Below, in pieces: positions 1 through 64,000 of a stretch of 64,000 nucleotides of DNA. The position numbers and the translations under genes were made by a program. The stretch comes from Aliarcobacter trophiarum LMG 25534. Its GTDB lineage: Bacteria; Campylobacterota; Campylobacteria; Campylobacterales; Arcobacteraceae. The notes beneath the pieces were generated by a model. The model made no database searches. It saw nothing but the letters and a program-made list of their open reading frames with translations, and was not told the DNA's origin. The stretch's first letter is position 1; every line of letters starts with the position of its first letter. The DNA lies in contig NZ_CP031367.1 of NCBI RefSeq assembly GCF_003355515.1, positions 434,001 through 498,000 of the forward strand, in the 5' to 3' direction.

Positions 1-259
1 ATTTAAAATTAGTGAGAAACCATCTAATGTTAGTTGGGCTGAGATTTTAGCTGTTGGATTTTTGGGTGGAATTGGCTTTACCATGTCGATTTTTATCTCA
101 ACTCTTGCTTTTGATGACCCACATATTGTAAGTGCTGTAAAAATAGGTATTTTTGCAAGTTCTATTAGTGCTGCAATTATTGGTGTGATTTTTATTTTAA
201 TTATAGGTAAAAAGGAGACACAAAAAGAGTTTTTGGAAGGCTTGAAAAGTGATAAGTAG
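1..259 (+). CDS. nhaA: Na+/H+ antiporter NhaA, C-terminal part (cut by window start)
   Basis: Only the last 85 or so codons are present; the reading frame is open from base 2 to the TAG at 257-259. The visible protein contains the conserved NhaA stretch GFLGGIGFTMSIFI followed by another membrane helix and a short charged cytoplasmic tail. NhaA exchanges protons for sodium across the inner membrane. Its stop codon lies inside the first codons of the next gene (GTG at 249), so the two are probably translated from one mRNA. The start and promoter lie outside the window. Confidence 0.9.
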   Translation, partial: FKISEKPSNVSWAEILAVGFLGGIGFTMSIFISTLAFDDPHIVSAVKIGIFASSISAAIIGVIFILIIGKKETQKEFLEGLKSDK

Positions 260-560
260 TGAAGATATTATAAAAATTGTTGCTTATTTCTCTATAATAG
301 CTCATAGTCCTGGAAGATTAAGAGTAAGAGTAAACCCAAAAATTGTAAAAGAGGGTGAAAAGATTACTCTTAGTGATATTGAAAATCTTCCAAAAAAAAT
401 ATTAGGAATAGAGGAGATTAAGATTAACAAGCTTATAGCTTCTGTTACAATAATATATGATCCTAAAATTTTTAAGCCAAAACTTTGGGAAGATTTGATA
501 AAAAATGAAAATATAAATGAGATAACACAAATTATAAATAATCTAGTAAAGGAGCTTTAA
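249..560 (+). CDS. Small HMA-like (heavy-metal-associated fold) protein
   Basis: A 103-residue protein with a GTG start that overlaps the nhaA end by 11 bp. Residues 19-27 (HSPGRLRVR) resemble the start of HMA_2-type domains, and the rest alternates beta and alpha segments as expected for a ferredoxin-like fold. It lacks the CxxC of classical copper chaperones, so direct thiol metal binding is unlikely. A similar N-terminal domain occurs in the P1B ATPase at 2225, the last of this run of six closely spaced genes. Small HMA-domain proteins accompany the ATPase in ferrosome clusters as I recall them. Its role here, perhaps as a partner or assembly factor, is inferred from the neighbours. Confidence 0.6.
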   Translation: MISSEDIIKIVAYFSIIAHSPGRLRVRVNPKIVKEGEKITLSDIENLPKKILGIEEIKINKLIASVTIIYDPKIFKPKLWEDLIKNENINEITQIINNLVKEL

Positions 561-562
561 AC

Positions 563-1246
563 ATGGCTATTTCTTACAATATCCTACTAGAAAAAAGAGT
601 TGATTTAAATTCAAATATAGGTATTGATGAACAGATTTTACAAATTGCCATTTATGATGAATTTAAAGCTTATGAGACTTATAGCAAAATTATTGAAACT
701 TTTGGAAATATAAGCCCATTTTCAAACATAAAAGAGGCGGAAGCAGTTCATTATAGTGTACTTATTCAACTAGCAGAAAAATATGAAATAGAAGTTCCAA
801 TAAATGATTGGAGAGATAAAATAGAGATTCCAAGTACTATTATAGAGTGTTGCGAATTAGGGGTAGCTTCTGAGATTGAAAATATTGCTATGTATAATAA
901 TCTTTTGACACACTCAACAAAAAGTGATATTACAGATACTCTTTTTAGGCTTCAATCAGCCTCTTTTAATAACCACTTACCAGCTTTTAGAGCATCTGTT
1001 ATAAATCACTATAATGGATTTGGTAATTTACAAAATAGTGAAGATATTATTGGAAAAATGAAAGAGTATGAAGAACTTATAAATAATCTTATGAGTGGAA
1101 ATATTGATGAAAATACAATTTCAAATCTTAGTTCAAAATTATTTTCAAATATAAGTTTTCAATTTTTAGCAGGAGCTGTTGGTGGAGCAGCAATTGTTGC
1201 ACTTTTAAATCAATTTTTAGAAAATCAAAATTTAAACAAGGAGTAA
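563..1246 (+). CDS. Membrane-anchored ferritin-like (DUF2202-type) protein
   Basis: A 227-residue protein. Residues 22-150 look like a ferritin-like four-helix bundle of the DUF2202 kind. Candidate diiron ligands are E33 (DEFKAYETY), E60 and H63 (EAEAVH), E104 or E106, and H138 (FNNHLPAF). Near residues 200-219 there is a glycine- and alanine-rich hydrophobic helix (FLAGAVGGAAIVALL), which would tether the bundle to a membrane by its C-terminus. It sits 3 bp after the HMA-like gene and 4 bp before the next gene, inside a putative iron-organelle operon. A role in iron oxidation or loading is an inference; the fold assignment is from motif recognition only. Confidence 0.65.
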   Translation: MAISYNILLEKRVDLNSNIGIDEQILQIAIYDEFKAYETYSKIIETFGNISPFSNIKEAEAVHYSVLIQLAEKYEIEVPINDWRDKIEIPSTIIECCELGVASEIENIAMYNNLLTHSTKSDITDTLFRLQSASFNNHLPAFRASVINHYNGFGNLQNSEDIIGKMKEYEELINNLMSGNIDENTISNLSSKLFSNISFQFLAGAVGGAAIVALLNQFLENQNLNKE

Positions 1247-1249
1247 AAA

Positions 1250-1510
1250 ATGGCATTACCATTTATAGCTGGTTTAGCACTAGGAGCCTTAGGAGTTATT
1301 GCTTATAAAAATAGAGATACTCTAAAACAAAAAAGTGAAAATATTTTTAAAGAGGCAAAACAAAAAGGTGAGATTTTAAAAAAAGATATTGAAACAAAAA
1401 TTTCAAAAACAAAAGAGAGATTTGAAAAGAAAGAGGTTGTAGAAAAGCCAAAAACTACAAAAAGAACATATACAAAAAAAGCAAAAGCTGAAGATGGGGT
1501 AAGTAAATGA
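1250..1510 (+). CDS. Small YtxH-like membrane protein
   Basis: An 86-residue protein: an N-terminal glycine- and alanine-rich membrane helix (about residues 3-19), then a long, highly charged Lys/Glu helix (20-65) and a basic tail. This layout resembles YtxH-type and other small membrane-shaping proteins. There is no catalytic motif. An AAGGAG Shine-Dalgarno lies just before it, at the end of the ferritin-like gene. Its last codons overlap the next gene by 4 bp (ATGA), indicating translational coupling. Likely a structural membrane component of the same system as its neighbours. Confidence 0.6.
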   Translation: MALPFIAGLALGALGVIAYKNRDTLKQKSENIFKEAKQKGEILKKDIETKISKTKERFEKKEVVEKPKTTKRTYTKKAKAEDGVSK

Positions 1511-1851
1511 AAACTTTAAATACAGGAATGCCTAGAAGTGTTTTAGGTCATGTAGTTAGTGGTGCTATTGCTAGTGCTGTTATTAGTGGAGCAATAAATT
1601 ATAAAAAATATAAGAATGGTGAATTAAAAAGTTGTGAAGCTATAAAAGATACAACAAAAAAGGCAACACAAGGAGCTATTGTAACAGGAAGTGCAATTGC
1701 AACAACAAATTATATTGGTGAGGGAAACTATTTAAGAGCAATAACATCTGCAACTATTGGAGTAGCTGGAGTTTATGCACTTGAAATAATAGAAGAGAAA
1801 TTGGAACAAAAGTATTTAACAAACCAAAACCTACAACTAGAGGAGATTTAA
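1507..1851 (+). CDS. Glycine/alanine-rich small membrane protein
   Basis: A 114-residue protein of unknown family. It holds three short hydrophobic segments rich in Gly, Ala, Ser and Thr (about residues 13-30, 56-70 and 80-97), separated by basic stretches such as NYKKYK. The glycine-zipper-like spacing suggests packed membrane helices. Small Gly-rich membrane proteins are typical of magnetosome and other organelle clusters, but I see no sequence match that I can name. It overlaps the preceding gene by 4 bp and is separated from the next by 1 bp, so it clearly belongs to this operon. Confidence 0.55.
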   Translation: MKTLNTGMPRSVLGHVVSGAIASAVISGAINYKKYKNGELKSCEAIKDTTKKATQGAIVTGSAIATTNYIGEGNYLRAITSATIGVAGVYALEIIEEKLEQKYLTNQNLQLEEI

Positions 1852-1852
1852 A

Positions 1853-2221
1853 ATGGCTAAAAATAATCAAAATTTTAATCAATATAATACAGATATAAAT
1901 AGTACAAGAAATAATCAACAAAGTGGATTAAATATCAACCAAAACCCATATATAAATAGTAGTATCAACCAAAATTTTCTAGGACAAAATCCAAATAATC
2001 AAATCCAAAACCAATCTAACTCTTTATTAAATGGTGATTTTGTAAAAGGTGCTTTAATTGGAGCGGTTGCAACTTATGTTTTAACAAACAAAAATGCTCA
2101 AGAGAGTATATTTCAAGCAATTAATAAAGCAAAAACTTTGGTAACTGCTGGAATTGAAGAGTTAAAAGAGAGAATAGAAGATGCAAAGGCAGCTTCACAA
2201 TCAAATACACAAGAGTTCTAA
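1853..2221 (+). CDS. Asn/Gln-rich protein with one membrane helix
   Basis: A 122-residue protein in three parts: a low-complexity N-terminal region of about 60 residues dominated by Asn, Gln and Ser; a Gly/Ala membrane helix (about 64-80, KGALIGAVATYVL); and an amphipathic charged helix ending in a polar tail. The C-terminal half resembles the small YtxH-like protein at 1250. The N/Q-rich part is probably disordered and could mediate self-association, which is an inference. It lies 1 bp after the previous gene and 3 bp before the ATPase, in the same operon. Confidence 0.55.
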   Translation: MAKNNQNFNQYNTDINSTRNNQQSGLNINQNPYINSSINQNFLGQNPNNQIQNQSNSLLNGDFVKGALIGAVATYVLTNKNAQESIFQAINKAKTLVTAGIEELKERIEDAKAASQSNTQEF

Positions 2222-2224
2222 AAA

Positions 2225-4339
2225 ATGGATAAAAAATTTATAAAAGTTCATCAAATAGGACTTAGAGCTAGATATAAGCTTGAAATACTAAAAGATAATT
2301 TTATAGATGAAGATATTTTAAAAGGTTATTTTAGTAGTTTTAAAGAGATTAAAACTATTAGAATAAATAAAAAAGCATACTCAATAATTTTTGAGCTAAG
2401 AGAAGATATTTTTAAAAAGATAGAGGAGATTTTAAAAGATTTATCTTTAGAGACTCTTTTAAAATCTGTACAAAATAGTGAAGCTAGTGTTTGTGTAACT
2501 TGTGTAAGTAGTGAAAAACCATCTATGAAAGCAACTATTTTTGCAAGTAGTGCTTTAATATCTGAAAGATTAGTTACAAATAGTAGTTTAAAAGCAGTTA
2601 CAACAACAGTAGCATGTACTCCACTTTTAATAGATGGAATAAAAGAGCTTTTTAAAGAAGGGCTTACTTCTCATGTACTTGAAGCCGCTGCTGTTGCTAT
2701 ATCTATTTTTAGAAAAGATTATTTAGCCGCTAACTCTACAAATGCTATGCTTGAACTTGGTGAATATATAGAAGAGACAACTGTTCATAAAAGTGATGAT
2801 TTACTAAAAGAGTTGGCAAAACCAAATATTGAAGAGGCTTGGGTTGAGAAAAAGATAGCTGGAAAAGTTGTAGAGGTTTTAGTAAAAACAGAAGAGTTAA
2901 AAATTGGAGATATTATTATTGTTGGAGCAGGTAGTACTATTGCAATAGATGGGCATATTATTGATGGTGCTGGAACAATAAATCAAGTCTCAATGACTGG
3001 AGAAGCGACACCAATAGCAAAGTATAGAGGAGACAGGGTAATATCTGGAACTATAGTGGAAGAGGGAAGATTTAGAATTTGGGCTGAGCAAGTTGGATCA
3101 AATACAGCAACTCAAAGAATAAAACACTATATAGAAAACTCTTTAAATGAAAAATCATCAGCTCAGTTAAAAGCAAATAAATTAGCAAATAAGTTAGTTC
3201 CTGTTACTTTAGGACTCGCTACTGCTGCTTATATTTTTACAAGAGATTTTCAAAGAGTTGCTTCTGTTCTTCAAGCTGATTACTCTTGTGCTTTAAAACT
3301 TGCAACTCCTGTTGCTTTTAAATCTACAATTTCAAAAGCTGGACATAATGGAATTATGATTAAAGGTGCAAAATCTATTGAAGCTTTAAGTAGTGCTGAT
3401 ACCTTTGTATTTGATAAGACAGGAACTCTAACAGGAGGAGAGCTAGAAGTTGTAGGTGTGGATTCATACGATAGAAGTTGGAGTGAAGAGAAGCTTTTAA
3501 ATCTTACTGCTTCAACAGAAGAACACTATTTTCATCCAGTTGCAGAAGCTGTTGTAAAGGCTGCAAAAGAGAGAGGTTTTGTACATATGCACCATGAAGA
3601 GGTTGAATTTATTGTAGCTCATGGAGTAAAAACAGAGGTAAAAGGTAAGTCTGTTATTATTGGAAGTCGTCATTTCTTAGAAGATGATGAAAAGATAGAT
3701 TTTAAACCTTTCAAAAAAGATATTGAAAACTCTTTAAAAAAGAGTGATACACTACTTTATGTTGGATATGACGGTAAACTTTTAGGAACAATTGGTTTAG
3801 CTGACAACTTAAGAGAAAACTCTAAAAATGCTATAAAGAAATTAAAAACTCTTGGAGTTAAGAATATAGTTATGTTAACAGGTGATATAAAAGAGAAAGC
3901 TTTAAAAATTGCTGATGAGTTAGGAATTGATGAGGTAAAAGCGGAACTTTTACCACAAGATAAAGCAAATATTGTAAAAGAGCTTATGAGTAAAGGTAAA
4001 AAAGTTGCTTTTATTGGAGATGGGATAAATGATGCACCAGCTTTAATCTCTTCACATGTTGGGATATCTATGAGCCGTGGAGCTGATATTGCAAAAGCAA
4101 CTGCTGATATTAGTCTATTAAAAGATGATATTGAAGCTGTTGTTGAAGCAAAAGAGTTTGCAAATAAAACTATGAATTTGATAAATACAAACTTTAATGC
4201 AACAGTAGGAATAAATAGTGCAATACTTTTAGGTGCAACTTTTGGTTTATTTTCTCCAATTGTAACTGCTATATTGCATAATGGGACAACAATAGGATTA
4301 CTTTTAAATTCGATAAGAGGAGTAAAATTAGTAAAATAG
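2225..4339 (+). CDS. P1B-type metal-transporting ATPase, FezB-like (ferrosome type)
   Basis: A 704-residue P-type ATPase. The N-terminal HMA-like region has an R-X8-N motif (R16 to N25) and a CVTC pair at 90-93. Core motifs are intact: TGE at 258-260, phosphorylation site DKTGT at 397-401 (D397), HP at 437-438, GDGIND at 598-603, and HNGTT at 685-689 in the last membrane region. The membrane metal site, normally CPC or SPC, reads SCA (354-356). An R-X8-N motif on a P1B ATPase is, as I recall, the signature of FezB, which loads iron into ferrosomes. Iron as substrate is inferred from that and from the ferritin-like gene in the operon. A general Mn, Zn or Fe exporter is the alternative. Confidence 0.75.
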   Translation: MDKKFIKVHQIGLRARYKLEILKDNFIDEDILKGYFSSFKEIKTIRINKKAYSIIFELREDIFKKIEEILKDLSLETLLKSVQNSEASVCVTCVSSEKPSMKATIFASSALISERLVTNSSLKAVTTTVACTPLLIDGIKELFKEGLTSHVLEAAAVAISIFRKDYLAANSTNAMLELGEYIEETTVHKSDDLLKELAKPNIEEAWVEKKIAGKVVEVLVKTEELKIGDIIIVGAGSTIAIDGHIIDGAGTINQVSMTGEATPIAKYRGDRVISGTIVEEGRFRIWAEQVGSNTATQRIKHYIENSLNEKSSAQLKANKLANKLVPVTLGLATAAYIFTRDFQRVASVLQADYSCALKLATPVAFKSTISKAGHNGIMIKGAKSIEALSSADTFVFDKTGTLTGGELEVVGVDSYDRSWSEEKLLNLTASTEEHYFHPVAEAVVKAAKERGFVHMHHEEVEFIVAHGVKTEVKGKSVIIGSRHFLEDDEKIDFKPFKKDIENSLKKSDTLLYVGYDGKLLGTIGLADNLRENSKNAIKKLKTLGVKNIVMLTGDIKEKALKIADELGIDEVKAELLPQDKANIVKELMSKGKKVAFIGDGINDAPALISSHVGISMSRGADIAKATADISLLKDDIEAVVEAKEFANKTMNLINTNFNATVGINSAILLGATFGLFSPIVTAILHNGTTIGLLLNSIRGVKLVK

Positions 4340-4343
4340 ATTT

Positions 4344-4396
4344 TAATAATAGTTATCAGTTTTGTTTAAGAAATTAAATAATACAATACTGATAAT
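4344..4396 (+). promoter_or_regulatory. Putative Fur-controlled promoter
   Basis: Bases 4344-4358 (TAATAATAGTTATCA) match the 7-1-7 Fur box TGATAATnATTATCA at 12 of 14 specified positions. A second exact half-site, TGATAAT, lies at 4390-4396. Between them TACAAT at 4382-4387 is a plausible -10 element, so a repressor at the first site would cover the -35 region. The arms TTATCAGT (4353-4360) and ACTGATAA (4388-4395) also form an 8-bp inverted repeat. The site would control the small ORFs starting at 4416. AT-rich DNA gives such matches by chance, so confidence is moderate. Confidence 0.4.
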
Positions 4397-4415
4397 TTAT
4401 TAAAGGATATATATT

Positions 4416-4535
4416 ATGCCAATTTTATTACCATTAGCGACTTTAATCACGGGTATTTTAACAGTAAAAACTGTAAATAAAACTATGAAAACTTATGAAA
4501 GAAGAAAAAAAAGAGATGAAAGAGTTAAAATTTGA
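4416..4535 (+). CDS. Very small membrane protein, possibly the N-terminal part of the next ORF
   Basis: A 39-residue ORF with an ATG preceded at the proper distance by AAAGGA (4402-4407). It has one hydrophobic helix (PILLPLATLITGIL) and a basic tail. Its frame runs through an A8 tract (4505-4512) and stops at 4533-4535, overlapping the following ORF by 41 bp. Loss of one A would join both frames into a single protein of about 109 residues. It is either an independent microprotein or the first half of a broken or frameshift-controlled gene. It sits directly behind the putative Fur promoter. Confidence 0.45.
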   Translation: MPILLPLATLITGILTVKTVNKTMKTYERRKKRDERVKI

Positions 4536-4746
4536 CTTAGAACTTCAAAAAGAAGTTGCAAAAATAGGGATGACTGCAACTTTAGGGGCTACTGTTGTAA
4601 CTTCAATGTTTATGAAAAATAAAATTGCAAAAAATACTCATATTATAGCAGGTGTCGCATTTTGTGGATTTGCACTATGGCACCATATGCTTTATCAACC
4701 AAAAAAATCACAAAAAAATGAAAAAAATATTAAAAAAGCTCAATAA
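4495..4746 (+). CDS. Small hypothetical membrane protein
   Basis: An 83-residue ORF: a charged N-terminus, then two hydrophobic segments (about residues 26-40, MTATLGATVVTSM, and 50-64, IIAGVAFCGFALW), then a Lys-rich tail. An alternative in-frame ATG lies at 4516; neither start has a convincing ribosome binding site, which supports the idea that translation comes from the upstream small ORF. No family recognised. The position next to the P1B ATPase operon and behind a possible Fur box suggests a link to iron handling, by inference only. Confidence 0.5.
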   Translation: MKEEKKEMKELKFDLELQKEVAKIGMTATLGATVVTSMFMKNKIAKNTHIIAGVAFCGFALWHHMLYQPKKSQKNEKNIKKAQ

Positions 4747-4778
4747 TTAATCTAAGTAGTAGTTAATTAAATTTTAGA

Positions 4779-4784
4779 TAAAAT
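4779..4784 (+). promoter_or_regulatory. -10 element of the pyrH operon promoter
   Basis: TAAAAT within TTTAGATAAAATCC, a -10 context seen several times in this window (for example before murA), 26 bp before the pyrH start. It is followed by the GAAGGAT ribosome binding site. It begins the pyrH-rpoZ-spoT-tyrS run. Confidence 0.5.
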
Positions 4785-4807
4785 CCAAAAATTATTGAAG
4801 GATATAG

Positions 4808-5518
<711 letters not shown>

Positions 5519-5546
5519 TTAGAAATAAATTTTAAAAGGAAAAATA

Positions 5547-5765
5547 GTGGAAAGATTAGAAGAGAGAATTTCAAAAGCTTTAAAGCAAGTTGATAATGAT
5601 AGATACATTTTAGCAATTGCAGTTGGACAAAGAGCAGACGAGTTAAGTAAAGGTGCAAAACCACTTTTAAGTCATAATACTCAAAAAATGAAATATACAG
5701 ATATAGCAATTGATGAGATAGCAAGTGGATTGCTAAAAATCAACGGTCTTACTGATAAAAAATAG
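5547..5765 (+). CDS. rpoZ: RNA polymerase omega subunit
   Basis: A 72-residue protein with a GTG start preceded by AAAAGGA. The N-terminus (RLEERISKAL) and the RADELSKG region are typical of the epsilonproteobacterial omega subunit, which assists assembly and stability of RNA polymerase and contributes to a ppGpp binding site. Its position directly before spoT is a widespread arrangement. The antisense ORF across this gene is not a gene. Confidence 0.93.
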   Translation: MERLEERISKALKQVDNDRYILAIAVGQRADELSKGAKPLLSHNTQKMKYTDIAIDEIASGLLKINGLTDKK

Positions 5766-5789
5766 ATTTCTACTTAAGTTGTAGGATTT

Positions 5790-7949
5790 ATGAATTTATT
5801 CTTCAAAGAGTTACAGCTAGTAAATACAATTGATAGGGCTAAAGAGGAGCTTAGAAAGCAAATTAATATTAGCTCAAAACTAAATGAGATTATTGATTTT
5901 ATAATCGAAGCTCATGAGGGACAATTTAGAAAAAGTGGTGAGCCATATTCGGTTCATCCAATTTTGGTAGCAACAATCACAAGTACTTTTTCAAAAGATG
6001 AAGATGTTATTGCAACTGCACTTTTACATGATGTTGTGGAAGATACTCCATTTACATTGGAGTATGTAGAAGAGAGATGGGGAAAAAACGTCTCTAATAT
6101 GGTAAAAGGTCTTACAAAAGTAGCAGACATTAGAGAAGAGAATTTTATTACTTCAAAAGACTCAAGTGATACAAAAATAGTTCAAGCTGCACTTACATTT
6201 AGAAAAATGTTAATAGCATCAATAGATGATCCACGAGTTTTAATAGTAAAATTGTGTGATAGACTTCATAATATGCTTACTCTTGCCGTTTTACCACCAC
6301 ATAAACAAAAAAGAATTGCTGAAGAGACTTTAGTTGTTTATGTTCCTATAGCAAATAGATTGGGAATTTCAACACTAAAAAATGAGTTAGAGGATTTGGC
6401 ATTTTTTTACATTTATCCTGATGAGTACAAAAAAATTGATAACTTTTTAAAAAAGAATGAACAAGCTATGCAGCTTAGCTTCAATACTTTTATTGCAATT
6501 ACAAAGAATCTATTAGAGAAAAATGGCTTTGAAGAGAAAGATATTAAAATTTACTCAAGAATAAAACATCACTACTCTATCTATCTTAAAATGCAAAGAA
6601 AAGGGATTACAATTGAAGAGGTGCTTGACCTTTTTGCAATTAGAATTTTAGTGCCAAGAGATATTGACTGCTATAAAGCTCTAGGGCATATTCATTTGGA
6701 GTTCAAACCTTTGGTTTCAAGATTTAAAGATTATGTAGCAACTCCAAAGGAAAATGGATACAAAACCATTCATACAACAGTTTTTTATAACTCAAAAATA
6801 TATGAGATACAAATTCGTTCTTTTGAGATGAATAGTGTTGCTGAGTACGGGATAGCAGCACATTGGTCATATAAGAATGGAGAAAAAAATAAAGAAGAAG
6901 ATGTAAGTACAAATCTAAATTGGTTGAAATCTTTAGAGTTTTCAAATGATAATATAGAAGAGTTTTACAATGAAACAAAAGAGAATTTATTTAATGATGA
7001 GATAATTGTTTATTCTCCAAAAGGTGAAGTTTTTATTCTTCCTATTGGTTCAACTGCTTATGATTATGCCTTTGCAGTCCATACAAATATAGGTAAAAAG
7101 GCAATCTCTTGTTATATTAATAAAATAAAAAAGCCTCTTTTGACGGTTTTAAAAAGTACAGATATTATACAAATAGAGCTAGGAAATGAACCAATTATTA
7201 GATGTTCATGGATAGATATAGTAAAAACTTCTCGTGCAAAAAAACAGTTAAAATTTTTATGTATGCAAAGACAAAGAGAGATTGATGATCTTGCTGGAAA
7301 AAATATTATAAACACTATATTCTCAAGATACTATAATGATATTTTAGAACATTATCCAGTTAAAGCCCTGTATAAAGTACCAACAAATTTAGCTTTTTTA
7401 AAAAATGCAAAACAACTTGTAGAGAAAAAAGTTTTAAAAGAGAAAGGTATTATGGGAAGATTTAAAATCTTCACTAGTAAAATAAAAGAGTTTAAATTTG
7501 ATAATATGCTTATTTATTCAAACTTTAGTATAAATTCTGTATCATTTGACCACTGTTGTCATCCAAAATTTGGAGATGATATTATTGCTTTTAGAAACTC
7601 TCACAATGCAATAATTCACCACAAAATGTGTGATAAAGCTTATATAAAAATCAAAGAAAATGAGCAGATGTTATACTGTCAATGGGCAAAAAACTCTGTT
7701 TTTCAATATAAAATGTTAATTAGTATTCCAAATACAAAAGGTGAACTAGCAAAGGTTTTAGGATATCTTTCAAAGAGTGATTTTTATATTTTATCATGTA
7801 ACTTTGGAAGACAGAAACACTCATATATACAGTATTGTGATATAGAGTTTGAGATAAATAACTCAAATATAGATGAAGTAAAACAGATAGTCGAGAAAAA
7901 TATAAAAGTAATAGATTTTATGTCAAAAAAAGACGCATATAATAAATAG
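5790..7949 (+). CDS. spoT: Bifunctional (p)ppGpp synthetase/hydrolase (RSH family)
   Basis: A 719-residue long RSH protein that makes and degrades the stringent-response alarmone. The hydrolase domain keeps H56, the H80-D81 pair, the VEDT motif and D157 in KLCDRLHN, so hydrolysis should be active. The synthetase domain (about 235-365) has RIKHHYSI, the ATPKENGYKTIHT loop near 317-329 and EYGIAAHWSYK. A TGS domain follows near 395-450 and an ACT domain lies at the C-terminus (about 645-715). It is the only RSH gene in the window, consistent with the single bifunctional enzyme of Campylobacterota. rpoZ lies 24 bp upstream. Confidence 0.95.
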   Translation: MNLFFKELQLVNTIDRAKEELRKQINISSKLNEIIDFIIEAHEGQFRKSGEPYSVHPILVATITSTFSKDEDVIATALLHDVVEDTPFTLEYVEERWGKNVSNMVKGLTKVADIREENFITSKDSSDTKIVQAALTFRKMLIASIDDPRVLIVKLCDRLHNMLTLAVLPPHKQKRIAEETLVVYVPIANRLGISTLKNELEDLAFFYIYPDEYKKIDNFLKKNEQAMQLSFNTFIAITKNLLEKNGFEEKDIKIYSRIKHHYSIYLKMQRKGITIEEVLDLFAIRILVPRDIDCYKALGHIHLEFKPLVSRFKDYVATPKENGYKTIHTTVFYNSKIYEIQIRSFEMNSVAEYGIAAHWSYKNGEKNKEEDVSTNLNWLKSLEFSNDNIEEFYNETKENLFNDEIIVYSPKGEVFILPIGSTAYDYAFAVHTNIGKKAISCYINKIKKPLLTVLKSTDIIQIELGNEPIIRCSWIDIVKTSRAKKQLKFLCMQRQREIDDLAGKNIINTIFSRYYNDILEHYPVKALYKVPTNLAFLKNAKQLVEKKVLKEKGIMGRFKIFTSKIKEFKFDNMLIYSNFSINSVSFDHCCHPKFGDDIIAFRNSHNAIIHHKMCDKAYIKIKENEQMLYCQWAKNSVFQYKMLISIPNTKGELAKVLGYLSKSDFYILSCNFGRQKHSYIQYCDIEFEINNSNIDEVKQIVEKNIKVIDFMSKKDAYNK

Positions 7950-7963
7950 AGGTTTAATAAATT

Positions 7964-9172
7964 ATGGAAAAAAGATTAGAAGAAGCATTAAATGAGATAA
8001 AAAGAGGAACTGCTGAGATTATTGATATAGAGGGAATTGAGAAAAATATTAAAAGATATTTCGAAACGGGTAAGACATTTTTTGTAAAAGTTGGATTTGA
8101 TCCAACTGCTCCTGATATTCATCTTGGACATACAGTTTTAATACAAAAAATGGCAACTTTCCAAAAATATGGAGCAGTAGTACAGTTTTTGATTGGAGAT
8201 TTTACTGCAACAATTGGAGACCCAACAGGAAAAAGTGAGACTAGAAAGGTTTTAAGCAAAGAGGATGTTTTAAACAATGCACAAACATATAAAGAGCAAG
8301 TTTTTAAAATATTAGACCCAGCTAAAACAGAAGTAGTATTTAATAGTACATGGTTAAATGAGTTAGGAACTGGTGGAATTATCTCTCTTGCTTCAAACCT
8401 AACAGTTGCTAGGATGCTTGAACGTGATGATTTTTCAAAAAGATATACAAGTAACACTCCAATAGCAGTAAGTGAGTTTTTATACCCTTTACTTCAAGGA
8501 TATGACTCAATAGCTTTAAAAAGTGATGTAGAGTTAGGTGGAACTGATCAAAAGTTTAATCTACTAATGGGAAGAACTCTTCAAAAAGCCTATGGTTTAA
8601 ATAAACAACAAGCAGTTTTAATGATGCCAATTTTAGAGGGTCTTGATGGAGTACAAAAGATGTCAAAATCTTTAGGAAACTATATAGGTGTTACAGATGA
8701 ACCTTTTGATATGTTTGGAAAAGTTTTATCTATAAGCGATGAACTTATGTGGAGATATTTTGAACTCCTTTCAAGTAGAAGTTTAAAAGAGATTGAAGAG
8801 CTAAAAGCTGGAGTAGAAGATGGCTCTTTTCACCCTAAAAAGATAAAAGAGGAGTTAGCAACTGAGATAGTTGATAGATTCCATGGAGTTGGTGTTGGAG
8901 TTGAAGCAAAAAAAGAGTTTGAGAGAGTTTTTGCTAAAAAAGATATTCCAACAGATATAGAAGAGTTTGTATTTAATAGTGAAGTTTGGATTTGTCAAGC
9001 TATGGTTGATAGTAAATTAGTAGATTCAACTTCTCAAGCAAGACGAGATATAAAATCAAATGCTGTATCAATTAATCAAGAGAAAATAAGTGACGATAAG
9101 ATAAACTTAAGCCTTGGAGAGTATATTATTCAAAAGGGTAAAAAAAGCTTCGTAAAAGTAATTATAAAATAA
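7964..9172 (+). CDS. tyrS: Tyrosyl-tRNA synthetase
   Basis: A 402-residue class I aminoacyl-tRNA synthetase that charges tRNA-Tyr. The ATP-binding motif HLGH is at 53-56 and KMSKS at 232-236. A C-terminal S4-like RNA-binding domain (around 340-400, with [13 protein letters not shown]) is present. Length and domain order fit the bacterial TyrS2-like group. It follows spoT after 14 bp. Confidence 0.96.
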
Positions 9173-9182
9173 AGGGCAAGTA

Positions 9183-10262
9183 TTGAAAATAGGAAAATAT
9201 GAGATAAAACATCCAATTATTCAAGGTGGTATGGGTGTAGGAATTAGCTGGGATCAACTTGCTGGGCATGTTAGTCTTGAAGGTGGGTTAGGAGTAATTT
9301 CAGCTGTTGGAACAGGTTATTATAGAAAACTTAGCCCAAATGTAAATATTGTTATGAAAAAAGATAAGCCAAAAGAGGTTTTAAACTTTTATAGTAAAGA
9401 AGCTTTGAAAGAGATTGTTGATAATGCTAGAAAAATATGTGGTAATTTACCACTTGCAGTGAATATTTTATATGCTATAAATGATTATGGAAGAGTTGTA
9501 CGAGATGCTTGTGAAGCTGGAGCTAATATTATAATTACTGGTGCTGGAATTCCTACAAATATGCCAGAGTTTACAAAAAACTTTCCAGATGTAGCATTAG
9601 TTCCTATAGTTTCAAGTGCAAGAGCTTTAAAACTTATTTGTAAGAAATGGCAAAGATACAATAAAATTCCAGATGCAGTTATTGTTGAAGGTCCTTTAAG
9701 CGGTGGACACCAAGGTTTTAAATATGAAGATTGTTTTAAAGAAGAGTTTCAGCTAGAAAATATAGTTCCTCCTGTACTTGAAGAGGTAAAAAACTGGGGG
9801 AATATTCCAGTAATTGCTGCTGGAGGAGTTTGGAATAAAAAAGATATTGATAAGTTTTTAGCTTTAGGATGTGCTGGTGTTCAAATGGCTACAAGATTTA
9901 TTGGAACTTTTGAATGTGATGCTGATGTTAATTTTAAAAATGTACTTTTAAATGCAAAAGAGGAAGATATAGTTTTAATGGGCTCTCCTGTTGGTCTTCC
10001 AGCACGAGGAGTTAAGACAAATCTTCAATTCTCAATAGAGAATAAAACTGCTCCAAAAGTTCAATGTATATCAAACTGTGTAGCTCCTTGTAATCGTGGA
10101 ACTGAAGCAAAGATAGTTGGATATTGTATTGCTGATAGACTAGGAGCAGCATATAAAGGAGATTTAGAGACAGGGTTATTTTTCTCTGGTTCAAATGGTT
10201 ATAAGATTGATAAAATAATATCTGTTAAAGAGCTAATGGAAAAATTAACTAAAGGAGAGTAG
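9183..10262 (+). CDS. Nitronate monooxygenase family FMN protein
   Basis: A 359-residue TIM-barrel flavoprotein of the 2-nitropropane dioxygenase/nitronate monooxygenase family. It starts with a TTG codon behind AAAGGGCAAG. Visible signatures are the N-terminal PIIQGGMGVGIS, the SGGHQGF segment with the family's active-site His, and the FMN phosphate-binding region AAGGVW...ALGCAGVQMATRF. A C-terminal cysteine-containing stretch (CISNCVAPCNRGTEA) is extra and could bind metal. These enzymes oxidise alkyl nitronates; the real substrate in this group is not settled. It lies between tyrS and the amidase gene, as in Campylobacter. Confidence 0.85.
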   Translation: MKIGKYEIKHPIIQGGMGVGISWDQLAGHVSLEGGLGVISAVGTGYYRKLSPNVNIVMKKDKPKEVLNFYSKEALKEIVDNARKICGNLPLAVNILYAINDYGRVVRDACEAGANIIITGAGIPTNMPEFTKNFPDVALVPIVSSARALKLICKKWQRYNKIPDAVIVEGPLSGGHQGFKYEDCFKEEFQLENIVPPVLEEVKNWGNIPVIAAGGVWNKKDIDKFLALGCAGVQMATRFIGTFECDADVNFKNVLLNAKEEDIVLMGSPVGLPARGVKTNLQFSIENKTAPKVQCISNCVAPCNRGTEAKIVGYCIADRLGAAYKGDLETGLFFSGSNGYKIDKIISVKELMEKLTKGE

Positions 10263-10264
10263 TT

Positions 10265-12007
10265 ATTTTAGCAAAATTCTTTATCTGCCTAGCCCTTATT
10301 ATAAATATATCCTTCGCCTCTAGCCTTGAAGAGCAGTATAAAGAGGCAAGGATAGAGTTTTTAAAATCATCTTTGAGAAAAGATGAAACTCAAAAGATAA
10401 ATGATTTAAAAAAGATTATAGAGTTAGGTAAAAAATTAAATAAAGATGTAAGACCTGATGAGAAAAAACTATCAGTTTTAAGTAAAAATAGTAAACTTTC
10501 AAATTCTAAAACTATTCAAAATACTCAAAATAAACAACAAAATATTTTATACTCTATTAAAAATGTAACAACTTCAAATAACTCTATAATAGTTGATTTT
10601 AATGTTGATATAAAAAAAGATGATATCAAGTTTTTTGAGTTAAAACCTTCACCTTTATATAGAGATGTTTTTGATATAAATGGTTATTTTAAAGATGCTC
10701 TTGCTACAAAACTAACAATTCAAGGGGAAGAACAAATTACAATTGGTCAGTTTAAACCAGATGTTTTAAGAATAGTTGTATCAGGTAATAGTAATCCTGA
10801 TACATCTTATAGAGTAGGGAAAAGACAACTAATAATAGATATAAATAGTAAACAAACAGCTAAAAAAATAGAACCAATAAAAGAGACTTCAAAACCAACA
10901 GTTGTAGCTACACAAAATAGTGATGATAAGATAGATTTAGTAAATGCTATTCGTTCTATCTCTTCAAATGAAGATAAAATTACTATAAAATTTAATAAAA
11001 AAATTTCAAAAAATGATTTAAAATATACTACACTTAAACAAAATGGTAATTTTGAGTATATTTTTGATATTACTGGAAAATATAAATATACAGAACCTAC
11101 GAAGTTAATATTAAATAGTATAGATAAAGTTATTACAACTGATAATAAGAATAGTGTAAGAGTAAGATTAATAGATAAAAATAAACCTAAGATTAAATAT
11201 GTTTTGACACAAAATGAGATAACTATAGAAGTTTTAGAAAATACAAAAACATCTAAAGAACAAACTTCTCCAATAGCAAATACTAATACTAAACCTGTTA
11301 CAAAACAAGTTCAAAATACAAAAAGTACAAATAAAACTATTGTTATAGATGCTGGTCATGGTGGAGATGATGTTGGTGCAGTTGGACCAAATAAAGAGTA
11401 TGAAAAGGTAATAAATTTAGAAGTAGCAAAATACCTTGATAATATTTTAAAACAAAGAGGTTACAAAGTCTATTTAACTCGTTCAACTGATAAATTTATA
11501 AAAGTTATGGATAGAACAATTTTAGCAAATGAGAAAAATGCTGATTTATTTATTTCAATACACACAAACTCTATGCCCAAAGAGAAAGCTAGTAGTACAA
11601 GTGGTATTGAGACATTTTTCTTAAGTCCAGCAAGAAGTGAAAGAGCAAAAAGGGTAGCTGCTCTTGAGAATAAAGATGATATTAGAGAGATGAGTGAGAG
11701 TTCAAAAAATGTTTTTCTTGAGAGTTTAAATAGACCAAGAATTACAGCTTCACATAAGTTTGCAATAGATGTACAATCTGGACTTTTACAAGCTGCTAGA
11801 ACAAAATATAAAGATACAAAGGATACAGGTGTAAAAGAGGGTCCATTTTGGGTCTTAGTTGGTGCTCAAATGCCATCTATTCTTATTGAGCTAGGTTTTA
11901 TATCTCATCCTGTTGAGAGTAAAAGATTATATGAAAGAGATTATCAACAACTTTTAGCAAATGGTATTGCTAATGGAATAGATTCTTACTTTCTAAAAAA
12001 TCCTTAA
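10265..12007 (+). CDS. N-acetylmuramoyl-L-alanine amidase with AMIN domains, ATT start
   Basis: A periplasmic zinc amidase that cleaves the peptide from muramic acid during cell separation. From the proposed ATT start at 10265 it has 580 residues: signal peptide (FFICLALIINISFASS), two AMIN-like beta regions (about 90-165 and 215-295), a Thr/Lys-rich linker, and an Amidase_3 domain from about 357. Zinc and catalytic residues are visible in AGHGGDD, YEKVINLE, SIHTN and LIELGF. No ATG, GTG or TTG occurs upstream in frame. The only one, TTG at 10373, would delete the signal peptide. AAGGAG lies at 10252-10257, 7 bp before the ATT. Confidence 0.9.
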   Translation: MLAKFFICLALIINISFASSLEEQYKEARIEFLKSSLRKDETQKINDLKKIIELGKKLNKDVRPDEKKLSVLSKNSKLSNSKTIQNTQNKQQNILYSIKNVTTSNNSIIVDFNVDIKKDDIKFFELKPSPLYRDVFDINGYFKDALATKLTIQGEEQITIGQFKPDVLRIVVSGNSNPDTSYRVGKRQLIIDINSKQTAKKIEPIKETSKPTVVATQNSDDKIDLVNAIRSISSNEDKITIKFNKKISKNDLKYTTLKQNGNFEYIFDITGKYKYTEPTKLILNSIDKVITTDNKNSVRVRLIDKNKPKIKYVLTQNEITIEVLENTKTSKEQTSPIANTNTKPVTKQVQNTKSTNKTIVIDAGHGGDDVGAVGPNKEYEKVINLEVAKYLDNILKQRGYKVYLTRSTDKFIKVMDRTILANEKNADLFISIHTNSMPKEKASSTSGIETFFLSPARSERAKRVAALENKDDIREMSESSKNVFLESLNRPRITASHKFAIDVQSGLLQAARTKYKDTKDTGVKEGPFWVLVGAQMPSILIELGFISHPVESKRLYERDYQQLLANGIANGIDSYFLKNP

Positions 12008-12413
12008 TCTGAGATACTAATACTTTTTGCATTGATTTTATCTTTGGTAGTTTTTTTAGTGAAAAGAATTTTACTTTTGAATTCTCCCAAGATAGATATT
12101 CACTTTTTAAACTATTCCCAACAAAATATCTATCTAAATTCTCTATATTTGAAGCATTAACAAGCCAAATTCCAATATCTTTATCTTTATTTAGCTGTTC
12201 AAAATACTCTTCAAAGAGTTCAATATCTATTGATATTGAACTCTCTTCAAAGAACTCTCTTTTTGCACACATAAAGGCACTTTCGTTTCTTCTTTTTGTT
12301 CCTTTTAGACAACCCCATTTATCATCACTAGCAACATCCAAACACAAAAGGATTTTGATACTTTTTTTTGTTACTAAATATGGAACTATACCATATGTTT
12401 TTGATTGACTCAT
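11970..12413 (-). CDS. NUDIX hydrolase
   Basis: A 147-residue protein with a Nudix box GX5EX7REX2EE near residues 38-60 (GTKRRNESAFMCAKREFFEES); the usual Gly after EE is Ser. Nudix enzymes cleave nucleoside diphosphates linked to other groups; the substrate cannot be told from sequence. The N-terminus (YGIVPYLV) fits small diadenosine-polyphosphate or nucleotide hydrolases. It converges with the amidase gene and overlaps its 3' end by 38 bp. It lies downstream of the permease gene's opposite-facing start region without an obvious own promoter. Confidence 0.8.
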   Translation of the reverse strand: MSQSKTYGIVPYLVTKKSIKILLCLDVASDDKWGCLKGTKRRNESAFMCAKREFFEESSISIDIELFEEYFEQLNKDKDIGIWLVNASNIENLDRYFVGNSLKSEYLSWENSKVKFFSLKKLPKIKSMQKVLVSQIKDFLESKNLFH

Positions 12414-12424
12414 TTTATTAAATC

Positions 12425-13492
12425 CTATATGGTTTTTATTTTAATTTTGTAAATATAAAATGCCAAAGTAAACCAAATAGCAATTGGTAATAATAAAGAT
12501 AACTCAGGATTTAAAACTCCTGAACTTGTAATCTTATATAAAAAGAAGAAAATTCCCCAAATAATCAAAGTACCAAAAATACCAAAAGATACAAATGCTC
12601 CTAGCCTAAAAAATCTACTATTTAAAGAGCTATATGCAAAGACTAAAAAAAGAATAGGAATTACAAAAAATGGAACAAATAGCTGATTATAAATATTTCC
12701 TCTTATTTTTGAAGTATTTACCCCTTGTTTTTCAAGTAAAAACATTGCATTTATAGCATCTAATAAAGATGATTCATTTCTTGCTTCATATACATTGTCT
12801 AATATCTTTGGTTGAAAACCATCTAGTGTATTTAAAAATTTCTCATATCTGATTGTGAGTTTAGAATTCATATCAATATCTTTTGGTTTTGTAGTAACTT
12901 TTGCATCTACAACATACCATTTGTTATTTTGGAAATATGCTTTTTGTGCAACAATAGTCTCAATAACATCTTTCCCATCTATTTTAAAAATATGTATATT
13001 TTCAGCCTTTTTTTCTAATGGGAAAAGTTTTTGGAAATAGACAAAATTATCATTATATTTCAAAAATATATCACTCTTTGTACTTGAAAAATACTCATTT
13101 TCCAAAATCTTCTTTTTTTGTTCATAAGAGTATGCTAAAGGGGTCATTTGTAGTACGATTAAGATAAATAAGAAGATTAAACCCAAAGATAATACAGGAA
13201 GAAATATATCTCCTTTCTTTGCTCCTAAAGAGTAAAAAGCAACATATTCATTATTTTTAATAAGTATTATTAAAGTTGTAATCCAAGCAAAAACTATAGA
13301 TAAAGGAAGAGTTAAAGTAAGTGTAAAAAATCCATTATAAAATATATATAATAGTTGTAAATTTGCTGATTGTGGAAGAGATTTGAAGTTTTGTAAAAAA
13401 TCAATTCCTACAAAAAATATCTCTAAAGATAGTAAAATTATAATAAAGTTTTTAAGATATTTTTCAATTATATATTTTGTTAATATTCTCAT
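12425..13492 (-). CDS. LPS export permease, LptF/LptG family
   Basis: A 355-residue YjgP/YjgQ protein: three N-terminal membrane helices, a periplasmic beta-jellyroll region (about 120-245), then three C-terminal helices. The start (RILTKYIIEKYLKNF) is typical. LptF and LptG form the inner-membrane channel that, with the LptB ATPase, moves lipooligosaccharide towards the outer membrane. It lies 1 bp after pth on the same strand, the order rplY-pth-permease also known from Campylobacter. Which of the two paralogs this is I cannot decide. Confidence 0.88.
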   Translation of the reverse strand: MRILTKYIIEKYLKNFIIILLSLEIFFVGIDFLQNFKSLPQSANLQLLYIFYNGFFTLTLTLPLSIVFAWITTLIILIKNNEYVAFYSLGAKKGDIFLPVLSLGLIFLFILIVLQMTPLAYSYEQKKKILENEYFSSTKSDIFLKYNDNFVYFQKLFPLEKKAENIHIFKIDGKDVIETIVAQKAYFQNNKWYVVDAKVTTKPKDIDMNSKLTIRYEKFLNTLDGFQPKILDNVYEARNESSLLDAINAMFLLEKQGVNTSKIRGNIYNQLFVPFFVIPILFLVFAYSSLNSRFFRLGAFVSFGIFGTLIIWGIFFFLYKITSSGVLNPELSLLLPIAIWFTLAFYIYKIKIKTI

Positions 13493-13493
13493 T

Positions 13494-14054
13494 TTATCTC
13501 AATTTTAATGTAAATTTAGCTTTAACTTCATCAATATCAGACTCTTTTAAAGCATTAATTGCTTTAGCTACATGAGGAATTATTGTTTTATTTAACTCTT
13601 CAAACTCTATTTTACTAAAATCACTTAAAACATAATTTGCAACATCATCCTTATCTTGCGGTTTTCCAATTCCAATTCTAACTCGTATATAATCTTTGCT
13701 TATGTGACTATCCAAAGATCTTAAGCCATTGTGTCCACCATGTCCACCACCTATTTTAAACTTAACAGTTCCAAAAGGTAAATCTATATCATCGTGAATA
13801 ATAATAATATTTTCTAAATCAACTTTGTAATAGTCCATAATTGCACGAACGGCAACTCCTGAATTATTCATATATGTAGTTGGTTTAGAAAATAGATTAT
13901 ATCCTGCTTTTAAAAGAGTTGATTGAAAATTTGAGTTAGTAATAGAAGTTATATTTAGATTTTTAGTCATAAAATCTACGACTAAAAATCCAATGTTGTG
14001 TCTTGTATTTTGGTATTTTTCACCAATATTTCCAAGACCAACAATTAAATACAT
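13494..14054 (-). CDS. pth: Peptidyl-tRNA hydrolase
   Basis: A 186-residue enzyme that frees tRNA from prematurely released peptidyl-tRNA. It shows the Pth signatures VGLGN at residues 5-9, NTRHNIGF with catalytic His19, KPTTYMNNSG and HDDIDLPFG, plus GGGHGGHNGL. The length is normal. It is transcribed with rplY (9 bp upstream) and the LptF/G-type permease. Confidence 0.96.
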   Translation of the reverse strand: MYLIVGLGNIGEKYQNTRHNIGFLVVDFMTKNLNITSITNSNFQSTLLKAGYNLFSKPTTYMNNSGVAVRAIMDYYKVDLENIIIIHDDIDLPFGTVKFKIGGGHGGHNGLRSLDSHISKDYIRVRIGIGKPQDKDDVANYVLSDFSKIEFEELNKTIIPHVAKAINALKESDIDEVKAKFTLKLR

Positions 14055-14063
14055 ATCTTTTAA

Positions 14064-14600
14064 TTATTTAGCTTTAATTACGCCAACGATTGGAACTCGT
14101 GGGTCTAAATAACAATCAACATCTGCTGGAAGTGTAATATCTCTTAAAAGGATATTATCTCCAGTATCTAAATTTGTAACATCTAAAGTGATGTTATTTG
14201 GTAAATTCTCAATTGTACATTTAACTGGAATTCTTCTAGTATGTAGCATTAAAAGACCTTTGTTTTTAAGACCTTTTGCACTTCCAGTTACTGCAACTGG
14301 GATAAAATATGAAGCTCTAACACCTTTTTGAGCAACCATTAAATCAACATGTAGTAACTCAGAAGTAATAGCATCTTTTTGATACTCTTTTACTACTACG
14401 CTTAAAACTTTTCCATCTACTTTTACATCAAAAGCTAAAGTAGTTTTATTTTTTAAATATTTAATATACTCATTTCTTTTAAATGCTGCAGAAATGTTTT
14501 CAAGACCTTTTCCGTAGATATTTGCAATTAAATATCCATCTTTTCTTAGTGCCTTTACTGCTGGTTTTGTTATACTATCTCTTAAGATACCCTCTAACAT
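14064..14600 (-). CDS. rplY: 50S ribosomal protein L25 (Ctc/TL5 form)
   Basis: A 178-residue 5S-rRNA-binding protein: an N-terminal L25 beta-barrel (about 1-90) followed by the C-terminal TL5/Ctc domain with [14 protein letters not shown]. The ATG has AAAGGAT upstream and a good -10 element at 14635-14640. It heads the operon with pth and the permease gene. Confidence 0.93.
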
Positions 14601-14634
14601 TTTTAATCCTTTGTTTTATTTTAATAAGGACGGG

Positions 14635-14640
14635 ATTATA
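14635..14640 (-). promoter_or_regulatory. -10 element of the rplY operon
   Basis: On the minus strand the bases read TATAAT within TATATAATCCC, placing transcription start near 14628 and giving a leader of about 28 bases before the rplY ATG at 14600. No clear -35 is seen, which is normal for this phylum. Confidence 0.55.
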
Positions 14641-14760
14641 TAAAAAAATTTATAAAAATTTGGTTAAACTATAAAACTTTTACTAGTTCTGCAATCTTTT
14701 CTTAATAAAATAAGTTTTTGATAATTTTTAAAAAAAGAAGATAACCAAGTAAAACTAGAA

Positions 14761-14766
14761 TATAAT
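14761..14766 (+). promoter_or_regulatory. -10 element of the phosphate transporter gene
   Basis: TATAAT preceded by GAA, 30 bp before the ATG at 14796, with AAGGA at 14784-14788. It lies in the 195-bp divergent intergenic region shared with the rplY operon. I see no PHO-box-like repeat there. Confidence 0.55.
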
Positions 14767-14795
14767 AGTAAAATTTTTTATATAAGGATAAATCG

Positions 14796-16280
14796 ATGTC
14801 AGTCTTGTGGGATGCCTTAAACAACATAGATAAAATTACTATTGCTTTGTTGATTTTGTCATTAAGTATTGCACTTTTTTATGAAATGATAAATGGATTT
14901 CATGACACAGCAAATGCAGTTGCTATGATAATATACACAAACTCTATGAAAGCTGGATACTCTGTAATCATGGCTGGAATTATGAACTTTTTAGGTGTTC
15001 TTCTAGGTGGAATTGGTGTTGCTTATGTTATTGTACATTTGCTACCGCTTGATATTATGGTCTCTTCAAATCAAAGTGCAACTTTGGTGATGATTTTTTC
15101 ACTATTAATCTCTGCTGTTATTTGGAATTTAGGAACATGGTATTTTGGTCTTCCAGTTTCAAGCTCTCACTCTTTGATTGGCTCAATTATTGGAGTTAGT
15201 ATTGCATTTGGTATGCTAAATGGTTTTACCTTTTCACAAAGTGTAAATTGGAAAGTTGTTTATGGAATTTTGACAGTATTGGCTCTTTCTCCTCTTTTGG
15301 GTTTTGGTTTTGCATTTTTGCTTATGAAAGTTTCAAGAAAAACTATAAAACATCCAAAATTTTATAAAACTCCTGTTATTGGAGACAAAAAAAAGAAGCC
15401 AAATTTTTGGATGAGAACAGGAATAATATTAACAGGAGCAGGAGTTAGTTTTGCGCATGGTTCAAATGATGGGCAAAAAGGAATAGGTCTTATTATGATT
15501 ATTCTGATTGGAATTTTACCAACTTATTATGCTTTAAATATGGAAGCTCATCAATATAAAATTATGCAAACTAGAGATAGTGCAGCAAATTTATCAAAAT
15601 TTTATGCGGATAATAAAGATACTATTACAAACTTTATTGAGAAAAAACAACTTACTAGTGCATTGAAGATTGAGAATAAAATTGCAGAGTGTAATATTAA
15701 TAAAGTACACAATACAACACTAGAAATTTCTAATAAACTAGATGGTTTAAAATCTTATTCTGAGCTATCAAAAAGTGATAGATGGAAAATCCATACTGCA
15801 GTTTTGTGTTCTGATAACTTCTTTGGACAAGTTGAAAGAGCATATAAATCAATAGATAATGATAAATCAAACTATATATCTGATCAAAGAAAACAGTTAA
15901 TAACATCTACTGAATATGTACCATTTTGGGTTATTTTTGCAGTTGCTTTGATGCTTGGTATTGGAACTATGATAGGATATAAAAGAGTTGTTCATACTAT
16001 TGGTGAGAAAATAGGTTCAAAACCAATAAATCATATGCAAGGTGCTGTTGCACAAGCTATGGCTATGATTACAATTTTATTGGCAAACTTTGCACATGCT
16101 CCTGTTAGTACTACTCATATAGTTTCAAGCTCTGTTGCTGGAACAATGGTGGCTGAACCAGAAGGAGGAGTTCAGAAAAAAACTATAAATACAATTTTAA
16201 TAGCATGGGCTATTACTTTACCTGTCACATCTTTGATGGGAGCAGGTATTTACATAGTTTTAAACTATTTTATGAGTTAA
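14796..16280 (+). CDS. Inorganic phosphate transporter, PiT family
   Basis: A 494-residue membrane protein of the PiT/Pho-4 type that imports phosphate with a cation. Two homologous halves are visible: the first carries NGFHDTANAVA and the GLPVSSSHSLIGS motif, the second FAHGSNDGQKGIG and, near the end, LANFAHAPVSTTHIVSS. A hydrophilic insert of about 100 residues (roughly 250-360) rich in charged residues separates them, as in E. coli PitA. It has its own promoter. Confidence 0.92.
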   Translation: MSVLWDALNNIDKITIALLILSLSIALFYEMINGFHDTANAVAMIIYTNSMKAGYSVIMAGIMNFLGVLLGGIGVAYVIVHLLPLDIMVSSNQSATLVMIFSLLISAVIWNLGTWYFGLPVSSSHSLIGSIIGVSIAFGMLNGFTFSQSVNWKVVYGILTVLALSPLLGFGFAFLLMKVSRKTIKHPKFYKTPVIGDKKKKPNFWMRTGIILTGAGVSFAHGSNDGQKGIGLIMIILIGILPTYYALNMEAHQYKIMQTRDSAANLSKFYADNKDTITNFIEKKQLTSALKIENKIAECNINKVHNTTLEISNKLDGLKSYSELSKSDRWKIHTAVLCSDNFFGQVERAYKSIDNDKSNYISDQRKQLITSTEYVPFWVIFAVALMLGIGTMIGYKRVVHTIGEKIGSKPINHMQGAVAQAMAMITILLANFAHAPVSTTHIVSSSVAGTMVAEPEGGVQKKTINTILIAWAITLPVTSLMGAGIYIVLNYFMS

Positions 16281-16331
16281 AATATAGGTTTATTAGTTAA
16301 ACTATAATAAAAACCAAAAAAGGATTAAGAA

Positions 16332-16637
16332 ATGGCATATATTTTACAAGTAGATTTCCCACATAGTGGAATTTTTGGAAAAGAGTTTAGTGAAGCATTT
16401 ACAGATTTGGCAAAAGATATAGCAAATGAAGATGGTCTTTTATGGAAAATATGGACTGAAAATAAAGATGAAAAAATTGCTGGTGGGATTTACTATTTCA
16501 AAGATTTAACAAATGCAAATAGATATTTAGAAAAACATACAAAAAGGCTAGAAAGTTTTGGATACAAAGATATAAGAGCCAAAATATTTGAAGCAAATTT
16601 ACCTTTAAGTAAAATTTGTAAGGCTAGTTTTTTATAA
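16332..16637 (+). CDS. YdhR-like monooxygenase-fold protein
   Basis: A 101-residue protein resembling the YdhR family (ferredoxin-like fold, dimeric alpha-beta barrel). It has the N-terminal LQVDFPHSG, LLWKIWTENKD and GGIYYFKDL segments typical of that group. The biochemical role of the family is not established; a small-molecule monooxygenase or quinone-related function has been suggested. A TATAAT at 16303-16308 and AAGGAT before the ATG give it its own promoter and ribosome binding site. Confidence 0.75.
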   Translation: MAYILQVDFPHSGIFGKEFSEAFTDLAKDIANEDGLLWKIWTENKDEKIAGGIYYFKDLTNANRYLEKHTKRLESFGYKDIRAKIFEANLPLSKICKASFL

Positions 16638-16644
16638 GATTTTT

Positions 16645-16667
16645 CTATGCCAAGAAATTTGGCATAG
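16645..16667. terminator. Inverted repeat between convergent genes, possible terminator
   Basis: A perfect 9-bp stem, CTATGCCAA pairing with TTGGCATAG around a GAAAT loop, in the 39-bp gap between the YdhR-like gene and kdsA, which converge here. Neither side has a strong T-tract after the stem, so efficiency as an intrinsic terminator is uncertain, but position and symmetry fit a bidirectional one. Confidence 0.5.
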
Positions 16668-16676
16668 AGCTATACT

Positions 16677-17477
16677 TTAGTTTCCTAAAGCATCTTTAAT
16701 AGCAAAAATCTCATTTATAGTTTTATATAAAGTATCAATATGAAGCATATTTGGACCATCACTTTTTGCTACTTTAGGGTCGATATGTGTCTCAAAGAAA
16801 AATCCATCAACCCCAACACTAGCAGCAGCTCTTGCCATATATGGAACAAATGAGCTATTTCCACCAGTTGTTCCACCAGTGCTTGGAATTTGCACACTAT
16901 GAGTTGCATCAAAAATTACAGGAGCATATTGTCTTAAAAGAAGTAGATTTCTCATATCTACAACTAAAGCACCATATCCAAAAGTATTTCCTCTTTCACA
17001 AAGCCAAACTCCAGCTTTTTCACTATTTTCATAATTTACTTCACTTATTCCTCTTGTATTTAAAACTTTTTCAACAGGGTGTTTCATAGCATCAGCAGCT
17101 AGAAATTGCCCTTTTTTGATATTTATTTTTGCAGGAGTTTTAGCAGCAGCTACTAGTAAATCAGTCTGTCTACACAAAAATGCTGGAATTTGTAGAATAT
17201 CCATAATTTCACCAGCAGGTGCAGCTTGATAAGATTCGTGAATATCTGTAACTACTTTGTAGCCAAACTCTTTTTTGATTTTTTCAAATATTTTTAAACC
17301 TTCATCAAGTCCTGGACCTCTAAAAGAGCTTAAGCTTGTTCTATTTGCTTTATCAAAACTAGCTTTAAAGTAAAAATCTACTCTTTTATCTTCACTAAGA
17401 GGTTTTAATCTCTCTGCAATTTTTAAAACTGTATCCATATCTTCTAAAACACATGGTCCTGTCATAATTGTAATCAT
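16677..17477 (-). CDS. kdsA: 3-deoxy-8-phosphooctulonate (KDO-8-P) synthase
   Basis: A 266-residue TIM-barrel enzyme that condenses phosphoenolpyruvate with arabinose 5-phosphate to KDO-8-phosphate, the first KDO step for LOS. Family segments present: GPCVLED, YFKASFDKANRTS, SFRGPGLDEGL, VTDIHE, IPAFLCRQTDLL and FDATHSVQ. Length is normal. It lies downstream of an EamA transporter gene on the same strand. Confidence 0.95.
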   Translation of the reverse strand: MITIMTGPCVLEDMDTVLKIAERLKPLSEDKRVDFYFKASFDKANRTSLSSFRGPGLDEGLKIFEKIKKEFGYKVVTDIHESYQAAPAGEIMDILQIPAFLCRQTDLLVAAAKTPAKINIKKGQFLAADAMKHPVEKVLNTRGISEVNYENSEKAGVWLCERGNTFGYGALVVDMRNLLLLRQYAPVIFDATHSVQIPSTGGTTGGNSSFVPYMARAAASVGVDGFFFETHIDPKVAKSDGPNMLHIDTLYKTINEIFAIKDALGN

Positions 17478-17496
17478 ATTAAATATATTCCTTTTA

Positions 17497-18375
17497 TCAT
17501 TTTTTACTAACCATTATTCCACTAAGTACAATTAAGATTATACCAAAAAGCACTATAAAAGATGGAAAACTATCTCCCATAAAAAGCCCCAAAATTATAG
17601 AAAAAACTATATTACTATATGAAACAGTTCCTACTATTCCAGCTTTTGCGAAAGAGTAGGCCTTTGTCATATAAATTTGTGCATATGTAGAAAAAATTCC
17701 AAGTAAGATAATAAATATCCAATCTTCAGGCTTTGGCATCATAAATATTCCTAGCATGAAATCTAAATTAGGATTTGTATAAAACTCACTAAATATCATA
17801 AATAGTAGGGGTAAAACTGTTCCAACTCCCATAAAAGATAGAACTATTGCACGGCTATCATAAAATTTTCTAAGCTCTCTTATGCTTGTATATGCCAAAG
17901 CTGCTCCAACACCTGATAAAATACCTAAATAGTCTGTTTTTTTAAGAGTGCTTCCATCAAATTGGGCAATAAAAAGTATTCCAATAAACCCTATAAATAC
18001 TCCAATCCAACCTTTAAATCCAATATGCTCTTTTAGGAAGAAATATGCTAAAAGAGCTGTAAATATTGTAGAGGTTTTTGAAAAAGTCATAGCTTCTCCC
18101 AAAGGAATATTTGCAATATTATAAAAGAAAAATAGCAAGGCAGAAAAACCAGCAACTCCTCTAAAAATTAGTAGCCAAAACTTTCCACCAATCTGTTTTA
18201 GAGGAGATTTATAGATAGAAAAAAGTATAAAAAATACTCCAAAAACATTTCTAAAAAATACAACTTCAATAGTACTTAAATTATCGCTTAACTCTTTTGC
18301 AGAAACTCCCATTAGAGCAAATAAAAAAGAGGCTAAAAGCATATACTTTATAGCTTTATTTACATTTTCTTCCAA
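17497..18375 (-). CDS. EamA/DMT-family transporter
   Basis: A 292-residue protein with ten predicted membrane helices arranged as two EamA repeats. The FRNVFGVFFIL segment in the first half is characteristic. Drug/metabolite transporters move small molecules across the inner membrane; the substrate cannot be read from sequence. It precedes kdsA by 19 bp, probably in the same transcript, with a promoter in the divergent region shared with murA. Confidence 0.85.
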   Translation of the reverse strand: MEENVNKAIKYMLLASFLFALMGVSAKELSDNLSTIEVVFFRNVFGVFFILFSIYKSPLKQIGGKFWLLIFRGVAGFSALLFFFYNIANIPLGEAMTFSKTSTIFTALLAYFFLKEHIGFKGWIGVFIGFIGILFIAQFDGSTLKKTDYLGILSGVGAALAYTSIRELRKFYDSRAIVLSFMGVGTVLPLLFMIFSEFYTNPNLDFMLGIFMMPKPEDWIFIILLGIFSTYAQIYMTKAYSFAKAGIVGTVSYSNIVFSIILGLFMGDSFPSFIVLFGIILIVLSGIMVSKK

Positions 18376-18436
18376 ATAATCATCCTTTTAAAAAAGCAAA
18401 AGTATAGCAAAATAGAGATTTAAAGCAATTATTAGA

Positions 18437-18442
18437 TAAAAT
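18437..18442 (+). promoter_or_regulatory. -10 element before murA
   Basis: TAAAAT within ATTAGATAAAATCTTAGC, the same context as before pyrH, 33 bp upstream of the murA ATG. TAGGAA just before the start serves as ribosome binding site. Confidence 0.5.
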
Positions 18443-18475
18443 CTTAGCTATTTTATAAAATTATTTAGGAAATTT

Positions 18476-19741
18476 ATGGACTATTTAAAAATTATTGGAA
18501 ATCAAAAACTAAGTGGTGAAATATCAATTTCTGGTGCAAAAAATGCAGCTCTTCCTTTGATAGCAAGTACAATCTTGGCAAAAAACATGGTAACTATATC
18601 AAATCTTCCAGATGTAGCAGATATAAATACTTTTTTAAAGCTTATTAAAATGTTAGGTGGTAGTTTTGAAAAAGGGCAAAATAGTGCAAAAATAGATACA
18701 AGTTCTATAGATAATACAACAGCAACATATGATATAGTAAAGACTATGAGAGCCTCTATTTTAGTTTTAGGACCACTTTTAGCTAGATTTGGACACTGTG
18801 AAGTTTCACTTCCTGGAGGTTGTGCAATTGGTCAAAGACCTGTTGATTTACACTTAAAAGCGATGGAAGCTATGGGTGCAAATATTGAGATTTTACAAGG
18901 TTATATAAAAGCAACTGCTCCAAATGGTCTAAAAGGTGCAAAAATAGTATTTGATAAAGTGACAGTTGGTGGAACAGAAAATACAGTTATGGCAGCTGCT
19001 ATGGCAAGTGGAGTTACAACTATAATCAATGCAGCAAAAGAGCCAGAAATTGTACAATTATGTGAAGTTATTGCAGAAGCTGGAGTAAAAATAGAGGGGA
19101 TTGGAACATCAAAAATAATCATAGAAGGAACAGGCGGAAAATTACTAGAAATGAAAGATTTTGCTGTAATTCCAGATAGAATTGAAGCTGGAACTTACAT
19201 GTGCGTAGCAGCTATTTCAAATCAAAAATTAACTATAAAAGATATAAATCCTACACATTTAGAAGCAGTTACTTCAAAACTTGAAGAGATGAATTTTGAG
19301 ATAGATGTAAGAGAAAATAGTCTTACAATTTTTCCAACATCAAAAATTTTACCTGTAAATATTATAACAACAGAGTATCCTGGATTTCCAACAGATATGC
19401 AAGCTCAGTTTATGGCTTTAGCAACACAAGCTGAAGGTACAAGTACAATAGATGAAAGACTTTTTGAAAATAGATTTATGCATGTGAGTGAACTATCAAG
19501 ATTAGGGGCAGATATTCAGTTAAATGGTAATATTGCAACAATTATTGGTGAAAAAGGTGCCTTAAGTGGTACAGATGTAATGGCAACAGATTTAAGGGCT
19601 TCTTCTGCTTTAGTTCTTGCAGCTTTAGTTGCAAGTGGTGAGACAAATATACATAGAATATATCATCTTGATAGAGGTTATGAAGATTTAGAAGGAAAGC
19701 TTATAAAAATTGGTGCAAATATAAAAAGGTGCAAAGAGTAA
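18476..19741 (+). CDS. murA: UDP-N-acetylglucosamine 1-carboxyvinyltransferase
   Basis: A 421-residue enzyme that transfers enolpyruvate from PEP to UDP-GlcNAc, the first committed step of peptidoglycan synthesis. [10 protein letters not shown] with K22 is near the start, and the loop [14 protein letters not shown] carries Cys116, the residue alkylated by fosfomycin, so the Cys form is present. Full length. It is followed after 9 bp by a small gene of unknown function. Confidence 0.96.
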
Positions 19742-19750
19742 AAAAGTGTT

Positions 19751-20317
19751 ATGATAGATAAAATAAAAGGTATTTTTGTAAAAAAAGAGGAAGAGAAACT
19801 TGACAAAATTACCATTTTTATCAATCTTGTAGAGAGTTATCTAAAAAGAGAACATCCAAATATAGTTTTTGATTTATCTGTTTATAAAAATATAAAAGAA
19901 GAGCCAAATAATCAAAATGAACAAGTAAAAAAAACACTTATTATAAGGGAAATTGAAAAACAATTTTCAGATTTTATTTGGGAAAAAACAACTCAGAAAA
20001 GTGTAAAAAAAGAGCTTCTTTGGGATGGATATGGTTTAAATTCTCAACCAAATAAAAGAATACCAATAGATTTTAGTAGAAGAAAAGAGCTTGTTTTTTT
20101 TAGAGAAGAGGGTAGTTGTAATAGATGTGGCCATATAATTCAAAAAATAGAGAGAGCTTATATAGTATTGGTTAAAAGCTTTGAACAAAATGGTGGTTAT
20201 AATTTAGAAAATCTTATTTTACTTTGTCAAAATTGTTATAGTGTTACTACATATAATAGTAGTAATTTTTCGGAAGTTTATCTAAAACTAAGAGAAGATT
20301 TATACGATATGATTTGA
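19751..20317 (+). CDS. Hypothetical protein with degenerate HNH-like zinc-binding domain
   Basis: A 188-residue protein. The C-terminal half has CNRC at 123-126 and CQNC at 159-162 with NLENLILL before the second pair, the layout of an HNH nuclease with a structural zinc. The catalytic Asp-His expected about 10 residues after the first pair is replaced by Ala-Tyr-Ile (136-138), so nuclease activity is unlikely. The N-terminal half (charged, helical) matches nothing I know. It is downstream of murA in the same direction and overlaps the convergent YihY-like gene by 18 bp. Confidence 0.65.
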   Translation: MIDKIKGIFVKKEEEKLDKITIFINLVESYLKREHPNIVFDLSVYKNIKEEPNNQNEQVKKTLIIREIEKQFSDFIWEKTTQKSVKKELLWDGYGLNSQPNKRIPIDFSRRKELVFFREEGSCNRCGHIIQKIERAYIVLVKSFEQNGGYNLENLILLCQNCYSVTTYNSSNFSEVYLKLREDLYDMI

Positions 20318-21085
20318 ATATCTAAGATTTAATTTATGGCAAAGTTTAAAGCCATATAAGTAGATAATCCATGATATATAAATCCATAAAAAACTAAAAA
20401 GTAAAGTAGAAAGTGAACCATAGATTGTAGAGTAAGTTTTATTGTAAACTACATAATACACAAATAGATTTTTTGTAATACTCAAAATTAAAAGAGTTAA
20501 AAAAGATGAGATAATGGCAGCTTTTGTAGATATTTTTTTGTTTACACTTACTTTAAAAAGAGCAAAAAATATAAGCCAAGTAAAGATAAAAAAAAGTAGT
20601 TCTTTAAAGATATTTCCATCATAAAAGTTTAGAATTAGATTCAAAACTATAAAAATAGCTGGAAAAACTATAAAAAATATTGTATAGATAAAAAATGATT
20701 TATAAATAGCTCTTCTATTTGTTTGGTGGATTTTATTTACAATATAGTCATAATCTTTGAAAAACATAATATATACAAAGAGCATATAAAATATTCCAAT
20801 AAATCCTAGTTTATCTGAGTTTGATATATAGTTCTTCAAAGTATTTACTATATCATTTGAGTGTGTAGGATTTAAAAAGTTTAGTAAAAAGCTAGTAAAA
20901 GTATCAAGATAAGTATCAAATTCTGGAATATTTGAAATTATTGCAATTCCTAGAGCAATAATAGGTAAAATTGAGAATATAGTAAAAAAACTAAGACTAG
21001 CAGCAAAGTAGCTTGTATCATCATTAAAAAATGAATTTACAAGCTCTATACTTTTTTTTAGTAAAGTTTTTTCACTATTTATCAA
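20300..21085 (-). CDS. YihY/BrkB-family membrane protein
   Basis: A 261-residue protein with about six membrane helices. The N-terminal region with YFAASLSFFTIFSILPI is the signature of the YihY/BrkB family (once misnamed ribonuclease BN). Function unknown; some members are proposed transporters or envelope proteins. It follows the FAD-linked oxidase gene by 2 bp, so it is co-transcribed with it. Confidence 0.85.
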   Translation of the reverse strand: MINSEKTLLKKSIELVNSFFNDDTSYFAASLSFFTIFSILPIIALGIAIISNIPEFDTYLDTFTSFLLNFLNPTHSNDIVNTLKNYISNSDKLGFIGIFYMLFVYIMFFKDYDYIVNKIHQTNRRAIYKSFFIYTIFFIVFPAIFIVLNLILNFYDGNIFKELLFFIFTWLIFFALFKVSVNKKISTKAAIISSFLTLLILSITKNLFVYYVVYNKTYSTIYGSLSTLLFSFLWIYISWIIYLYGFKLCHKLNLRYSNHIV

Positions 21086-21087
21086 AG

Positions 21088-22476
21088 CTATAATCCCATT
21101 TTAAAAGGGTTCAAAATATTGTTTGGGTCAAAAGCTTTTTTTATGTTTCTAAATAGATTCATCTCAGCTTCAGTAAATGCAATATTCATAAATGGAGCTT
21201 TTGAGATACCAATTCCATGTTCACCACTTAAAGTTCCACCCATATCAACAACAAGCTGGAAAATCTCTTCAATAGCTTTGTGTCCATCTGACATCTCTTT
21301 TTCGTTATTTTTATCTTTTACCATAACATTTACATGAATATTTCCATCTCCTGCATGTCCAAAACAAGGTACTTGGAAACCATATTTTTCACCAATTTTA
21401 TAGATTTCATCTAAAGCTTCAGGAAGTTTACTTCTTGGAACACTAATATCTTCATTTAATTTTTTTGTTCCAAAAACCATTGTAGCTGGACTTGCATTTC
21501 TTCTTGCGAACCAGAGTTTTTTACCCTCTTCTTCATCAAGAGCTACTATAAAATCTATTGAACCATTTTCACCAAAAGAGTTTTTTAATATATTTAACTG
21601 TTCATCAACATCAGCTAAACTAGAGCCATCAACATCACCTATTAAAATCCCACCAGCATGTTCTGGAAGAGAAATCTGAGGAAATTTTTGTTTTAAAGCT
21701 TTTATTACAAGTGCATCTAAAAACTCCATAGCAACAGGATTTGCTCCACTTGCAAGTGATTTAAAAACAGCTGTCATAGCACTGTTTACACTAGGAAATA
21801 CTCCCATATATGTTTTTTTGAATTTTGGTTTTGGAATAAGTTTTAAAGTGATTTCAGTAATAACTGCTAAAGTTCCTTCACTCGCTATTAAGATACCAGC
21901 AGTGTTATAACCAGCAACATCCTTGATAGTTTTTTTCCCTGCAACTATGATATCTCCATTTGGTAAAACAGCTCTTAAAGCTACTACATAATCTTTTGTA
22001 ATACCATATTTAGCAGCTCTCATACCACCAGCATTTTCGCTTACATTTCCTCCCAAAGTTGAGTATTCCTCACTAGCAGGATCTGGTGGATAAAATAGAC
22101 CAACTTCTTCCACTGCTTTTTGAAGTTGCATATTTATAAGTCCTGGTTGTACAACTGCTACCATATTTTGCATATCAATCTCAAGTAGTTTATTCATATG
22201 TCGTTCTAAACTTAAAATTATTCCACCATTAGAAGGTAATGCACCACCAGTAAAACCACTTCCAGCACCTCTTGGAACAATAATAATTTTATGCTCATTA
22301 CAATATTTCAAAATTTTGCTTATCTCTTCTTCATTTCGTGGAAAAACAACAGCATCTGGTTCAAAACGACTTTTTGTTGCATCATAGCAAAAAGCTATTA
22401 GATGAGCTTTGTCTGTTTTAATATTATCTTGCTCAACTATTGAAGTTAAATAATCTAAATGTTTTTTATCAATCAC
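21088..22476 (-). CDS. FAD-linked oxidase, glycolate/D-lactate dehydrogenase (GlcD) type
   Basis: A 462-residue flavoprotein. The N-terminal FAD-binding half shows VPRGAGSGFTGGALP and GGNVSENAGGMRA. The C-terminal FAD-oxidase half has FGHAGDGNIHVN and the terminal SGEHGIG motif. It oxidises a 2-hydroxy acid such as glycolate or D-lactate at the membrane; Campylobacterota use such enzymes for D-lactate. Without the partner iron-sulfur subunit beside it the substrate is open. It overlaps the upstream PgbA-like gene by 1 bp. Confidence 0.88.
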   Translation of the reverse strand: MIDKKHLDYLTSIVEQDNIKTDKAHLIAFCYDATKSRFEPDAVVFPRNEEEISKILKYCNEHKIIIVPRGAGSGFTGGALPSNGGIILSLERHMNKLLEIDMQNMVAVVQPGLINMQLQKAVEEVGLFYPPDPASEEYSTLGGNVSENAGGMRAAKYGITKDYVVALRAVLPNGDIIVAGKKTIKDVAGYNTAGILIASEGTLAVITEITLKLIPKPKFKKTYMGVFPSVNSAMTAVFKSLASGANPVAMEFLDALVIKALKQKFPQISLPEHAGGILIGDVDGSSLADVDEQLNILKNSFGENGSIDFIVALDEEEGKKLWFARRNASPATMVFGTKKLNEDISVPRSKLPEALDEIYKIGEKYGFQVPCFGHAGDGNIHVNVMVKDKNNEKEMSDGHKAIEEIFQLVVDMGGTLSGEHGIGISKAPFMNIAFTEAEMNLFRNIKKAFDPNNILNPFKMGL

Positions 22477-23495
22477 TATTTTACTCCTAAAAGTTGTTTG
22501 TAGTAGTTATCATAACTTGAATCATCAATTCCATCTTCATTTAGACCTAAAACATCAGATACGATAGGGATATTTTTAAGGTCAATTAGTGGTCCTTTTA
22601 TCTCTTCAACTCTTGTAAAAAATGGCAACTGTTTTTTTGAAGAACCAATTTGTAAACTATAACTATCTAAAAGAGTAAATGTTTTTGCATCATAGATAAA
22701 AATTTTTCTATTTAGAACAATAAAGATAGTTCCTAAGTTTTGTTCAATAGCAAAATTTTGAAAATCTTCAACTCTAGGAAGTGGTTGATTTTGAAATTTC
22801 AAAGCAGCACCAAATAAATCAGGATGTATAAAGTTATTTTGTGCAAAGTCCTCTTTTACTGCTTTATAGTTATTGAAATCAGGAGCTATAAGCAAAGATT
22901 GGTCATACATATAGTTTAAAAGTAAAATATCACCTTTTTCAACTACTCTATTTGTTGTTGGAATTGCCTTTTGTTTTAGGTCATCAAATGCAAAATATTC
23001 AATAACAGAGCTGTTTTCATTTGAACTTATTACTTTTGCATTTGAAACTATTAGTCTTCTATCGTTGTCATAAATATGTACAACAATTCCACTTTGACCT
23101 ACAAGTAAATTCCCTTTTTGAATAGTTGTTTTATTATTTGTCAAATTTTCAATTTTAAATGCCATAGGAGAGATAGAGAACTCTTTTTTCCCATAATCCA
23201 ACTTTGAAGCATAAGTTCCACTACTTAAGCCCTGTTTTGTATTTTGATAAAAGTAGTATGAGTAGCTTAATTTTCCATTTTCAGTTGTTACATTTATATC
23301 TAAAATTTGCCAACCATTTTTTAGCATTTCACCAACAGTAACTTTACCAGCACACATACCACCATCAAGCTTTGCACTTTCAATTTGTGATGGTGTATCT
23401 AAACCATTTTTATAACAAACTGTCTCAACTGCTAAACTATTTGTAGCAAATAAAATAGCACCAACAAAAGCCAACTTTGTAAACATTTTTTTCAT
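22476..23495 (-). CDS. Secreted PgbA/PgbB-like protein (plasminogen-binding N-terminal domain)
   Basis: A 339-residue exported protein with a clear signal peptide (KLAFVGAILFATNSLA, cleavage near residue 22). The body resembles the N-terminal domain of the Helicobacter pylori plasminogen-binding proteins PgbA/PgbB as I recall them, but without their long charged C-terminal repeats. Plasminogen binding in H. pylori depends on terminal lysines; this protein ends in GVK, so a Lys terminus exists. The function outside Helicobacter is unknown. It lies between bcp and the GlcD-like gene on one strand. Confidence 0.6.
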   Translation of the reverse strand: MKKMFTKLAFVGAILFATNSLAVETVCYKNGLDTPSQIESAKLDGGMCAGKVTVGEMLKNGWQILDINVTTENGKLSYSYYFYQNTKQGLSSGTYASKLDYGKKEFSISPMAFKIENLTNNKTTIQKGNLLVGQSGIVVHIYDNDRRLIVSNAKVISSNENSSVIEYFAFDDLKQKAIPTTNRVVEKGDILLLNYMYDQSLLIAPDFNNYKAVKEDFAQNNFIHPDLFGAALKFQNQPLPRVEDFQNFAIEQNLGTIFIVLNRKIFIYDAKTFTLLDSYSLQIGSSKKQLPFFTRVEEIKGPLIDLKNIPIVSDVLGLNEDGIDDSSYDNYYKQLLGVK

Positions 23496-23503
23496 CTTTC
23501 TTC

Positions 23504-24013
23504 CTAATATTTTGATTGTAACTCTTCTAATTTTTCTCTAACATCTTCAACATGTAAAATCTCTATTTTTTCACCTTTTACACTTTTTGTTTTTCTTACA
23601 CTAACTTTATCCCAAATTGCTGCAATTTCTCCTTTTGGATTTATTATAAAAGTTGTTCTTATAACTCCCATAAACTCTCTTCCCATAAATTTTTTAAGTT
23701 GCCAAACTCCATAATCTTGGCACATTTGTTTATTTTCATCTGATAAAAGAGTAATTCCTAAATCATATTTTTCTATAAATTTTCTATGTTTTTCACTATT
23801 ATCTGGGCTTACACCAATAATTGTTGCTTTTAAATTATCAAATTTATATAAGTTTGCTGTAAAATCACATGCTTGTGTTGTACACCCTGGTGTCATATCT
23901 TTTGGATAAAAATATAAAACTATCCAATTTCCAACAATATCTCTTAGACAAATCTCTGTTTCATCTTGATTAAAAGCACAAAAACTAGGTGCCATATCGC
24001 CAATTTTTAACAT
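23504..24013 (-). CDS. bcp: Thioredoxin-dependent peroxiredoxin, Bcp/PrxQ type
   Basis: A 169-residue peroxiredoxin that reduces hydrogen peroxide and organic peroxides using thioredoxin. The peroxidatic Cys44 and resolving Cys49 lie in TPGCTTQACDF, the Bcp arrangement with five residues between. FYPKDMTPG is conserved. It is slightly longer than E. coli Bcp (about 156). Confidence 0.93.
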   Translation of the reverse strand: MLKIGDMAPSFCAFNQDETEICLRDIVGNWIVLYFYPKDMTPGCTTQACDFTANLYKFDNLKATIIGVSPDNSEKHRKFIEKYDLGITLLSDENKQMCQDYGVWQLKKFMGREFMGVIRTTFIINPKGEIAAIWDKVSVRKTKSVKGEKIEILHVEDVREKLEELQSKY

Positions 24014-24034
24014 ATTTCTCCTTTAAATCTTTTA

Positions 24035-24742
24035 CTATTTGATTGCTATAAAAGTTGCAAAATTTACCCATCTAAAAAGAGTTTCACAATGTTTAAATCC
24101 AGCATCTTTTATCATTTTTTTGTTTTCCTCTTCAGTATAAGGAATAAGTACATTTTCCAAAGCCTCTCTTTTTTGAGCTATCTCAAATTCGCTATAACCT
24201 TGAGCTTTTTTAAAACTATAATACTCATCTATAAACTGCTTATTCAAAAAGCTATCTTGAGAAACTAGCTTTTCACTAAAGATAAAAACTCCACCAACTT
24301 CTAAACTATCATAAATCTTTTTTACTAGTTTTTCCCTATTTATAGGTCTAATAAACTGTAGAGTGTAGTTTGAAAAAACAACACTTGCATTTTTTAATTC
24401 AACATTAAAAATATCATCATTTAAAAGCTTTATATTAACACCAAAAGCATTTGCTTTTTTACTTGCGTGATCTAGCATTGCATTTGAGTTATCTATTCCT
24501 ACTAAATTTAGCTTAAAACTACTATTTTTACTAAGCTCAATTAATGTTGAAGCTGTAGAACAACCTAAATCATAAACATATGAATTATCTTTCAAAAAAT
24601 TATTTGCAAAAGATATTGAGAGCTTTTGCATCTGTTTATAAAAAGGAACAGACCTCTCTAGCATATCGTCAAATACACTAGCAACCTCTTCATCAAACTC
24701 AAACTGTTTTGAAATTGTTTTATTAAATACTTTATCAATCAT
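24035..24742 (-). CDS. cmoA: Carboxy-S-adenosyl-L-methionine synthase
   Basis: A 235-residue class I methyltransferase-fold enzyme that makes carboxy-SAM from SAM and prephenate for the uridine-34 modification of tRNA. It shows VPFYKQMQ near residue 33, the SAM loop [20 protein letters not shown] and NYTLQF. The partner cmoB is not in this window. It lies 20 bp downstream of ribF and likely shares its transcript. Confidence 0.93.
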
Positions 24743-24762
24743 TCTAATATTCTATCTAAAAA

Positions 24763-25608
24763 TTAATAAAAATATTTTTGTGCAATATCTATATCTTTTA
24801 AAATCTCATTTTTCAGTTCAATAAAGCTATCAAATTTTCTATTTTCTCTTATTTGTTTTAAAAACTTTATCTCTATATTCTTATCTTTTACACTTAAGTT
24901 ATTTTGATTTAAAATATGAGTTTCAACTGCAAAATTCCCATCTGTCGAGCTTCTATGTCCTAAGAAGCTTACAGAGTTGTATTCAATATTATCTACAATA
25001 GTTGTTGTGATATAAACTCCACTTTGTGGCAATAAAAACTCATTTACATTTAGATTTATAGTTGCTACAAACTCTTTTTTTCCTAAGCCTTGACCAACTA
25101 TATGTTTTCCAGAAATTTTATACTCTTTACCTAAAAAACTATTTGCTTTTTCTATATCGCCATTTAGTAAAAAATCTCTTATATATCGTGAGTGAACTGG
25201 AAAATCATTTAGTTTTATTTCAGGTATTACAACTACCTCTCCTTCAAATATTTTTTTTAAATCATCTGTTTTGTAAGCTCTATTTTTTCCAAAACAAAAA
25301 TCAAAACCAACAACAATTTTATTTAAGTTTTTAAAATCATTTTTGAGCATAGTTATAAACTCAAATCCTTCTAAACTTTTTATATCATTTAAATCATAAT
25401 AAAATATTGGATATTTTGTATACTCTTGTCTATAACTCTTTGGAGTGAGTGAAGCATAGCCAGTTTCTATACTTATAATTGCACCATTTTTACACAAATT
25501 TTTAAATAACTCTTGATGAGCTATATGCATACCATCAAATCCACCAATTGCTATTGAGTTTATACTATTTTTATCTACAAAAGTAGAAGAACTCTTCTTC
25601 ATTTCCAT
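24763..25608 (-). CDS. ribF: Bifunctional riboflavin kinase/FMN adenylyltransferase
   Basis: A 281-residue enzyme converting riboflavin to FMN and FAD. The N-terminal adenylyltransferase has IGGFDGMHIAHQ, where the HxGH nucleotidyltransferase motif reads HIAH. The C-terminal flavokinase part (about 160-281) contains GKHIVGQGLG and a truncated-looking SFLGHRSSTDG segment. It is a little shorter than the usual 300 or so residues, common in this phylum. Its first 38 bp overlap the end of tlyA. Confidence 0.9.
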   Translation of the reverse strand: MEMKKSSSTFVDKNSINSIAIGGFDGMHIAHQELFKNLCKNGAIISIETGYASLTPKSYRQEYTKYPIFYYDLNDIKSLEGFEFITMLKNDFKNLNKIVVGFDFCFGKNRAYKTDDLKKIFEGEVVVIPEIKLNDFPVHSRYIRDFLLNGDIEKANSFLGKEYKISGKHIVGQGLGKKEFVATINLNVNEFLLPQSGVYITTTIVDNIEYNSVSFLGHRSSTDGNFAVETHILNQNNLSVKDKNIEIKFLKQIRENRKFDSFIELKNEILKDIDIAQKYFY

Positions 25609-26278
25609 CTTTTCCTATAAGTTTACTAACACTATTAAATTTTAGTTTCCAGCCCAAAGAAAAAGCTTTTGATTTAAAATTGTCTTTTGCTTTTTCTATT
25701 GCTATTTTATCTTTTACAACACCTTTTTTATCTCTTTTTATAAGAGTTCCAACTTCAAATTGTGGTTTAAAAAGTATTATTATCTCTTTAAAATCTAAAG
25801 AGTTTATCTCTTCAATAATATTTAAAATAGAGATAAAAGAGACATCACAAGTTACAATATCAAAAGAGATATCACTTTTGAAATCTCTAATATCGCAGTT
25901 CTCAAAAAAATTAATTCGTTTATCATGTTTTACTCTTTCGTGTAGTTGATTACTTCCAACATCAACACAAATTACTTTTTTAATACCATTTTCTAGCAAG
26001 ATTTGTGTAAATCCTCCTGTACTACTTCCAATGTCAAGAGCTGTTTTATCTTTTAAATCAATTTTTTGCTCTTGCAAAAAATATTTTAGTTTATATGCAG
26101 CTCTTGAAACATAAAAATCTTCTTCAAGTAACTCAATAATCATATTTTCATCGACTAAAAATGAGGCTTTTGATACAACTTTGCCATTAATATTTACTTT
26201 ATTTGCTTTTATAAGTTCAAGTGCTTTATTTCTACTTTGAATATCAAAGTTTTTTGTCAGGTATAAATCTAATCTCAT
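25571..26278 (-). CDS. tlyA: TlyA-family rRNA 2'-O-methyltransferase
   Basis: A 235-residue protein with an N-terminal S4 RNA-binding domain (RLDLYLTKNFDIQSRNKA) and an FtsJ-like methyltransferase domain from about residue 60 (ALDIGSSTGGFTQ, DVGSNQL). TlyA methylates ribose of 16S and, in long forms, 23S rRNA, affecting capreomycin sensitivity. It was formerly called a haemolysin. It overlaps ribF and lies downstream of a small coiled-coil gene. Confidence 0.9.
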   Translation of the reverse strand: MRLDLYLTKNFDIQSRNKALELIKANKVNINGKVVSKASFLVDENMIIELLEEDFYVSRAAYKLKYFLQEQKIDLKDKTALDIGSSTGGFTQILLENGIKKVICVDVGSNQLHERVKHDKRINFFENCDIRDFKSDISFDIVTCDVSFISILNIIEEINSLDFKEIIILFKPQFEVGTLIKRDKKGVVKDKIAIEKAKDNFKSKAFSLGWKLKFNSVSKLIGKDGNEEEFFYFCR

Positions 26279-26289
26279 CTAATAATATC

Positions 26290-26754
26290 TTAAACAGTCT
26301 CTTTTTTAAATTTATCTACTAATCTTAACTCTTCATCTGTTGATGCTTTATTCAAACTACTGTTTTGATTTTCTTGGGAAGTCATTAAATTATTTAAATC
26401 ATTATTCTCTAAATTTACAGTTTTCCCTGTTGCTTCATATATAGCTTGTTGTAAATCAGCTTTTTTATTTGCTAAATCCTCTTCTATACTTTGTGCAGTA
26501 TAACCACTTTCCGCTCTTTTATTTTGAATCTCTTCTAATTTCTTTTTGATTAATTCTATTTCATCTTTTGTAAAACCTGTTTTAGAAATAGATTCAATAT
26601 CTTCTAAAATAGACTCTCTTTTTTTATTTTCAGTTTTCTCTTTATCTCTATTTTCCATAAATATATCAAATCGATCTTTATTTTGCTTAACATCTGTAGA
26701 AATATCGTAAAGGTCTGAACTTAATATACTATTTGAATTATTTGAAATTTGCAT
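26290..26754 (-). CDS. Hypothetical coiled-coil protein
   Basis: A 154-residue, highly polar protein without signal peptide or membrane helix. Residues 40-105 are rich in Lys and Glu with heptad-like spacing (ELIKKKLEEIQNKRA), suggesting a coiled coil; the ends are Asn/Ser-rich and likely flexible. No family recognised. It has a -10 element (TATAAT on the minus strand at 26781-26786) and AAAGG ahead of the ATG, and starts the run tlyA-ribF-cmoA. Confidence 0.6.
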   Translation of the reverse strand: MQISNNSNSILSSDLYDISTDVKQNKDRFDIFMENRDKEKTENKKRESILEDIESISKTGFTKDEIELIKKKLEEIQNKRAESGYTAQSIEEDLANKKADLQQAIYEATGKTVNLENNDLNNLMTSQENQNSSLNKASTDEELRLVDKFKKETV

Positions 26755-26780
26755 AAAATACCTTTATAAAATTTTGAAAA

Positions 26781-26786
26781 ATTATA
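26781..26786 (-). promoter_or_regulatory. -10 element of the tlyA-ribF-cmoA run
   Basis: TATAAT on the minus strand within TTGTTATAATTTTTC, 27 bp before the ATG at 26754. It shares the divergent region with the yigZ promoter. Confidence 0.5.
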
Positions 26787-26855
26787 ACAACATTAGCTTA
26801 AATCTTATATTTTAAAACTTTAGATATTTCGAAAGTTAAGATTTATATCAAATAT

Positions 26856-26863
26856 TATAAAAT
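26856..26863 (+). promoter_or_regulatory. -10 element directly before yigZ
   Basis: TATAAAAT ending 6 bp before the yigZ ATG at 26870. Transcription would start at or next to the A of the start codon, and no Shine-Dalgarno is present between them. Confidence 0.45.
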
Positions 26864-26869
26864 CCACAA

Positions 26870-27442
26870 ATGAAATTTGTACAAAAAGAGTTTAGTGCAA
26901 TACTAGATGAAAAAAAATCTAAATTTATAGCTTTTTTACTTCCTTACAGTGATTTTGAAAAAACAATGCAAAAATTAAGGCAAGAACATCCAAAAGCAGT
27001 GCATTTTGTTTATGCTTATAGATATTTAAATGAGTTTTCCCAAATTGTTGAAAATAGTAGTGATGATGGAGAGCCAAGAGGAACAAGTGGAAAACCAACT
27101 TTAACAGTTTTAAGTGGAGCAAATATTATAAATAGTGCGGCAATAATAGTACGATATTTTGGAGGAATAAAACTTGGAACTGGTGGATTAGTAAGAGCAT
27201 ATAGTAGCTCTTTAAATGAAGCTATAAAAATTGCAGAATTTTTTGAGTATAAAAACTTAGAAAATCATATTTTGGAGTGTGAATATAGTTTCTTAGGTCA
27301 ACTTGAGTATATTTTGAATCAAAATGGTATAAAAATAATAGATAAAGAGTTTCAAAATAGTGTAGAAATAACAATTGCTCTTACAAAAGATGAATTTGAA
27401 ATTTTAAAATCTTTACTTCCACGAGAAATTAAGATAATATAA
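26870..27442 (+). CDS. yigZ: YigZ/IMPACT-family protein
   Basis: A 190-residue protein with the UPF0029/IMPACT signature around residues 60-90 (SSDDGEPRGTSGKP) and the following IVRYFGGIKLGTGGLVRAY, then a shorter C-terminal ferredoxin-like domain. The function is uncertain; links to translation regulation are known for eukaryotic IMPACT. The likely -10 box ends so close to the ATG that the mRNA may be leaderless. The secretin gene follows 33 bp later. Confidence 0.85.
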   Translation: MKFVQKEFSAILDEKKSKFIAFLLPYSDFEKTMQKLRQEHPKAVHFVYAYRYLNEFSQIVENSSDDGEPRGTSGKPTLTVLSGANIINSAAIIVRYFGGIKLGTGGLVRAYSSSLNEAIKIAEFFEYKNLENHILECEYSFLGQLEYILNQNGIKIIDKEFQNSVEITIALTKDEFEILKSLLPREIKII

Positions 27443-27475
27443 AAAAACTTATCAAATTATTTCTAAGGGCTTCTA

Positions 27476-28897
27476 ATGAAATGGTTTTTAAATATCTTTT
27501 TCCTTTTTATTCTTACTATACAGGGCTTCTCAAATGATTATATAGATGTAAATTTTACAAATCTAAAACTAGATGAATTTGTAAATATTGTGTCAAAAGT
27601 AAGTAATAAAAATATTCTTGTAAGTGAGCCTTTGGATATAAATTTAAACTTTGTATCAAATAAAAAAGTAAAAAAAGATGAACTTCTTACTATCTTAAAA
27701 ACTATTTTAGAAGAACACAACTATATTTTAGAACAAAAAGGTGATTTTTTAAAAATTGGTAAAAAATTACCACCAAAAAAAGAAAATTCTATATCAAAAG
27801 TGTATGAGTTAAAAAATATTGAAGTAGAGAATATAGTAAAAATTTTGGAAAGTATTATTGAAAGAAATAGTTATGAAGAGGGATTAAAACCAAATATTAG
27901 CTTTATTCAAGAGACAAATAGTATTGTTTTAACTGGGCAAAAAGATATTTTAGAACCATTTTTTGAACTTTTAAAAGAGATTGATAAACAAAAAGAGCAG
28001 GTTTATATACAAGCAAAAATTATAGAGGTAAAGAATGAGCTTGTAAATAAAATAGGTTTATCTTATGGAATATTAAAAGCAGATAGCTCAAGTGATGGAA
28101 TTATGGCAATATCTACTAGTTTAAATGGTGGTTCAAAAAGTCTTGAAGATGCTGCAACACTTTTAGGAATAGATGTAAAAAAACTAAATCTTAAATCAGG
28201 ACTTGCCTTAGGAGCTAGTTTAAATCTTTTAAAACAGCAAGGGGCTTTAGATATTGTCTCTGAGCCATCTATTTTGGCTATAAACAATAAAGAGAGCTTT
28301 ATTTATGTTGGAGAAAAAATATCTATGCAAACTTCAAGTAGTGTCACAGATGGTGGAACTCAAAGAACGAACTATGAAAGAGAAGATATTGGATTAACTT
28401 TAAAAGTTAAACCTAGAGTCTCAAGTAATACAAAACTTACTTTAGAGATAAATACGCTTTTGGAAAATTTAAAAGTGAGGTCAGTTGGAGTTAGTAATCC
28501 TGATACTCTTAAAAAAGAGATAAATACAACTGCAATTTTAAGTAATGGAGAGAGTGTTATAATTGGTGGATTAATAGAGAATAAAAATGAGATAGTAGAA
28601 GAAAAAGTTCCAGTATTAGGAGATGTTCCTATTTTTGGCAGACTCTTTAGAAATGAGTCAAATCTTAATAAAAAGAATAATTTAGTAATAATCGTAACAC
28701 CATATATTATTCAGAAAAATCAAGATATCACATATATAAGAGATAAATTAACAAAGTTAAAAGAATTAGAAGAACGATATTTAGAAGAGAGTTTGAGTGA
28801 TTTAAATGTTGAATTAAAAACTAAAGATAAGAAAGAGCTAGAAGATGCTCAAACTTTACAGGAAAAAAGATTTAAAGAGTTTTTTCAACAACAGTGA
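27476..28897 (+). CDS. Secretin (GspD/PilQ/CtsD-like outer-membrane channel)
   Basis: A 473-residue protein with an N-terminal signal sequence (WFLNIFFLFILTIQGFS), an N0-like domain (about 25-100), an N1-like domain (about 105-170) and a secretin domain (about 175-425) ending in VPVLGDVPIFGRLF and NNLVIIVTPYII. Secretins form the outer-membrane pore of type II secretion, type IV pili or DNA-uptake machines; in Campylobacter the counterpart is CtsD of natural transformation. No other secretion genes are adjacent, so the machine it serves is unknown. The long charged C-terminal tail (430-473) may bind a pilotin or partner. Confidence 0.85.
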   Translation: MKWFLNIFFLFILTIQGFSNDYIDVNFTNLKLDEFVNIVSKVSNKNILVSEPLDINLNFVSNKKVKKDELLTILKTILEEHNYILEQKGDFLKIGKKLPPKKENSISKVYELKNIEVENIVKILESIIERNSYEEGLKPNISFIQETNSIVLTGQKDILEPFFELLKEIDKQKEQVYIQAKIIEVKNELVNKIGLSYGILKADSSSDGIMAISTSLNGGSKSLEDAATLLGIDVKKLNLKSGLALGASLNLLKQQGALDIVSEPSILAINNKESFIYVGEKISMQTSSSVTDGGTQRTNYEREDIGLTLKVKPRVSSNTKLTLEINTLLENLKVRSVGVSNPDTLKKEINTTAILSNGESVIIGGLIENKNEIVEEKVPVLGDVPIFGRLFRNESNLNKKNNLVIIVTPYIIQKNQDITYIRDKLTKLKELEERYLEESLSDLNVELKTKDKKELEDAQTLQEKRFKEFFQQQ

Positions 28898-28914
28898 TTT
28901 TTAGCAAATTTAGG

Positions 28915-28920
28915 TAAAAT
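28915..28920 (+). promoter_or_regulatory. -10 element before the radical SAM gene
   Basis: TAAAAT within TTTAGGTAAAATTGGC, 24 bp before the proposed ATA start at 28944, followed by AAGGA at 28933-28937. It places the promoter between the secretin stop and this gene and supports the upstream start. Confidence 0.45.
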
Positions 28921-28943
28921 TGGCAAAAAATTAAGGAAAAGCT

Positions 28944-29822
28944 ATAAAAAAGTTTAAAAAAGTTCACATAGAACTAACAAATATTTGTAATTTAGAATGT
29001 TCATTTTGTCCACCAAAACTATTTGCAAATAAAGTTATGAGCTTAGAGCTTTTTGATAGATTAAATAGTGAAGTAAAAGAGCTTACAAATGAGTTAGCTT
29101 ATCATGTTGTTGGTGACCCTTTAGTTTTGGGAAATTTAAATGAGTATTTAAATATTAGTCAAAAGCACAACTTAAAAGTAAATATTACAACAACTGCAAA
29201 TAATATCTCAAAAAGACACTATAAAGCTTTGATGAATCCTATAATAAAGCAGATAAACTTCTCTATAAATTCATATAATGCAAATTCACATAAAAAGAGT
29301 TTTGATGAATATATAGAGCCAATTTTAGAGTTTATAAAATTTTCAAAAGAGAATAATCATAACTATTTTATCAATTTTCGTATTTGGAATTTAGATGATA
29401 CAAAAAGTGCCTATGATTTTAACTCAAAAGTTTTTGATAAATTAAATAGCTTTTTTAATAGTAGTTTAGATATTGATGATATTTATAAAACAAAGCCAAA
29501 AAACTTAAGAGTTGATAGAAAAATCTTTATAAATTTTGATGACTATTTTGCATGGCCAAACATAAATAATGAGCATATAAGTTCTTGTGGTTTTTGTTAT
29601 GGTTTAAACTCCCATTTTGGGATTTTGGCAAACGGAAGTGTAGTTCCTTGTTGTTTAGATTTAGATGCAAAGATTAATCTAGGAAATGTAGAAAAAAATA
29701 CTTTAAAAGAGATTTTAGATACTCCAAGAGCAAAGGCTATGATAGAAGGATTTAGGAAAAATATTTTAGTCGAAGAGCTTTGTCAAAAGTGTGGATACAG
29801 AACTAGGTTTGATAAACTTTAA
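28944..29822 (+). CDS. Radical SAM/SPASM-domain protein, ATA start
   Basis: A 292-residue iron-sulfur enzyme. The radical SAM motif CNLECSFC (C15, C19, C22) lies upstream of the first ATG in frame (29037), so the real start must be earlier. Between the in-frame stop at 28932 and the motif there is no ATG, GTG or TTG; ATA at 28944 follows AAGGA at 6 bp and encodes (M)KKFKKVHIEL, a usual beginning for this group. The C-terminal SPASM-like part has CGFC, VPCCLD and CQKC for auxiliary clusters. The substrate is unknown; such proteins often modify peptides or cofactors. Confidence 0.8.
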   Translation: MKKFKKVHIELTNICNLECSFCPPKLFANKVMSLELFDRLNSEVKELTNELAYHVVGDPLVLGNLNEYLNISQKHNLKVNITTTANNISKRHYKALMNPIIKQINFSINSYNANSHKKSFDEYIEPILEFIKFSKENNHNYFINFRIWNLDDTKSAYDFNSKVFDKLNSFFNSSLDIDDIYKTKPKNLRVDRKIFINFDDYFAWPNINNEHISSCGFCYGLNSHFGILANGSVVPCCLDLDAKINLGNVEKNTLKEILDTPRAKAMIEGFRKNILVEELCQKCGYRTRFDKL

Positions 29823-29853
29823 AAATATAAACTTCTATTCATTGTTCTTTAGC

Positions 29854-29859
29854 TAAAAT
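29854..29859 (+). promoter_or_regulatory. -10 element before the EI24 gene
   Basis: TAAAAT within TTTAGCTAAAATGAAAGC, 27 bp before the ATG at 29887. The motif context matches other promoters in this window. Confidence 0.45.
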
Positions 29860-29886
29860 GAAAGCTATTTTAAAAATGGATAAAAT

Positions 29887-30672
29887 ATGAATGAAATTGA
29901 GATTTTAAAAAGAAGCTTTGAGGATTTTTTTACAGGTTCAATATTGAAATTAGCCTTTATTCCCCTAGTTGTAGCTTTGATTATATTATATATTATGTTT
30001 TTTGGAGTTGTTGGTTTTGGTTATGAAAGCTTACAGCTTTTGGCGAATAGTGCACAAAGTGGTGGAGAAGTGCTAATTGATGAAACAGCACCCTTTTATA
30101 TAGTTTGGTTTACATATTTATTGATTTTTTTCTTTAAATACTCTTTTGTTTCAACTTTTGCGATAACGTTAATATACGTTATAGGTGCTATTTTTGTATT
30201 TCATTTAGGAATAATTTTTGCTCTATTGATTATTGGATTTTTAACTCCTTCTGTGGTGAAAATATTGCATAAAAAGCACTATTCTAAGCTTGAATTAACT
30301 CCTTTTGGAACTATTACAAATGCTATTACAAATGCCTTAAAAGCCATTTTTGTAATGCTTTTTTTGTATATACTTTTTATACCTTTGTATTTTATTCCTT
30401 TTATAAACATTTTGGCATTTTATCTTCCTTTATACTACTTTTTTCATAAGCTTTTAAATTTTGATGTAGCAAGTACAATATTAAGTAAAGAGCAATATAA
30501 AGAGATCTATAAAAAAAATCCAATACCTTTTAGATTTAGAACTTTAGCTTTATATTTTATATCAACAGTCCCATTTATTACACTATTTATTGCAGTTTTT
30601 TATGTGGTTTATCTTTGTCATGCATATTTTATAGAGCTTGAGAAAATTCAAAGAATAGATGAGGTTTTATAA
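29887..30672 (+). CDS. EI24/CysZ-like membrane protein
   Basis: A 261-residue protein with four or more membrane helices and the EI24-family beginning (EILKRSFEDFFTGSILKLAFIPL). CysZ members of this family are sulfate permeases; others have no known role. The GFL...HKKHY loop and the double-Pro helix are typical. It overlaps no neighbour but lies 2 bp before the phosphatase gene, so the two are co-transcribed. Confidence 0.8.
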   Translation: MNEIEILKRSFEDFFTGSILKLAFIPLVVALIILYIMFFGVVGFGYESLQLLANSAQSGGEVLIDETAPFYIVWFTYLLIFFFKYSFVSTFAITLIYVIGAIFVFHLGIIFALLIIGFLTPSVVKILHKKHYSKLELTPFGTITNAITNALKAIFVMLFLYILFIPLYFIPFINILAFYLPLYYFFHKLLNFDVASTILSKEQYKEIYKKNPIPFRFRTLALYFISTVPFITLFIAVFYVVYLCHAYFIELEKIQRIDEVL

Positions 30673-30674
30673 TT

Positions 30675-31403
30675 TTGAAAAATATAAAAAAAAGAGTTAT
30701 AAAAGCAAATATTGAGATTCTTGATTATATAGAAAAATCTTTAAAAAAAGAGGATTTTAAATATACCAAACAGATTGGTTTTGGTGGAGATGAAACTTTA
30801 AAAATTGATAAAATATTTGAAGATATTTTTATAAAAAACCTAAAAGATTATGGAAATATATTTAGTGAAGAGTGTGGTTTTTTAGATTTTAAGAAAGAGT
30901 TAACTTTTATTATAGACCCACTTGATGGAAGTAATAATTTTTTCTCAAATATTCCATATTTTGGAACATCTGTTGCTTTAAAAAAAGATGGAAAGATTAT
31001 TGCTGGATTTGTAGCAAATTTAGCAAATAAAACTTTGGTTTATAAAATCTTGAATAAAAAGATCAAATATATCTCTTTATTAAGAGGTAAAAAGATAATA
31101 AAAGTAGAAAATGGCTCTTCAAAGGTTGCAGTATTTGAAAGAGGATATAAATATCCAAATATTTGTAAAATTTTAAATGATAAAGAGATGAAATTTAGAG
31201 TTTTAGGAGCAACAGCATTATCTTTAGCAAATGCAAGAGATTTTACATTTGTACTTTTTAAAGGTAATTTAAGAGAGTTTGATATTGATGCTGGGCTCTT
31301 TATAAGCAATGATTTGTATATAAAAAAAGATGAAGATATGGTATTTGTTACGAAATATAAAGAGGTTTTTTCCTCTTTTAATGAAATTATTAAACAATTT
31401 TAG
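30675..31403 (+). CDS. Inositol monophosphatase family phosphatase
   Basis: A 242-residue protein beginning with TTG. Metal-binding motifs of the family are visible: EECG near residue 73, DPLDGSNNFF near 87-96, and the C-terminal FDIDAGLF. The family includes inositol monophosphatase, fructose-1,6-bisphosphatase-like enzymes and CysQ, which hydrolyses 3'-phosphoadenosine 5'-phosphate. With a CysZ-like gene beside it a CysQ-like role is conceivable, but this is only context. Confidence 0.8.
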   Translation: MKNIKKRVIKANIEILDYIEKSLKKEDFKYTKQIGFGGDETLKIDKIFEDIFIKNLKDYGNIFSEECGFLDFKKELTFIIDPLDGSNNFFSNIPYFGTSVALKKDGKIIAGFVANLANKTLVYKILNKKIKYISLLRGKKIIKVENGSSKVAVFERGYKYPNICKILNDKEMKFRVLGATALSLANARDFTFVLFKGNLREFDIDAGLFISNDLYIKKDEDMVFVTKYKEVFSSFNEIIKQF

Positions 31404-31404
31404 A

Positions 31405-31410
31405 TATAAC
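31405..31410 (+). promoter_or_regulatory. -10 element before the ferredoxin gene
   Basis: TATAAC within TTTAGATATAACTCC, about 31 bp before the ATG at 31441 and followed by TTAGGAAAA as ribosome binding site. Confidence 0.4.
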
Positions 31411-31431
31411 TCCAAATTAATAAAAATTTAG

Positions 31432-31695
<264 letters not shown>

Positions 31696-31696
31696 G

Positions 31697-33166
31697 ATGT
31701 CAAAAATAACAACAGTCATCGATATTGGCTCAAATTCAATGCGAATGGTTGTTTTAGAAAAATCTAGTAGATTTGCTTTCTCCTTAATAAATGAGACAAA
31801 ATCTAGGGTAAAAATTTCTGAAGGTTGCTATGAAAATGGTGGTAATCTTCAGGAAATTCCTATGCAAAGAGCTTATCAATCTTTAAAATCTTTTTTAAAT
31901 ATTTCAAATGCTCTAAAATCAAGAAAAGTTTTATGTGTTGCTACTTCTGCTCTAAGAGATGCTCCCAATTCAAAAGTTTTTTTAAATAGAGTTAAAAATG
32001 ATTTAGGTTTGAATATAAAAGTGATTAATGGAGAAAAAGAGTCATATTTTGGTGGTGTTGCTACTTCAAATTTACTTCATGATAGTAATTTTGTAACTCT
32101 TGACATAGGTGGGGGAAGTACAGAATTTTGTTTTGTAAAAGATAAAAAAATAATAAAATCAATCTCACTTGATATTGGAACAGTAAGACTTAAAGAATTA
32201 TATTTTAATAAAAATAATCTTGAAGGTGCAAAAAAATATATTTTGGATAATCTAAAAAAGGTTTTTGAACAAAATATAGAGATACCAACAAAAGTTGTAG
32301 GAATTGGTGGAAGTATTAGAACTCTATCAAAGATGATTATGGATAAAAATATCTATCCTTTGGATGCTATTCATGGATTTACTTATGATTTTAAAAAAGA
32401 GAAAAAACTTTTTGAAAATATTTTAAATGCTGATACAAATGATGAACTTCAAGCATTAGGAGTAAAAAAAGATAGATTTGACACTATAAAAGAGGGTACC
32501 TTTATATTTAAGACAATATTAGATGAACTTAATATAAAAAGTGTAGTAACTTCTGGTGTTGGAGTAAGAGAAGGGGTATATCTTACAGATCTATTAAGAA
32601 ACCAAAACCATAGATTCCCAAATAACTTTAACATAAGTGTAAAAAGCTTGCTAGATAGATTTGAGTTAAATGAGAAACAAAGTGCTTATTTTGGAAATAA
32701 TGCAAAGAAAATTTTTGATAGTTTAAAATCTCTTCATAATCTTGATGATAAATTTAAAGAGCTTTTAGTTGTGGCTTCAAAACTTCACTCTATAGGTTCA
32801 AGTCTAAATTTTTACAAAAAAAATGATAATGCCTTTGAGTTTATTTTAAATGGTCTAAACTATGACTTTTTACATACTTCAAGAGTAATTGTTGCACATA
32901 CTATAAAGTTTTCAAAAAAATCTCTACCAAAACAGAGTGATTTAGATGAGTATAAAGAGCTTTTACCAAATCTTGAAACTATGCAGTGGTTATCATTTAT
33001 GATTGCTCTTAATATCGCTATAAATACTGATTTCTCTTGCCCAAAAGTTGAGTATATTTTAGATGATTTTATTTTACGACTGGAACTTCCAAATAGCTCA
33101 TTTTTAATAAACTCACATATTGAAAAGCTAGAACTTCCAAAAGATTTATCTATAGAGATTTTATAG
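31697..33166 (+). CDS. ppx: Exopolyphosphatase/guanosine pentaphosphatase (Ppx/GppA)
   Basis: A 489-residue ASKHA-fold protein: TVIDIGSNSMRM at the start, ATSALRDAPN, and DIGGGSTEF of the phosphate-binding loop, with a helical HD-like C-terminal part (about 310-470). It hydrolyses polyphosphate and/or converts pppGpp to ppGpp, thus acting together with the SpoT enzyme elsewhere in the window. The final G of its TAG is the first base of the waaC GTG start. Confidence 0.92.
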   Translation: MSKITTVIDIGSNSMRMVVLEKSSRFAFSLINETKSRVKISEGCYENGGNLQEIPMQRAYQSLKSFLNISNALKSRKVLCVATSALRDAPNSKVFLNRVKNDLGLNIKVINGEKESYFGGVATSNLLHDSNFVTLDIGGGSTEFCFVKDKKIIKSISLDIGTVRLKELYFNKNNLEGAKKYILDNLKKVFEQNIEIPTKVVGIGGSIRTLSKMIMDKNIYPLDAIHGFTYDFKKEKKLFENILNADTNDELQALGVKKDRFDTIKEGTFIFKTILDELNIKSVVTSGVGVREGVYLTDLLRNQNHRFPNNFNISVKSLLDRFELNEKQSAYFGNNAKKIFDSLKSLHNLDDKFKELLVVASKLHSIGSSLNFYKKNDNAFEFILNGLNYDFLHTSRVIVAHTIKFSKKSLPKQSDLDEYKELLPNLETMQWLSFMIALNIAINTDFSCPKVEYILDDFILRLELPNSSFLINSHIEKLELPKDLSIEIL

Positions 33167-34170
33167 TGCAAAAAATAGCTATTATAAAGCTATCAGCTAT
33201 GGGAGATATTATTCACTCAATGGTAGCTTTAGAGTTTATCAAAAAGAAATATCCAAATATAGAGATTGATTGGTTTGTTGAAAGTACTTTTTATGTTATT
33301 TTAGAAAACAATCCAAATATAAATAAAATAGTAAAACTAAATCTAAAATCTATAAAAAAATCTAAAAAAGAGTTTTTTACTCAATTAAATCTTGTAAGAA
33401 GTTTCAAAAAAGAGAACTATGATTTAATAATAGATGCACAAGGACTTATAAAATCATCAATGGTAGCTAGAATTTTGGGAAAAAATATAGCTGGATTTTG
33501 TAAAAATTCGACTAGAGAAAGTCTTGCTAGTTTTTTTTACTCAAAAAAAATATCAATAGATTATAAAGAAAATGTAATAGATAGAAACTGTTTTTTAATT
33601 TCAAAAGCTTTAAATTTTGATATATCAAAGGATGATATTTTAAATAAAAAACCATTTCTATTTTATAAAGATGAAGATAAAACAATTTATGAATATTTAA
33701 GTAAAGGTAAAAAGAATATTTTACTTATAGTTGGGGCTAGTTGGAAGAGTAAAATCTACTCTAAAGAGAAGTTTGCTAGAATAGTAAATAGTTTAGATGA
33801 GAATTTTTTAATTGTTTGGGGGAATGAAGAAGAGAAACAAATAGCAGATTTTATAAGAGAAAATAGTAAGGTTAGTGTTTTACCAAAGTTGGATTTAAAT
33901 AGTTTAAAAGCATTAGTTTCAAAAGTTGATTTAGTAATAGGAAATGATACAGGTCCTACTCATATGGCTTGGGCTTTAAATATTCCTTCTATTACAATTT
34001 TTGGAAATACCCCTGCATATAGAAATACTTATCTTACAGATATAAATAAAATTATAAAATCTAGTTTTTCTCCAAATCCACTAAAATTAGATAAAAACAA
34101 CTTCTCTATAAATGAAATAGATGAAAAAAATATAGTAAAAATGGCAAAGGAGCTTTTATGTATAGAGTGA
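33166..34170 (+). CDS. waaC: LOS heptosyltransferase I
   Basis: A 334-residue GT9 enzyme that adds the first L-glycero-D-manno-heptose to KDO in the LOS core. It begins with GTG (IAIIKLSAMGDIIHSMVALEF) and has the C-terminal donor-binding motif GNDTGPTHMAWAL. A T8 run (33531-33538) and an A8 run (33543-33550) lie close together in the gene. It opens the LOS locus, as in Campylobacter, and its end overlaps the acyltransferase gene by 13 bp. Confidence 0.93.
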   Translation: MQKIAIIKLSAMGDIIHSMVALEFIKKKYPNIEIDWFVESTFYVILENNPNINKIVKLNLKSIKKSKKEFFTQLNLVRSFKKENYDLIIDAQGLIKSSMVARILGKNIAGFCKNSTRESLASFFYSKKISIDYKENVIDRNCFLISKALNFDISKDDILNKKPFLFYKDEDKTIYEYLSKGKKNILLIVGASWKSKIYSKEKFARIVNSLDENFLIVWGNEEEKQIADFIRENSKVSVLPKLDLNSLKALVSKVDLVIGNDTGPTHMAWALNIPSITIFGNTPAYRNTYLTDINKIIKSSFSPNPLKLDKNNFSINEIDEKNIVKMAKELLCIE

Positions 34171-35072
34171 TAAAAGATTATTTTAGACTTTTTTTATACA
34201 ACACTTTTATTTTTATATTTTTAATTACTCCAAAGTTTATTATGGAAAAAATATTGATATTTTTTGCATTTATTGCATATAAATTCAATAAAAAACATTT
34301 AAAAATAGCAAGAGCAAATCTTGAAATAGTATATGGTGATACTATTTCTAAAGAGAGACAAGAGGAGATAATTTATAACTCTTATAAATCTTTGGTTTTT
34401 AATATGTATGAGTTTATTGAAAATCAAAATATTACAAAAGAGAGTATGTTTAAAAAAGCAAATATTTTAAATAAAGAGATTATAGAAAAAGCCTTTAAAG
34501 ATAATCGTAAAATTATATATATAACTGCACATTATGGAGGTTGGGAGATAACTTTACCATATATTGCACTAATGTTTGGAGAGATTGCTGTTGTAAATAG
34601 AAGAATGAATAATCCACATATTCAAGATAAATATGCAAAAGCAAGAAGCAAAAATAAAATTACAATGCTAGAAAAAGAGAGTGCTGCAAAAGGGATGATA
34701 AAAGCTTTTAAAGATGACAAATCAATAGCTGTGGTAATAGATCAGCATATAGGAAGTGGAATAGAGATAGATTTTTTGGGAATAAAAGATTTAGCGACTG
34801 ATTCAACTTCAAGAATGGCACTAAAATTTGATGCAATTATTATTCCAATTTTTACAGTAAACAATGGCTTTAGAAATTGGACAATAGAGGTAAAAGAGCC
34901 AATAGATGTAAGAAATATAGAGTTTAAAAGCGAAGATAAAATTAAAGAGTTAACACAAATTCAAAATGATATAGTAAGCAAACAAATTTTTGAAAAACCA
35001 GATTTTTGGCTTTGGCAACACAAAAGATTTAAAGAATTTAACAAAAATATTTATAAAAAGAAGAAAAATTGA
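34158..35072 (+). CDS. waaM: Lipid A biosynthesis acyltransferase (HtrB/WaaM)
   Basis: A 304-residue late acyltransferase that adds a secondary acyl chain to KDO-lipid A. It has an N-terminal membrane anchor and the catalytic HX4E motif in HYGGWE (about residues 124-129), then the IDQHIGSGIEIDFLG segment of the family. It overlaps waaC upstream and the kinase-like gene downstream by 4 bp, placing it in one translationally coupled unit. Confidence 0.92.
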   Translation: MYRVIKDYFRLFLYNTFIFIFLITPKFIMEKILIFFAFIAYKFNKKHLKIARANLEIVYGDTISKERQEEIIYNSYKSLVFNMYEFIENQNITKESMFKKANILNKEIIEKAFKDNRKIIYITAHYGGWEITLPYIALMFGEIAVVNRRMNNPHIQDKYAKARSKNKITMLEKESAAKGMIKAFKDDKSIAVVIDQHIGSGIEIDFLGIKDLATDSTSRMALKFDAIIIPIFTVNNGFRNWTIEVKEPIDVRNIEFKSEDKIKELTQIQNDIVSKQIFEKPDFWLWQHKRFKEFNKNIYKKKKN

Positions 35073-35854
35073 GTAGCCTTGAAAATATTTCAAAAAAAGA
35101 GTTTTTAAACTCAAAAAAAGAGATTTCTTCTTTTATTTTTGAAGATAAACAGTATTGGTTAAAAAAAGCAAGAGCTACAAAACCAGATAAGCTTCAAGAT
35201 TTTTTTTATAAAATTTTACCATTTGAACTTCTTATACCTCCAATAAAAAAAGATAAAAAAGAGGCTTTAGAGTTTGAAATCTCAAAACTTGAAGAGTTTT
35301 TTAAATTTGGAATAAATGTTCCTAAAATTGTATATAAAAATGAAGAGTTTTTTGTACTTGAAGATAGTGGAAAAACTATATATTCAATTTTAAGAGATGA
35401 AAATATAAAAGAAGAGAGTTTCTATTTCTATGTTGATTTAGTCTTAGTTGAATTAACAAAAATACATAATCTTGGTTTTTTTCATGGTGGAAGTCAGCTT
35501 AGAAATTTTACTTATAAAGAAGAGAAAGTTTTTGCTATAGATTTTGAAGAGAGTTTTCTTAAAAATATAGATATAAAAACTTTACAATATAGGGATTTTT
35601 TACTTTTTTTACTCTCTTTTTTAAAGATGAAAGAGCTTAAATTTAAGATTGATTATGAAAGAATTATAGATAAATATATAAAATTTACCAATAGTGTTGA
35701 GTTTAAAAAGAAGCTAATAAATTTTAGTAAAAAGCTTCGATTTTTTTTATGGCTTTATAAAAAAGAGTTTATAAAAAAAAGAGTTGGAAGTGATGTTAGA
35801 TATTTCTTTGAACTAATAGAGATTTTAAATAAAATGGGGAAAAATGCAGAATAA
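35069..35854 (+). CDS. LPS kinase-like protein (KdkA/WaaP/RIO fold)
   Basis: A 261-residue protein beginning with TTG. It has the layout of small protein-kinase-like sugar kinases: a lysine in the N-lobe, HNLGFFHGGSQLRNF resembling the catalytic loop (HxxxxxxN, with Gly in the usual Asp place), and AIDFEES for the metal-binding Asp. Such enzymes phosphorylate KDO or heptose in the LOS inner core. The replaced catalytic Asp makes activity uncertain. It sits between waaM and dgkA. Confidence 0.7.
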   Translation: MSSLENISKKEFLNSKKEISSFIFEDKQYWLKKARATKPDKLQDFFYKILPFELLIPPIKKDKKEALEFEISKLEEFFKFGINVPKIVYKNEEFFVLEDSGKTIYSILRDENIKEESFYFYVDLVLVELTKIHNLGFFHGGSQLRNFTYKEEKVFAIDFEESFLKNIDIKTLQYRDFLLFLLSFLKMKELKFKIDYERIIDKYIKFTNSVEFKKKLINFSKKLRFFLWLYKKEFIKKRVGSDVRYFFELIEILNKMGKNAE

Positions 35855-36194
35855 ACCAAAATATAATCTTTTTAAGAATTGGAAGTATGCAATTGATGGG
35901 TTAATAACTGCAGTGAAAACTGAAAGTTCTTTTAGGCTCGAACTTTTTTGTGCTATTTTTATAATAGCTGGAATAATTTTTGTAGATACAAGTTTGACAA
36001 ATAAACTAATCTTACTTATAACTGGTATATTGGTTTTGATAGTTGAACTTATAAACTCTGCTATTGAAAATGTAGTTGATTTATGTACAAAAGAGATACA
36101 TCCTTTAGCAAAAAATGCGAAGGATATTGGTTCAACTGCTGTGATGTTTACTATTAGTTTACATGTTATTTGTTGGGTTTTTATTTTGTTTTAG
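35844..36194 (+). CDS. dgkA: Diacylglycerol kinase
   Basis: A 116-residue, three-helix inner-membrane kinase that phosphorylates diacylglycerol and recycles it to phosphatidic acid. The active-site segment LIVELINSAIENVVDL is present. Diacylglycerol arises when phosphoethanolamine or glycerol-phosphate is taken from phospholipids, so it fits the phosphoethanolamine-transferase-like genes nearby. It overlaps the kinase-like gene by 11 bp and converges with the next gene. Confidence 0.95.
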   Translation: MQNKPKYNLFKNWKYAIDGLITAVKTESSFRLELFCAIFIIAGIIFVDTSLTNKLILLITGILVLIVELINSAIENVVDLCTKEIHPLAKNAKDIGSTAVMFTISLHVICWVFILF

Positions 36195-36209
36195 TGTAAA
36201 AATTAAATA

Positions 36210-37844
36210 CTATTTGTTTTCTACTCTTATTTGATTATTTTTTTCATCAAATATTATTTTAAGATACCCTGCTAGTCCTGATATGTCATTCCCTAGTACC
36301 CAAAAGTCCTCTTTTTTATTAAATGTACTATATTTTGTCTCATATCCTAAAAGTTTTGATATAAGATTTGATATTTGATAGTGGGAAATATATGGAAAAT
36401 CTCCAAAAGAGTTCCTTAAATTTTTTGCATTATTTAGAGTATATATAAAAAATGGAACTTGATAAATCTCTTTAAAGTTTAGATTTCCATGTATAAAGCT
36501 TTTGTTTTCAATATTTGTAGCATGATCTGAAGTAAATATTATATATGTTGGCTTAGATGTTTTGCTTTTAATTTTATTTATAATGCTTTCTATAATAAAA
36601 TCAGTGTATCTAATAGCATTCATATAATCTATTGAAGTTTGATTAAGAGAGATATCATTTTTTAATAAATCTTTTGAGAAATATTCAAACTCTTTTGGAT
36701 AATTTTCATAAAAAGGAGAGTGAGATGAACGTTGATGCAAGATTACAAAGCTTTTTTTTGAAAAATCTATCTGATCTAGTTTATCAACTAAAAAACTATC
36801 ATATGGATTTTTATTTGCATCGTTAGTAATAGAACTTCCATCCTCCAAAAAATCTATTGAACTTGGGCATATATAACTTTTTATCCCTTTTAGTGAACTA
36901 GAAGATTGTGTACTATAAAAATATGTTTTAAAATTATTCTCTTTTGCCATCTTAAATAAGCAAGTATTTCTTGACAATATTTGAGGTGTTCCATCTGGTT
37001 TTTGTAGCATATTAAAAAAGCTCCCTAAAGATACCATCGTAAAAACTGAAGATGAGATAGCACTTTGATAATAGAAGTTTGTATCATTTCTTAAATTATT
37101 TAGAAAAGGTGTTGTTTCGTATGAATAATCATACAGACTCATAAAGTCTTTGTGTAAAGATTCACCCATAATTACAACTATATTTATATCTTTATCTTCT
37201 ACTATAGAAGGGGTCTTAATGATATCTTGCTCTAAGCCACTATTTGCAAATAGTTTTTTAGGAAGTATGATACCTGTTAAATTTCCTAATGCAAAGATTG
37301 TATTTTTTATAGGATTGTGCTCAAAATTTGGCTTACTGTGTCTATACGGTTGGTTTTTTATATATAGTTCAATTGGAGTATAGATTAACATTAAAATAAA
37401 TAGAGGAAGAAAATATGGGATAGTTTTCCTATTTTTAAATTTTGAAATTAATATAAAAATAGAAATGATTGCAAAAATAACCAATATTGTTGGAAAAATA
37501 ACAATATGTAATACACTTTTAAAAGTACCTATTACTTCATTGAATTCTGTAAAAAAGAGCATAAACTCTAGTGGAAAAATCCATGTACCATAAAAAGAGA
37601 AATGAACAAGCTGAAACCATACAAAAATTATTAGAATAGAGTAAATTATAAAAATTGCTCTTTTACTAACTATAGAAACTACTATTAGATGTATGATAAG
37701 TTGATCAAAAAAACTTTTGAATGTAAGATTGAAAATTAAAATATCATTAAATATTCTATAAAATTGTTCAATTGATATGAATATTAGATTGATAATAAGA
37801 GCTAAAACAATATTGTATTTAAATTGCTTAAAAAAATTACTCAT
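36210..37844 (-). CDS. Phosphoethanolamine transferase-like membrane sulfatase (copy 1)
   Basis: A 544-residue protein: five N-terminal membrane helices, then a periplasmic sulfatase-fold domain from about residue 220 (IVVIMGESLHKDFMSLYDY). The nucleophile Thr is probably in VFTMVSLGSFF and later metal ligands are in TSDHATN. Such enzymes transfer phosphoethanolamine (or glycerol phosphate) from phospholipid to lipid A or core sugar. It is a close paralog of the gene at 46560-48200, sharing most of the N-terminal membrane region and the catalytic blocks. Target unknown. Confidence 0.8.
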   Translation of the reverse strand: MSNFFKQFKYNIVLALIINLIFISIEQFYRIFNDILIFNLTFKSFFDQLIIHLIVVSIVSKRAIFIIYSILIIFVWFQLVHFSFYGTWIFPLEFMLFFTEFNEVIGTFKSVLHIVIFPTILVIFAIISIFILISKFKNRKTIPYFLPLFILMLIYTPIELYIKNQPYRHSKPNFEHNPIKNTIFALGNLTGIILPKKLFANSGLEQDIIKTPSIVEDKDINIVVIMGESLHKDFMSLYDYSYETTPFLNNLRNDTNFYYQSAISSSVFTMVSLGSFFNMLQKPDGTPQILSRNTCLFKMAKENNFKTYFYSTQSSSSLKGIKSYICPSSIDFLEDGSSITNDANKNPYDSFLVDKLDQIDFSKKSFVILHQRSSHSPFYENYPKEFEYFSKDLLKNDISLNQTSIDYMNAIRYTDFIIESIINKIKSKTSKPTYIIFTSDHATNIENKSFIHGNLNFKEIYQVPFFIYTLNNAKNLRNSFGDFPYISHYQISNLISKLLGYETKYSTFNKKEDFWVLGNDISGLAGYLKIIFDEKNNQIRVENK

Positions 37845-37992
37845 AGCTATATTTCCTAGATATTGATTAAAACTAGTATTATATAAATATTGTGCTTTTA
37901 TAACTATTATTTATTAAAGTTTAAACTAAATATATAATTAATTTAGCTAAAATTTTTAGTAATTTTTTGTTAAGTTAAAAAGTAAAAAAAAG

Positions 37993-38464
37993 GATAGATA
38001 TACTATTGAACTAGGTGATAGTAGATTAATTGTAAAAGGCAATTAAATAACAACATATTTTTATCATGAAGATAATAATAATTTAATAAAAATAGATTAT
38101 AAAAAAAGTAAAAAATTCAATTAAACAAAAGAGAGTATAAAATTGTATAAGCTTTTGAGAAATAGGCTTTACAAGTTTCTTATTTACTAAAATATTATGA
38201 TGTTATAGCTATTTTTGGGTAAAGGTTAAGTTCTTGAATTAATAAGAGATTATGTTGGAAATATATCTCAGACATTAAAATACTTAATAGCAGAAAAAGG
38301 AGAATCAAGTTGAATTTGTTTTGATAGATGGATTAGGAAAGAATAGCTGGTTTATATTTCCAACTATTTTCAAAGATTATTTATAAAAAAAGACAGTTAT
38401 AATATGGAACAAGTTTTATAGAAAACATATAAAAGAATATGAGATAAAGGAAGTAGTTAAATGA
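37993..38464 (+). pseudogene. Decayed YrbL-family (kinase-like) gene
   Basis: Read in shifting frames this stretch matches the two YrbL-like proteins at 51418 and 52026. Its start reads IELGDSRLIVKG then YFYHEDNNNLIKI (compare YIHPLDSTKVIKV), and its end EFVLIDGLGKNSWF then WNKFYRKHIKEYE. Several stops (TAA, TGA) and at least two frame changes break it. A GAAAAGGA-like ribosome binding site is kept upstream, and the final TGA overlaps the rmlA ATG as ATGA, a relic of coupling. It fills most of the 616-bp gap 37845-38460; the rest is AT-rich promoter-like sequence. Confidence 0.65.
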
Positions 38465-39336
38465 AAGGAATAATATTAGCAGGAGGAAGTGGAACAAGAC
38501 TTTATCCAGTAACAAGAAGTATAAGTAAACAACTACTTCCAATATATGATAAACCAATGATTTACTATCCATTATCTGTGTTAATGTTAGCAGGTATAAA
38601 AGAGATACTTATTATTTCAACACCAGAAGATTTACCAAGGTTTGAAGAGCTTTTGAAAGATGGGAGTGATTGGGGAATTAAGCTATCTTATAAAGTTCAA
38701 CCGAGTCCAGATGGATTGGCTCAAGCATTTATCTTAGGAGAAGAGTTTATAGGAAATGACAGTGTTTGTTTGATTTTAGGAGACAATATTTTTTTTGGAC
38801 ATGGATTTTCTGATAGTTTAAAAGTGGCTTCAAAGCTAAAAGATGGTGCTTTAGTTTTTGGATATAGTGTAAAAGATCCAGAGAGATTTGGTGTAGTTGA
38901 GTTTGATAAAGAGTTCAAAGTTTTAAGTATAGAAGAGAAACCAAATAAACCAAAATCAAACTTTGCAGTTACTGGATTATACTTTTATGATAATGATGTA
39001 GTAGAAATAGCAAAAAATATAAAACCAAGCCAGAGAGGAGAACTTGAAATTACAAGTGTAAATCAAGAATACCTAAAAAGAGATAAACTAAAAGTAGAAC
39101 TTCTTGGTCGTGGATTTGCATGGCTAGATACTGGTACTCATGATAGCTTAATTGAAGCTGGACAATTTGTACAGACAATAGAGCATAGACAAGGATACAA
39201 AATAGCTTGTTTAGAAGAAATTGCATATAGAAACGGTTGGATAAATAAAGAAAAAATTCTTGAAATCGCAAAACCATTAGCCAAAAATGGATATGGACAA
39301 TATCTTTTTGAGCTTGTGAAGGAAACAGATGTTTAA
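38461..39336 (+). CDS. rmlA: Glucose-1-phosphate thymidylyltransferase
   Basis: A 291-residue enzyme joining dTTP and glucose 1-phosphate to dTDP-glucose. It begins with the nucleotide-binding [16 protein letters not shown] and has the usual [10 protein letters not shown] and GDNIFFGHG segments. It is the first gene of the sugar-nucleotide set here and overlaps rmlB by 8 bp. Since rmlC and rmlD are absent, the product is not rhamnose. Confidence 0.95.
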
Positions 39337-40366
39337 TAATAAGAATAAAACAATCCTTGTAACAGGATGTGCTGGATTTATAGGTAGTAACTTTGTACCA
39401 TATTTTTTAGATAAATATAAAAACTATAATATCGTAAATATTGATTTACTTACATATGCAGGAGATTTAGAAAATCTTAAAGAGTGTGAGAATAATACAA
39501 ATTATAAATTTATAAAGGGTGATATTTGTAATAGAGAACTTGTAGAGTTTATTTTTAATGAATATGATATACAAGGAGTAATTCACTTTGCAGCTGAATC
39601 TCATGTAGATAACTCTATTAAAAACCCAGGTGTATTTGTTCAAACAAATGTAAATGGAACATTTACTTTAATTGATGTAGCTTATAAATATTGGATGAGT
39701 AAACCATTTACTTATAAAGATAAATATAAAGATTGTAGATTTCATCATATAAGTACAGATGAAGTATATGGAACACTTTCAGATGACCCAAAAGATCTAT
39801 TTACTGAAACAACTCCATATGCTCCAAATTCTCCATATTCAGCTTCAAAAGCATCAAGTGATATGATAGTAAGAAGCTACCAAGAGACTTATGGATTAAA
39901 TACAGTTATTACAAATTGCTCAAATAATTATGGACCAAAACAACATGATGAAAAACTAATTCCTACAATAATAAGAAATGCTCTAAAACAAAATCCAATT
40001 CCAATATATGGTGATGGAAGAAATATAAGAGATTGGTTATATGTACTTGATCACTGTAAAGGTATAGATTTGGTTTACCATGAAGGTAAAGAGGCAAATG
40101 TATATAATATTGGTGGAAGAAATGAAAGAACAAACCTTCAAATAGTTGATAGAATTACAACAATTTTAGATAAAGAAGCTCCAATACGAAATTTTTCATA
40201 TAAAAGTCTAATAACATTTATAGAAGATAGAGCTGGACATGATAGAAGATATGCAATAGACGCAACAAAACTAGAAAATGAACTAGGATGGAAAGCTGAT
40301 GAGAATTTTGATACTGGTATAGTAAAAACTATTGAGTGGTATTTAAATAAATATGGGATTAAATAG
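39329..40366 (+). CDS. rmlB: dTDP-glucose 4,6-dehydratase
   Basis: A 345-residue short-chain dehydrogenase making dTDP-4-keto-6-deoxyglucose. It has the NAD loop [11 protein letters not shown], the catalytic region STDEVYG, and YSASKASSD with Tyr and Lys. Full length. It overlaps rmlA and is directly followed (no gap) by the aminotransferase, its likely next step. Confidence 0.95.
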
Positions 40367-41431
40367 ATGATAAATGTAACAAAATCATATCTTCCAAGTA
40401 TAGAAAGATATAAAAGCTATATTGATGATATATACAAAAATGGATGGCTAACAAATCAAGGACCACTAGTACAAGAACTTGAAACTAGACTAAAAGAGTA
40501 TCTAGGAGTTAAAAATATTATTTTAGTATCGAATGGTACAATAGCTCTTGATATTGCCTATAAAGTACTTGAATTAAAAGGAGAGGTGATAACTACGCCA
40601 TTTTCATTTGTAGCAACTACAAGTTCTCTTATGATAGGTGGATTAAAACCAATATTTGCAGATATAGATGAAAAAAGTTTTAATCTAAATCCAAATAATG
40701 TAGAAAGTTTAATTACAAAAGATACAAGCGCTATTTTGCCTGTGCATGTTTTTGGTAATTCATGTGAAGTTGAAAAAATAGAGCAAATAGCGAAAAAATA
40801 CAAATTAAAGGTAATCTATGATGCAGCACATGCTTTTGATGTAAAATATAAAGAAAAATCTGTTTTAAACTATGGAGATATTTCAACTATTAGTTTTCAT
40901 GCTACAAAACTTTTTCATACTATCGAAGGTGGAGCAATAATCACGAATGATGATGAACTGGCATCTAAGATAAGATATTTTATAAATTTTGGTATAAAAA
41001 ATGCTCAAGAAATACCATATGTTGGTACAAATGCTAAAATGAATGAGTTTGAAGCTGCAATGGGGCTTTGTGTTTTAGATGATATAGAAGAGATAAAAGA
41101 AACAAGAAAAATTGTAATAGAAACTTATAGAAAAGGGTTAAAGAACTTAGTAGAGTTTCAAGAACAAAATAAGAATGCTACAGAAAATTATAGCTATATG
41201 CCGGTTGTTTTTAAAAGTGAAGATGAACTCTTAAAGGTACAAAAAGCCTTAAATGAAAAAGAGATATATCCTAGAAGATATTTTTATCCATCATTAGATA
41301 CTTTGGATTATATAGAGCCAAAGCAAGAGTGTAAAATATCAAGAGATATAAGCAAAAGAATACTTTGTTTGCCACTTTTTGTTGGTTTAGAAGAAGATAA
41401 TATAAAAAAGATTTTAGAAATAATTAAATAA
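40367..41431 (+). CDS. DegT/DnrJ/EryC1-family sugar aminotransferase
   Basis: A 354-residue PLP enzyme with the Schiff-base lysine in SFHATKLFHTIEGG (about residue 183) and GWLTNQGP near the start. It probably aminates dTDP-4-keto-6-deoxyglucose made by the two genes before it, giving dTDP-4-amino-4,6-dideoxyglucose (VioA/DesI-like) or, after isomerisation elsewhere, a 3-amino sugar. No acyltransferase, isomerase or epimerase lies beside it, so the simplest product is the 4-amino sugar. Specificity is inferred. Confidence 0.85.
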   Translation: MINVTKSYLPSIERYKSYIDDIYKNGWLTNQGPLVQELETRLKEYLGVKNIILVSNGTIALDIAYKVLELKGEVITTPFSFVATTSSLMIGGLKPIFADIDEKSFNLNPNNVESLITKDTSAILPVHVFGNSCEVEKIEQIAKKYKLKVIYDAAHAFDVKYKEKSVLNYGDISTISFHATKLFHTIEGGAIITNDDELASKIRYFINFGIKNAQEIPYVGTNAKMNEFEAAMGLCVLDDIEEIKETRKIVIETYRKGLKNLVEFQEQNKNATENYSYMPVVFKSEDELLKVQKALNEKEIYPRRYFYPSLDTLDYIEPKQECKISRDISKRILCLPLFVGLEEDNIKKILEIIK

Positions 41432-41446
41432 TTGGGTAAAGTAAAA

Positions 41447-42763
41447 ATGAAGAGTAATATATATCAATTACAAAAAAAATATATTAATAAAATATTAACA
41501 AAAGTGAAAAATAAAACTACCAAAAAGTGGGGGAAACAATTAATCTTTAAAAAAATGACTTTAAACCATAAAAAATTATTAGAAAGACTCAAAAATAAAG
41601 AAAAAATAAGAGTTGTTTTTTTAGTTCTATATAAAACTATGTGGAAAGTAGATACAATATTTAAAAAAATGCAAGATGATCCCCTCTTTGAACCAATTAT
41701 TCTTGTTTGTCCAGATAAATCTTATGGAGAAGAACAAATGTTTAAAGATATGGATGAAACATTTCAATACTTCAAAGATTTAAAATACAACACATTCTAT
41801 TCATACAAGAAAGAAGAAAACAGATGGCTTTTATTAGAAGAGCTAAACCCTGATATTATATTCTTTACAAGACCACATAATCTTACAAAAGAAGAGTATT
41901 ATGAAAAAGCGTATTTAAATTATTTAACATGTTATGTCCCATATCACCATGAAGTAGGTGATTATGGAGATAATATTTCGCAATATAATCAGAATTTTCA
42001 CAATGCTATGTGGAAGATATTTGTTTCTCATACTTGTTCTAAAAATACCTTTGAAAAGTATTCAGTTTGTAAAGGTAAAAATGTTTTGGACACAGGTTAT
42101 CCAATGATGGAAGAACTATTAATTAAAAAAGAGGATAAAAACTACACAAATATTTGGAAACATAAAGATTATAGGATTAAAATAATTTTTGCTCCACATC
42201 ATACTATTGATTCTGAAGAGTTGCCTTATTCAAACTTTCTAGATTATCATGAAAAGTTTAGAGAATTAGCTATAGAGTTAAAAGATAAGGTCATTTGGAG
42301 TTTTAAACCGCATCCTCTTTTAAGATTAAAATTAAATAATCACCAATATTGGGGTAAAGAAAAAACTGATGAGTATTTCTCTTTTTGGCAAGAATCTGAG
42401 TTTAGCCAGTTAGATGAAGGTGATTATGTAGATCTTTTCTTATCTTCTGATGCAATGATTCACGATAGTGGTTCATTTTTAGCTGAATATTTATATCTAC
42501 AAAAACCTGTAATGTATATTAAAAGGGACAAAAATAATCATTTTAATCAATTTGGACAAGATATTCTAAAAGTAATTAATGTAGCAAAAAATTTTGATGA
42601 TATTAGAAATTTTGTTTATAAGCTAATAGAAAATAAAGATAATTTAATAAATCCTAATCAAAACTCTTTTTTTAATACTAAAATAGGAATATATTTTAAA
42701 GATAAATACCCTTCAGATAGAATAATTGAAAATATAAAAAATAGTATAAAAGGTTTAAAATGA
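41447..42763 (+). CDS. CDP-glycerol glycerophosphotransferase-like protein (TagB/TagF family)
   Basis: A protein of about 438 residues; the ATG at 41447 is preferred over the in-frame TTG at 41432, though neither has a strong ribosome binding site. The C-terminal part has FAPHHTI, SFKPHPLL and the family's DLFLSSDAMIHDSGSF with EYLYLQKPVMYI. Family members transfer glycerol phosphate from CDP-glycerol in teichoic acid synthesis; in Gram-negatives they build glycerol-phosphate O-chains or capsules. The cytidylyltransferase immediately after it (4-bp overlap) supplies the donor. The basic N-terminus suggests membrane-surface binding. Confidence 0.8.
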   Translation: MKSNIYQLQKKYINKILTKVKNKTTKKWGKQLIFKKMTLNHKKLLERLKNKEKIRVVFLVLYKTMWKVDTIFKKMQDDPLFEPIILVCPDKSYGEEQMFKDMDETFQYFKDLKYNTFYSYKKEENRWLLLEELNPDIIFFTRPHNLTKEEYYEKAYLNYLTCYVPYHHEVGDYGDNISQYNQNFHNAMWKIFVSHTCSKNTFEKYSVCKGKNVLDTGYPMMEELLIKKEDKNYTNIWKHKDYRIKIIFAPHHTIDSEELPYSNFLDYHEKFRELAIELKDKVIWSFKPHPLLRLKLNNHQYWGKEKTDEYFSFWQESEFSQLDEGDYVDLFLSSDAMIHDSGSFLAEYLYLQKPVMYIKRDKNNHFNQFGQDILKVINVAKNFDDIRNFVYKLIENKDNLINPNQNSFFNTKIGIYFKDKYPSDRIIENIKNSIKGLK

Positions 42764-43158
42764 AAAGAGTAATAACATACGGAACATTTGATTTATTGCA
42801 CTATGGGCATATTAATCTATTAAAAAGAGCAAAAGCAAATGGTGATTATTTGATAGTTGCTTTATCTACAGATGAGTTTAATAAAAAAGATAAAAATAAA
42901 ATTTGTTACTTTGAATATGAAAAGAGAAAAGCTCTTTTAGAAGCTATCAGATATGTTGACTTAGTTATTCCGGAAGAAAACTGGAAACAAAAAGCTGAAG
43001 ATATTAAGTTATATAAAATTGATACCTTTATTATGGGAGATGATTGGAAAGGAAAATTTGATTATTTAGGTGAATATTGTGAAGTAAAATATCTTGAGAG
43101 AACACCAGAAATTTCTACTACAAAGATAAAAGAAGAGCTAAAAAATGATAAAATATAG
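42760..43158 (+). CDS. tagD: Glycerol-3-phosphate cytidylyltransferase (TagD-like)
   Basis: A 132-residue nucleotidyltransferase with the HxGH motif in YGTFDLLHYGHINLL and the C-terminal RTPEISTTKIK that marks TagD/GCT enzymes. It makes CDP-glycerol from CTP and glycerol 3-phosphate, the donor for the TagF-like enzyme upstream. Length equals that of Bacillus TagD. It overlaps both neighbours (4 and 14 bp). Confidence 0.9.
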   Translation: MKRVITYGTFDLLHYGHINLLKRAKANGDYLIVALSTDEFNKKDKNKICYFEYEKRKALLEAIRYVDLVIPEENWKQKAEDIKLYKIDTFIMGDDWKGKFDYLGEYCEVKYLERTPEISTTKIKEELKNDKI

Positions 43159-44488
43159 TATATTTAATGATAAATATAATTACATAAAAAATAATGCAAC
43201 TTTATATGGAAATCATCTTTTAGTTGTTTATGCTTTTGTTTCCCCTATGTATAATAGATCCGTTAGTGCAGTTATATTTTTGCTTTTATTATTATTTATA
43301 ATTAGAGGAGACTATAAAAAATATCTTTTAGAAGCTTTCTCAAATAAAATAATTCAAGCTTTAGTATTTTTTGTCTTAGTTAATTATATTTGGTTAATAG
43401 GCAGTGATGATGAAGAGATGGCAGATATTATTTTATCAAATATGAAATATTATTTATACCCCATATTAATTTTATCATTTGTTGATAAAAAATTTGCTTT
43501 TAGAATTATATACGCTTTTATTATAGGGATGCTTGTAAGCGAATTTATTTCATATATGATATATTTTGACATTTTTCCACATAAATTAGAACTATTTAGT
43601 AAAATAATCTATGAAATTCAAGAAATAGGCAATCCAACACCATTTTTAGATCATTATTTTTATAATACTCTATTATCTATTGTTGTCTCTATACTTTTGT
43701 ACAATTTATTAGTAAATAAAAATAGTATATACATGAAGTTTATCTCAATATTTTTTATAACTACAGCATCTATAAATATTATCTTAATTGGTGGAAGGAT
43801 TGGTTACGTAATCTATGCTATTTTAATTTTAAGCACTCTATTTTTTATATATAAAAAGAAATTTTTTTATATGGCTTTACCAATGGCTATAGTTTTGATT
43901 TCAAGTTTTTTCTATTTTTCTTACCAAAATGGTGGATTATTTAAGGATAGAATAGATCAAGCTTTTAATGATAAAGTAAAACTTATGCAAGAAAAACCAA
44001 ATTATGATACTTCCATTGGTGCTAGAATTGGAATGTGGATTTATAGTATAGATGTGATAAAAGATAATTTCTTATTTGGTGTTGGAACAGGCGATTTTAA
44101 AGTTGAAATGCTAGAAAAAACACCTGAAGAACATAAATTTTTATCAAAATATCAACAACCACATAATGAATACATAAAACATTTTGTACAGTTTGGGATT
44201 ATTGGCTTTATAGTTTTTCTCAATATTTTTTATCAAATATTTAGAACAAAAAATGATAATAAAGATATGGAGATATATCTGTATATCTTTGGTATAGCTT
44301 TGATGTTTATGATAACTACAAATCAACTATTAAAACCAATTTTATTAGTATTTATTTTATTATTATCGGTTGCCAGTGTTAAAACTGAGTTTTTAGAAGA
44401 AAAATATCTAAAGTTAGATAAAAAAATATTGTTTTTTTATATAATAGCTTCAATAATAGCTATTTTAATAGATATAGCTCAAAGATAG
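43145..44488 (+). CDS. O-antigen ligase/polymerase family protein
   Basis: A 447-residue protein with about 12 membrane helices. The large periplasmic loop contains ARIGMWIYSIDVI, FGVGTGDFK and the conserved PHNEYIKHFVQFG, as in WaaL/Wzy_C. It likely joins a lipid-linked glycan to the LOS core; a Wzy-like polymerase is the alternative. Its position in the glycerol-phosphate and amino-sugar cassette fits ligation of that outer chain. It overlaps tagD by 14 bp. Confidence 0.85.
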   Translation: MIKYSIFNDKYNYIKNNATLYGNHLLVVYAFVSPMYNRSVSAVIFLLLLLFIIRGDYKKYLLEAFSNKIIQALVFFVLVNYIWLIGSDDEEMADIILSNMKYYLYPILILSFVDKKFAFRIIYAFIIGMLVSEFISYMIYFDIFPHKLELFSKIIYEIQEIGNPTPFLDHYFYNTLLSIVVSILLYNLLVNKNSIYMKFISIFFITTASINIILIGGRIGYVIYAILILSTLFFIYKKKFFYMALPMAIVLISSFFYFSYQNGGLFKDRIDQAFNDKVKLMQEKPNYDTSIGARIGMWIYSIDVIKDNFLFGVGTGDFKVEMLEKTPEEHKFLSKYQQPHNEYIKHFVQFGIIGFIVFLNIFYQIFRTKNDNKDMEIYLYIFGIALMFMITTNQLLKPILLVFILLLSVASVKTEFLEEKYLKLDKKILFFYIIASIIAILIDIAQR

Positions 44489-44512
44489 AGTATTTAATTC
44501 TTTAAACACTCT
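44487..44512. terminator. Imperfect inverted repeat between convergent genes
   Basis: AGAGT and ACTCT flank TTTAA and TTAAA arms with one mismatch, giving a hairpin across the ends of the ligase gene and the convergent glycosyltransferase gene. T-runs after the stem are weak. A bidirectional terminator is likely by position only. Confidence 0.35.
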
Positions 44513-45554
44513 GTAAAATCTCTCTCATTTTCTCAAACTGTGTAGAGAGATCATACTCTTTATCTGCTTTTTCTTGTGCAGCAAGTGCAAGTTTACTTCT
44601 TAAGTTTTCATCTTCATATATGAGTTTTAGTTTTTTATATAAATCATCACTATCCATAGTTTTAAAATGAAGTCCAGTTTGCATATGTGTAATACTCTCA
44701 AGTGGTCCACCACTATCGCTTCCTAGTACACAAGTGCCACATCTCATAGCATCCATTATAGCCATACCAAAAGTCTCATTATCTGTTGCAAGTACAAAAC
44801 AGTTGCTTATTTGTATATAGCTATTTGCTATTTTAGAAAATCCTGTAAAAATATCTTTTGTATATTTTTTTACTAAATTATCATAGTACTCTTTATTATT
44901 TGCAGGTCCTACTATTATTGCTTTGGCATTTATTCCATTTTCTCTTAATTTTTGAACAGCTTCCAGAACTATATGAGTACCTTTTGTAAACTCTACTCTA
45001 GCAACATTGCATACTAAAAACTCATCTCCTAAAGAGTGTTTATTTTTTAGTTCTATTTTAGTTTTTTCATCAATAATGTATGGTTTATCAACACCACTAT
45101 ACCAAGTGACGATATTTGGTCGTATATCAGCTGGTATAAACTTATGAAGTTGCTCACTAACTTTTGCAGATATTCCAACAATTGTAGAGATATTCTTATA
45201 TAAAAACTTATGATAAAAATCATCTTTAAATCTAGTCATATGCATATTTCTAGTTTGTACTACTTTTGGTTTCTTCTTTGAAAATAGTTTTGCTAAAATA
45301 ACCACTGGAATATCTTTTGTCCAGTTTATATGTACTACATCTATGTTATGTTCGTCTATAACTTTTGCTAGTTTAAAAAAACTGTATCTTTTCATCTCAA
45401 AAAATGGAATATTCTCTTCAATAAACATCTCTTTTAGTTTTGACTTCTTATTGATAACAGCTTTTAATCCTAGAGCTTTAGTTAAATCCTTCATATGCAG
45501 TTCTAAGCCACCAAAACTAGGAGAAAAGCAAACTTCTAAAATATTCTTTTTCAT
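44502..45554 (-). CDS. Glycosyltransferase family 4
   Basis: A protein of about 350 residues starting at the ATG at 45554 (MKKNILEVCFSPSFGGLELHM). The upstream in-frame TTG at 45581 would overlap the previous gene by 26 bp and is less likely. GT-B features: the N-terminal GG loop, NVARVEFTKGTHIVLEA, and the C-terminal DNETFGMAIMDAMRCG and VLGSDSGGP nucleotide-sugar site. Sugar specificity cannot be read. It is part of a three-gene minus-strand unit with a GT2 and a phosphoethanolamine-transferase-like gene. Confidence 0.85.
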   Translation of the reverse strand: MKKNILEVCFSPSFGGLELHMKDLTKALGLKAVINKKSKLKEMFIEENIPFFEMKRYSFFKLAKVIDEHNIDVVHINWTKDIPVVILAKLFSKKKPKVVQTRNMHMTRFKDDFYHKFLYKNISTIVGISAKVSEQLHKFIPADIRPNIVTWYSGVDKPYIIDEKTKIELKNKHSLGDEFLVCNVARVEFTKGTHIVLEAVQKLRENGINAKAIIVGPANNKEYYDNLVKKYTKDIFTGFSKIANSYIQISNCFVLATDNETFGMAIMDAMRCGTCVLGSDSGGPLESITHMQTGLHFKTMDSDDLYKKLKLIYEDENLRSKLALAAQEKADKEYDLSTQFEKMREILQSV

Positions 45555-45555
45555 A

Positions 45556-46560
45556 TTAACTCTTTTTATGTTTTTGTTCAAATTTTCTTGAAGCTTCTAA
45601 TATTTCTAAATCATCAAATTTTATAAAAGCTCTCTCTTTTATATTTAACTCTTTTGCTTTTTTATACATTTTAAGCGAAGCTATAAAACCTCTAAAACCA
45701 ATTATACTAAAGATACTTAAAAACAAAAACAGGTAGTGATTTAAAAGTAGTGAACTATTATGAAGGTTTTTCCATACAAAGTAGTTTCTATTTCTTTTGC
45801 TCAAAATCTTTGTTTTTGTACTTACTTTTGATGCGATTGTTCCACCCACTTTATGATAACCTGTAACATTAGGTGCATAAATACAAGATTTCCCTCTTTT
45901 AATTCCTCTATAAACTAAGTCACTCTCTTCAAGCAAATATGGATCCATAAACTCATCATAACCATTTAGCTCACTAAAATCTTCATATCTTATAAAAAAA
46001 TATGCTCCTTGAGCTCCAAAACTAACAATATTTAACTCATCTTCTATATTAGTAAGTTCATCTTTATATATATTTTTTGTGAATCTAAAAAAACCTCTTT
46101 TAAAAGTAAGAAGTTTAACTCCATCTTGCTTCTGTTTTGTAAAATAGCTAATACCATTACAAGTTAAACAAAAAGGTTTTGTTTGAATGTATTTTATAGC
46201 ATTTATAAAAAATGTTTCATCTAATAAAACATCATTGTCAATAAAAAGTATATAGTTTAAAGTATCATGATTCGTGGATAAAGAACTTATAGAAACACCG
46301 TAATTTCTGGCGCTTCCTGCCCCTTGTTTTGGATTTGTATCAAAGATTAAAAAAGCATATTTTTTTTGACACTCTTTTAGATACTCTAAAGTGTTGTCAC
46401 TAGAGTTATCATTTATAACTATCATCTCTATATTATTGTATATTTTCTCATTCTCTAGAGTTGTTTTTATAATTTCTAAGTTTTTTATCAAAAAATCTCT
46501 TAAATGATTTTCTCCATTTAATGAAGGAATTACTATGCTTAAATTTATCTTTTTATCCAT
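45556..46560 (-). CDS. Glycosyltransferase family 2
   Basis: A 334-residue protein with the GT-A start SIVIPSLNG, DNSSDNT and the DXD-like FIDNDVLLD (about residue 110), then ESDLVYR near 214 and a hydrophobic segment near 273-295 that could anchor it to the membrane. It probably adds a sugar to LOS. It overlaps the following phosphoethanolamine-transferase-like gene by 1 bp and lies 1 bp before the GT4 start. Confidence 0.85.
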   Translation of the reverse strand: MDKKINLSIVIPSLNGENHLRDFLIKNLEIIKTTLENEKIYNNIEMIVINDNSSDNTLEYLKECQKKYAFLIFDTNPKQGAGSARNYGVSISSLSTNHDTLNYILFIDNDVLLDETFFINAIKYIQTKPFCLTCNGISYFTKQKQDGVKLLTFKRGFFRFTKNIYKDELTNIEDELNIVSFGAQGAYFFIRYEDFSELNGYDEFMDPYLLEESDLVYRGIKRGKSCIYAPNVTGYHKVGGTIASKVSTKTKILSKRNRNYFVWKNLHNSSLLLNHYLFLFLSIFSIIGFRGFIASLKMYKKAKELNIKERAFIKFDDLEILEASRKFEQKHKKS

Positions 46561-48200
46561 TATTTTCCTTTGTTACTATTTTCAACAATTTTATTATCTT
46601 CATTAAATGATATTGTTCTAAATCCACCAAGCCCACTTAAATCATTTCCACATACAAACATATCTTCTTTTAAGTTAAATATTTCATAAGCAGAACTATA
46701 ACCTAAAAGCTTAGCTAAGATATTTGAAATTTGATAGTGAGAAATATAAGAAAAGTCACCAAAACTATTTTTTAGATCATTTGTACTATTTATACTATAT
46801 ATAAAAAAAGGAACTTTATAAATAGAGTTACTATCTAACATACCATGCCCTTGTCTAGCATTATCTCCAATATTTGTTGCATGATCTGATGTAAAAATTA
46901 CATATGTTGGTTTTGATGTTTTTTGCTTTAATGTACTTATGATTTTTTCAAGTACACTATCTGTATAACTTACACTATTTATGTAATCTATTGTATTTTG
47001 TTCTAAATTATTAGTATTTTCTTTATTAAAGGGTCTATAATCTTTTGGAATATAGTCCAGAAATGGAGTATGTGAAGCTCTTTGATGAAGAGTAATAAAG
47101 CTAGGATGTGATAGATCAATATCATTTAGTCTATCTACTAAAGTCTCATCCAAAATAGAATCATCAATTTTATCCGATATAAAAGAGCCATCTTCTAATC
47201 TATCAAGATATTTTGTACATAGATAGTTTTTTATACTTTTCAATTCACTTGTAGCTTGTGAACTATAGAAATATGTATTAAAACCATTCTGTTTTGCCAT
47301 TTTAAAAAGACAACTATTTGTTGATAATATTTGAGGTAAGCCATCTGGCTTTTTTATCATATTAAAAAAACTAGGTATTGCAATAGTAGTTAAAACTCCA
47401 CTTCCTATACCATTTTTATAAATAAAATTTTTATCATCTCTTAAGCTTTTTAGAAATGGAGTTGTATTTAAAGGATAATCATATAATGACATATAGTCTC
47501 TTTGAAGAGATTCACCCATAATTATAACTATATTTATATCAGGGTTTTCAAATATTTTATTTGGTGTTTTTGTAATTTCTTGTTCTAATCCACTTCTTCC
47601 ACTTATTTTTTTTGGTAACACATTTCCAAAAAGATTTGATAATGTAAGTATTGTATTTTTTAAAATATAGTATTCAAAATTTGGGTTACTATTTTTTTTA
47701 TAATCATCTTTTAAATAGATTCTAAGTGGTAAAAATAGTACAGCTATAATTAAAAAAATAGATAGATATTTTACTTTATATCTATTATTATTAAATTTTT
47801 TAATAAAAAAGATTGATAATAATAGAATAATAAAAAATAAAATTGTAGGAAATATAGTGATACCTAAAACAGATTTAAAAGTAAGGAAAACTTCTTGAAA
47901 CTCTATAAAAAACAGTATATATTCTAATGGAAATATCCAAGTCCCATAGTATGAAAAGTGGACCAATTGAAACCATATAAATAGTGAAAATATAAAATAT
48001 ATTACAAATATTGCTCTTTTATTTATAATTGAAATTACTAAAAGATGTATAATAAACTGTTCAATAAAACTTTTGAAAGTAAGATTAAATATTAATATAT
48101 CATTATAGACTCTATAAAATTGTTCAATAGATATAAAAATTATAGTAAGAATAAGTGCTAAAAATATATTATTTTTAAATTTGCTAAAAAAAGTTTTCAT
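46560..48200 (-). CDS. Phosphoethanolamine transferase-like membrane sulfatase (copy 2)
   Basis: A 546-residue paralog of the gene at 36210-37844: same five-helix N-terminus (FISIEQFYR, NDILIFNLTFKSF and YGTWIFPLE are shared), same sulfatase domain with IVIIMGESLQRDYMSLYDYP, a likely nucleophile Thr in GVLTTIAIPSFF, and TSDHATN. Both copies lie on the minus strand and bracket the variable cassette. The acceptor is unknown; lipid A or core sugar is expected. Confidence 0.8.
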   Translation of the reverse strand: MKTFFSKFKNNIFLALILTIIFISIEQFYRVYNDILIFNLTFKSFIEQFIIHLLVISIINKRAIFVIYFIFSLFIWFQLVHFSYYGTWIFPLEYILFFIEFQEVFLTFKSVLGITIFPTILFFIILLLSIFFIKKFNNNRYKVKYLSIFLIIAVLFLPLRIYLKDDYKKNSNPNFEYYILKNTILTLSNLFGNVLPKKISGRSGLEQEITKTPNKIFENPDINIVIIMGESLQRDYMSLYDYPLNTTPFLKSLRDDKNFIYKNGIGSGVLTTIAIPSFFNMIKKPDGLPQILSTNSCLFKMAKQNGFNTYFYSSQATSELKSIKNYLCTKYLDRLEDGSFISDKIDDSILDETLVDRLNDIDLSHPSFITLHQRASHTPFLDYIPKDYRPFNKENTNNLEQNTIDYINSVSYTDSVLEKIISTLKQKTSKPTYVIFTSDHATNIGDNARQGHGMLDSNSIYKVPFFIYSINSTNDLKNSFGDFSYISHYQISNILAKLLGYSSAYEIFNLKEDMFVCGNDLSGLGGFRTISFNEDNKIVENSNKGK

Positions 48201-48271
48201 ATATTCCCTTTAAAATAAAGTTAATATTCTACTTTTTTAGTAGTTAAATATAAATTAAATAGTTTTTTAGA

Positions 48272-48277
48272 TAAAAT
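48272..48277 (+). promoter_or_regulatory. -10 element of the 48304-54654 glycosyltransferase operon
   Basis: TAAAAT within TTTTTAGATAAAATATA, 26 bp before the TTG start at 48304, followed by AAAGGAAA. It lies in the 103-bp divergent region shared with phosphoethanolamine transferase copy 2. Confidence 0.5.
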
Positions 48278-48303
48278 ATATTATTTTTTAAAGGAAATAT
48301 TTT

Positions 48304-49044
48304 TTGATAAAAGTAAAATTGATAACAGATGAAAAATTTAAAGAGTTTTTAGAAAATATAAAACAATTTTTCAAAGAAAATTTAAATACTATACACAAAG
48401 CTAGAAATGAGATAAAAGTAATAGAGTATGAAAATCAAAAGCTAGTTGTTAAATCTTTTAAAATACCACATTTTATAAATAAAATTGTATATACATTTTT
48501 TAAAAAATCAAAAGCGCAAAAAGCTTATGAATATGCATTAAAAATTAAAAGTTTTACACCAAAGCCTATAGGGTACATTGAGTTTTATAAATTTGGTTTA
48601 CTAAATGATAGCTATTTTGTAAGTGAACATTTCGATTATGATTTTACTATTAGAGAACCACTTTTAGATATAAATTTTCCAAATAAAAATGAGATTTTAA
48701 GAGCTTTTGCAAAATTTACATTTGAATTACATGAAGAGGGAATTTTTCATTTTGATTATAGTCCTGGAAATATCTTAATAAAAAAAGATAATAATGATTT
48801 TATTTTTAAAATAGTTGATATAAATAGAATGAAATTTTTTGATTTGAAACTTGAAGATAGACTTAAGAACTTTTCAAAACTTTGGGCAAAAGATGAAGAT
48901 TTGGAAGTTGTTATAAAAGAGTATGCAAAACTTTTAAAAAAAGATGAAAAAGAGTTAGTTTCTAAAGCTTTAACTCTTTCCAATAAACATAAAGCAAAAA
49001 TAAATTTCAAAAAAAGATTAAAAGGAAAAAAAGTTGTTGATTAG
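48304..49044 (+). CDS. LPS core kinase-like protein
   Basis: A 246-residue kinase-fold protein beginning with TTG. The catalytic loop FHFDYSPGNILI (about residues 150-161, with catalytic Asp and Asn) and the metal-binding VDINR near 175 are intact, unlike the gene at 35069. It resembles the KdkA/WaaP/InaA group that phosphorylates inner-core KDO or heptose. The acceptor is inferred from the locus. It overlaps the deacetylase gene by 11 bp. Confidence 0.75.
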   Translation: MIKVKLITDEKFKEFLENIKQFFKENLNTIHKARNEIKVIEYENQKLVVKSFKIPHFINKIVYTFFKKSKAQKAYEYALKIKSFTPKPIGYIEFYKFGLLNDSYFVSEHFDYDFTIREPLLDINFPNKNEILRAFAKFTFELHEEGIFHFDYSPGNILIKKDNNDFIFKIVDINRMKFFDLKLEDRLKNFSKLWAKDEDLEVVIKEYAKLLKKDEKELVSKALTLSNKHKAKINFKKRLKGKKVVD

Positions 49045-49759
49045 TATTATGTACCATCATGTAAATAGTGATAGATGTTCAAATGATTTAGCAATTTTTG
49101 AAGAGCATCTAAAATATATAAAGGCTAATTTTAAAACTATTTTCCCAGGTGAAACAATTAGTAAAAAAAGCGTTTGTTTGACTTTTGATGATGCCTATGC
49201 AGATTTTTATTTTTTGATTTTTCCACTTTTAAAAAAATATAATTTAAAGGCTCTTTTGGCAATTCCATCAAAATATATTTTAGACGACACAGATGAGTTA
49301 GCAGAAAATAGAATGAATTTTGAACACAATGATCTGTTTCTTAACTATGAAAAAGCCACATTTTGTACCTATGAAGAGTTAAAGCAGATGAGAGATAGTG
49401 GCTTAGTTGTTTTTGGCTCACACTCTCATTCTCATATAAACTTACTTGAAGAAAATGTTAATTTAGATTTGGAATTAAGAGTTTCAAAAGAGATTTTAGA
49501 AGATAAATTAGATACAAAAATAGAGAGTTTTGTATTTCCTTTTGGAAAATACAATCAAAATATTTTAAAAGAAGCAAAGAGACATTATAAATACAATTTT
49601 AGAATTGGTAATGCAATGCATAAAGATTTTAATGGAATTAATGGAGCAATTTATAGAGTTGATGGAGATGAGTTGAAAACTCCTGATGAGATATTTAAAA
49701 CTACAAAACTATTAAAATATAAATTTAAAGGTTTAGTAAAAAGATTGGGTAGAAAATGA
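49034..49759 (+). CDS. Polysaccharide deacetylase family protein
   Basis: A 241-residue NodB-type protein with a TTG start. YHHVN at the beginning, the metal-binding/catalytic LTFDDAYAD near 50, the HSHSHIN motif near 125 and FVFPFGKYN near 165 are all present, so it should be active. It removes acetyl groups from N-acetylated sugars. Among LOS genes the likely substrate is an N-acetylhexosamine of the core or a lipid-linked precursor. It overlaps neighbours on both sides. Confidence 0.85.
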   Translation: MLISIMYHHVNSDRCSNDLAIFEEHLKYIKANFKTIFPGETISKKSVCLTFDDAYADFYFLIFPLLKKYNLKALLAIPSKYILDDTDELAENRMNFEHNDLFLNYEKATFCTYEELKQMRDSGLVVFGSHSHSHINLLEENVNLDLELRVSKEILEDKLDTKIESFVFPFGKYNQNILKEAKRHYKYNFRIGNAMHKDFNGINGAIYRVDGDELKTPDEIFKTTKLLKYKFKGLVKRLGRK

Positions 49760-50505
49760 ATATAAGTACAGTTGTATTAGCAAAAAATAGTGAAAAAACG
49801 ATAGAAAAAACTTTAAAAAGTTTAGTAGATTTTGATGATGTTATTGTTTACGATAATGGCTCAACAGATGAAACTATAAATATTGCAAAAAAATTTTCAA
49901 ATGTAAATTTAATACAAGGTGAGTTTAAAGGTTTTGGGTGGACAAAAAACTGTGCTAGCTCTTTTGCCTTAAATGATTGGGTTTTAATAATTGATAGCGA
50001 TGAAGTAGTTGATAGAGAGCTTTTAAATGAATTGAAAACAAAAAAATTAGATAAAAATATAGTTTATAGGTTAAATTTCAAAGCATTTTATAAAGATATT
50101 CAAGTAAAACATTGTGGATGGAATAACCAAAAGATAAAAAGACTATATAACAAAACCATTACAAAATATAACTCAAATGATGTTCATGAAGATATTATAA
50201 CTGATGGTTTGAATATAGAAGAAATAAAAGGAAATGTTGAACATTATAGTTATCATACAATTTCAGAATTTATCATAAAGGCTGATAGATATTCAACACT
50301 TTTTGCTACAAATAATACAGGGAAAAAAGCTTCAAGCCCAACAAAAGCTTTTCTTAATAGTATCTACTCTTTTTTTAGAACATACATTATAAAACAAGGT
50401 TTTAGGGATGGTTATGTAGGACTTGTTATCGCATATTCTCATGCAGTTACAAATTTTTATAAATATATAAAATTATATGAATTAAACAAAGAGTTGAAAA
50501 AATGA
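49756..50505 (+). CDS. LOS core glycosyltransferase, GT2 (LgtF/WaaE type)
   Basis: A 249-residue protein of the WaaE/LgtF group, which adds beta-1,4-glucose to the first heptose. It begins STVVLAKNSEKTIEKTLKSL and has YDNGSTDET, GFGWTKNCA and the DXD motif IIDSDEVVD. The C-terminal region with YSTLFA...FFRTYIIKQGFRDG is characteristic of this group. It overlaps the next gene by 4 bp. Confidence 0.85.
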   Translation: MNISTVVLAKNSEKTIEKTLKSLVDFDDVIVYDNGSTDETINIAKKFSNVNLIQGEFKGFGWTKNCASSFALNDWVLIIDSDEVVDRELLNELKTKKLDKNIVYRLNFKAFYKDIQVKHCGWNNQKIKRLYNKTITKYNSNDVHEDIITDGLNIEEIKGNVEHYSYHTISEFIIKADRYSTLFATNNTGKKASSPTKAFLNSIYSFFRTYIIKQGFRDGYVGLVIAYSHAVTNFYKYIKLYELNKELKK

Positions 50506-51425
50506 ATTTACTTATAACAAGACATGATAAAATAGGTGATTTTGTGGTTACTTTGCCACTTTTTAAGGCTATAAAAGAGCAGTACCCAACTACAAGAATT
50601 ACAGCCTTAGTTTCAAAAATCAACTATAAGTTTGCAAAAGATATTGAGTTTATAGATGATGTTATTTTATATAATAAAAATGATTTAGATAGAACATTGC
50701 AAGATATAAAATCTAGAAATTTTGATGCAAGTATTAGTGCATATATTGATACAGAATTAGGAAAAATACTTTATAAAAGTGGAATTAAAAAAAGAGTTGC
50801 ACCATCAACAAAACTGGCACAATTTTTTTTCAACAAGCGAATAAGACAAAGAAGAAGTAAAGCTTTAAAAACAGAGTGGCAATATAATCTTGATTTAGCA
50901 AGAGCAATTTTCCCAGAAATTAAGCTATCTTTTACAAAACCACTTTTAAATATTAAAGAGAAAAAAGAGAAAAGAGTTGTTTTTCATACGGGATTTGGTG
51001 GAAGTAGTGATGGAAATTTAAAAATTGATGATTACATAAATCTTGCTAGAAGTATAAAAAATAGCTCTTATGAGATAGCTTTCTCTTTTGGTCCAGATGA
51101 TGAAAAAGCTAAAGAGTATATTGAGACAAATTTAGATTTTGAAGCATATATTTATGATTCAAAAGTTACTTTGATGGATTTTGCAAGATATATAGCAAGT
51201 AGCTCTTTGTTTGTAAGTACTTCAACAGGACCTATGCATCTTGCTGGTGCAACAAATACTATGACTCTATCTTTTTTTGGAGATAGTTTATTTGCAAGTA
51301 GTAAAAGATGGGCAACTGTTAGTGATGAAAGTTTACAAAATAATTTTATGATAAATAAGAACTATTCAAAAGATGAATATTTGAAAATTGAAAAAAGGTT
51401 AAAGGAAATAGTAGATTATGAATGA
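50502..51425 (+). CDS. Heptosyltransferase family (GT9) protein
   Basis: A 307-residue GT9 enzyme: LITRHDKIGDFVVTLPLFKAI at the start, FHTGFGGSSDGN in the second domain and STSTGPMHLAGATNT at the donor site. It is the third GT9 gene in the window besides waaC and waaF, so it probably adds a further heptose or related sugar (WaaQ-like). It overlaps the YrbL gene downstream by 8 bp. Confidence 0.85.
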   Translation: MNLLITRHDKIGDFVVTLPLFKAIKEQYPTTRITALVSKINYKFAKDIEFIDDVILYNKNDLDRTLQDIKSRNFDASISAYIDTELGKILYKSGIKKRVAPSTKLAQFFFNKRIRQRRSKALKTEWQYNLDLARAIFPEIKLSFTKPLLNIKEKKEKRVVFHTGFGGSSDGNLKIDDYINLARSIKNSSYEIAFSFGPDDEKAKEYIETNLDFEAYIYDSKVTLMDFARYIASSSLFVSTSTGPMHLAGATNTMTLSFFGDSLFASSKRWATVSDESLQNNFMINKNYSKDEYLKIEKRLKEIVDYE

Positions 51426-51999
51426 AAAAATTGTTTTGACTGAAGAGTTTCTTGTTGCAAGGGGAGGGGAAAGAGATTGTTATATTCACCCTTTAGATTC
51501 TACAAAAGTTATAAAGGTTTTATATATAAATAATAAAACAAATAGAAATCAGAATACTTTAGAATATAAATATTTTAAGTTTTTAGAAAAACAAAATGTA
51601 CCATTATCTCATATTACAAAATGCTATGGATATATAGATACAGATTTGGGAGAGGGTTTGATTTTTGATAGAGTATATGATTATGATGGAAAAACTTCTA
51701 TGACATTTTTAGATATTATTATAAAAAATAGACTTACAAAAGATGTACGCGATAAAATGGTAGAAGAGTTGAAAGAGTATCTTTTCAAATATAATATTTT
51801 ATTTGTTGACATAGCATTATATAATGTATTATGTTGTGAATATGAAAAAGATAGATATAAATTAGTAATAATTGATGGTTTAGGAGGAAGAAGAGTTGGA
51901 ATTAAATTCTTTTTATATCTAAATTCAAAAATATTTACAAAGTATAAAATAAGAAAAAGTTGGAAGAGATTTTTGGTAGGCTATAATAAGAAACGATAG
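51418..51999 (+). CDS. YrbL-family kinase-like protein
   Basis: A 193-residue protein of the PhoP-regulatory-network YrbL family. Kinase-like features: Lys33 in KVIKV, D131 and N136 in FVDIALYNVL, and D153 in VIIDGLGG. The family is related to RIO/LPS kinases; its reaction is not established. The position in an LOS operon suggests sugar phosphorylation, an inference. It is followed by a homolog fused to a second domain and has a decayed relative at 37993. Confidence 0.75.
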   Translation: MNEKIVLTEEFLVARGGERDCYIHPLDSTKVIKVLYINNKTNRNQNTLEYKYFKFLEKQNVPLSHITKCYGYIDTDLGEGLIFDRVYDYDGKTSMTFLDIIIKNRLTKDVRDKMVEELKEYLFKYNILFVDIALYNVLCCEYEKDRYKLVIIDGLGGRRVGIKFFLYLNSKIFTKYKIRKSWKRFLVGYNKKR

Positions 52000-52025
52000 T
52001 ACTAAAAATTTATATGGAATTGAAA

Positions 52026-53678
52026 ATGAATGAAAAAGTGATTTTAAGTAATGATGATATATTTGATAAAGGTGGACTTAGAAAAGTTTTTGTACATCCA
52101 GAAGATAGTTCAAAGATAATAAAAGTAAGTAGTTTTGATGATAATGGGCAAAATGAACTAGAAGCTAGCTATTATAACCATTTAAGAACACAAAAAATAT
52201 CTTATAAACATATTTCAAAATATTTTGGAGAGATTGAGACAAATTTAGGTCATGGAGTAGTGTTTGAAAAAACAACAAACTATGATAATACAAAATGCTT
52301 AGATTTAGAACAATTTATAAAACAAAAAATAGTTTCAAGATCTTATCTTGACGAGTTGATAACTGAGTTAAGAGATAATATTTTATCAAATAATATACTT
52401 TTTTATGATGTTGGTTTATCAAATATATTGTCTCAAGAGTATGAAAAAAATAGATATAAGCTTGTGATAATTGATGGGCTTGGTGGAAGATACAAAGAAA
52501 ATCTAAATTTTCATTTAAGATTAAAATATAAATTTTTGTCTATTAGAAAAATAAAAGAGCAATGGGATAAGTTTGAAAAAGTATTTAAAAATGAAGCTGA
52601 TATAGTATATGATAATATTTTTTTATGGGATAAATATTCAGATCAGCCAAATATTATAAAAAATAGAGAATTTAAAAAAAGAGTTAGAAAGCTACATCTA
52701 AATGATTTTATTAAAATGATATTTACTACAATTTATGTTTTACCTTTTTCTATACTTTTTATGAAGTTTTTTAAAGGTAAAATAGAAGTTTCAAATAAAG
52801 ATTTTATAGGCCTTGGAGTGAATTTAGACAAAGATGACGGCAAAAGTACTCAGCAAGATTTAATAGAAGAATTAGGGGTTAAAAACCTAATAATAAGAGT
52901 ACCACTTGGGGATATAGAAAATATTGAAATGTATGTAGATTTTGCAAAAAGTTTTAATCAAAAAAGTAAGAAAAATATTTTGATAAATATTATACAAAAT
53001 AGAGAGAATTTACAAAATCATGCTTTATTAAGAAAAAATCTAGAAAATATTTTTGAGAACTTTAAAGATATTTCAGATGAGTATCAAGTTGGAACTACTA
53101 TAAATAGATTAAAATGGGAGATATTTAGCATAAAAGAGGATTATATTCCTATGTTTGAAATAGCTCAATCTTTAAAAGAGCAAAAATATTCAAACATTAA
53201 ACTTTTAGGGCCATCAGTTATAGATTTTGAATACTATTACAATGCTAGAGCGATGTTTAATCTAAAAAAAATAAAGTATGACATAACTTCAGCACTGCTT
53301 TATGTTGATAGAAGAGGAAGTCCAAAAAATAGACAATATGGTTTCTTTGATTTAAGAAATAAGATAGATTTATTATACTCTTTGGTAAGGTTAAGCCCAA
53401 AAACTTTAAGTGATAAGATCTATATAACTGAAACAAACTATCCTATAAGCAATACAGCTCCATATGCACCAACAAGTGAAAAAGAGTGTGTATCTCTTGA
53501 AAATTATACAAAATATATGTTAGAGTATTTTGAAATAGCAAAAAAGAGTAAGAAGATAAGAAGAGTTTATTGGCACCAATTAATAGCTACTGGTTATGGT
53601 TTAGTTGATAATAGAGATGGAAAAATAGTAAAATATCCACAATATTATGCCTTTAAAGAGATGTTGGAAAATAAGTAA
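52026..53678 (+). CDS. YrbL kinase-like domain fused to a TIM-barrel (glycoside-hydrolase-like) domain
   Basis: A protein of 550 residues; the ATG at 52026 aligns with the YrbL paralog start and has GGA upstream, while the ATG at 52014 lacks a binding site. Residues 1-185 are YrbL-like with D128 and N133 (YDVGLSNIL) and D150 (IIDGLGG). A hydrophobic stretch near 229-247 follows. Residues 260-550 look like a clan-A glycoside hydrolase barrel: strand 7 ITETNYP with E469, then RVYWHQL near 513. At strand 4, where an NE pair is expected, it reads TTINRLKW (357-364), so the acid/base Glu seems missing. The role is unknown. Confidence 0.65.
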   Translation: MNEKVILSNDDIFDKGGLRKVFVHPEDSSKIIKVSSFDDNGQNELEASYYNHLRTQKISYKHISKYFGEIETNLGHGVVFEKTTNYDNTKCLDLEQFIKQKIVSRSYLDELITELRDNILSNNILFYDVGLSNILSQEYEKNRYKLVIIDGLGGRYKENLNFHLRLKYKFLSIRKIKEQWDKFEKVFKNEADIVYDNIFLWDKYSDQPNIIKNREFKKRVRKLHLNDFIKMIFTTIYVLPFSILFMKFFKGKIEVSNKDFIGLGVNLDKDDGKSTQQDLIEELGVKNLIIRVPLGDIENIEMYVDFAKSFNQKSKKNILINIIQNRENLQNHALLRKNLENIFENFKDISDEYQVGTTINRLKWEIFSIKEDYIPMFEIAQSLKEQKYSNIKLLGPSVIDFEYYYNARAMFNLKKIKYDITSALLYVDRRGSPKNRQYGFFDLRNKIDLLYSLVRLSPKTLSDKIYITETNYPISNTAPYAPTSEKECVSLENYTKYMLEYFEIAKKSKKIRRVYWHQLIATGYGLVDNRDGKIVKYPQYYAFKEMLENK

Positions 53679-53718
53679 AATATAAAAATAGATATAGATT
53701 TGAATTTTAGGAAAAAAT

Positions 53719-54654
53719 ATGAAAATATTTATAGAGATACCATCATGGCTAGGAGATGCAATTATGGCAACTCCAGCTATACAAAATATAATAAAAACTT
53801 ACCCACAAGCTAAAATTATACTTCTTGGCTCTTTTGTATCAACAAAGGCTTTTGAGAATTACCCAAATATTGAGAAAATAGTAGTTGATGAGACAAAAAA
53901 GAGTGGAAATAGATATAAAAATTTGATAAATCTTGCAAAATCTTTGGGAAAATTCGATATTGCACTATCTTTTAGAAGAAGTTTTTCATCAAAGTTTATG
54001 ATGTTTTTTATAAAAGCAAAGAGAAAGTTTAATTATAAAAGATTCACAAAAAAAGAGATACATTTAGCTATAAGATATAATGATTTTGTAAATAAAGTTT
54101 TAGGCTTAAATAATGAAGTAGGGGATTTGAAACTCTATTTTACTCCTTTTAAATATACAAAACCAACTTTGGGAATAAATCCAGGAGCAACTTATGGAAG
54201 TGCTAAAAGATGGTATCCAGAAGAGTTTGCAAAAGTTTCTGTATCTTTATCAAACAGATATGATATTGTGATTTTTGGAGGACCAACAGAGATTGATATT
54301 GCAAAAGATATTGAAAATGAGCTTCTAAAACAAGGAGTAAGAAATTATCAAAATTTAGCAGGAAAGACAACTATTCCTGAACTTATAGAAAAAATAGCTG
54401 GATTAGATTTATTTATTACAAATGATAGTGGTCCTATGCATATTGCAGCAGCATATAGAGTAAAAACAGTTGCCATTTTTGGGCCAACAAAATTTACAGA
54501 GACAAATCAGTGGCATAATGATGAAAATGGTTTGATTGTTACAAAAAATTTAGATTGTTCCCCTTGTATGAAAAGAGTTTGTCCTTTAAAACATCATAAT
54601 TGTATGAAGTTAATAACTTCTGATGATGTTTTAAAAACTTTAGAAAGATTATAA
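53719..54654 (+). CDS. waaF: LOS heptosyltransferase II
   Basis: A 311-residue GT9 enzyme that adds the second heptose of the inner core. IEIPSWLGDAIMATPAIQNI at the start, NPGATYGSAKRWYPEEFA in the middle and TNDSGPMHIAAAYRV at the donor site are typical WaaF features, as is the Cys-rich CSPCMKRVCP near the end. It closes the core-glycosyltransferase run, matching the right end of Campylobacter LOS loci. Confidence 0.93.
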   Translation: MKIFIEIPSWLGDAIMATPAIQNIIKTYPQAKIILLGSFVSTKAFENYPNIEKIVVDETKKSGNRYKNLINLAKSLGKFDIALSFRRSFSSKFMMFFIKAKRKFNYKRFTKKEIHLAIRYNDFVNKVLGLNNEVGDLKLYFTPFKYTKPTLGINPGATYGSAKRWYPEEFAKVSVSLSNRYDIVIFGGPTEIDIAKDIENELLKQGVRNYQNLAGKTTIPELIEKIAGLDLFITNDSGPMHIAAAYRVKTVAIFGPTKFTETNQWHNDENGLIVTKNLDCSPCMKRVCPLKHHNCMKLITSDDVLKTLERL

Positions 54655-54673
54655 AGTTGTAGCTTATTTTAAT

Positions 54674-54679
54674 TATAAT
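54674..54679 (+). promoter_or_regulatory. -10-like element upstream of the eptA-type gene
   Basis: TATAAT in the 100-bp gap after waaF. A second candidate, TACTAT, lies at 54721-54726 nearer the gene. AAGGAG at 54742-54747 precedes the TTG start at 54755 by 7 bp. Confidence 0.35.
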
Positions 54680-54754
54680 TTGATTATAGGTTTATTTATT
54701 TTTTATTAACTAAGTAAATATACTATTCGAAAGATTATTTCAAGGAGATATTAT

Positions 54755-56359
54755 TTGAAAGTTTTATCTACAAATAAGTTAATTGTTTTTTCATCTATAT
54801 TTTTTACACTTTTTTATAACTTTAAGTTTTTTAAAGATATGTTTGTAGCCTATGGTTTTGGTGGTTTAAACTCACTATATTTTCTGTCAACCGCAATTTT
54901 ACTTATATCTTTGATGACTTTGATATTTTTAATATTTAGTTCAAAATATATAATTAAACCATTTCTTATAACTCTTTTTGTAATTTCAAGTTTTACGGCT
55001 TATTTTATGGATAGTTATAGTGTTGTTATTGATAGTGAGATGATAAGAAACTCTTTGCAAACAAATCTTAAAGAGTCAGCCGATTTGTTTAGTTTTAAAC
55101 TTATTTTATATGTAATCTTTTTAGCAATTTTACCAACATATTTTATATATAAAACAAAAATAGAGTATAAAAGTTTTAAAGTTGAGCTACTTTCTAGATT
55201 AAAAATAGCTCTTTTAGCTTCTGTTTTAGTTTTAGTCATAGCTTTTAGTTTTAGTAAATTTTATACCTCTTTTTTAAGAGAACATAAACCTTTAAGATAC
55301 AATGTAAATCCAATTTATTGGATATATAGTATAGGAAACTATATAAATAAAACTTTTGATACAGCACCTATTGAGTTAAAAGAGATAGGGCTTGATTCAA
55401 AAGTAGTAGAACCACTACAAGAACCAAAAGAGTTAATTATTTTAGTTGTAGGTGAAACGGCACGAGCAGATAGATTTTCATTAAATGGATATGCTAAAGA
55501 GACAAATCCACTTTTAAAACAAGAGGATATTTTGAGTTTTTCAAATATGAGTTCATGTGGAACTTCTACTGCTCACTCAGTTCCATGTATGTTTTCAATC
55601 TATCCAAAAGAGCAATATAGTTATAAAAAAGGAGTCTCTACAAAAAATGTTTTGGATGTTTTGAAAAATACTCAAGATATTGCAATTTTATGGAGAGATA
55701 ATAACTCTGATTCAAAAGGAGTAGCTCTTAGAATTGATTATGAAGATTATCAAACATCAAAAACAAATACAATTTGTGATGAAGAGTGTAGAGATGAAGG
55801 GATGTTGGTTGGACTTGATGATTATATAGAAAAAAATAAAAATAGAGATATTTTAATAGTTCTTCACCAAATGGGAAATCATGGACCAGCATACTACAAA
55901 AGATATCCAAAAGAGTTTGAAAAATTTACTCCTGTTTGCAAAACAAATCAATTAGAAAATTGTACAAAAGAGGAGATAAGTAACGCTTATGATAACGCTA
56001 TTTTATATACAGACTATTTTTTGAGTAAATCTATAAATTTATTAAAAAAGTATGAAGAGAGTCATGAAACAGCTCTTTTATATATGTCTGATCATGGAGA
56101 AAGCCTTGGAGAAAATGGTATATACCTTCATGGAATGCCATATGCGATAGCCCCAAAAGAGCAGACAAATGTGGCATCTTTTTTGTGGTTAGGAGGTGGT
56201 GCTATGGAGCATGAGTATGATAAACAAAGAGCCAAAGAGATAAAAGATAAAGAGTTTTCACAAGACAATCTTTTCCATACTATTTTAGGTCTTTTTGAAG
56301 TAGAAACAGAGGTTTATGATAAAAATCTGGATATTTTAAATGACTACAGAAACGATTAA
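54755..56359 (+). CDS. eptA: Lipid A/core phosphoethanolamine transferase (EptA/EptC type)
   Basis: A 534-residue inner-membrane enzyme with a TTG start behind AAGGAG. Five membrane helices precede a periplasmic sulfatase domain with VVGETARADRFSLNGY, the nucleophile Thr in CGTSTAHSVPCM, paired cysteines and YMSDHGESLGENG. It transfers phosphoethanolamine from phosphatidylethanolamine to lipid A; the Campylobacter EptC also modifies the flagellar rod. This family raises resistance to cationic peptides. It overlaps the PAP2 gene by 20 bp, as with eptA and lpxE in Helicobacter. Confidence 0.88.
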   Translation: MKVLSTNKLIVFSSIFFTLFYNFKFFKDMFVAYGFGGLNSLYFLSTAILLISLMTLIFLIFSSKYIIKPFLITLFVISSFTAYFMDSYSVVIDSEMIRNSLQTNLKESADLFSFKLILYVIFLAILPTYFIYKTKIEYKSFKVELLSRLKIALLASVLVLVIAFSFSKFYTSFLREHKPLRYNVNPIYWIYSIGNYINKTFDTAPIELKEIGLDSKVVEPLQEPKELIILVVGETARADRFSLNGYAKETNPLLKQEDILSFSNMSSCGTSTAHSVPCMFSIYPKEQYSYKKGVSTKNVLDVLKNTQDIAILWRDNNSDSKGVALRIDYEDYQTSKTNTICDEECRDEGMLVGLDDYIEKNKNRDILIVLHQMGNHGPAYYKRYPKEFEKFTPVCKTNQLENCTKEEISNAYDNAILYTDYFLSKSINLLKKYEESHETALLYMSDHGESLGENGIYLHGMPYAIAPKEQTNVASFLWLGGGAMEHEYDKQRAKEIKDKEFSQDNLFHTILGLFEVETEVYDKNLDILNDYRND

Positions 56360-57032
56360 TAAACAAATAATTGTTACAGCTATTGTATTTATTGTTACTA
56401 TTTTAATTTTTGAATTAACAAAACTTGATATTTATATTCAAAGCTATTTTTATAATTTTGAAGATAAACATTGGTTAATACAAAAAGACCAAACTCTAAA
56501 ATATATCTTTTATGATGGGTTTAAAAAACTATTTATTATTATCTCTATTATCTTTATAGTTTTATCTCTTTTATCTTTTTCTAAAAGATTTAATTTATTA
56601 AATAGATATAAAAAAGGTTTAATTATAGTTGCTTTAACTATGCTATTTGTTCCAGCATTAGCTATATTTAAAAACTATACAAATATGCCTTGTCCATATA
56701 ATGTAGTAACTTTTGGTGGAAAATATCCAGAAATTAAGCTTTTTGAAACATATCCAAAAGATTTTGTACAAGAGACAAAATCAAGATGTTATCCTGCTGG
56801 CCATGCAACTATGGGATTTTCTTTGATGGCTCTTTATTTTTTATTTAAAACAAGAAGGGCTAAAAATATTGCTTTATTATTTGGAGTAATAGCTGGAGTA
56901 TTAACTGGTGGTTATAAGATGTTAGTAGGACATCACTTTTTAAGTCACACACTAGCTACAATGATTTTGGCTTGGTTAGTAATTTTATTGGTAGTTAAAT
57001 TTGTTTATAAAATAAAAATGCTAGAAGAGTAA
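56340..57032 (+). CDS. PAP2-family membrane phosphatase (LpxE/LpxF-like)
   Basis: A 230-residue protein with about six membrane helices. The PAP2 motifs are RCYPAGHATMGF (the PSGH block, Ser replaced by Ala) and GYKMLVGHHFLSHTLA. It probably removes a phosphate from lipid A or undecaprenyl pyrophosphate. The 20-bp overlap with the EptA-type gene favours lipid A dephosphorylation before phosphoethanolamine addition. Site (1 or 4') not determinable. Confidence 0.8.
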   Translation: MTTETINKQIIVTAIVFIVTILIFELTKLDIYIQSYFYNFEDKHWLIQKDQTLKYIFYDGFKKLFIIISIIFIVLSLLSFSKRFNLLNRYKKGLIIVALTMLFVPALAIFKNYTNMPCPYNVVTFGGKYPEIKLFETYPKDFVQETKSRCYPAGHATMGFSLMALYFLFKTRRAKNIALLFGVIAGVLTGGYKMLVGHHFLSHTLATMILAWLVILLVVKFVYKIKMLEE

Positions 57033-57041
57033 TCTTCTAGC
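57020..57041 (-). terminator. Hairpin terminator of the LTA-synthase-like gene
   Basis: A perfect 9-bp stem, GCTAGAAGA and TCTTCTAGC, with loop GTAA. On the minus strand it is followed by ATTTTTATTTT, as expected for an intrinsic terminator of the 57048-58946 gene. It overlaps the last codons and stop of the PAP2 gene on the plus strand. Confidence 0.65.
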
Positions 57042-57047
57042 AAAAAA

Positions 57048-58946
57048 CTATTTATAAGCTTTGTTTTTATACATATCGTCTAGTACATAAATAAGAGCTA
57101 AAGCCTCTTTTTCTAGTAGTTCATCTTTTTCAGTATTTACAAGTTTTTTATCTTTATATAGAAAAGTCTTAGTCGGAAGATTTGGTACTAAGATAGCTAC
57201 TTTATCACCTTTTCTATAGGCATAAATTTCATCAAATAACATAAGATTTATCTCTTTTTTATTGTCCTTAAATATAGAGTTTCCCAAAATAGGATATGAT
57301 AAATCAATACCTATTAAATCTAAAGCAGTTGCTAAAATATCAGCTTGTGATGTTAGATTATTGTATATAAGAGGAGTTATATCAGAACTAATTATCACAG
57401 CTGGAATTTGGAACATATCAATTGGAACTATTTGATCTCCATAAACTCTAACATTATGATCAGAAACTACTACAAAAACTGTGTTTTTATAATACTCTTC
57501 TTGTTTTGCAAGTTCAAAAAATTTTCCAATTGCAAAATCTGCATATTTTATTGCATTTTGTACACTCTCTTTTGGTATATTTTTCTCAAATTCTATTTTT
57601 CCATCTGGAAGTTCAAATGGAATGTGATTTGAAGAGCTAAACATAACACTTACAAAATTTTCACCATTTGTTGAATACTCTTTAAATTTTTCATTTGCTT
57701 TTATTACTAAATCTTCATCACTAACTCCCCAAGTACTCCTAAAAATTGGGTTTTTATAGTCTTCTTCTTCAATAACTTCATCAAAACCGTTTCCTAAATA
57801 CCAAGCTTTCATATTGTCAAACCTAGCCTCTCCACCATAAATGAAGCTTGATTTATAACCATATGGTTTTAAAAGAGTTGCAACTGTAAAATAATCTTTT
57901 TGAGATTTATTTCTTTTTAAAACTTCGTTCCCCGCAATTGGCAAAGTTCCACTAGAAAGTGCTGCTAGACCTCTTACACTTCTTGTTCCATTTGAAAAAA
58001 GCTTTGTAAATGAGATATTTTCATATGCCAATTTATCCAGATTTGGAGTGAGATTTTGATCTCCAGCAAATCCTGTAAATTGAGCACCCATACTCTCTTG
58101 TATAAATATTACAAGATTTTTTTGTTTTTTAGTTTCTAGCTTAGTTTTTACTTCTCTATAAAAAGGCCTAGATCTATTTTGAAACTCAATTCCAAGTGCT
58201 TTTGAAGCATAACTGTATGCTTCATCAATATTCATTTTACCATATTTTAAAATATCACTTTCACTTCCTTTGTTTGAATAGTATGCATAGCCCAAGGAGT
58301 GTAAAGAGTTCTTTGTAATCTCATTTATAACTCTATTTGAGCTATACAAGGCATCTGAAATATTTACAGGTCTATGACCAAAAGATGAACGAATTCCTAA
58401 AAATAGAATCAATAAAATTGGTAAAAGCAATAAAACTCTTGATAAATAACTTTGTTCAAAAACATTTTTAAAATTTATAAAATATGATTTTATAAATATT
58501 CTTGCTACTAAAAATATTATTACAAAAACTATAATAAACTGCAGTTTATACTCTTTATAAAGTAAAGAAGCTACCTCCTTTGGATACTCTAAATATTCAA
58601 TAAATAGGTAGTTTGGTTTTAAATCATACTGTGCAAAAAAAGGAAAACTTGCACACTCTATAAAAATAGTTAAAATCAAAAATCCTAAAATATAGTTTTT
58701 TAGTAGTTTTGAAGTAAAGTTAGAAAAATATTTAGGAGCTAAAGCTAAAAACAGAGTTGGAATAACTAAGATAATAGATATTACAATAGTATCCATTCTT
58801 AAGCCATAAATAAAAGTTAGAAGTGATTCATTAAGAGATAGCTCATTAAATCTATCATTATATAAAAAATAAAAAGCTACTCTTGATATAAGAAAAATAA
58901 TAAGAAATAGTATGTAAACTTTTGAAAGTTCCAGAATTAGACGCAT
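57048..58946 (-). CDS. LTA synthase family membrane sulfatase
   Basis: A 632-residue protein: five N-terminal membrane helices (about 1-175) and an extracytoplasmic sulfatase domain from about 270 (NLVIFIQESMGAQFTG). The likely nucleophile Thr lies in FSNGTRSVRGLAAL, with later ligands in VVSDHNVR. LtaS relatives transfer glycerol phosphate, or phosphoethanolamine in some Gram-negatives, from phospholipid to an acceptor. With TagD- and TagF-like genes in the same locus, a glycerol-phosphate transferase is plausible but unproven. It is the fourth enzyme of this superfamily in the window. Confidence 0.8.
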   Translation of the reverse strand: MRLILELSKVYILFLIIFLISRVAFYFLYNDRFNELSLNESLLTFIYGLRMDTIVISIILVIPTLFLALAPKYFSNFTSKLLKNYILGFLILTIFIECASFPFFAQYDLKPNYLFIEYLEYPKEVASLLYKEYKLQFIIVFVIIFLVARIFIKSYFINFKNVFEQSYLSRVLLLLPILLILFLGIRSSFGHRPVNISDALYSSNRVINEITKNSLHSLGYAYYSNKGSESDILKYGKMNIDEAYSYASKALGIEFQNRSRPFYREVKTKLETKKQKNLVIFIQESMGAQFTGFAGDQNLTPNLDKLAYENISFTKLFSNGTRSVRGLAALSSGTLPIAGNEVLKRNKSQKDYFTVATLLKPYGYKSSFIYGGEARFDNMKAWYLGNGFDEVIEEEDYKNPIFRSTWGVSDEDLVIKANEKFKEYSTNGENFVSVMFSSSNHIPFELPDGKIEFEKNIPKESVQNAIKYADFAIGKFFELAKQEEYYKNTVFVVVSDHNVRVYGDQIVPIDMFQIPAVIISSDITPLIYNNLTSQADILATALDLIGIDLSYPILGNSIFKDNKKEINLMLFDEIYAYRKGDKVAILVPNLPTKTFLYKDKKLVNTEKDELLEKEALALIYVLDDMYKNKAYK

Positions 58947-58969
58947 TTATGTCCTTTAAAATAGTATAT

Positions 58970-59000
58970 AAAGACCAAATATTTTTTATATTTGGTCTTT
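58970..59000 (-). terminator. Hairpin terminator after gmhA
   Basis: A perfect 13-bp stem, AAAGACCAAATAT and ATATTTGGTCTTT, around a 5-base T loop (A loop on the minus strand). It lies 60 bp past the gmhA stop and just before the start of the LTA-synthase-like gene. It would end the gmhB-hldD-hldE-gmhA transcript. Confidence 0.6.
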
Positions 59001-59060
59001 TTATTAAGATAGGAACTCTATATTAATATTTTTTGGTTACAAGTTGATTACAAAGTAGTT

Positions 59061-59627
59061 TTAGCTAAGTTCATTATCAATTATTTGACAAATCGTATGT
59101 GCAAATAGGATATGCATCTCTTGAATTCTTGGAGTATCATTTGAAGGTACAACTAAATTTACATTGCAAAGTTGATTCATCTCTCCGCCATCACGACCAG
59201 TTAAACCTAAAGTATTACATCCTAACTCTTTAGCAACTTTTAAAGCATTTATAACATTTTTTGAGTTTCCAGAGGTTGAAATACCAATTAATAAATCACC
59301 TTTATTTGCTAAAGCTTCAACTTGTCTATCAAAAACTCTATCATAACCATAGTCATTTCCAATAGCTGTCAATGCACTTGTATCTGTTGTAAGAGCAATC
59401 CCTGGTAATCCTCTTCTTTCAGTTTTATATCTTCCTGTTAATTCAGCAGCAATATGTTGTGCATCAGCTGCACTTCCACCATTTCCACAAATTAAAATCT
59501 TATTTCCAGCTCTTAAAGTTTCTACTGCAAGTTTTGAAGCTTTTAAAAGTGGCTCTTGCATAGTTTGTATAGTCTTTTCTATAGTTTCTTGGTGAGCCAA
59601 AAATTCTTTAATTATTGCATTTTGCAT
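59061..59627 (-). CDS. gmhA: Sedoheptulose-7-phosphate isomerase
   Basis: A 188-residue SIS-domain enzyme converting sedoheptulose 7-phosphate to heptose 7-phosphate, the first step of ADP-heptose synthesis. [23 protein letters not shown] and [14 protein letters not shown] are family signatures, and the C-terminal [12 protein letters not shown] holds the catalytic His. It overlaps hldE by 20 bp, last in the heptose operon. Confidence 0.95.
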
Positions 59628-61041
59628 TTTCTATCCTTTTTATAGTGTTTGTTGTACTTTTTCCATCTACAAATTGAACAAGTTTTAACTCTTTTGCAAT
59701 ATCTTGTCCAACTACCTCTTTCCCTTCATAATCTCCACCTTTTACAAGTACATCAGGTTTTATAAGTTTTATCAACTCATACGGAGTCTCTTCTTCAAAA
59801 ATTACTACATAATCAACACTTTCAAGTGATGCTAAAATATAAGCTCTATCATCTTGAGTGTTTATAGGTCTTGTCTCACCCTTTAATTTTTTTACACTAC
59901 TATCTGCATTTAATCCCAAAATTAAAACATCACCATAACTTTTTGCTTCTTGAAGATATTTTACGTGACCAACATGTAAAATATCAAAGCAACCATTTGT
60001 GAAGACTACTGTTTTCCCTTGATTACGGAATTTTGAAGATAGTTTTTCTATCTCATCAAAAGTTTTTATATGTGAAGAAGAGCTTGATTTATGTAAACTT
60101 GACTCATATTCATAAATCTCATCTAAAGAAGCTGTTGCACTTCCAATTTTCCCAACCACAACTCCAGCTGCTAAATTTGCAAAATATAGAGCTTTTTTGA
60201 TATCAAGTCCACAAGATAATGCAAATGTAATAGAGGCAATAACAGTATCGCCAGCACCTGTTACATCAAAAACCTCTCTTGCAACAGTTGGGCTTGTAAA
60301 TAGATTTTCATCAAATATTGCAATTCCTTGTTCGCTTAAAGTTATAAGTGAAACTCCTAAACTGCACTCCTCTTTTAGTTTTTTTAAAGCTAAAACTAAA
60401 GATTTTTCATCTTTTATATCAATATTTGTAGCTTCAATAGCCTCTTTTTTATTTGGAGTTAAAGTATAAGCCCCTTTATATTTAGAAAAATCTTTGCCTT
60501 TAGGATCTGCTAAAACTTTTACAGAGTTTTTATTTGCAATTTTTATTATATCTTGAGTTAAACTAGGAGTTAAAACACCTTTTTTATAGTCAGATAAAAT
60601 GATAGCACTATAGTTTTTTATATTTTTTTCTAAATTAGCTATTATTTTTTGGGAACTTTTTTCATTAATATCTTCAATACTTTCTACATCATATCTTAAA
60701 ACTTGTTGATTTGAAGCCATAAGGCGGCTCTTTTTTGATGTTTTTCTAGAGTTCTCAACTACAAGATTATCTATTTTTACATCAATTTTTTCTAACAAAT
60801 TTTTTAACTCATCTGCAACACTATCATCTCCAATTACACTTATTACTTCAACCATACTTCCAAGGCTTACAAGATTGTTTATTACATTTCCAGCTCCACC
60901 TAAAGTTGAACTCTCTTTTTTTACATTTACAACTTGAACTGGTGCTTCTGGAGAAATTCTATCACAAGAGCCCCATAAATAGTGATCTATCATTAAATCA
61001 CCAATTACTAAAATATTAGGTTTTTTATCAATCTTTATCAT
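59608..61041 (-). CDS. hldE: Bifunctional heptose-7-phosphate kinase/heptose-1-phosphate adenylyltransferase
   Basis: A 477-residue fusion: an N-terminal PfkB-type kinase (about 1-320, with [11 protein letters not shown] and [10 protein letters not shown]) and a C-terminal cytidylyltransferase-like domain with [18 protein letters not shown], ending in [10 protein letters not shown]. It carries out steps two and four of ADP-D-glycero-D-manno-heptose synthesis. It overlaps hldD by 4 bp. Confidence 0.96.
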
Positions 61042-62045
61042 TTAACTTCTTCTTTAAATAATCTTTTAATCTCTGGAATATAGGCTTTTATTCCATCTTC
61101 TAATGTATATTTTGGTTTATAATCTAAGAATTTTTTTGTTGTTTCAATATTTGCTTCTGTGAAAAATTGATAAGAACCAATAAAAGGATTGGGAATATAC
61201 TCTTTTCCATTATTAATTTCTAACTCTTTTTGTAAAATATCTACTATATCTTCAAAGCTTCTTGCACATCCAGTTCCTACATTATAAACCCCAGATTTTT
61301 TAGGTTTACAAGCTTTTATATTTGCCTGAATAATGTCTTCAATATAGATAAAATCTCTTAAAATTTTGTCACTTCCTTCAAATAATTTTGGAGTAAGTCC
61401 TTTTAAAATCTGATGTCCAAATTGAACAACCATAGAAGCTGTTTTATTTTTGAAAAACTCTTTTGGTCCATAAACATTAAAGTATTTGAGACCTACAATA
61501 CTTATTGGTAAATCTTTTTTTAAATAAGAATAAGTGATATTATCCATCATCACTTTTGAAAATCCATAAACATTGTTTGGTTTTTCAAATCCAACTTCAA
61601 ATCTATCGCTATCACCATAAGTTGCAGCAGAACTTGCATAAATCATATTTGCTTTATGTTTTATTGCAATTTTGAGCAAATCTTCATAAGCATTTACATT
61701 TGTTTTTATCATAATATCTTGTTCAAGTGCAGTTGTATCAGAAATTGCAGCTTGATGAAAAATATAATCAAATCTATAATTTTCTTCCAAAGATTTTAAT
61801 AGTTTCTTATCATTTATATCTCCACTTATAACTATTCCATTAAATCCAAGTAGATTTTTAAAATGACCAAAACTTTTTAAATTTCCATTTGAAAAAGTTT
61901 CACCATTTCTAAACATATCTATTACTACAACTCTTGCTTCTGGATACTCTTTTTGAAAATAAAAAGCCAAGTTTGAGCCTATAAATCCAGCTCCACCAGT
62001 TATTAAAATTGTTTTTTTATTAAAATTTATATTGTTATATTTCAA
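61038..62045 (-). CDS. hldD: ADP-L-glycero-D-manno-heptose 6-epimerase
   Basis: A 335-residue NADP-dependent SDR enzyme that epimerises ADP-heptose to the form used by WaaC and WaaF. ITGGAGFIGSNLAFYF is the dinucleotide loop; ASSAATYG and YGFSKVMMD hold the Ser and Tyr-Lys of the active site; KYFNVYGPKE is family-specific. It lies 3 bp after gmhB. Confidence 0.95.
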   Translation of the reverse strand: MKYNNINFNKKTILITGGAGFIGSNLAFYFQKEYPEARVVVIDMFRNGETFSNGNLKSFGHFKNLLGFNGIVISGDINDKKLLKSLEENYRFDYIFHQAAISDTTALEQDIMIKTNVNAYEDLLKIAIKHKANMIYASSAATYGDSDRFEVGFEKPNNVYGFSKVMMDNITYSYLKKDLPISIVGLKYFNVYGPKEFFKNKTASMVVQFGHQILKGLTPKLFEGSDKILRDFIYIEDIIQANIKACKPKKSGVYNVGTGCARSFEDIVDILQKELEINNGKEYIPNPFIGSYQFFTEANIETTKKFLDYKPKYTLEDGIKAYIPEIKRLFKEEVK

Positions 62046-62048
62046 GTC

Positions 62049-62564
62049 TTATCCTTTTATATATTTTAAACTATCTTTCAAGTTTTTTGCTACAAAAAAC
62101 TCACTATTTGTCTCTTTATCTTTGTTTATCAAAACTTTATTCCTAATTTTACCATTTTTTGCACACTCTATATCACTCTCTTTATCCCCAATAAGCCAAG
62201 AGTTTGCTAAATCTATAGAAAAATCGTTTAAAGATTGTAAAATCATTCCATTTTTAGGTTTTCTGCATGTGCAGTTTTCCTCAGGATTATGTGGGCAAAA
62301 ATATATTTTTAAAATATCTATACCCTCCTTTTTAAACTCATCTAGCATATATTTACTCAAAGTTTTAAACTCTTCAACTGTATAGTATCCTCTTCCAATT
62401 CCAGATTGATTTGTAACAATAATTATCTCAAATCCTAATTTTAAAAACTCTCTACAAGCTTCAAAAACACTATTTATAAACTTAAAATTCTCTATTTGAT
62501 AGACATATCCAAAATCTTCATTTATAACTCCATCTCTATCAAGGTAGATTATCTTTTTTTGCAT
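62049..62564 (-). CDS. gmhB: D-glycero-D-manno-heptose-1,7-bisphosphate 7-phosphatase
   Basis: A HAD-superfamily phosphatase of about 171 residues that removes the 7-phosphate in ADP-heptose synthesis. The start ATG at 62564 (MQKKIIYLDRDGVINED) is chosen because AAAGGA lies just upstream; the ATG at 62600 would add 12 unrelated residues. LDRDGVIN is the catalytic loop, VTNQSGIGRG follows, and the Zn-binding CPHNPEENCTCRKP is intact. First gene of the heptose operon. Confidence 0.93.
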   Translation of the reverse strand: MQKKIIYLDRDGVINEDFGYVYQIENFKFINSVFEACREFLKLGFEIIIVTNQSGIGRGYYTVEEFKTLSKYMLDEFKKEGIDILKIYFCPHNPEENCTCRKPKNGMILQSLNDFSIDLANSWLIGDKESDIECAKNGKIRNKVLINKDKETNSEFFVAKNLKDSLKYIKG

Positions 62565-62614
62565 TTTAATCCTTTGAAAATCTAGCTTAAATAATATCAT
62601 AAAGCTCTTTTAAC

Positions 62615-62620
62615 TATAAT
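62615..62620 (+). promoter_or_regulatory. -10 element before the 62649 glycosyltransferase
   Basis: TATAAT within TTAACTATAATTAC, 28 bp before the ATG at 62649, with TAGGAAA as ribosome binding site. The heptose operon diverges from the same short region. Confidence 0.5.
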
Positions 62621-62648
62621 TACAATTTTAAAATAGGAAAATTAAATT

Positions 62649-63521
62649 ATGAAGCAAATAACAATAGATTACAAAACAAGTAATATTTTGATAAATAGGT
62701 TAAAAACTAAAGAAGATATAAAAGTTTTAAAAAAATCATCTTTTTTCGCAAATATTTTTTCTAAAAAAAGATATCCAGATATATATTTTCATAGTGGAGA
62801 TTTAGATGAAAATTCGATAGATTTTATAAAAAATTCTAAATTTATAGTTACAAACTCATTTGCAAATCTAAATTTAATTTTAGCAAAAACAAAAATAAGC
62901 CATGAAAAAATAAAGGTAATCTACCCTAGTGTTGATATGAATTATCAAAAACCAAAAGAGCTAAAAGAGAGATATAAAGATAGATTCTCTCTTACTCCAA
63001 ATACAAAAATTATATTTTTTACAGCAAAAAACTTTAAGACAAGTGGTGTAAAAGAGTTATTACAAATAGTTTCAAATATAACTTATGTTGATTTTAAAGT
63101 AATTATTGCTGGAAGTAAACAGCAGTTGGCTGCTTTGGAGTTTACACTACCTAAGTATTCAAAGTTGGAAACAAAACTTATACTTTTAGATGAAAAGTTA
63201 GAAAACTTAGATGAACTATACCTAATAAGTGATATTTTCCTACTTCCTAGTTATAACAAAAATATTGCAAGCAGTGTTATAAAAGCTATGTATTGTAAAT
63301 GTGTAGTTTTTACAACAATGAATAATGATTCAAAAGAGATAATAGATGTATTTGCAACAATGGAAACCCCAAGTGATCCTAGTACCTCTTTTAAAATAGA
63401 TGCTATTTTATTTGATGAAAAAGAGCTAAAAAAGATTAAAAATCAAAATAGAGATATTGCACTTGAAATGAGCATAGAGAAGAATATTGAAAAATTTAAT
63501 GACATTCTAAGTAGAATTTAA
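62649..63521 (+). CDS. Glycosyltransferase-like protein (GT4 family, short)
   Basis: A 290-residue GT-B-type protein. VIYPSVDMNYQKP, IIFFTAKNFKTSGVKELL and DIFLLPSYNKNIASSVIKAMYCKC correspond to the linker, second-domain start and donor-site region of GT4 enzymes; the first domain is very short. The acidic EX7E pattern is only partly kept, so activity is uncertain. It stands at the end of the LOS locus beside rpmB with its own promoter. Confidence 0.65.
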   Translation: MKQITIDYKTSNILINRLKTKEDIKVLKKSSFFANIFSKKRYPDIYFHSGDLDENSIDFIKNSKFIVTNSFANLNLILAKTKISHEKIKVIYPSVDMNYQKPKELKERYKDRFSLTPNTKIIFFTAKNFKTSGVKELLQIVSNITYVDFKVIIAGSKQQLAALEFTLPKYSKLETKLILLDEKLENLDELYLISDIFLLPSYNKNIASSVIKAMYCKCVVFTTMNNDSKEIIDVFATMETPSDPSTSFKIDAILFDEKELKKIKNQNRDIALEMSIEKNIEKFNDILSRI

Positions 63522-63543
63522 CTCTAACTTAAGAATTTTAAGA

Positions 63544-63549
63544 TAGAAT
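63544..63549 (+). promoter_or_regulatory. -10 element of rpmB
   Basis: TAGAAT within TTTAAGATAGAATTCCC, 36 bp before the rpmB ATG, with AAAGGAAAG as a strong ribosome binding site. Confidence 0.45.
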
Positions 63550-63585
63550 TCCCAATTATTTTTCACTATAAAAAAGGAAAGCAAA

Positions 63586-63774
63586 ATGGCAAGAAAATGT
63601 GCAATTTCTGGAAAAGGACCTATGGTTGGAAACAACGTAAGTCACGCTAAAAACAGAACAAAAAGAAGATTTTTACCAAATATTAGAACTGTTAGAGTAA
63701 CATTAGAAGATGGTACAACAACTAAGTTAAAAATTTCTGCAAAAGAGTTAAGAACTCTTAAAAAACACTCATAA
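63586..63774 (+). CDS. rpmB: 50S ribosomal protein L28
   Basis: A 62-residue ribosomal protein: [20 protein letters not shown] at the start, [13 protein letters not shown] in the middle and TLKKHS at the end, typical of the epsilonproteobacterial form. A hairpin follows immediately. Confidence 0.97.
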
Positions 63775-63798
63775 TTAAGCACTAGAATAAGTGCTTAA
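63775..63798 (+). terminator. Hairpin between rpmB and the K+ channel gene
   Basis: A perfect 9-bp stem, TTAAGCACT and AGTGCTTAA, with a 6-base loop, starting right after the rpmB stop codon and ending at the base before the next ATG. It may be a weak terminator or control translation of the downstream gene, which has no visible Shine-Dalgarno. Confidence 0.5.
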
Positions 63799-64000
63799 AT
63801 GAGCATTTTTACCAAATTTAAACGATACTTCAAGTGGGAGTTTAACTCTAACCGCCCACAGTATGACCTTAATCCTATTATATATTCAAAATTAAAACCA
63901 CTTAGACTACCATTAATACTAATTCAAATTCTAATGATGGTCGGAACTTTAGGTTATGTTTATTTTGAAAACTATACTATTATGCAAGCAATTTTTCAAA
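63799..64000 (+). CDS. Potassium channel protein, N-terminal part (cut by window end)
   Basis: The first 67 codons of a gene beginning MSIFTKFKRYFKWEFN, a basic cytoplasmic start followed by a membrane helix (LRLPLILIQILMMVGTLGYVY). In Helicobacter and Campylobacter a TrkA/Kch-like K+ channel gene sits directly after rpmB; this start resembles it. The pore and RCK domains are beyond the window, so the call rests on context and the first helix. Confidence 0.6.
   Translation, partial: MSIFTKFKRYFKWEFNSNRPQYDLNPIIYSKLKPLRLPLILIQILMMVGTLGYVYFENYTIMQAIFQ

Follow-up and report, generated by a model that had tools for sequence, protein, structure and literature searches.

A ferritin-containing fez-type operon with a distant MamC homologue in Aliarcobacter trophiarum, a candidate for building ferrosome-like iron stores

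The window analysed here is a stretch of 64,000 nt from the genome of Aliarcobacter trophiarum LMG 25534 (GCF_003355515.1, NZ_CP031367.1, positions 434,001 to 498,000, forward strand). Flanked by the end of nhaA and by pyrH, it carries at 249-4746 a cluster of eight genes, all on the + strand:

249..560, + strand: HMA_2-like small protein of 103 aa with a GTG start (PF19991, E 2.4e-6, under the cut-off; found in 46/46 Campylobacterota loci)
563..1246, + strand: ferritin-like protein of 227 aa with a C-terminal hydrophobic membrane anchor (AlphaFold, Foldseek, DUF2202/Rubrerythrin)
1250..1510, + strand: Lys-rich one-TM protein of 86 aa with an N-terminal hydrophobic segment (conserved LPFIAGxxxG start; 45/46 Campylobacterota loci)
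1507..1851, + strand: MamC-like membrane protein of 114 aa (NF038051, E 1.1e-5; reciprocal match to a true MamC)
1853..2221, + strand: N/Q-rich protein of 122 aa with a YtxH-like membrane segment and a charged tail (Pfam YtxH in 8/29 members)
2225..4339, + strand: FezB-type P1B ATPase of 704 aa with a degenerate HMA_2 N-terminus (TIGR01525, E 2.5e-146; tree)
4416..4535, + strand: one-TM peptide of 39 aa, overlapping the start of the next gene (translation; homologues in the same place; dN/dS 0.13)
4495..4746, + strand: FezC-like (DUF4405-related) two-TM protein of 83 aa (H49/H63 invariant in 29 homologues; weak DUF4405)

The first gene and the 3' end of nhaA have 11 nt in common, the intergenic gaps among the first six genes range from -4 to +3 nt, and most genes of the cluster overlap or sit at most 4 nt apart. 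A preliminary description of this DNA had counted six tightly coupled genes; the tight coupling was borne out, while the count rises to eight, the 39-aa ORF and the 83-aa FezC-like gene having been missed or not recognised. Its labels HMA-like, membrane-anchored ferritin-like and N/Q-rich are supported by family models, AlphaFold/Foldseek and family conservation. Of the proteins that it called small Gly- or N/Q-rich membrane proteins, the middle one is MamC-like rather than merely Gly-rich. Elsewhere in the window, two closely similar large membrane proteins (36210-37844 and 46560-48200, both on the - strand), by their translations duplicated paralogues, bracket a block of sugar-nucleotide and glycosyltransferase-like genes.

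The same gene order was found in the 20 family genomes examined, except that in some of these the two small genes at the end had moved or were not detected, and dN/dS values against a close relative lie between 0.11 and 0.26 across all eight genes, indicating purifying selection. The recurrence of the order together with this selection signal places the cluster far beyond chance.

The ATPase gives the cluster its identity. In a tree of P1B ATPases, it falls with 100% support into a clade with the FezB proteins of Rhodopseudomonas, Azospirillum, Magnetospirillum, Azotobacter and others, and E. coli CopA and ZntA, a Rhodococcus CtpC-like protein, a Priestia HMA2-type ATPase and the three other P1B ATPases of the A. 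trophiarum genome lie outside this clade. The loci used were obtained by scanning named genomes with a FezB alignment, which yielded members from Azospirillum, Magnetospirillum, Rhodopseudomonas, Azotobacter, Thauera, Aeromonas and the Arcobacter group. Lineages with proven ferrosomes are represented in this tree by a Rhodopseudomonas relative only: the FezBs of Desulfovibrio magneticus, Shewanella putrefaciens and Clostridioides difficile were left out, and none of the four strains with proven ferrosomes is included. The tree had been proposed beforehand as a check on the fez assignment, and the ATPase grouped with FezB and away from CopA, ZntA and CtpC.

In place of the CPC motif, members of the FezB clade have ADYSCALKLATP (small variations occur), and a further mark of the clade is HNG[TS]T close to the C-terminus. 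The window FezB reads DYSCALKLATP where the CPC motif is expected. Conserved residues in the N-terminal part of FezB are H9, R14 and R16 (HxxxxRxR of the degenerate HMA_2 domain), R46 and N48. The preliminary description had based its argument for a ferrosome cluster on an R-X8-N string (R16-N25) together with small membrane partners. Both residues are present in the window protein, but the motif is not conserved: of 23 proteins of the FezB clade, only 2 have N25, and R-X8-N is missing from the first 70 residues of the Rhodopseudomonas FezB. As a hallmark, the string was rejected after alignment and is put down to chance; in the form given it cannot serve to define a fez cluster.

Several genera carry a second, divergent P1B ATPase (approximately 30% identical to FezB) directly upstream of the cluster and on the same strand (L048:83-2236, L049:47-2110, L050:276-2051, L051, L071, L072, L073, L075, and L081). 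This enzyme has SCPCA where FezB has DYSCA, and in some loci its gene has a Fur-family gene on one side and the HMA gene on the other. There may be a variant of the fez cluster with two ATPases. FezB matches with one or two in-frame stop codons were seen in seven genomes of the family (G029, G032, G033, G059, G066, G090, and G092).

Six fez genes, RPA2333-2338, underlie the ferrosomes of R. palustris (PMC12016538). The corresponding locus in Rhodopseudomonas sp. BR0M22 (L114) also consists of six genes, encoding an HMA2-FezC fusion, an HMA protein, an LPLLRFASG protein, a MamC-slot protein, a YtxH-like protein and FezB; judging from the genus, the gene number and the map position in related genomes, it is presumably the same operon as that of R. 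palustris. The A. trophiarum cluster resembles it in having a FezB of the same clade and, in the same order, HMA_2, LPxxxFxxG one-TM, MamC-slot and YtxH-like proteins. It differs in that FezC is a separate protein encoded after FezB, whereas it is fused to an HMA2 domain in Rhodopseudomonas, and in the addition of the ferritin-like and 39-aa genes. In the fez clusters of Azotobacter, Thauera and Azoarcus, which often adjoin feoAB, a ferritin-like gene occupies the same slot as in the window, its product being about 20-27% identical to that of A. trophiarum; a stand-alone FezC after FezB was not detected in the loci examined from these three genera. The N/Q-rich YtxH-like family is conserved from Alphaproteobacteria to Campylobacterota. 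Neither the one-TM nor the YtxH-like protein matched a magnetosome family among the NCBIfam models.

The FezC of Desulfurispirillum indicum is a b-type cytochrome that binds heme b, and FezC has been proposed to set the iron redox state in ferrosomes (PMC10979944). The 83-aa protein of the window is, like the FezC/DUF4405 cytochromes, small, with two TM segments, two conserved His residues and a weak match to DUF4405 (E 0.006). DUF4405 matches, weakly, 20 of 29 FezC-like homologues, and K23, H49 and H63 are invariant in all 29, the alphaproteobacterial HMA2-FezC fusions included. The likeness to FezC was drawn from these His residues and the DUF4405 match, and makes it probable that the protein is a b-type cytochrome subunit. 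Some genera encode the FezC-like protein as a fusion with a SpoIIAA-like domain (PF11964, E 2.1e-20; L048:6569-7249 and L049:6368-7006).

An AlphaFold model of the ferritin-like protein, built from the window protein and 25 relatives, reaches a block-mean pLDDT of 94-98 over residues 11-150. The best PDB match in Foldseek was MJ0754 (E 4.5e-5), and bacterioferritins were found with weaker scores. DUF2202 matched 25 and Rubrerythrin 15 of 34 family members, the window protein itself weakly. The product of 563..1246 is thus predicted to have a four-helix ferritin-like fold. E33, E60, H63, E104 and H138 are each retained by 29-33 of the 34 sequences and, as E33, E60-x2-H63, E104 and H138, match the di-iron ligand positions of the ferritin-like superfamily (DUF2202, rubrerythrin, and bacterioferritin). 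Unlike in that superfamily, the Glu of helix 4 is replaced by N or S, and a C-terminal membrane anchor is present. With five ligand-like positions retained, the helix-4 Glu absent and the di-iron ligands lost in part of the class, the protein may bind iron at the membrane, and ferroxidase activity is doubtful. In L072, L077 and L081, the protein in the ferritin slot lacks most of the di-iron ligand positions, which suggests a structural rather than a ferroxidase role there.

The slot holds a ferritin-like gene in 44 of the 46 Campylobacterota loci. Of 76 loci from outside Campylobacterota, 25 have one at this place, including loci of Azotobacter, Thauera, Azoarcus and Aromatoleum. The idea that it is unique to the window cluster was therefore rejected, and its occurrence in the 25 outside loci makes it the mark of a widespread subtype. 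The earlier suggestion that the ferritin-like protein may define a new cluster type holds insofar as the gene marks a subtype; it is not peculiar to this genome but an accessory common to Campylobacterota and many Beta- and Gammaproteobacteria.

MamC has hitherto been associated with the magnetic organelles of other bacteria, and a homologue of it is an unexpected part of this cluster. Residues 11-93 of the 1507..1851 product align to positions 8-90 of the 97 in NCBIfam model NF038051 (E 1.1e-5), at 25.6 bits against a curated equivalog cut-off of 100 bits. The model matched 18 of 40 members of the MamC-like family (best E 5e-9); it found this protein as its sole match in the window genome and returned zero matches in 14 control genomes. 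In the reverse direction, a profile of the Campylobacterota proteins found the true MamC of Magnetospirillum sp. SS-4 (E 2.3e-7) as its best match outside the cluster family, and the window protein scored 85 against SS-4 MamC, the maximum of 2000 shuffles being 61. On these alignments, the protein is a distant MamC homologue that falls outside the MamC equivalog family NF038051.

E44 and D48 of the window protein align with E45 and D49 of SS-4 MamC, an acidic E-x3-D pair in the loop, which from its spacing and an offset of 21 would correspond to Glu66 and Asp70 of the AMB-1 record (PMC6584501, PMC7604359). Among 21 homologues, the pair is kept in about half (E in 11, D in 9). The similarity to magnetosome MamC (Mms13) is thus full-length and reciprocal and extends to the acidic pair; in contrast to MamC, the protein is encoded outside any magnetosome island and scores below the cut-off. 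The proteins in the MamC slot of Alpha- and Betaproteobacteria match a profile built for this analysis but not NF038051, so that the link to MamC rests on the Campylobacterota and Vibrio branch and on that profile. Tentatively, and at somewhat less than even odds, ferrosome clusters may carry an ancestral or sister form of MamC, a charged-loop membrane protein that nucleates or confines iron mineral in a compartment bounded by lipid; on that view, magnetosomes and ferrosomes would have a part for handling mineral in common, beyond their similar overall design.

FezB occurs once in the 1.92-Mb genome of A. trophiarum, besides the three other P1B ATPases, and was found in 64 of 104 genomes of the family and in 122 of 347 sampled genomes of the class. 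Gene order was essentially fixed in 20 family and 20 class loci. Among the 46 Campylobacterota loci, of which at least one pair (L047, L167) looks like the same contig reached twice, HMA, YtxH-like and FezB genes were present in every one; the counts for the other genes were 45 (MamC-like and Lys-rich, each), 44 (ferritin-like), 39 (FezC) and 27 (39-aa gene). The flanking nhaA and pyrH are common to close relatives only. The ATPase is also encoded on two Arcobacter plasmids of 133 kb, of which one was seen with the complete cluster. The limited sharing of the flanks, together with the plasmid copies, indicates that the cluster moves as a unit. The plasmid-borne copies (L087 on the 133-kb plasmid CP129951.1, and CP134847.1) are from Arcobacter isolates from chicken meat, and their carriage there shows that the cluster can move between strains. 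That the cluster is a relic, or a non-functional passenger of plasmids, would agree with these copies and with the patchy distribution (40 of 104 family genomes without a match), but it is contradicted by the selection signal on eight intact genes (dN/dS 0.11-0.26) and is regarded as extremely improbable.

In relatives, neighbouring genes link the cluster to iron. The stretches fetched for 124 FezB loci held feoA and/or feoB in 25 cases; in Azotobacter, Thauera and others the feo genes come immediately after FezB, and in three genera of the Arcobacter group they are divergent from the cluster. Of the 46 Campylobacterota loci, 20 have a Fur-family gene upstream of the cluster and on its strand (Pfam FUR, E down to 1.7e-35; 41% identity to the main Fur), and in 8 the main fur is the next gene downstream. 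The order feoB-fez-fur was seen in three genera (L041, L045, and L046). In the A. trophiarum genome itself, feoB adjoins fur with no fez genes between them (G000:C1:802056-804168); the interval between feoB and fur seems either to have gained the fez cluster by insertion or to have lost it. No convincing Fur box precedes the window cluster, the AT-rich DNA making matches weak. The best boxes come from Azotobacter relatives, where 16/19 positions match in DNA of 70% GC and shuffled sequence gives a mean of 10.8, and from some loci of the Arcobacter group, where they precede the Fur-like gene.

The window cluster is not beside fur or feo but comes right after a zur-like gene and nhaA, znuA being in divergent orientation, a context from which one could read a cluster for the efflux or storage of zinc (or another divalent metal) under Zur. 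The zinc exporters CtpC and ZntA are P1B ATPases as well, and HMA_2 domains are not specific for iron. Yet the zur-nhaA context is limited to 3 of 47 loci, the window included and all from close relatives, against Fur-family or feo neighbours in about 30; DYSC takes the place of the Zn/Cu CPC motif in FezB, and the tree sets FezB apart from ZntA and CtpC, which makes a zinc cluster a poor prospect. Somewhat less improbable, but still unlikely, is an iron detoxification system without an organelle, in which FezB would export Fe2+ across the plasma membrane into the periplasm and the small proteins would be regulators, chaperones or a membrane-bound ferritin feeding FezB. P-type iron exporters exist, such an enzyme could be fed by a membrane-anchored ferritin, and the feo/Fur neighbourhood fits an exporter equally well. 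An exporter would, however, need fewer parts than are present here: the conserved small membrane proteins, four to five in number, have homologues in operons that make organelles, and there is a MamC homologue besides.

In conclusion, the cluster is best read as a fez operon of a ferritin-containing subtype that would build ferrosome-like, membrane-bounded iron stores, a reading to which we assign a probability of about 0.77. The fez-type identity proposed in the preliminary description stands, supported by the FezB clade, the slot-by-slot homology with Rhodopseudomonas, the two invariant His residues of the FezC-like protein and the Fur and feoAB neighbours in relatives. The cluster is known in kind and a variant in composition. 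A search of the open literature on ferrosomes with Campylobacter, ferritin-like or MamC returned no relevant statement; the founding papers (Grant 2022; Pi 2023) lay outside that search, and a prior description is possible.

In the proposed mechanism, FezB (2225-4339) would take Fe2+ from the cytoplasm and pump it into vesicles or invaginations that belong to the inner membrane, and the two HMA_2 modules, in the small protein and at the N-terminus of FezB, would hand over or sense the metal. With heme b bound, FezC (4495-4746) would carry electrons from one side of the organelle membrane to the other, an electron flow that could set the Fe2+/Fe3+ balance needed for storage or release of iron. 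The role of the ferritin-like protein, held at the membrane by its anchor, would be to bind iron there and perhaps to oxidise it, and the MamC-like, YtxH-like and Lys-rich proteins might shape the membrane and offer a charged surface for the nucleation of iron mineral. We infer iron as the substrate, organelle formation, the redox role and mineral nucleation from gene content, homology, conserved ligands and the iron-related neighbours in relatives.

If this reading is true, iron organelles would be widespread in the class, including animal-associated Campylobacter- and Arcobacter-like bacteria, given the ATPase in 122 of 347 genomes. The cluster would connect ferrosomes with ferritins as well as with MamC of the magnetosomes, and would offer a direct, testable route into bacterial iron mineralisation in membranes and into the origin of magnetosome parts.
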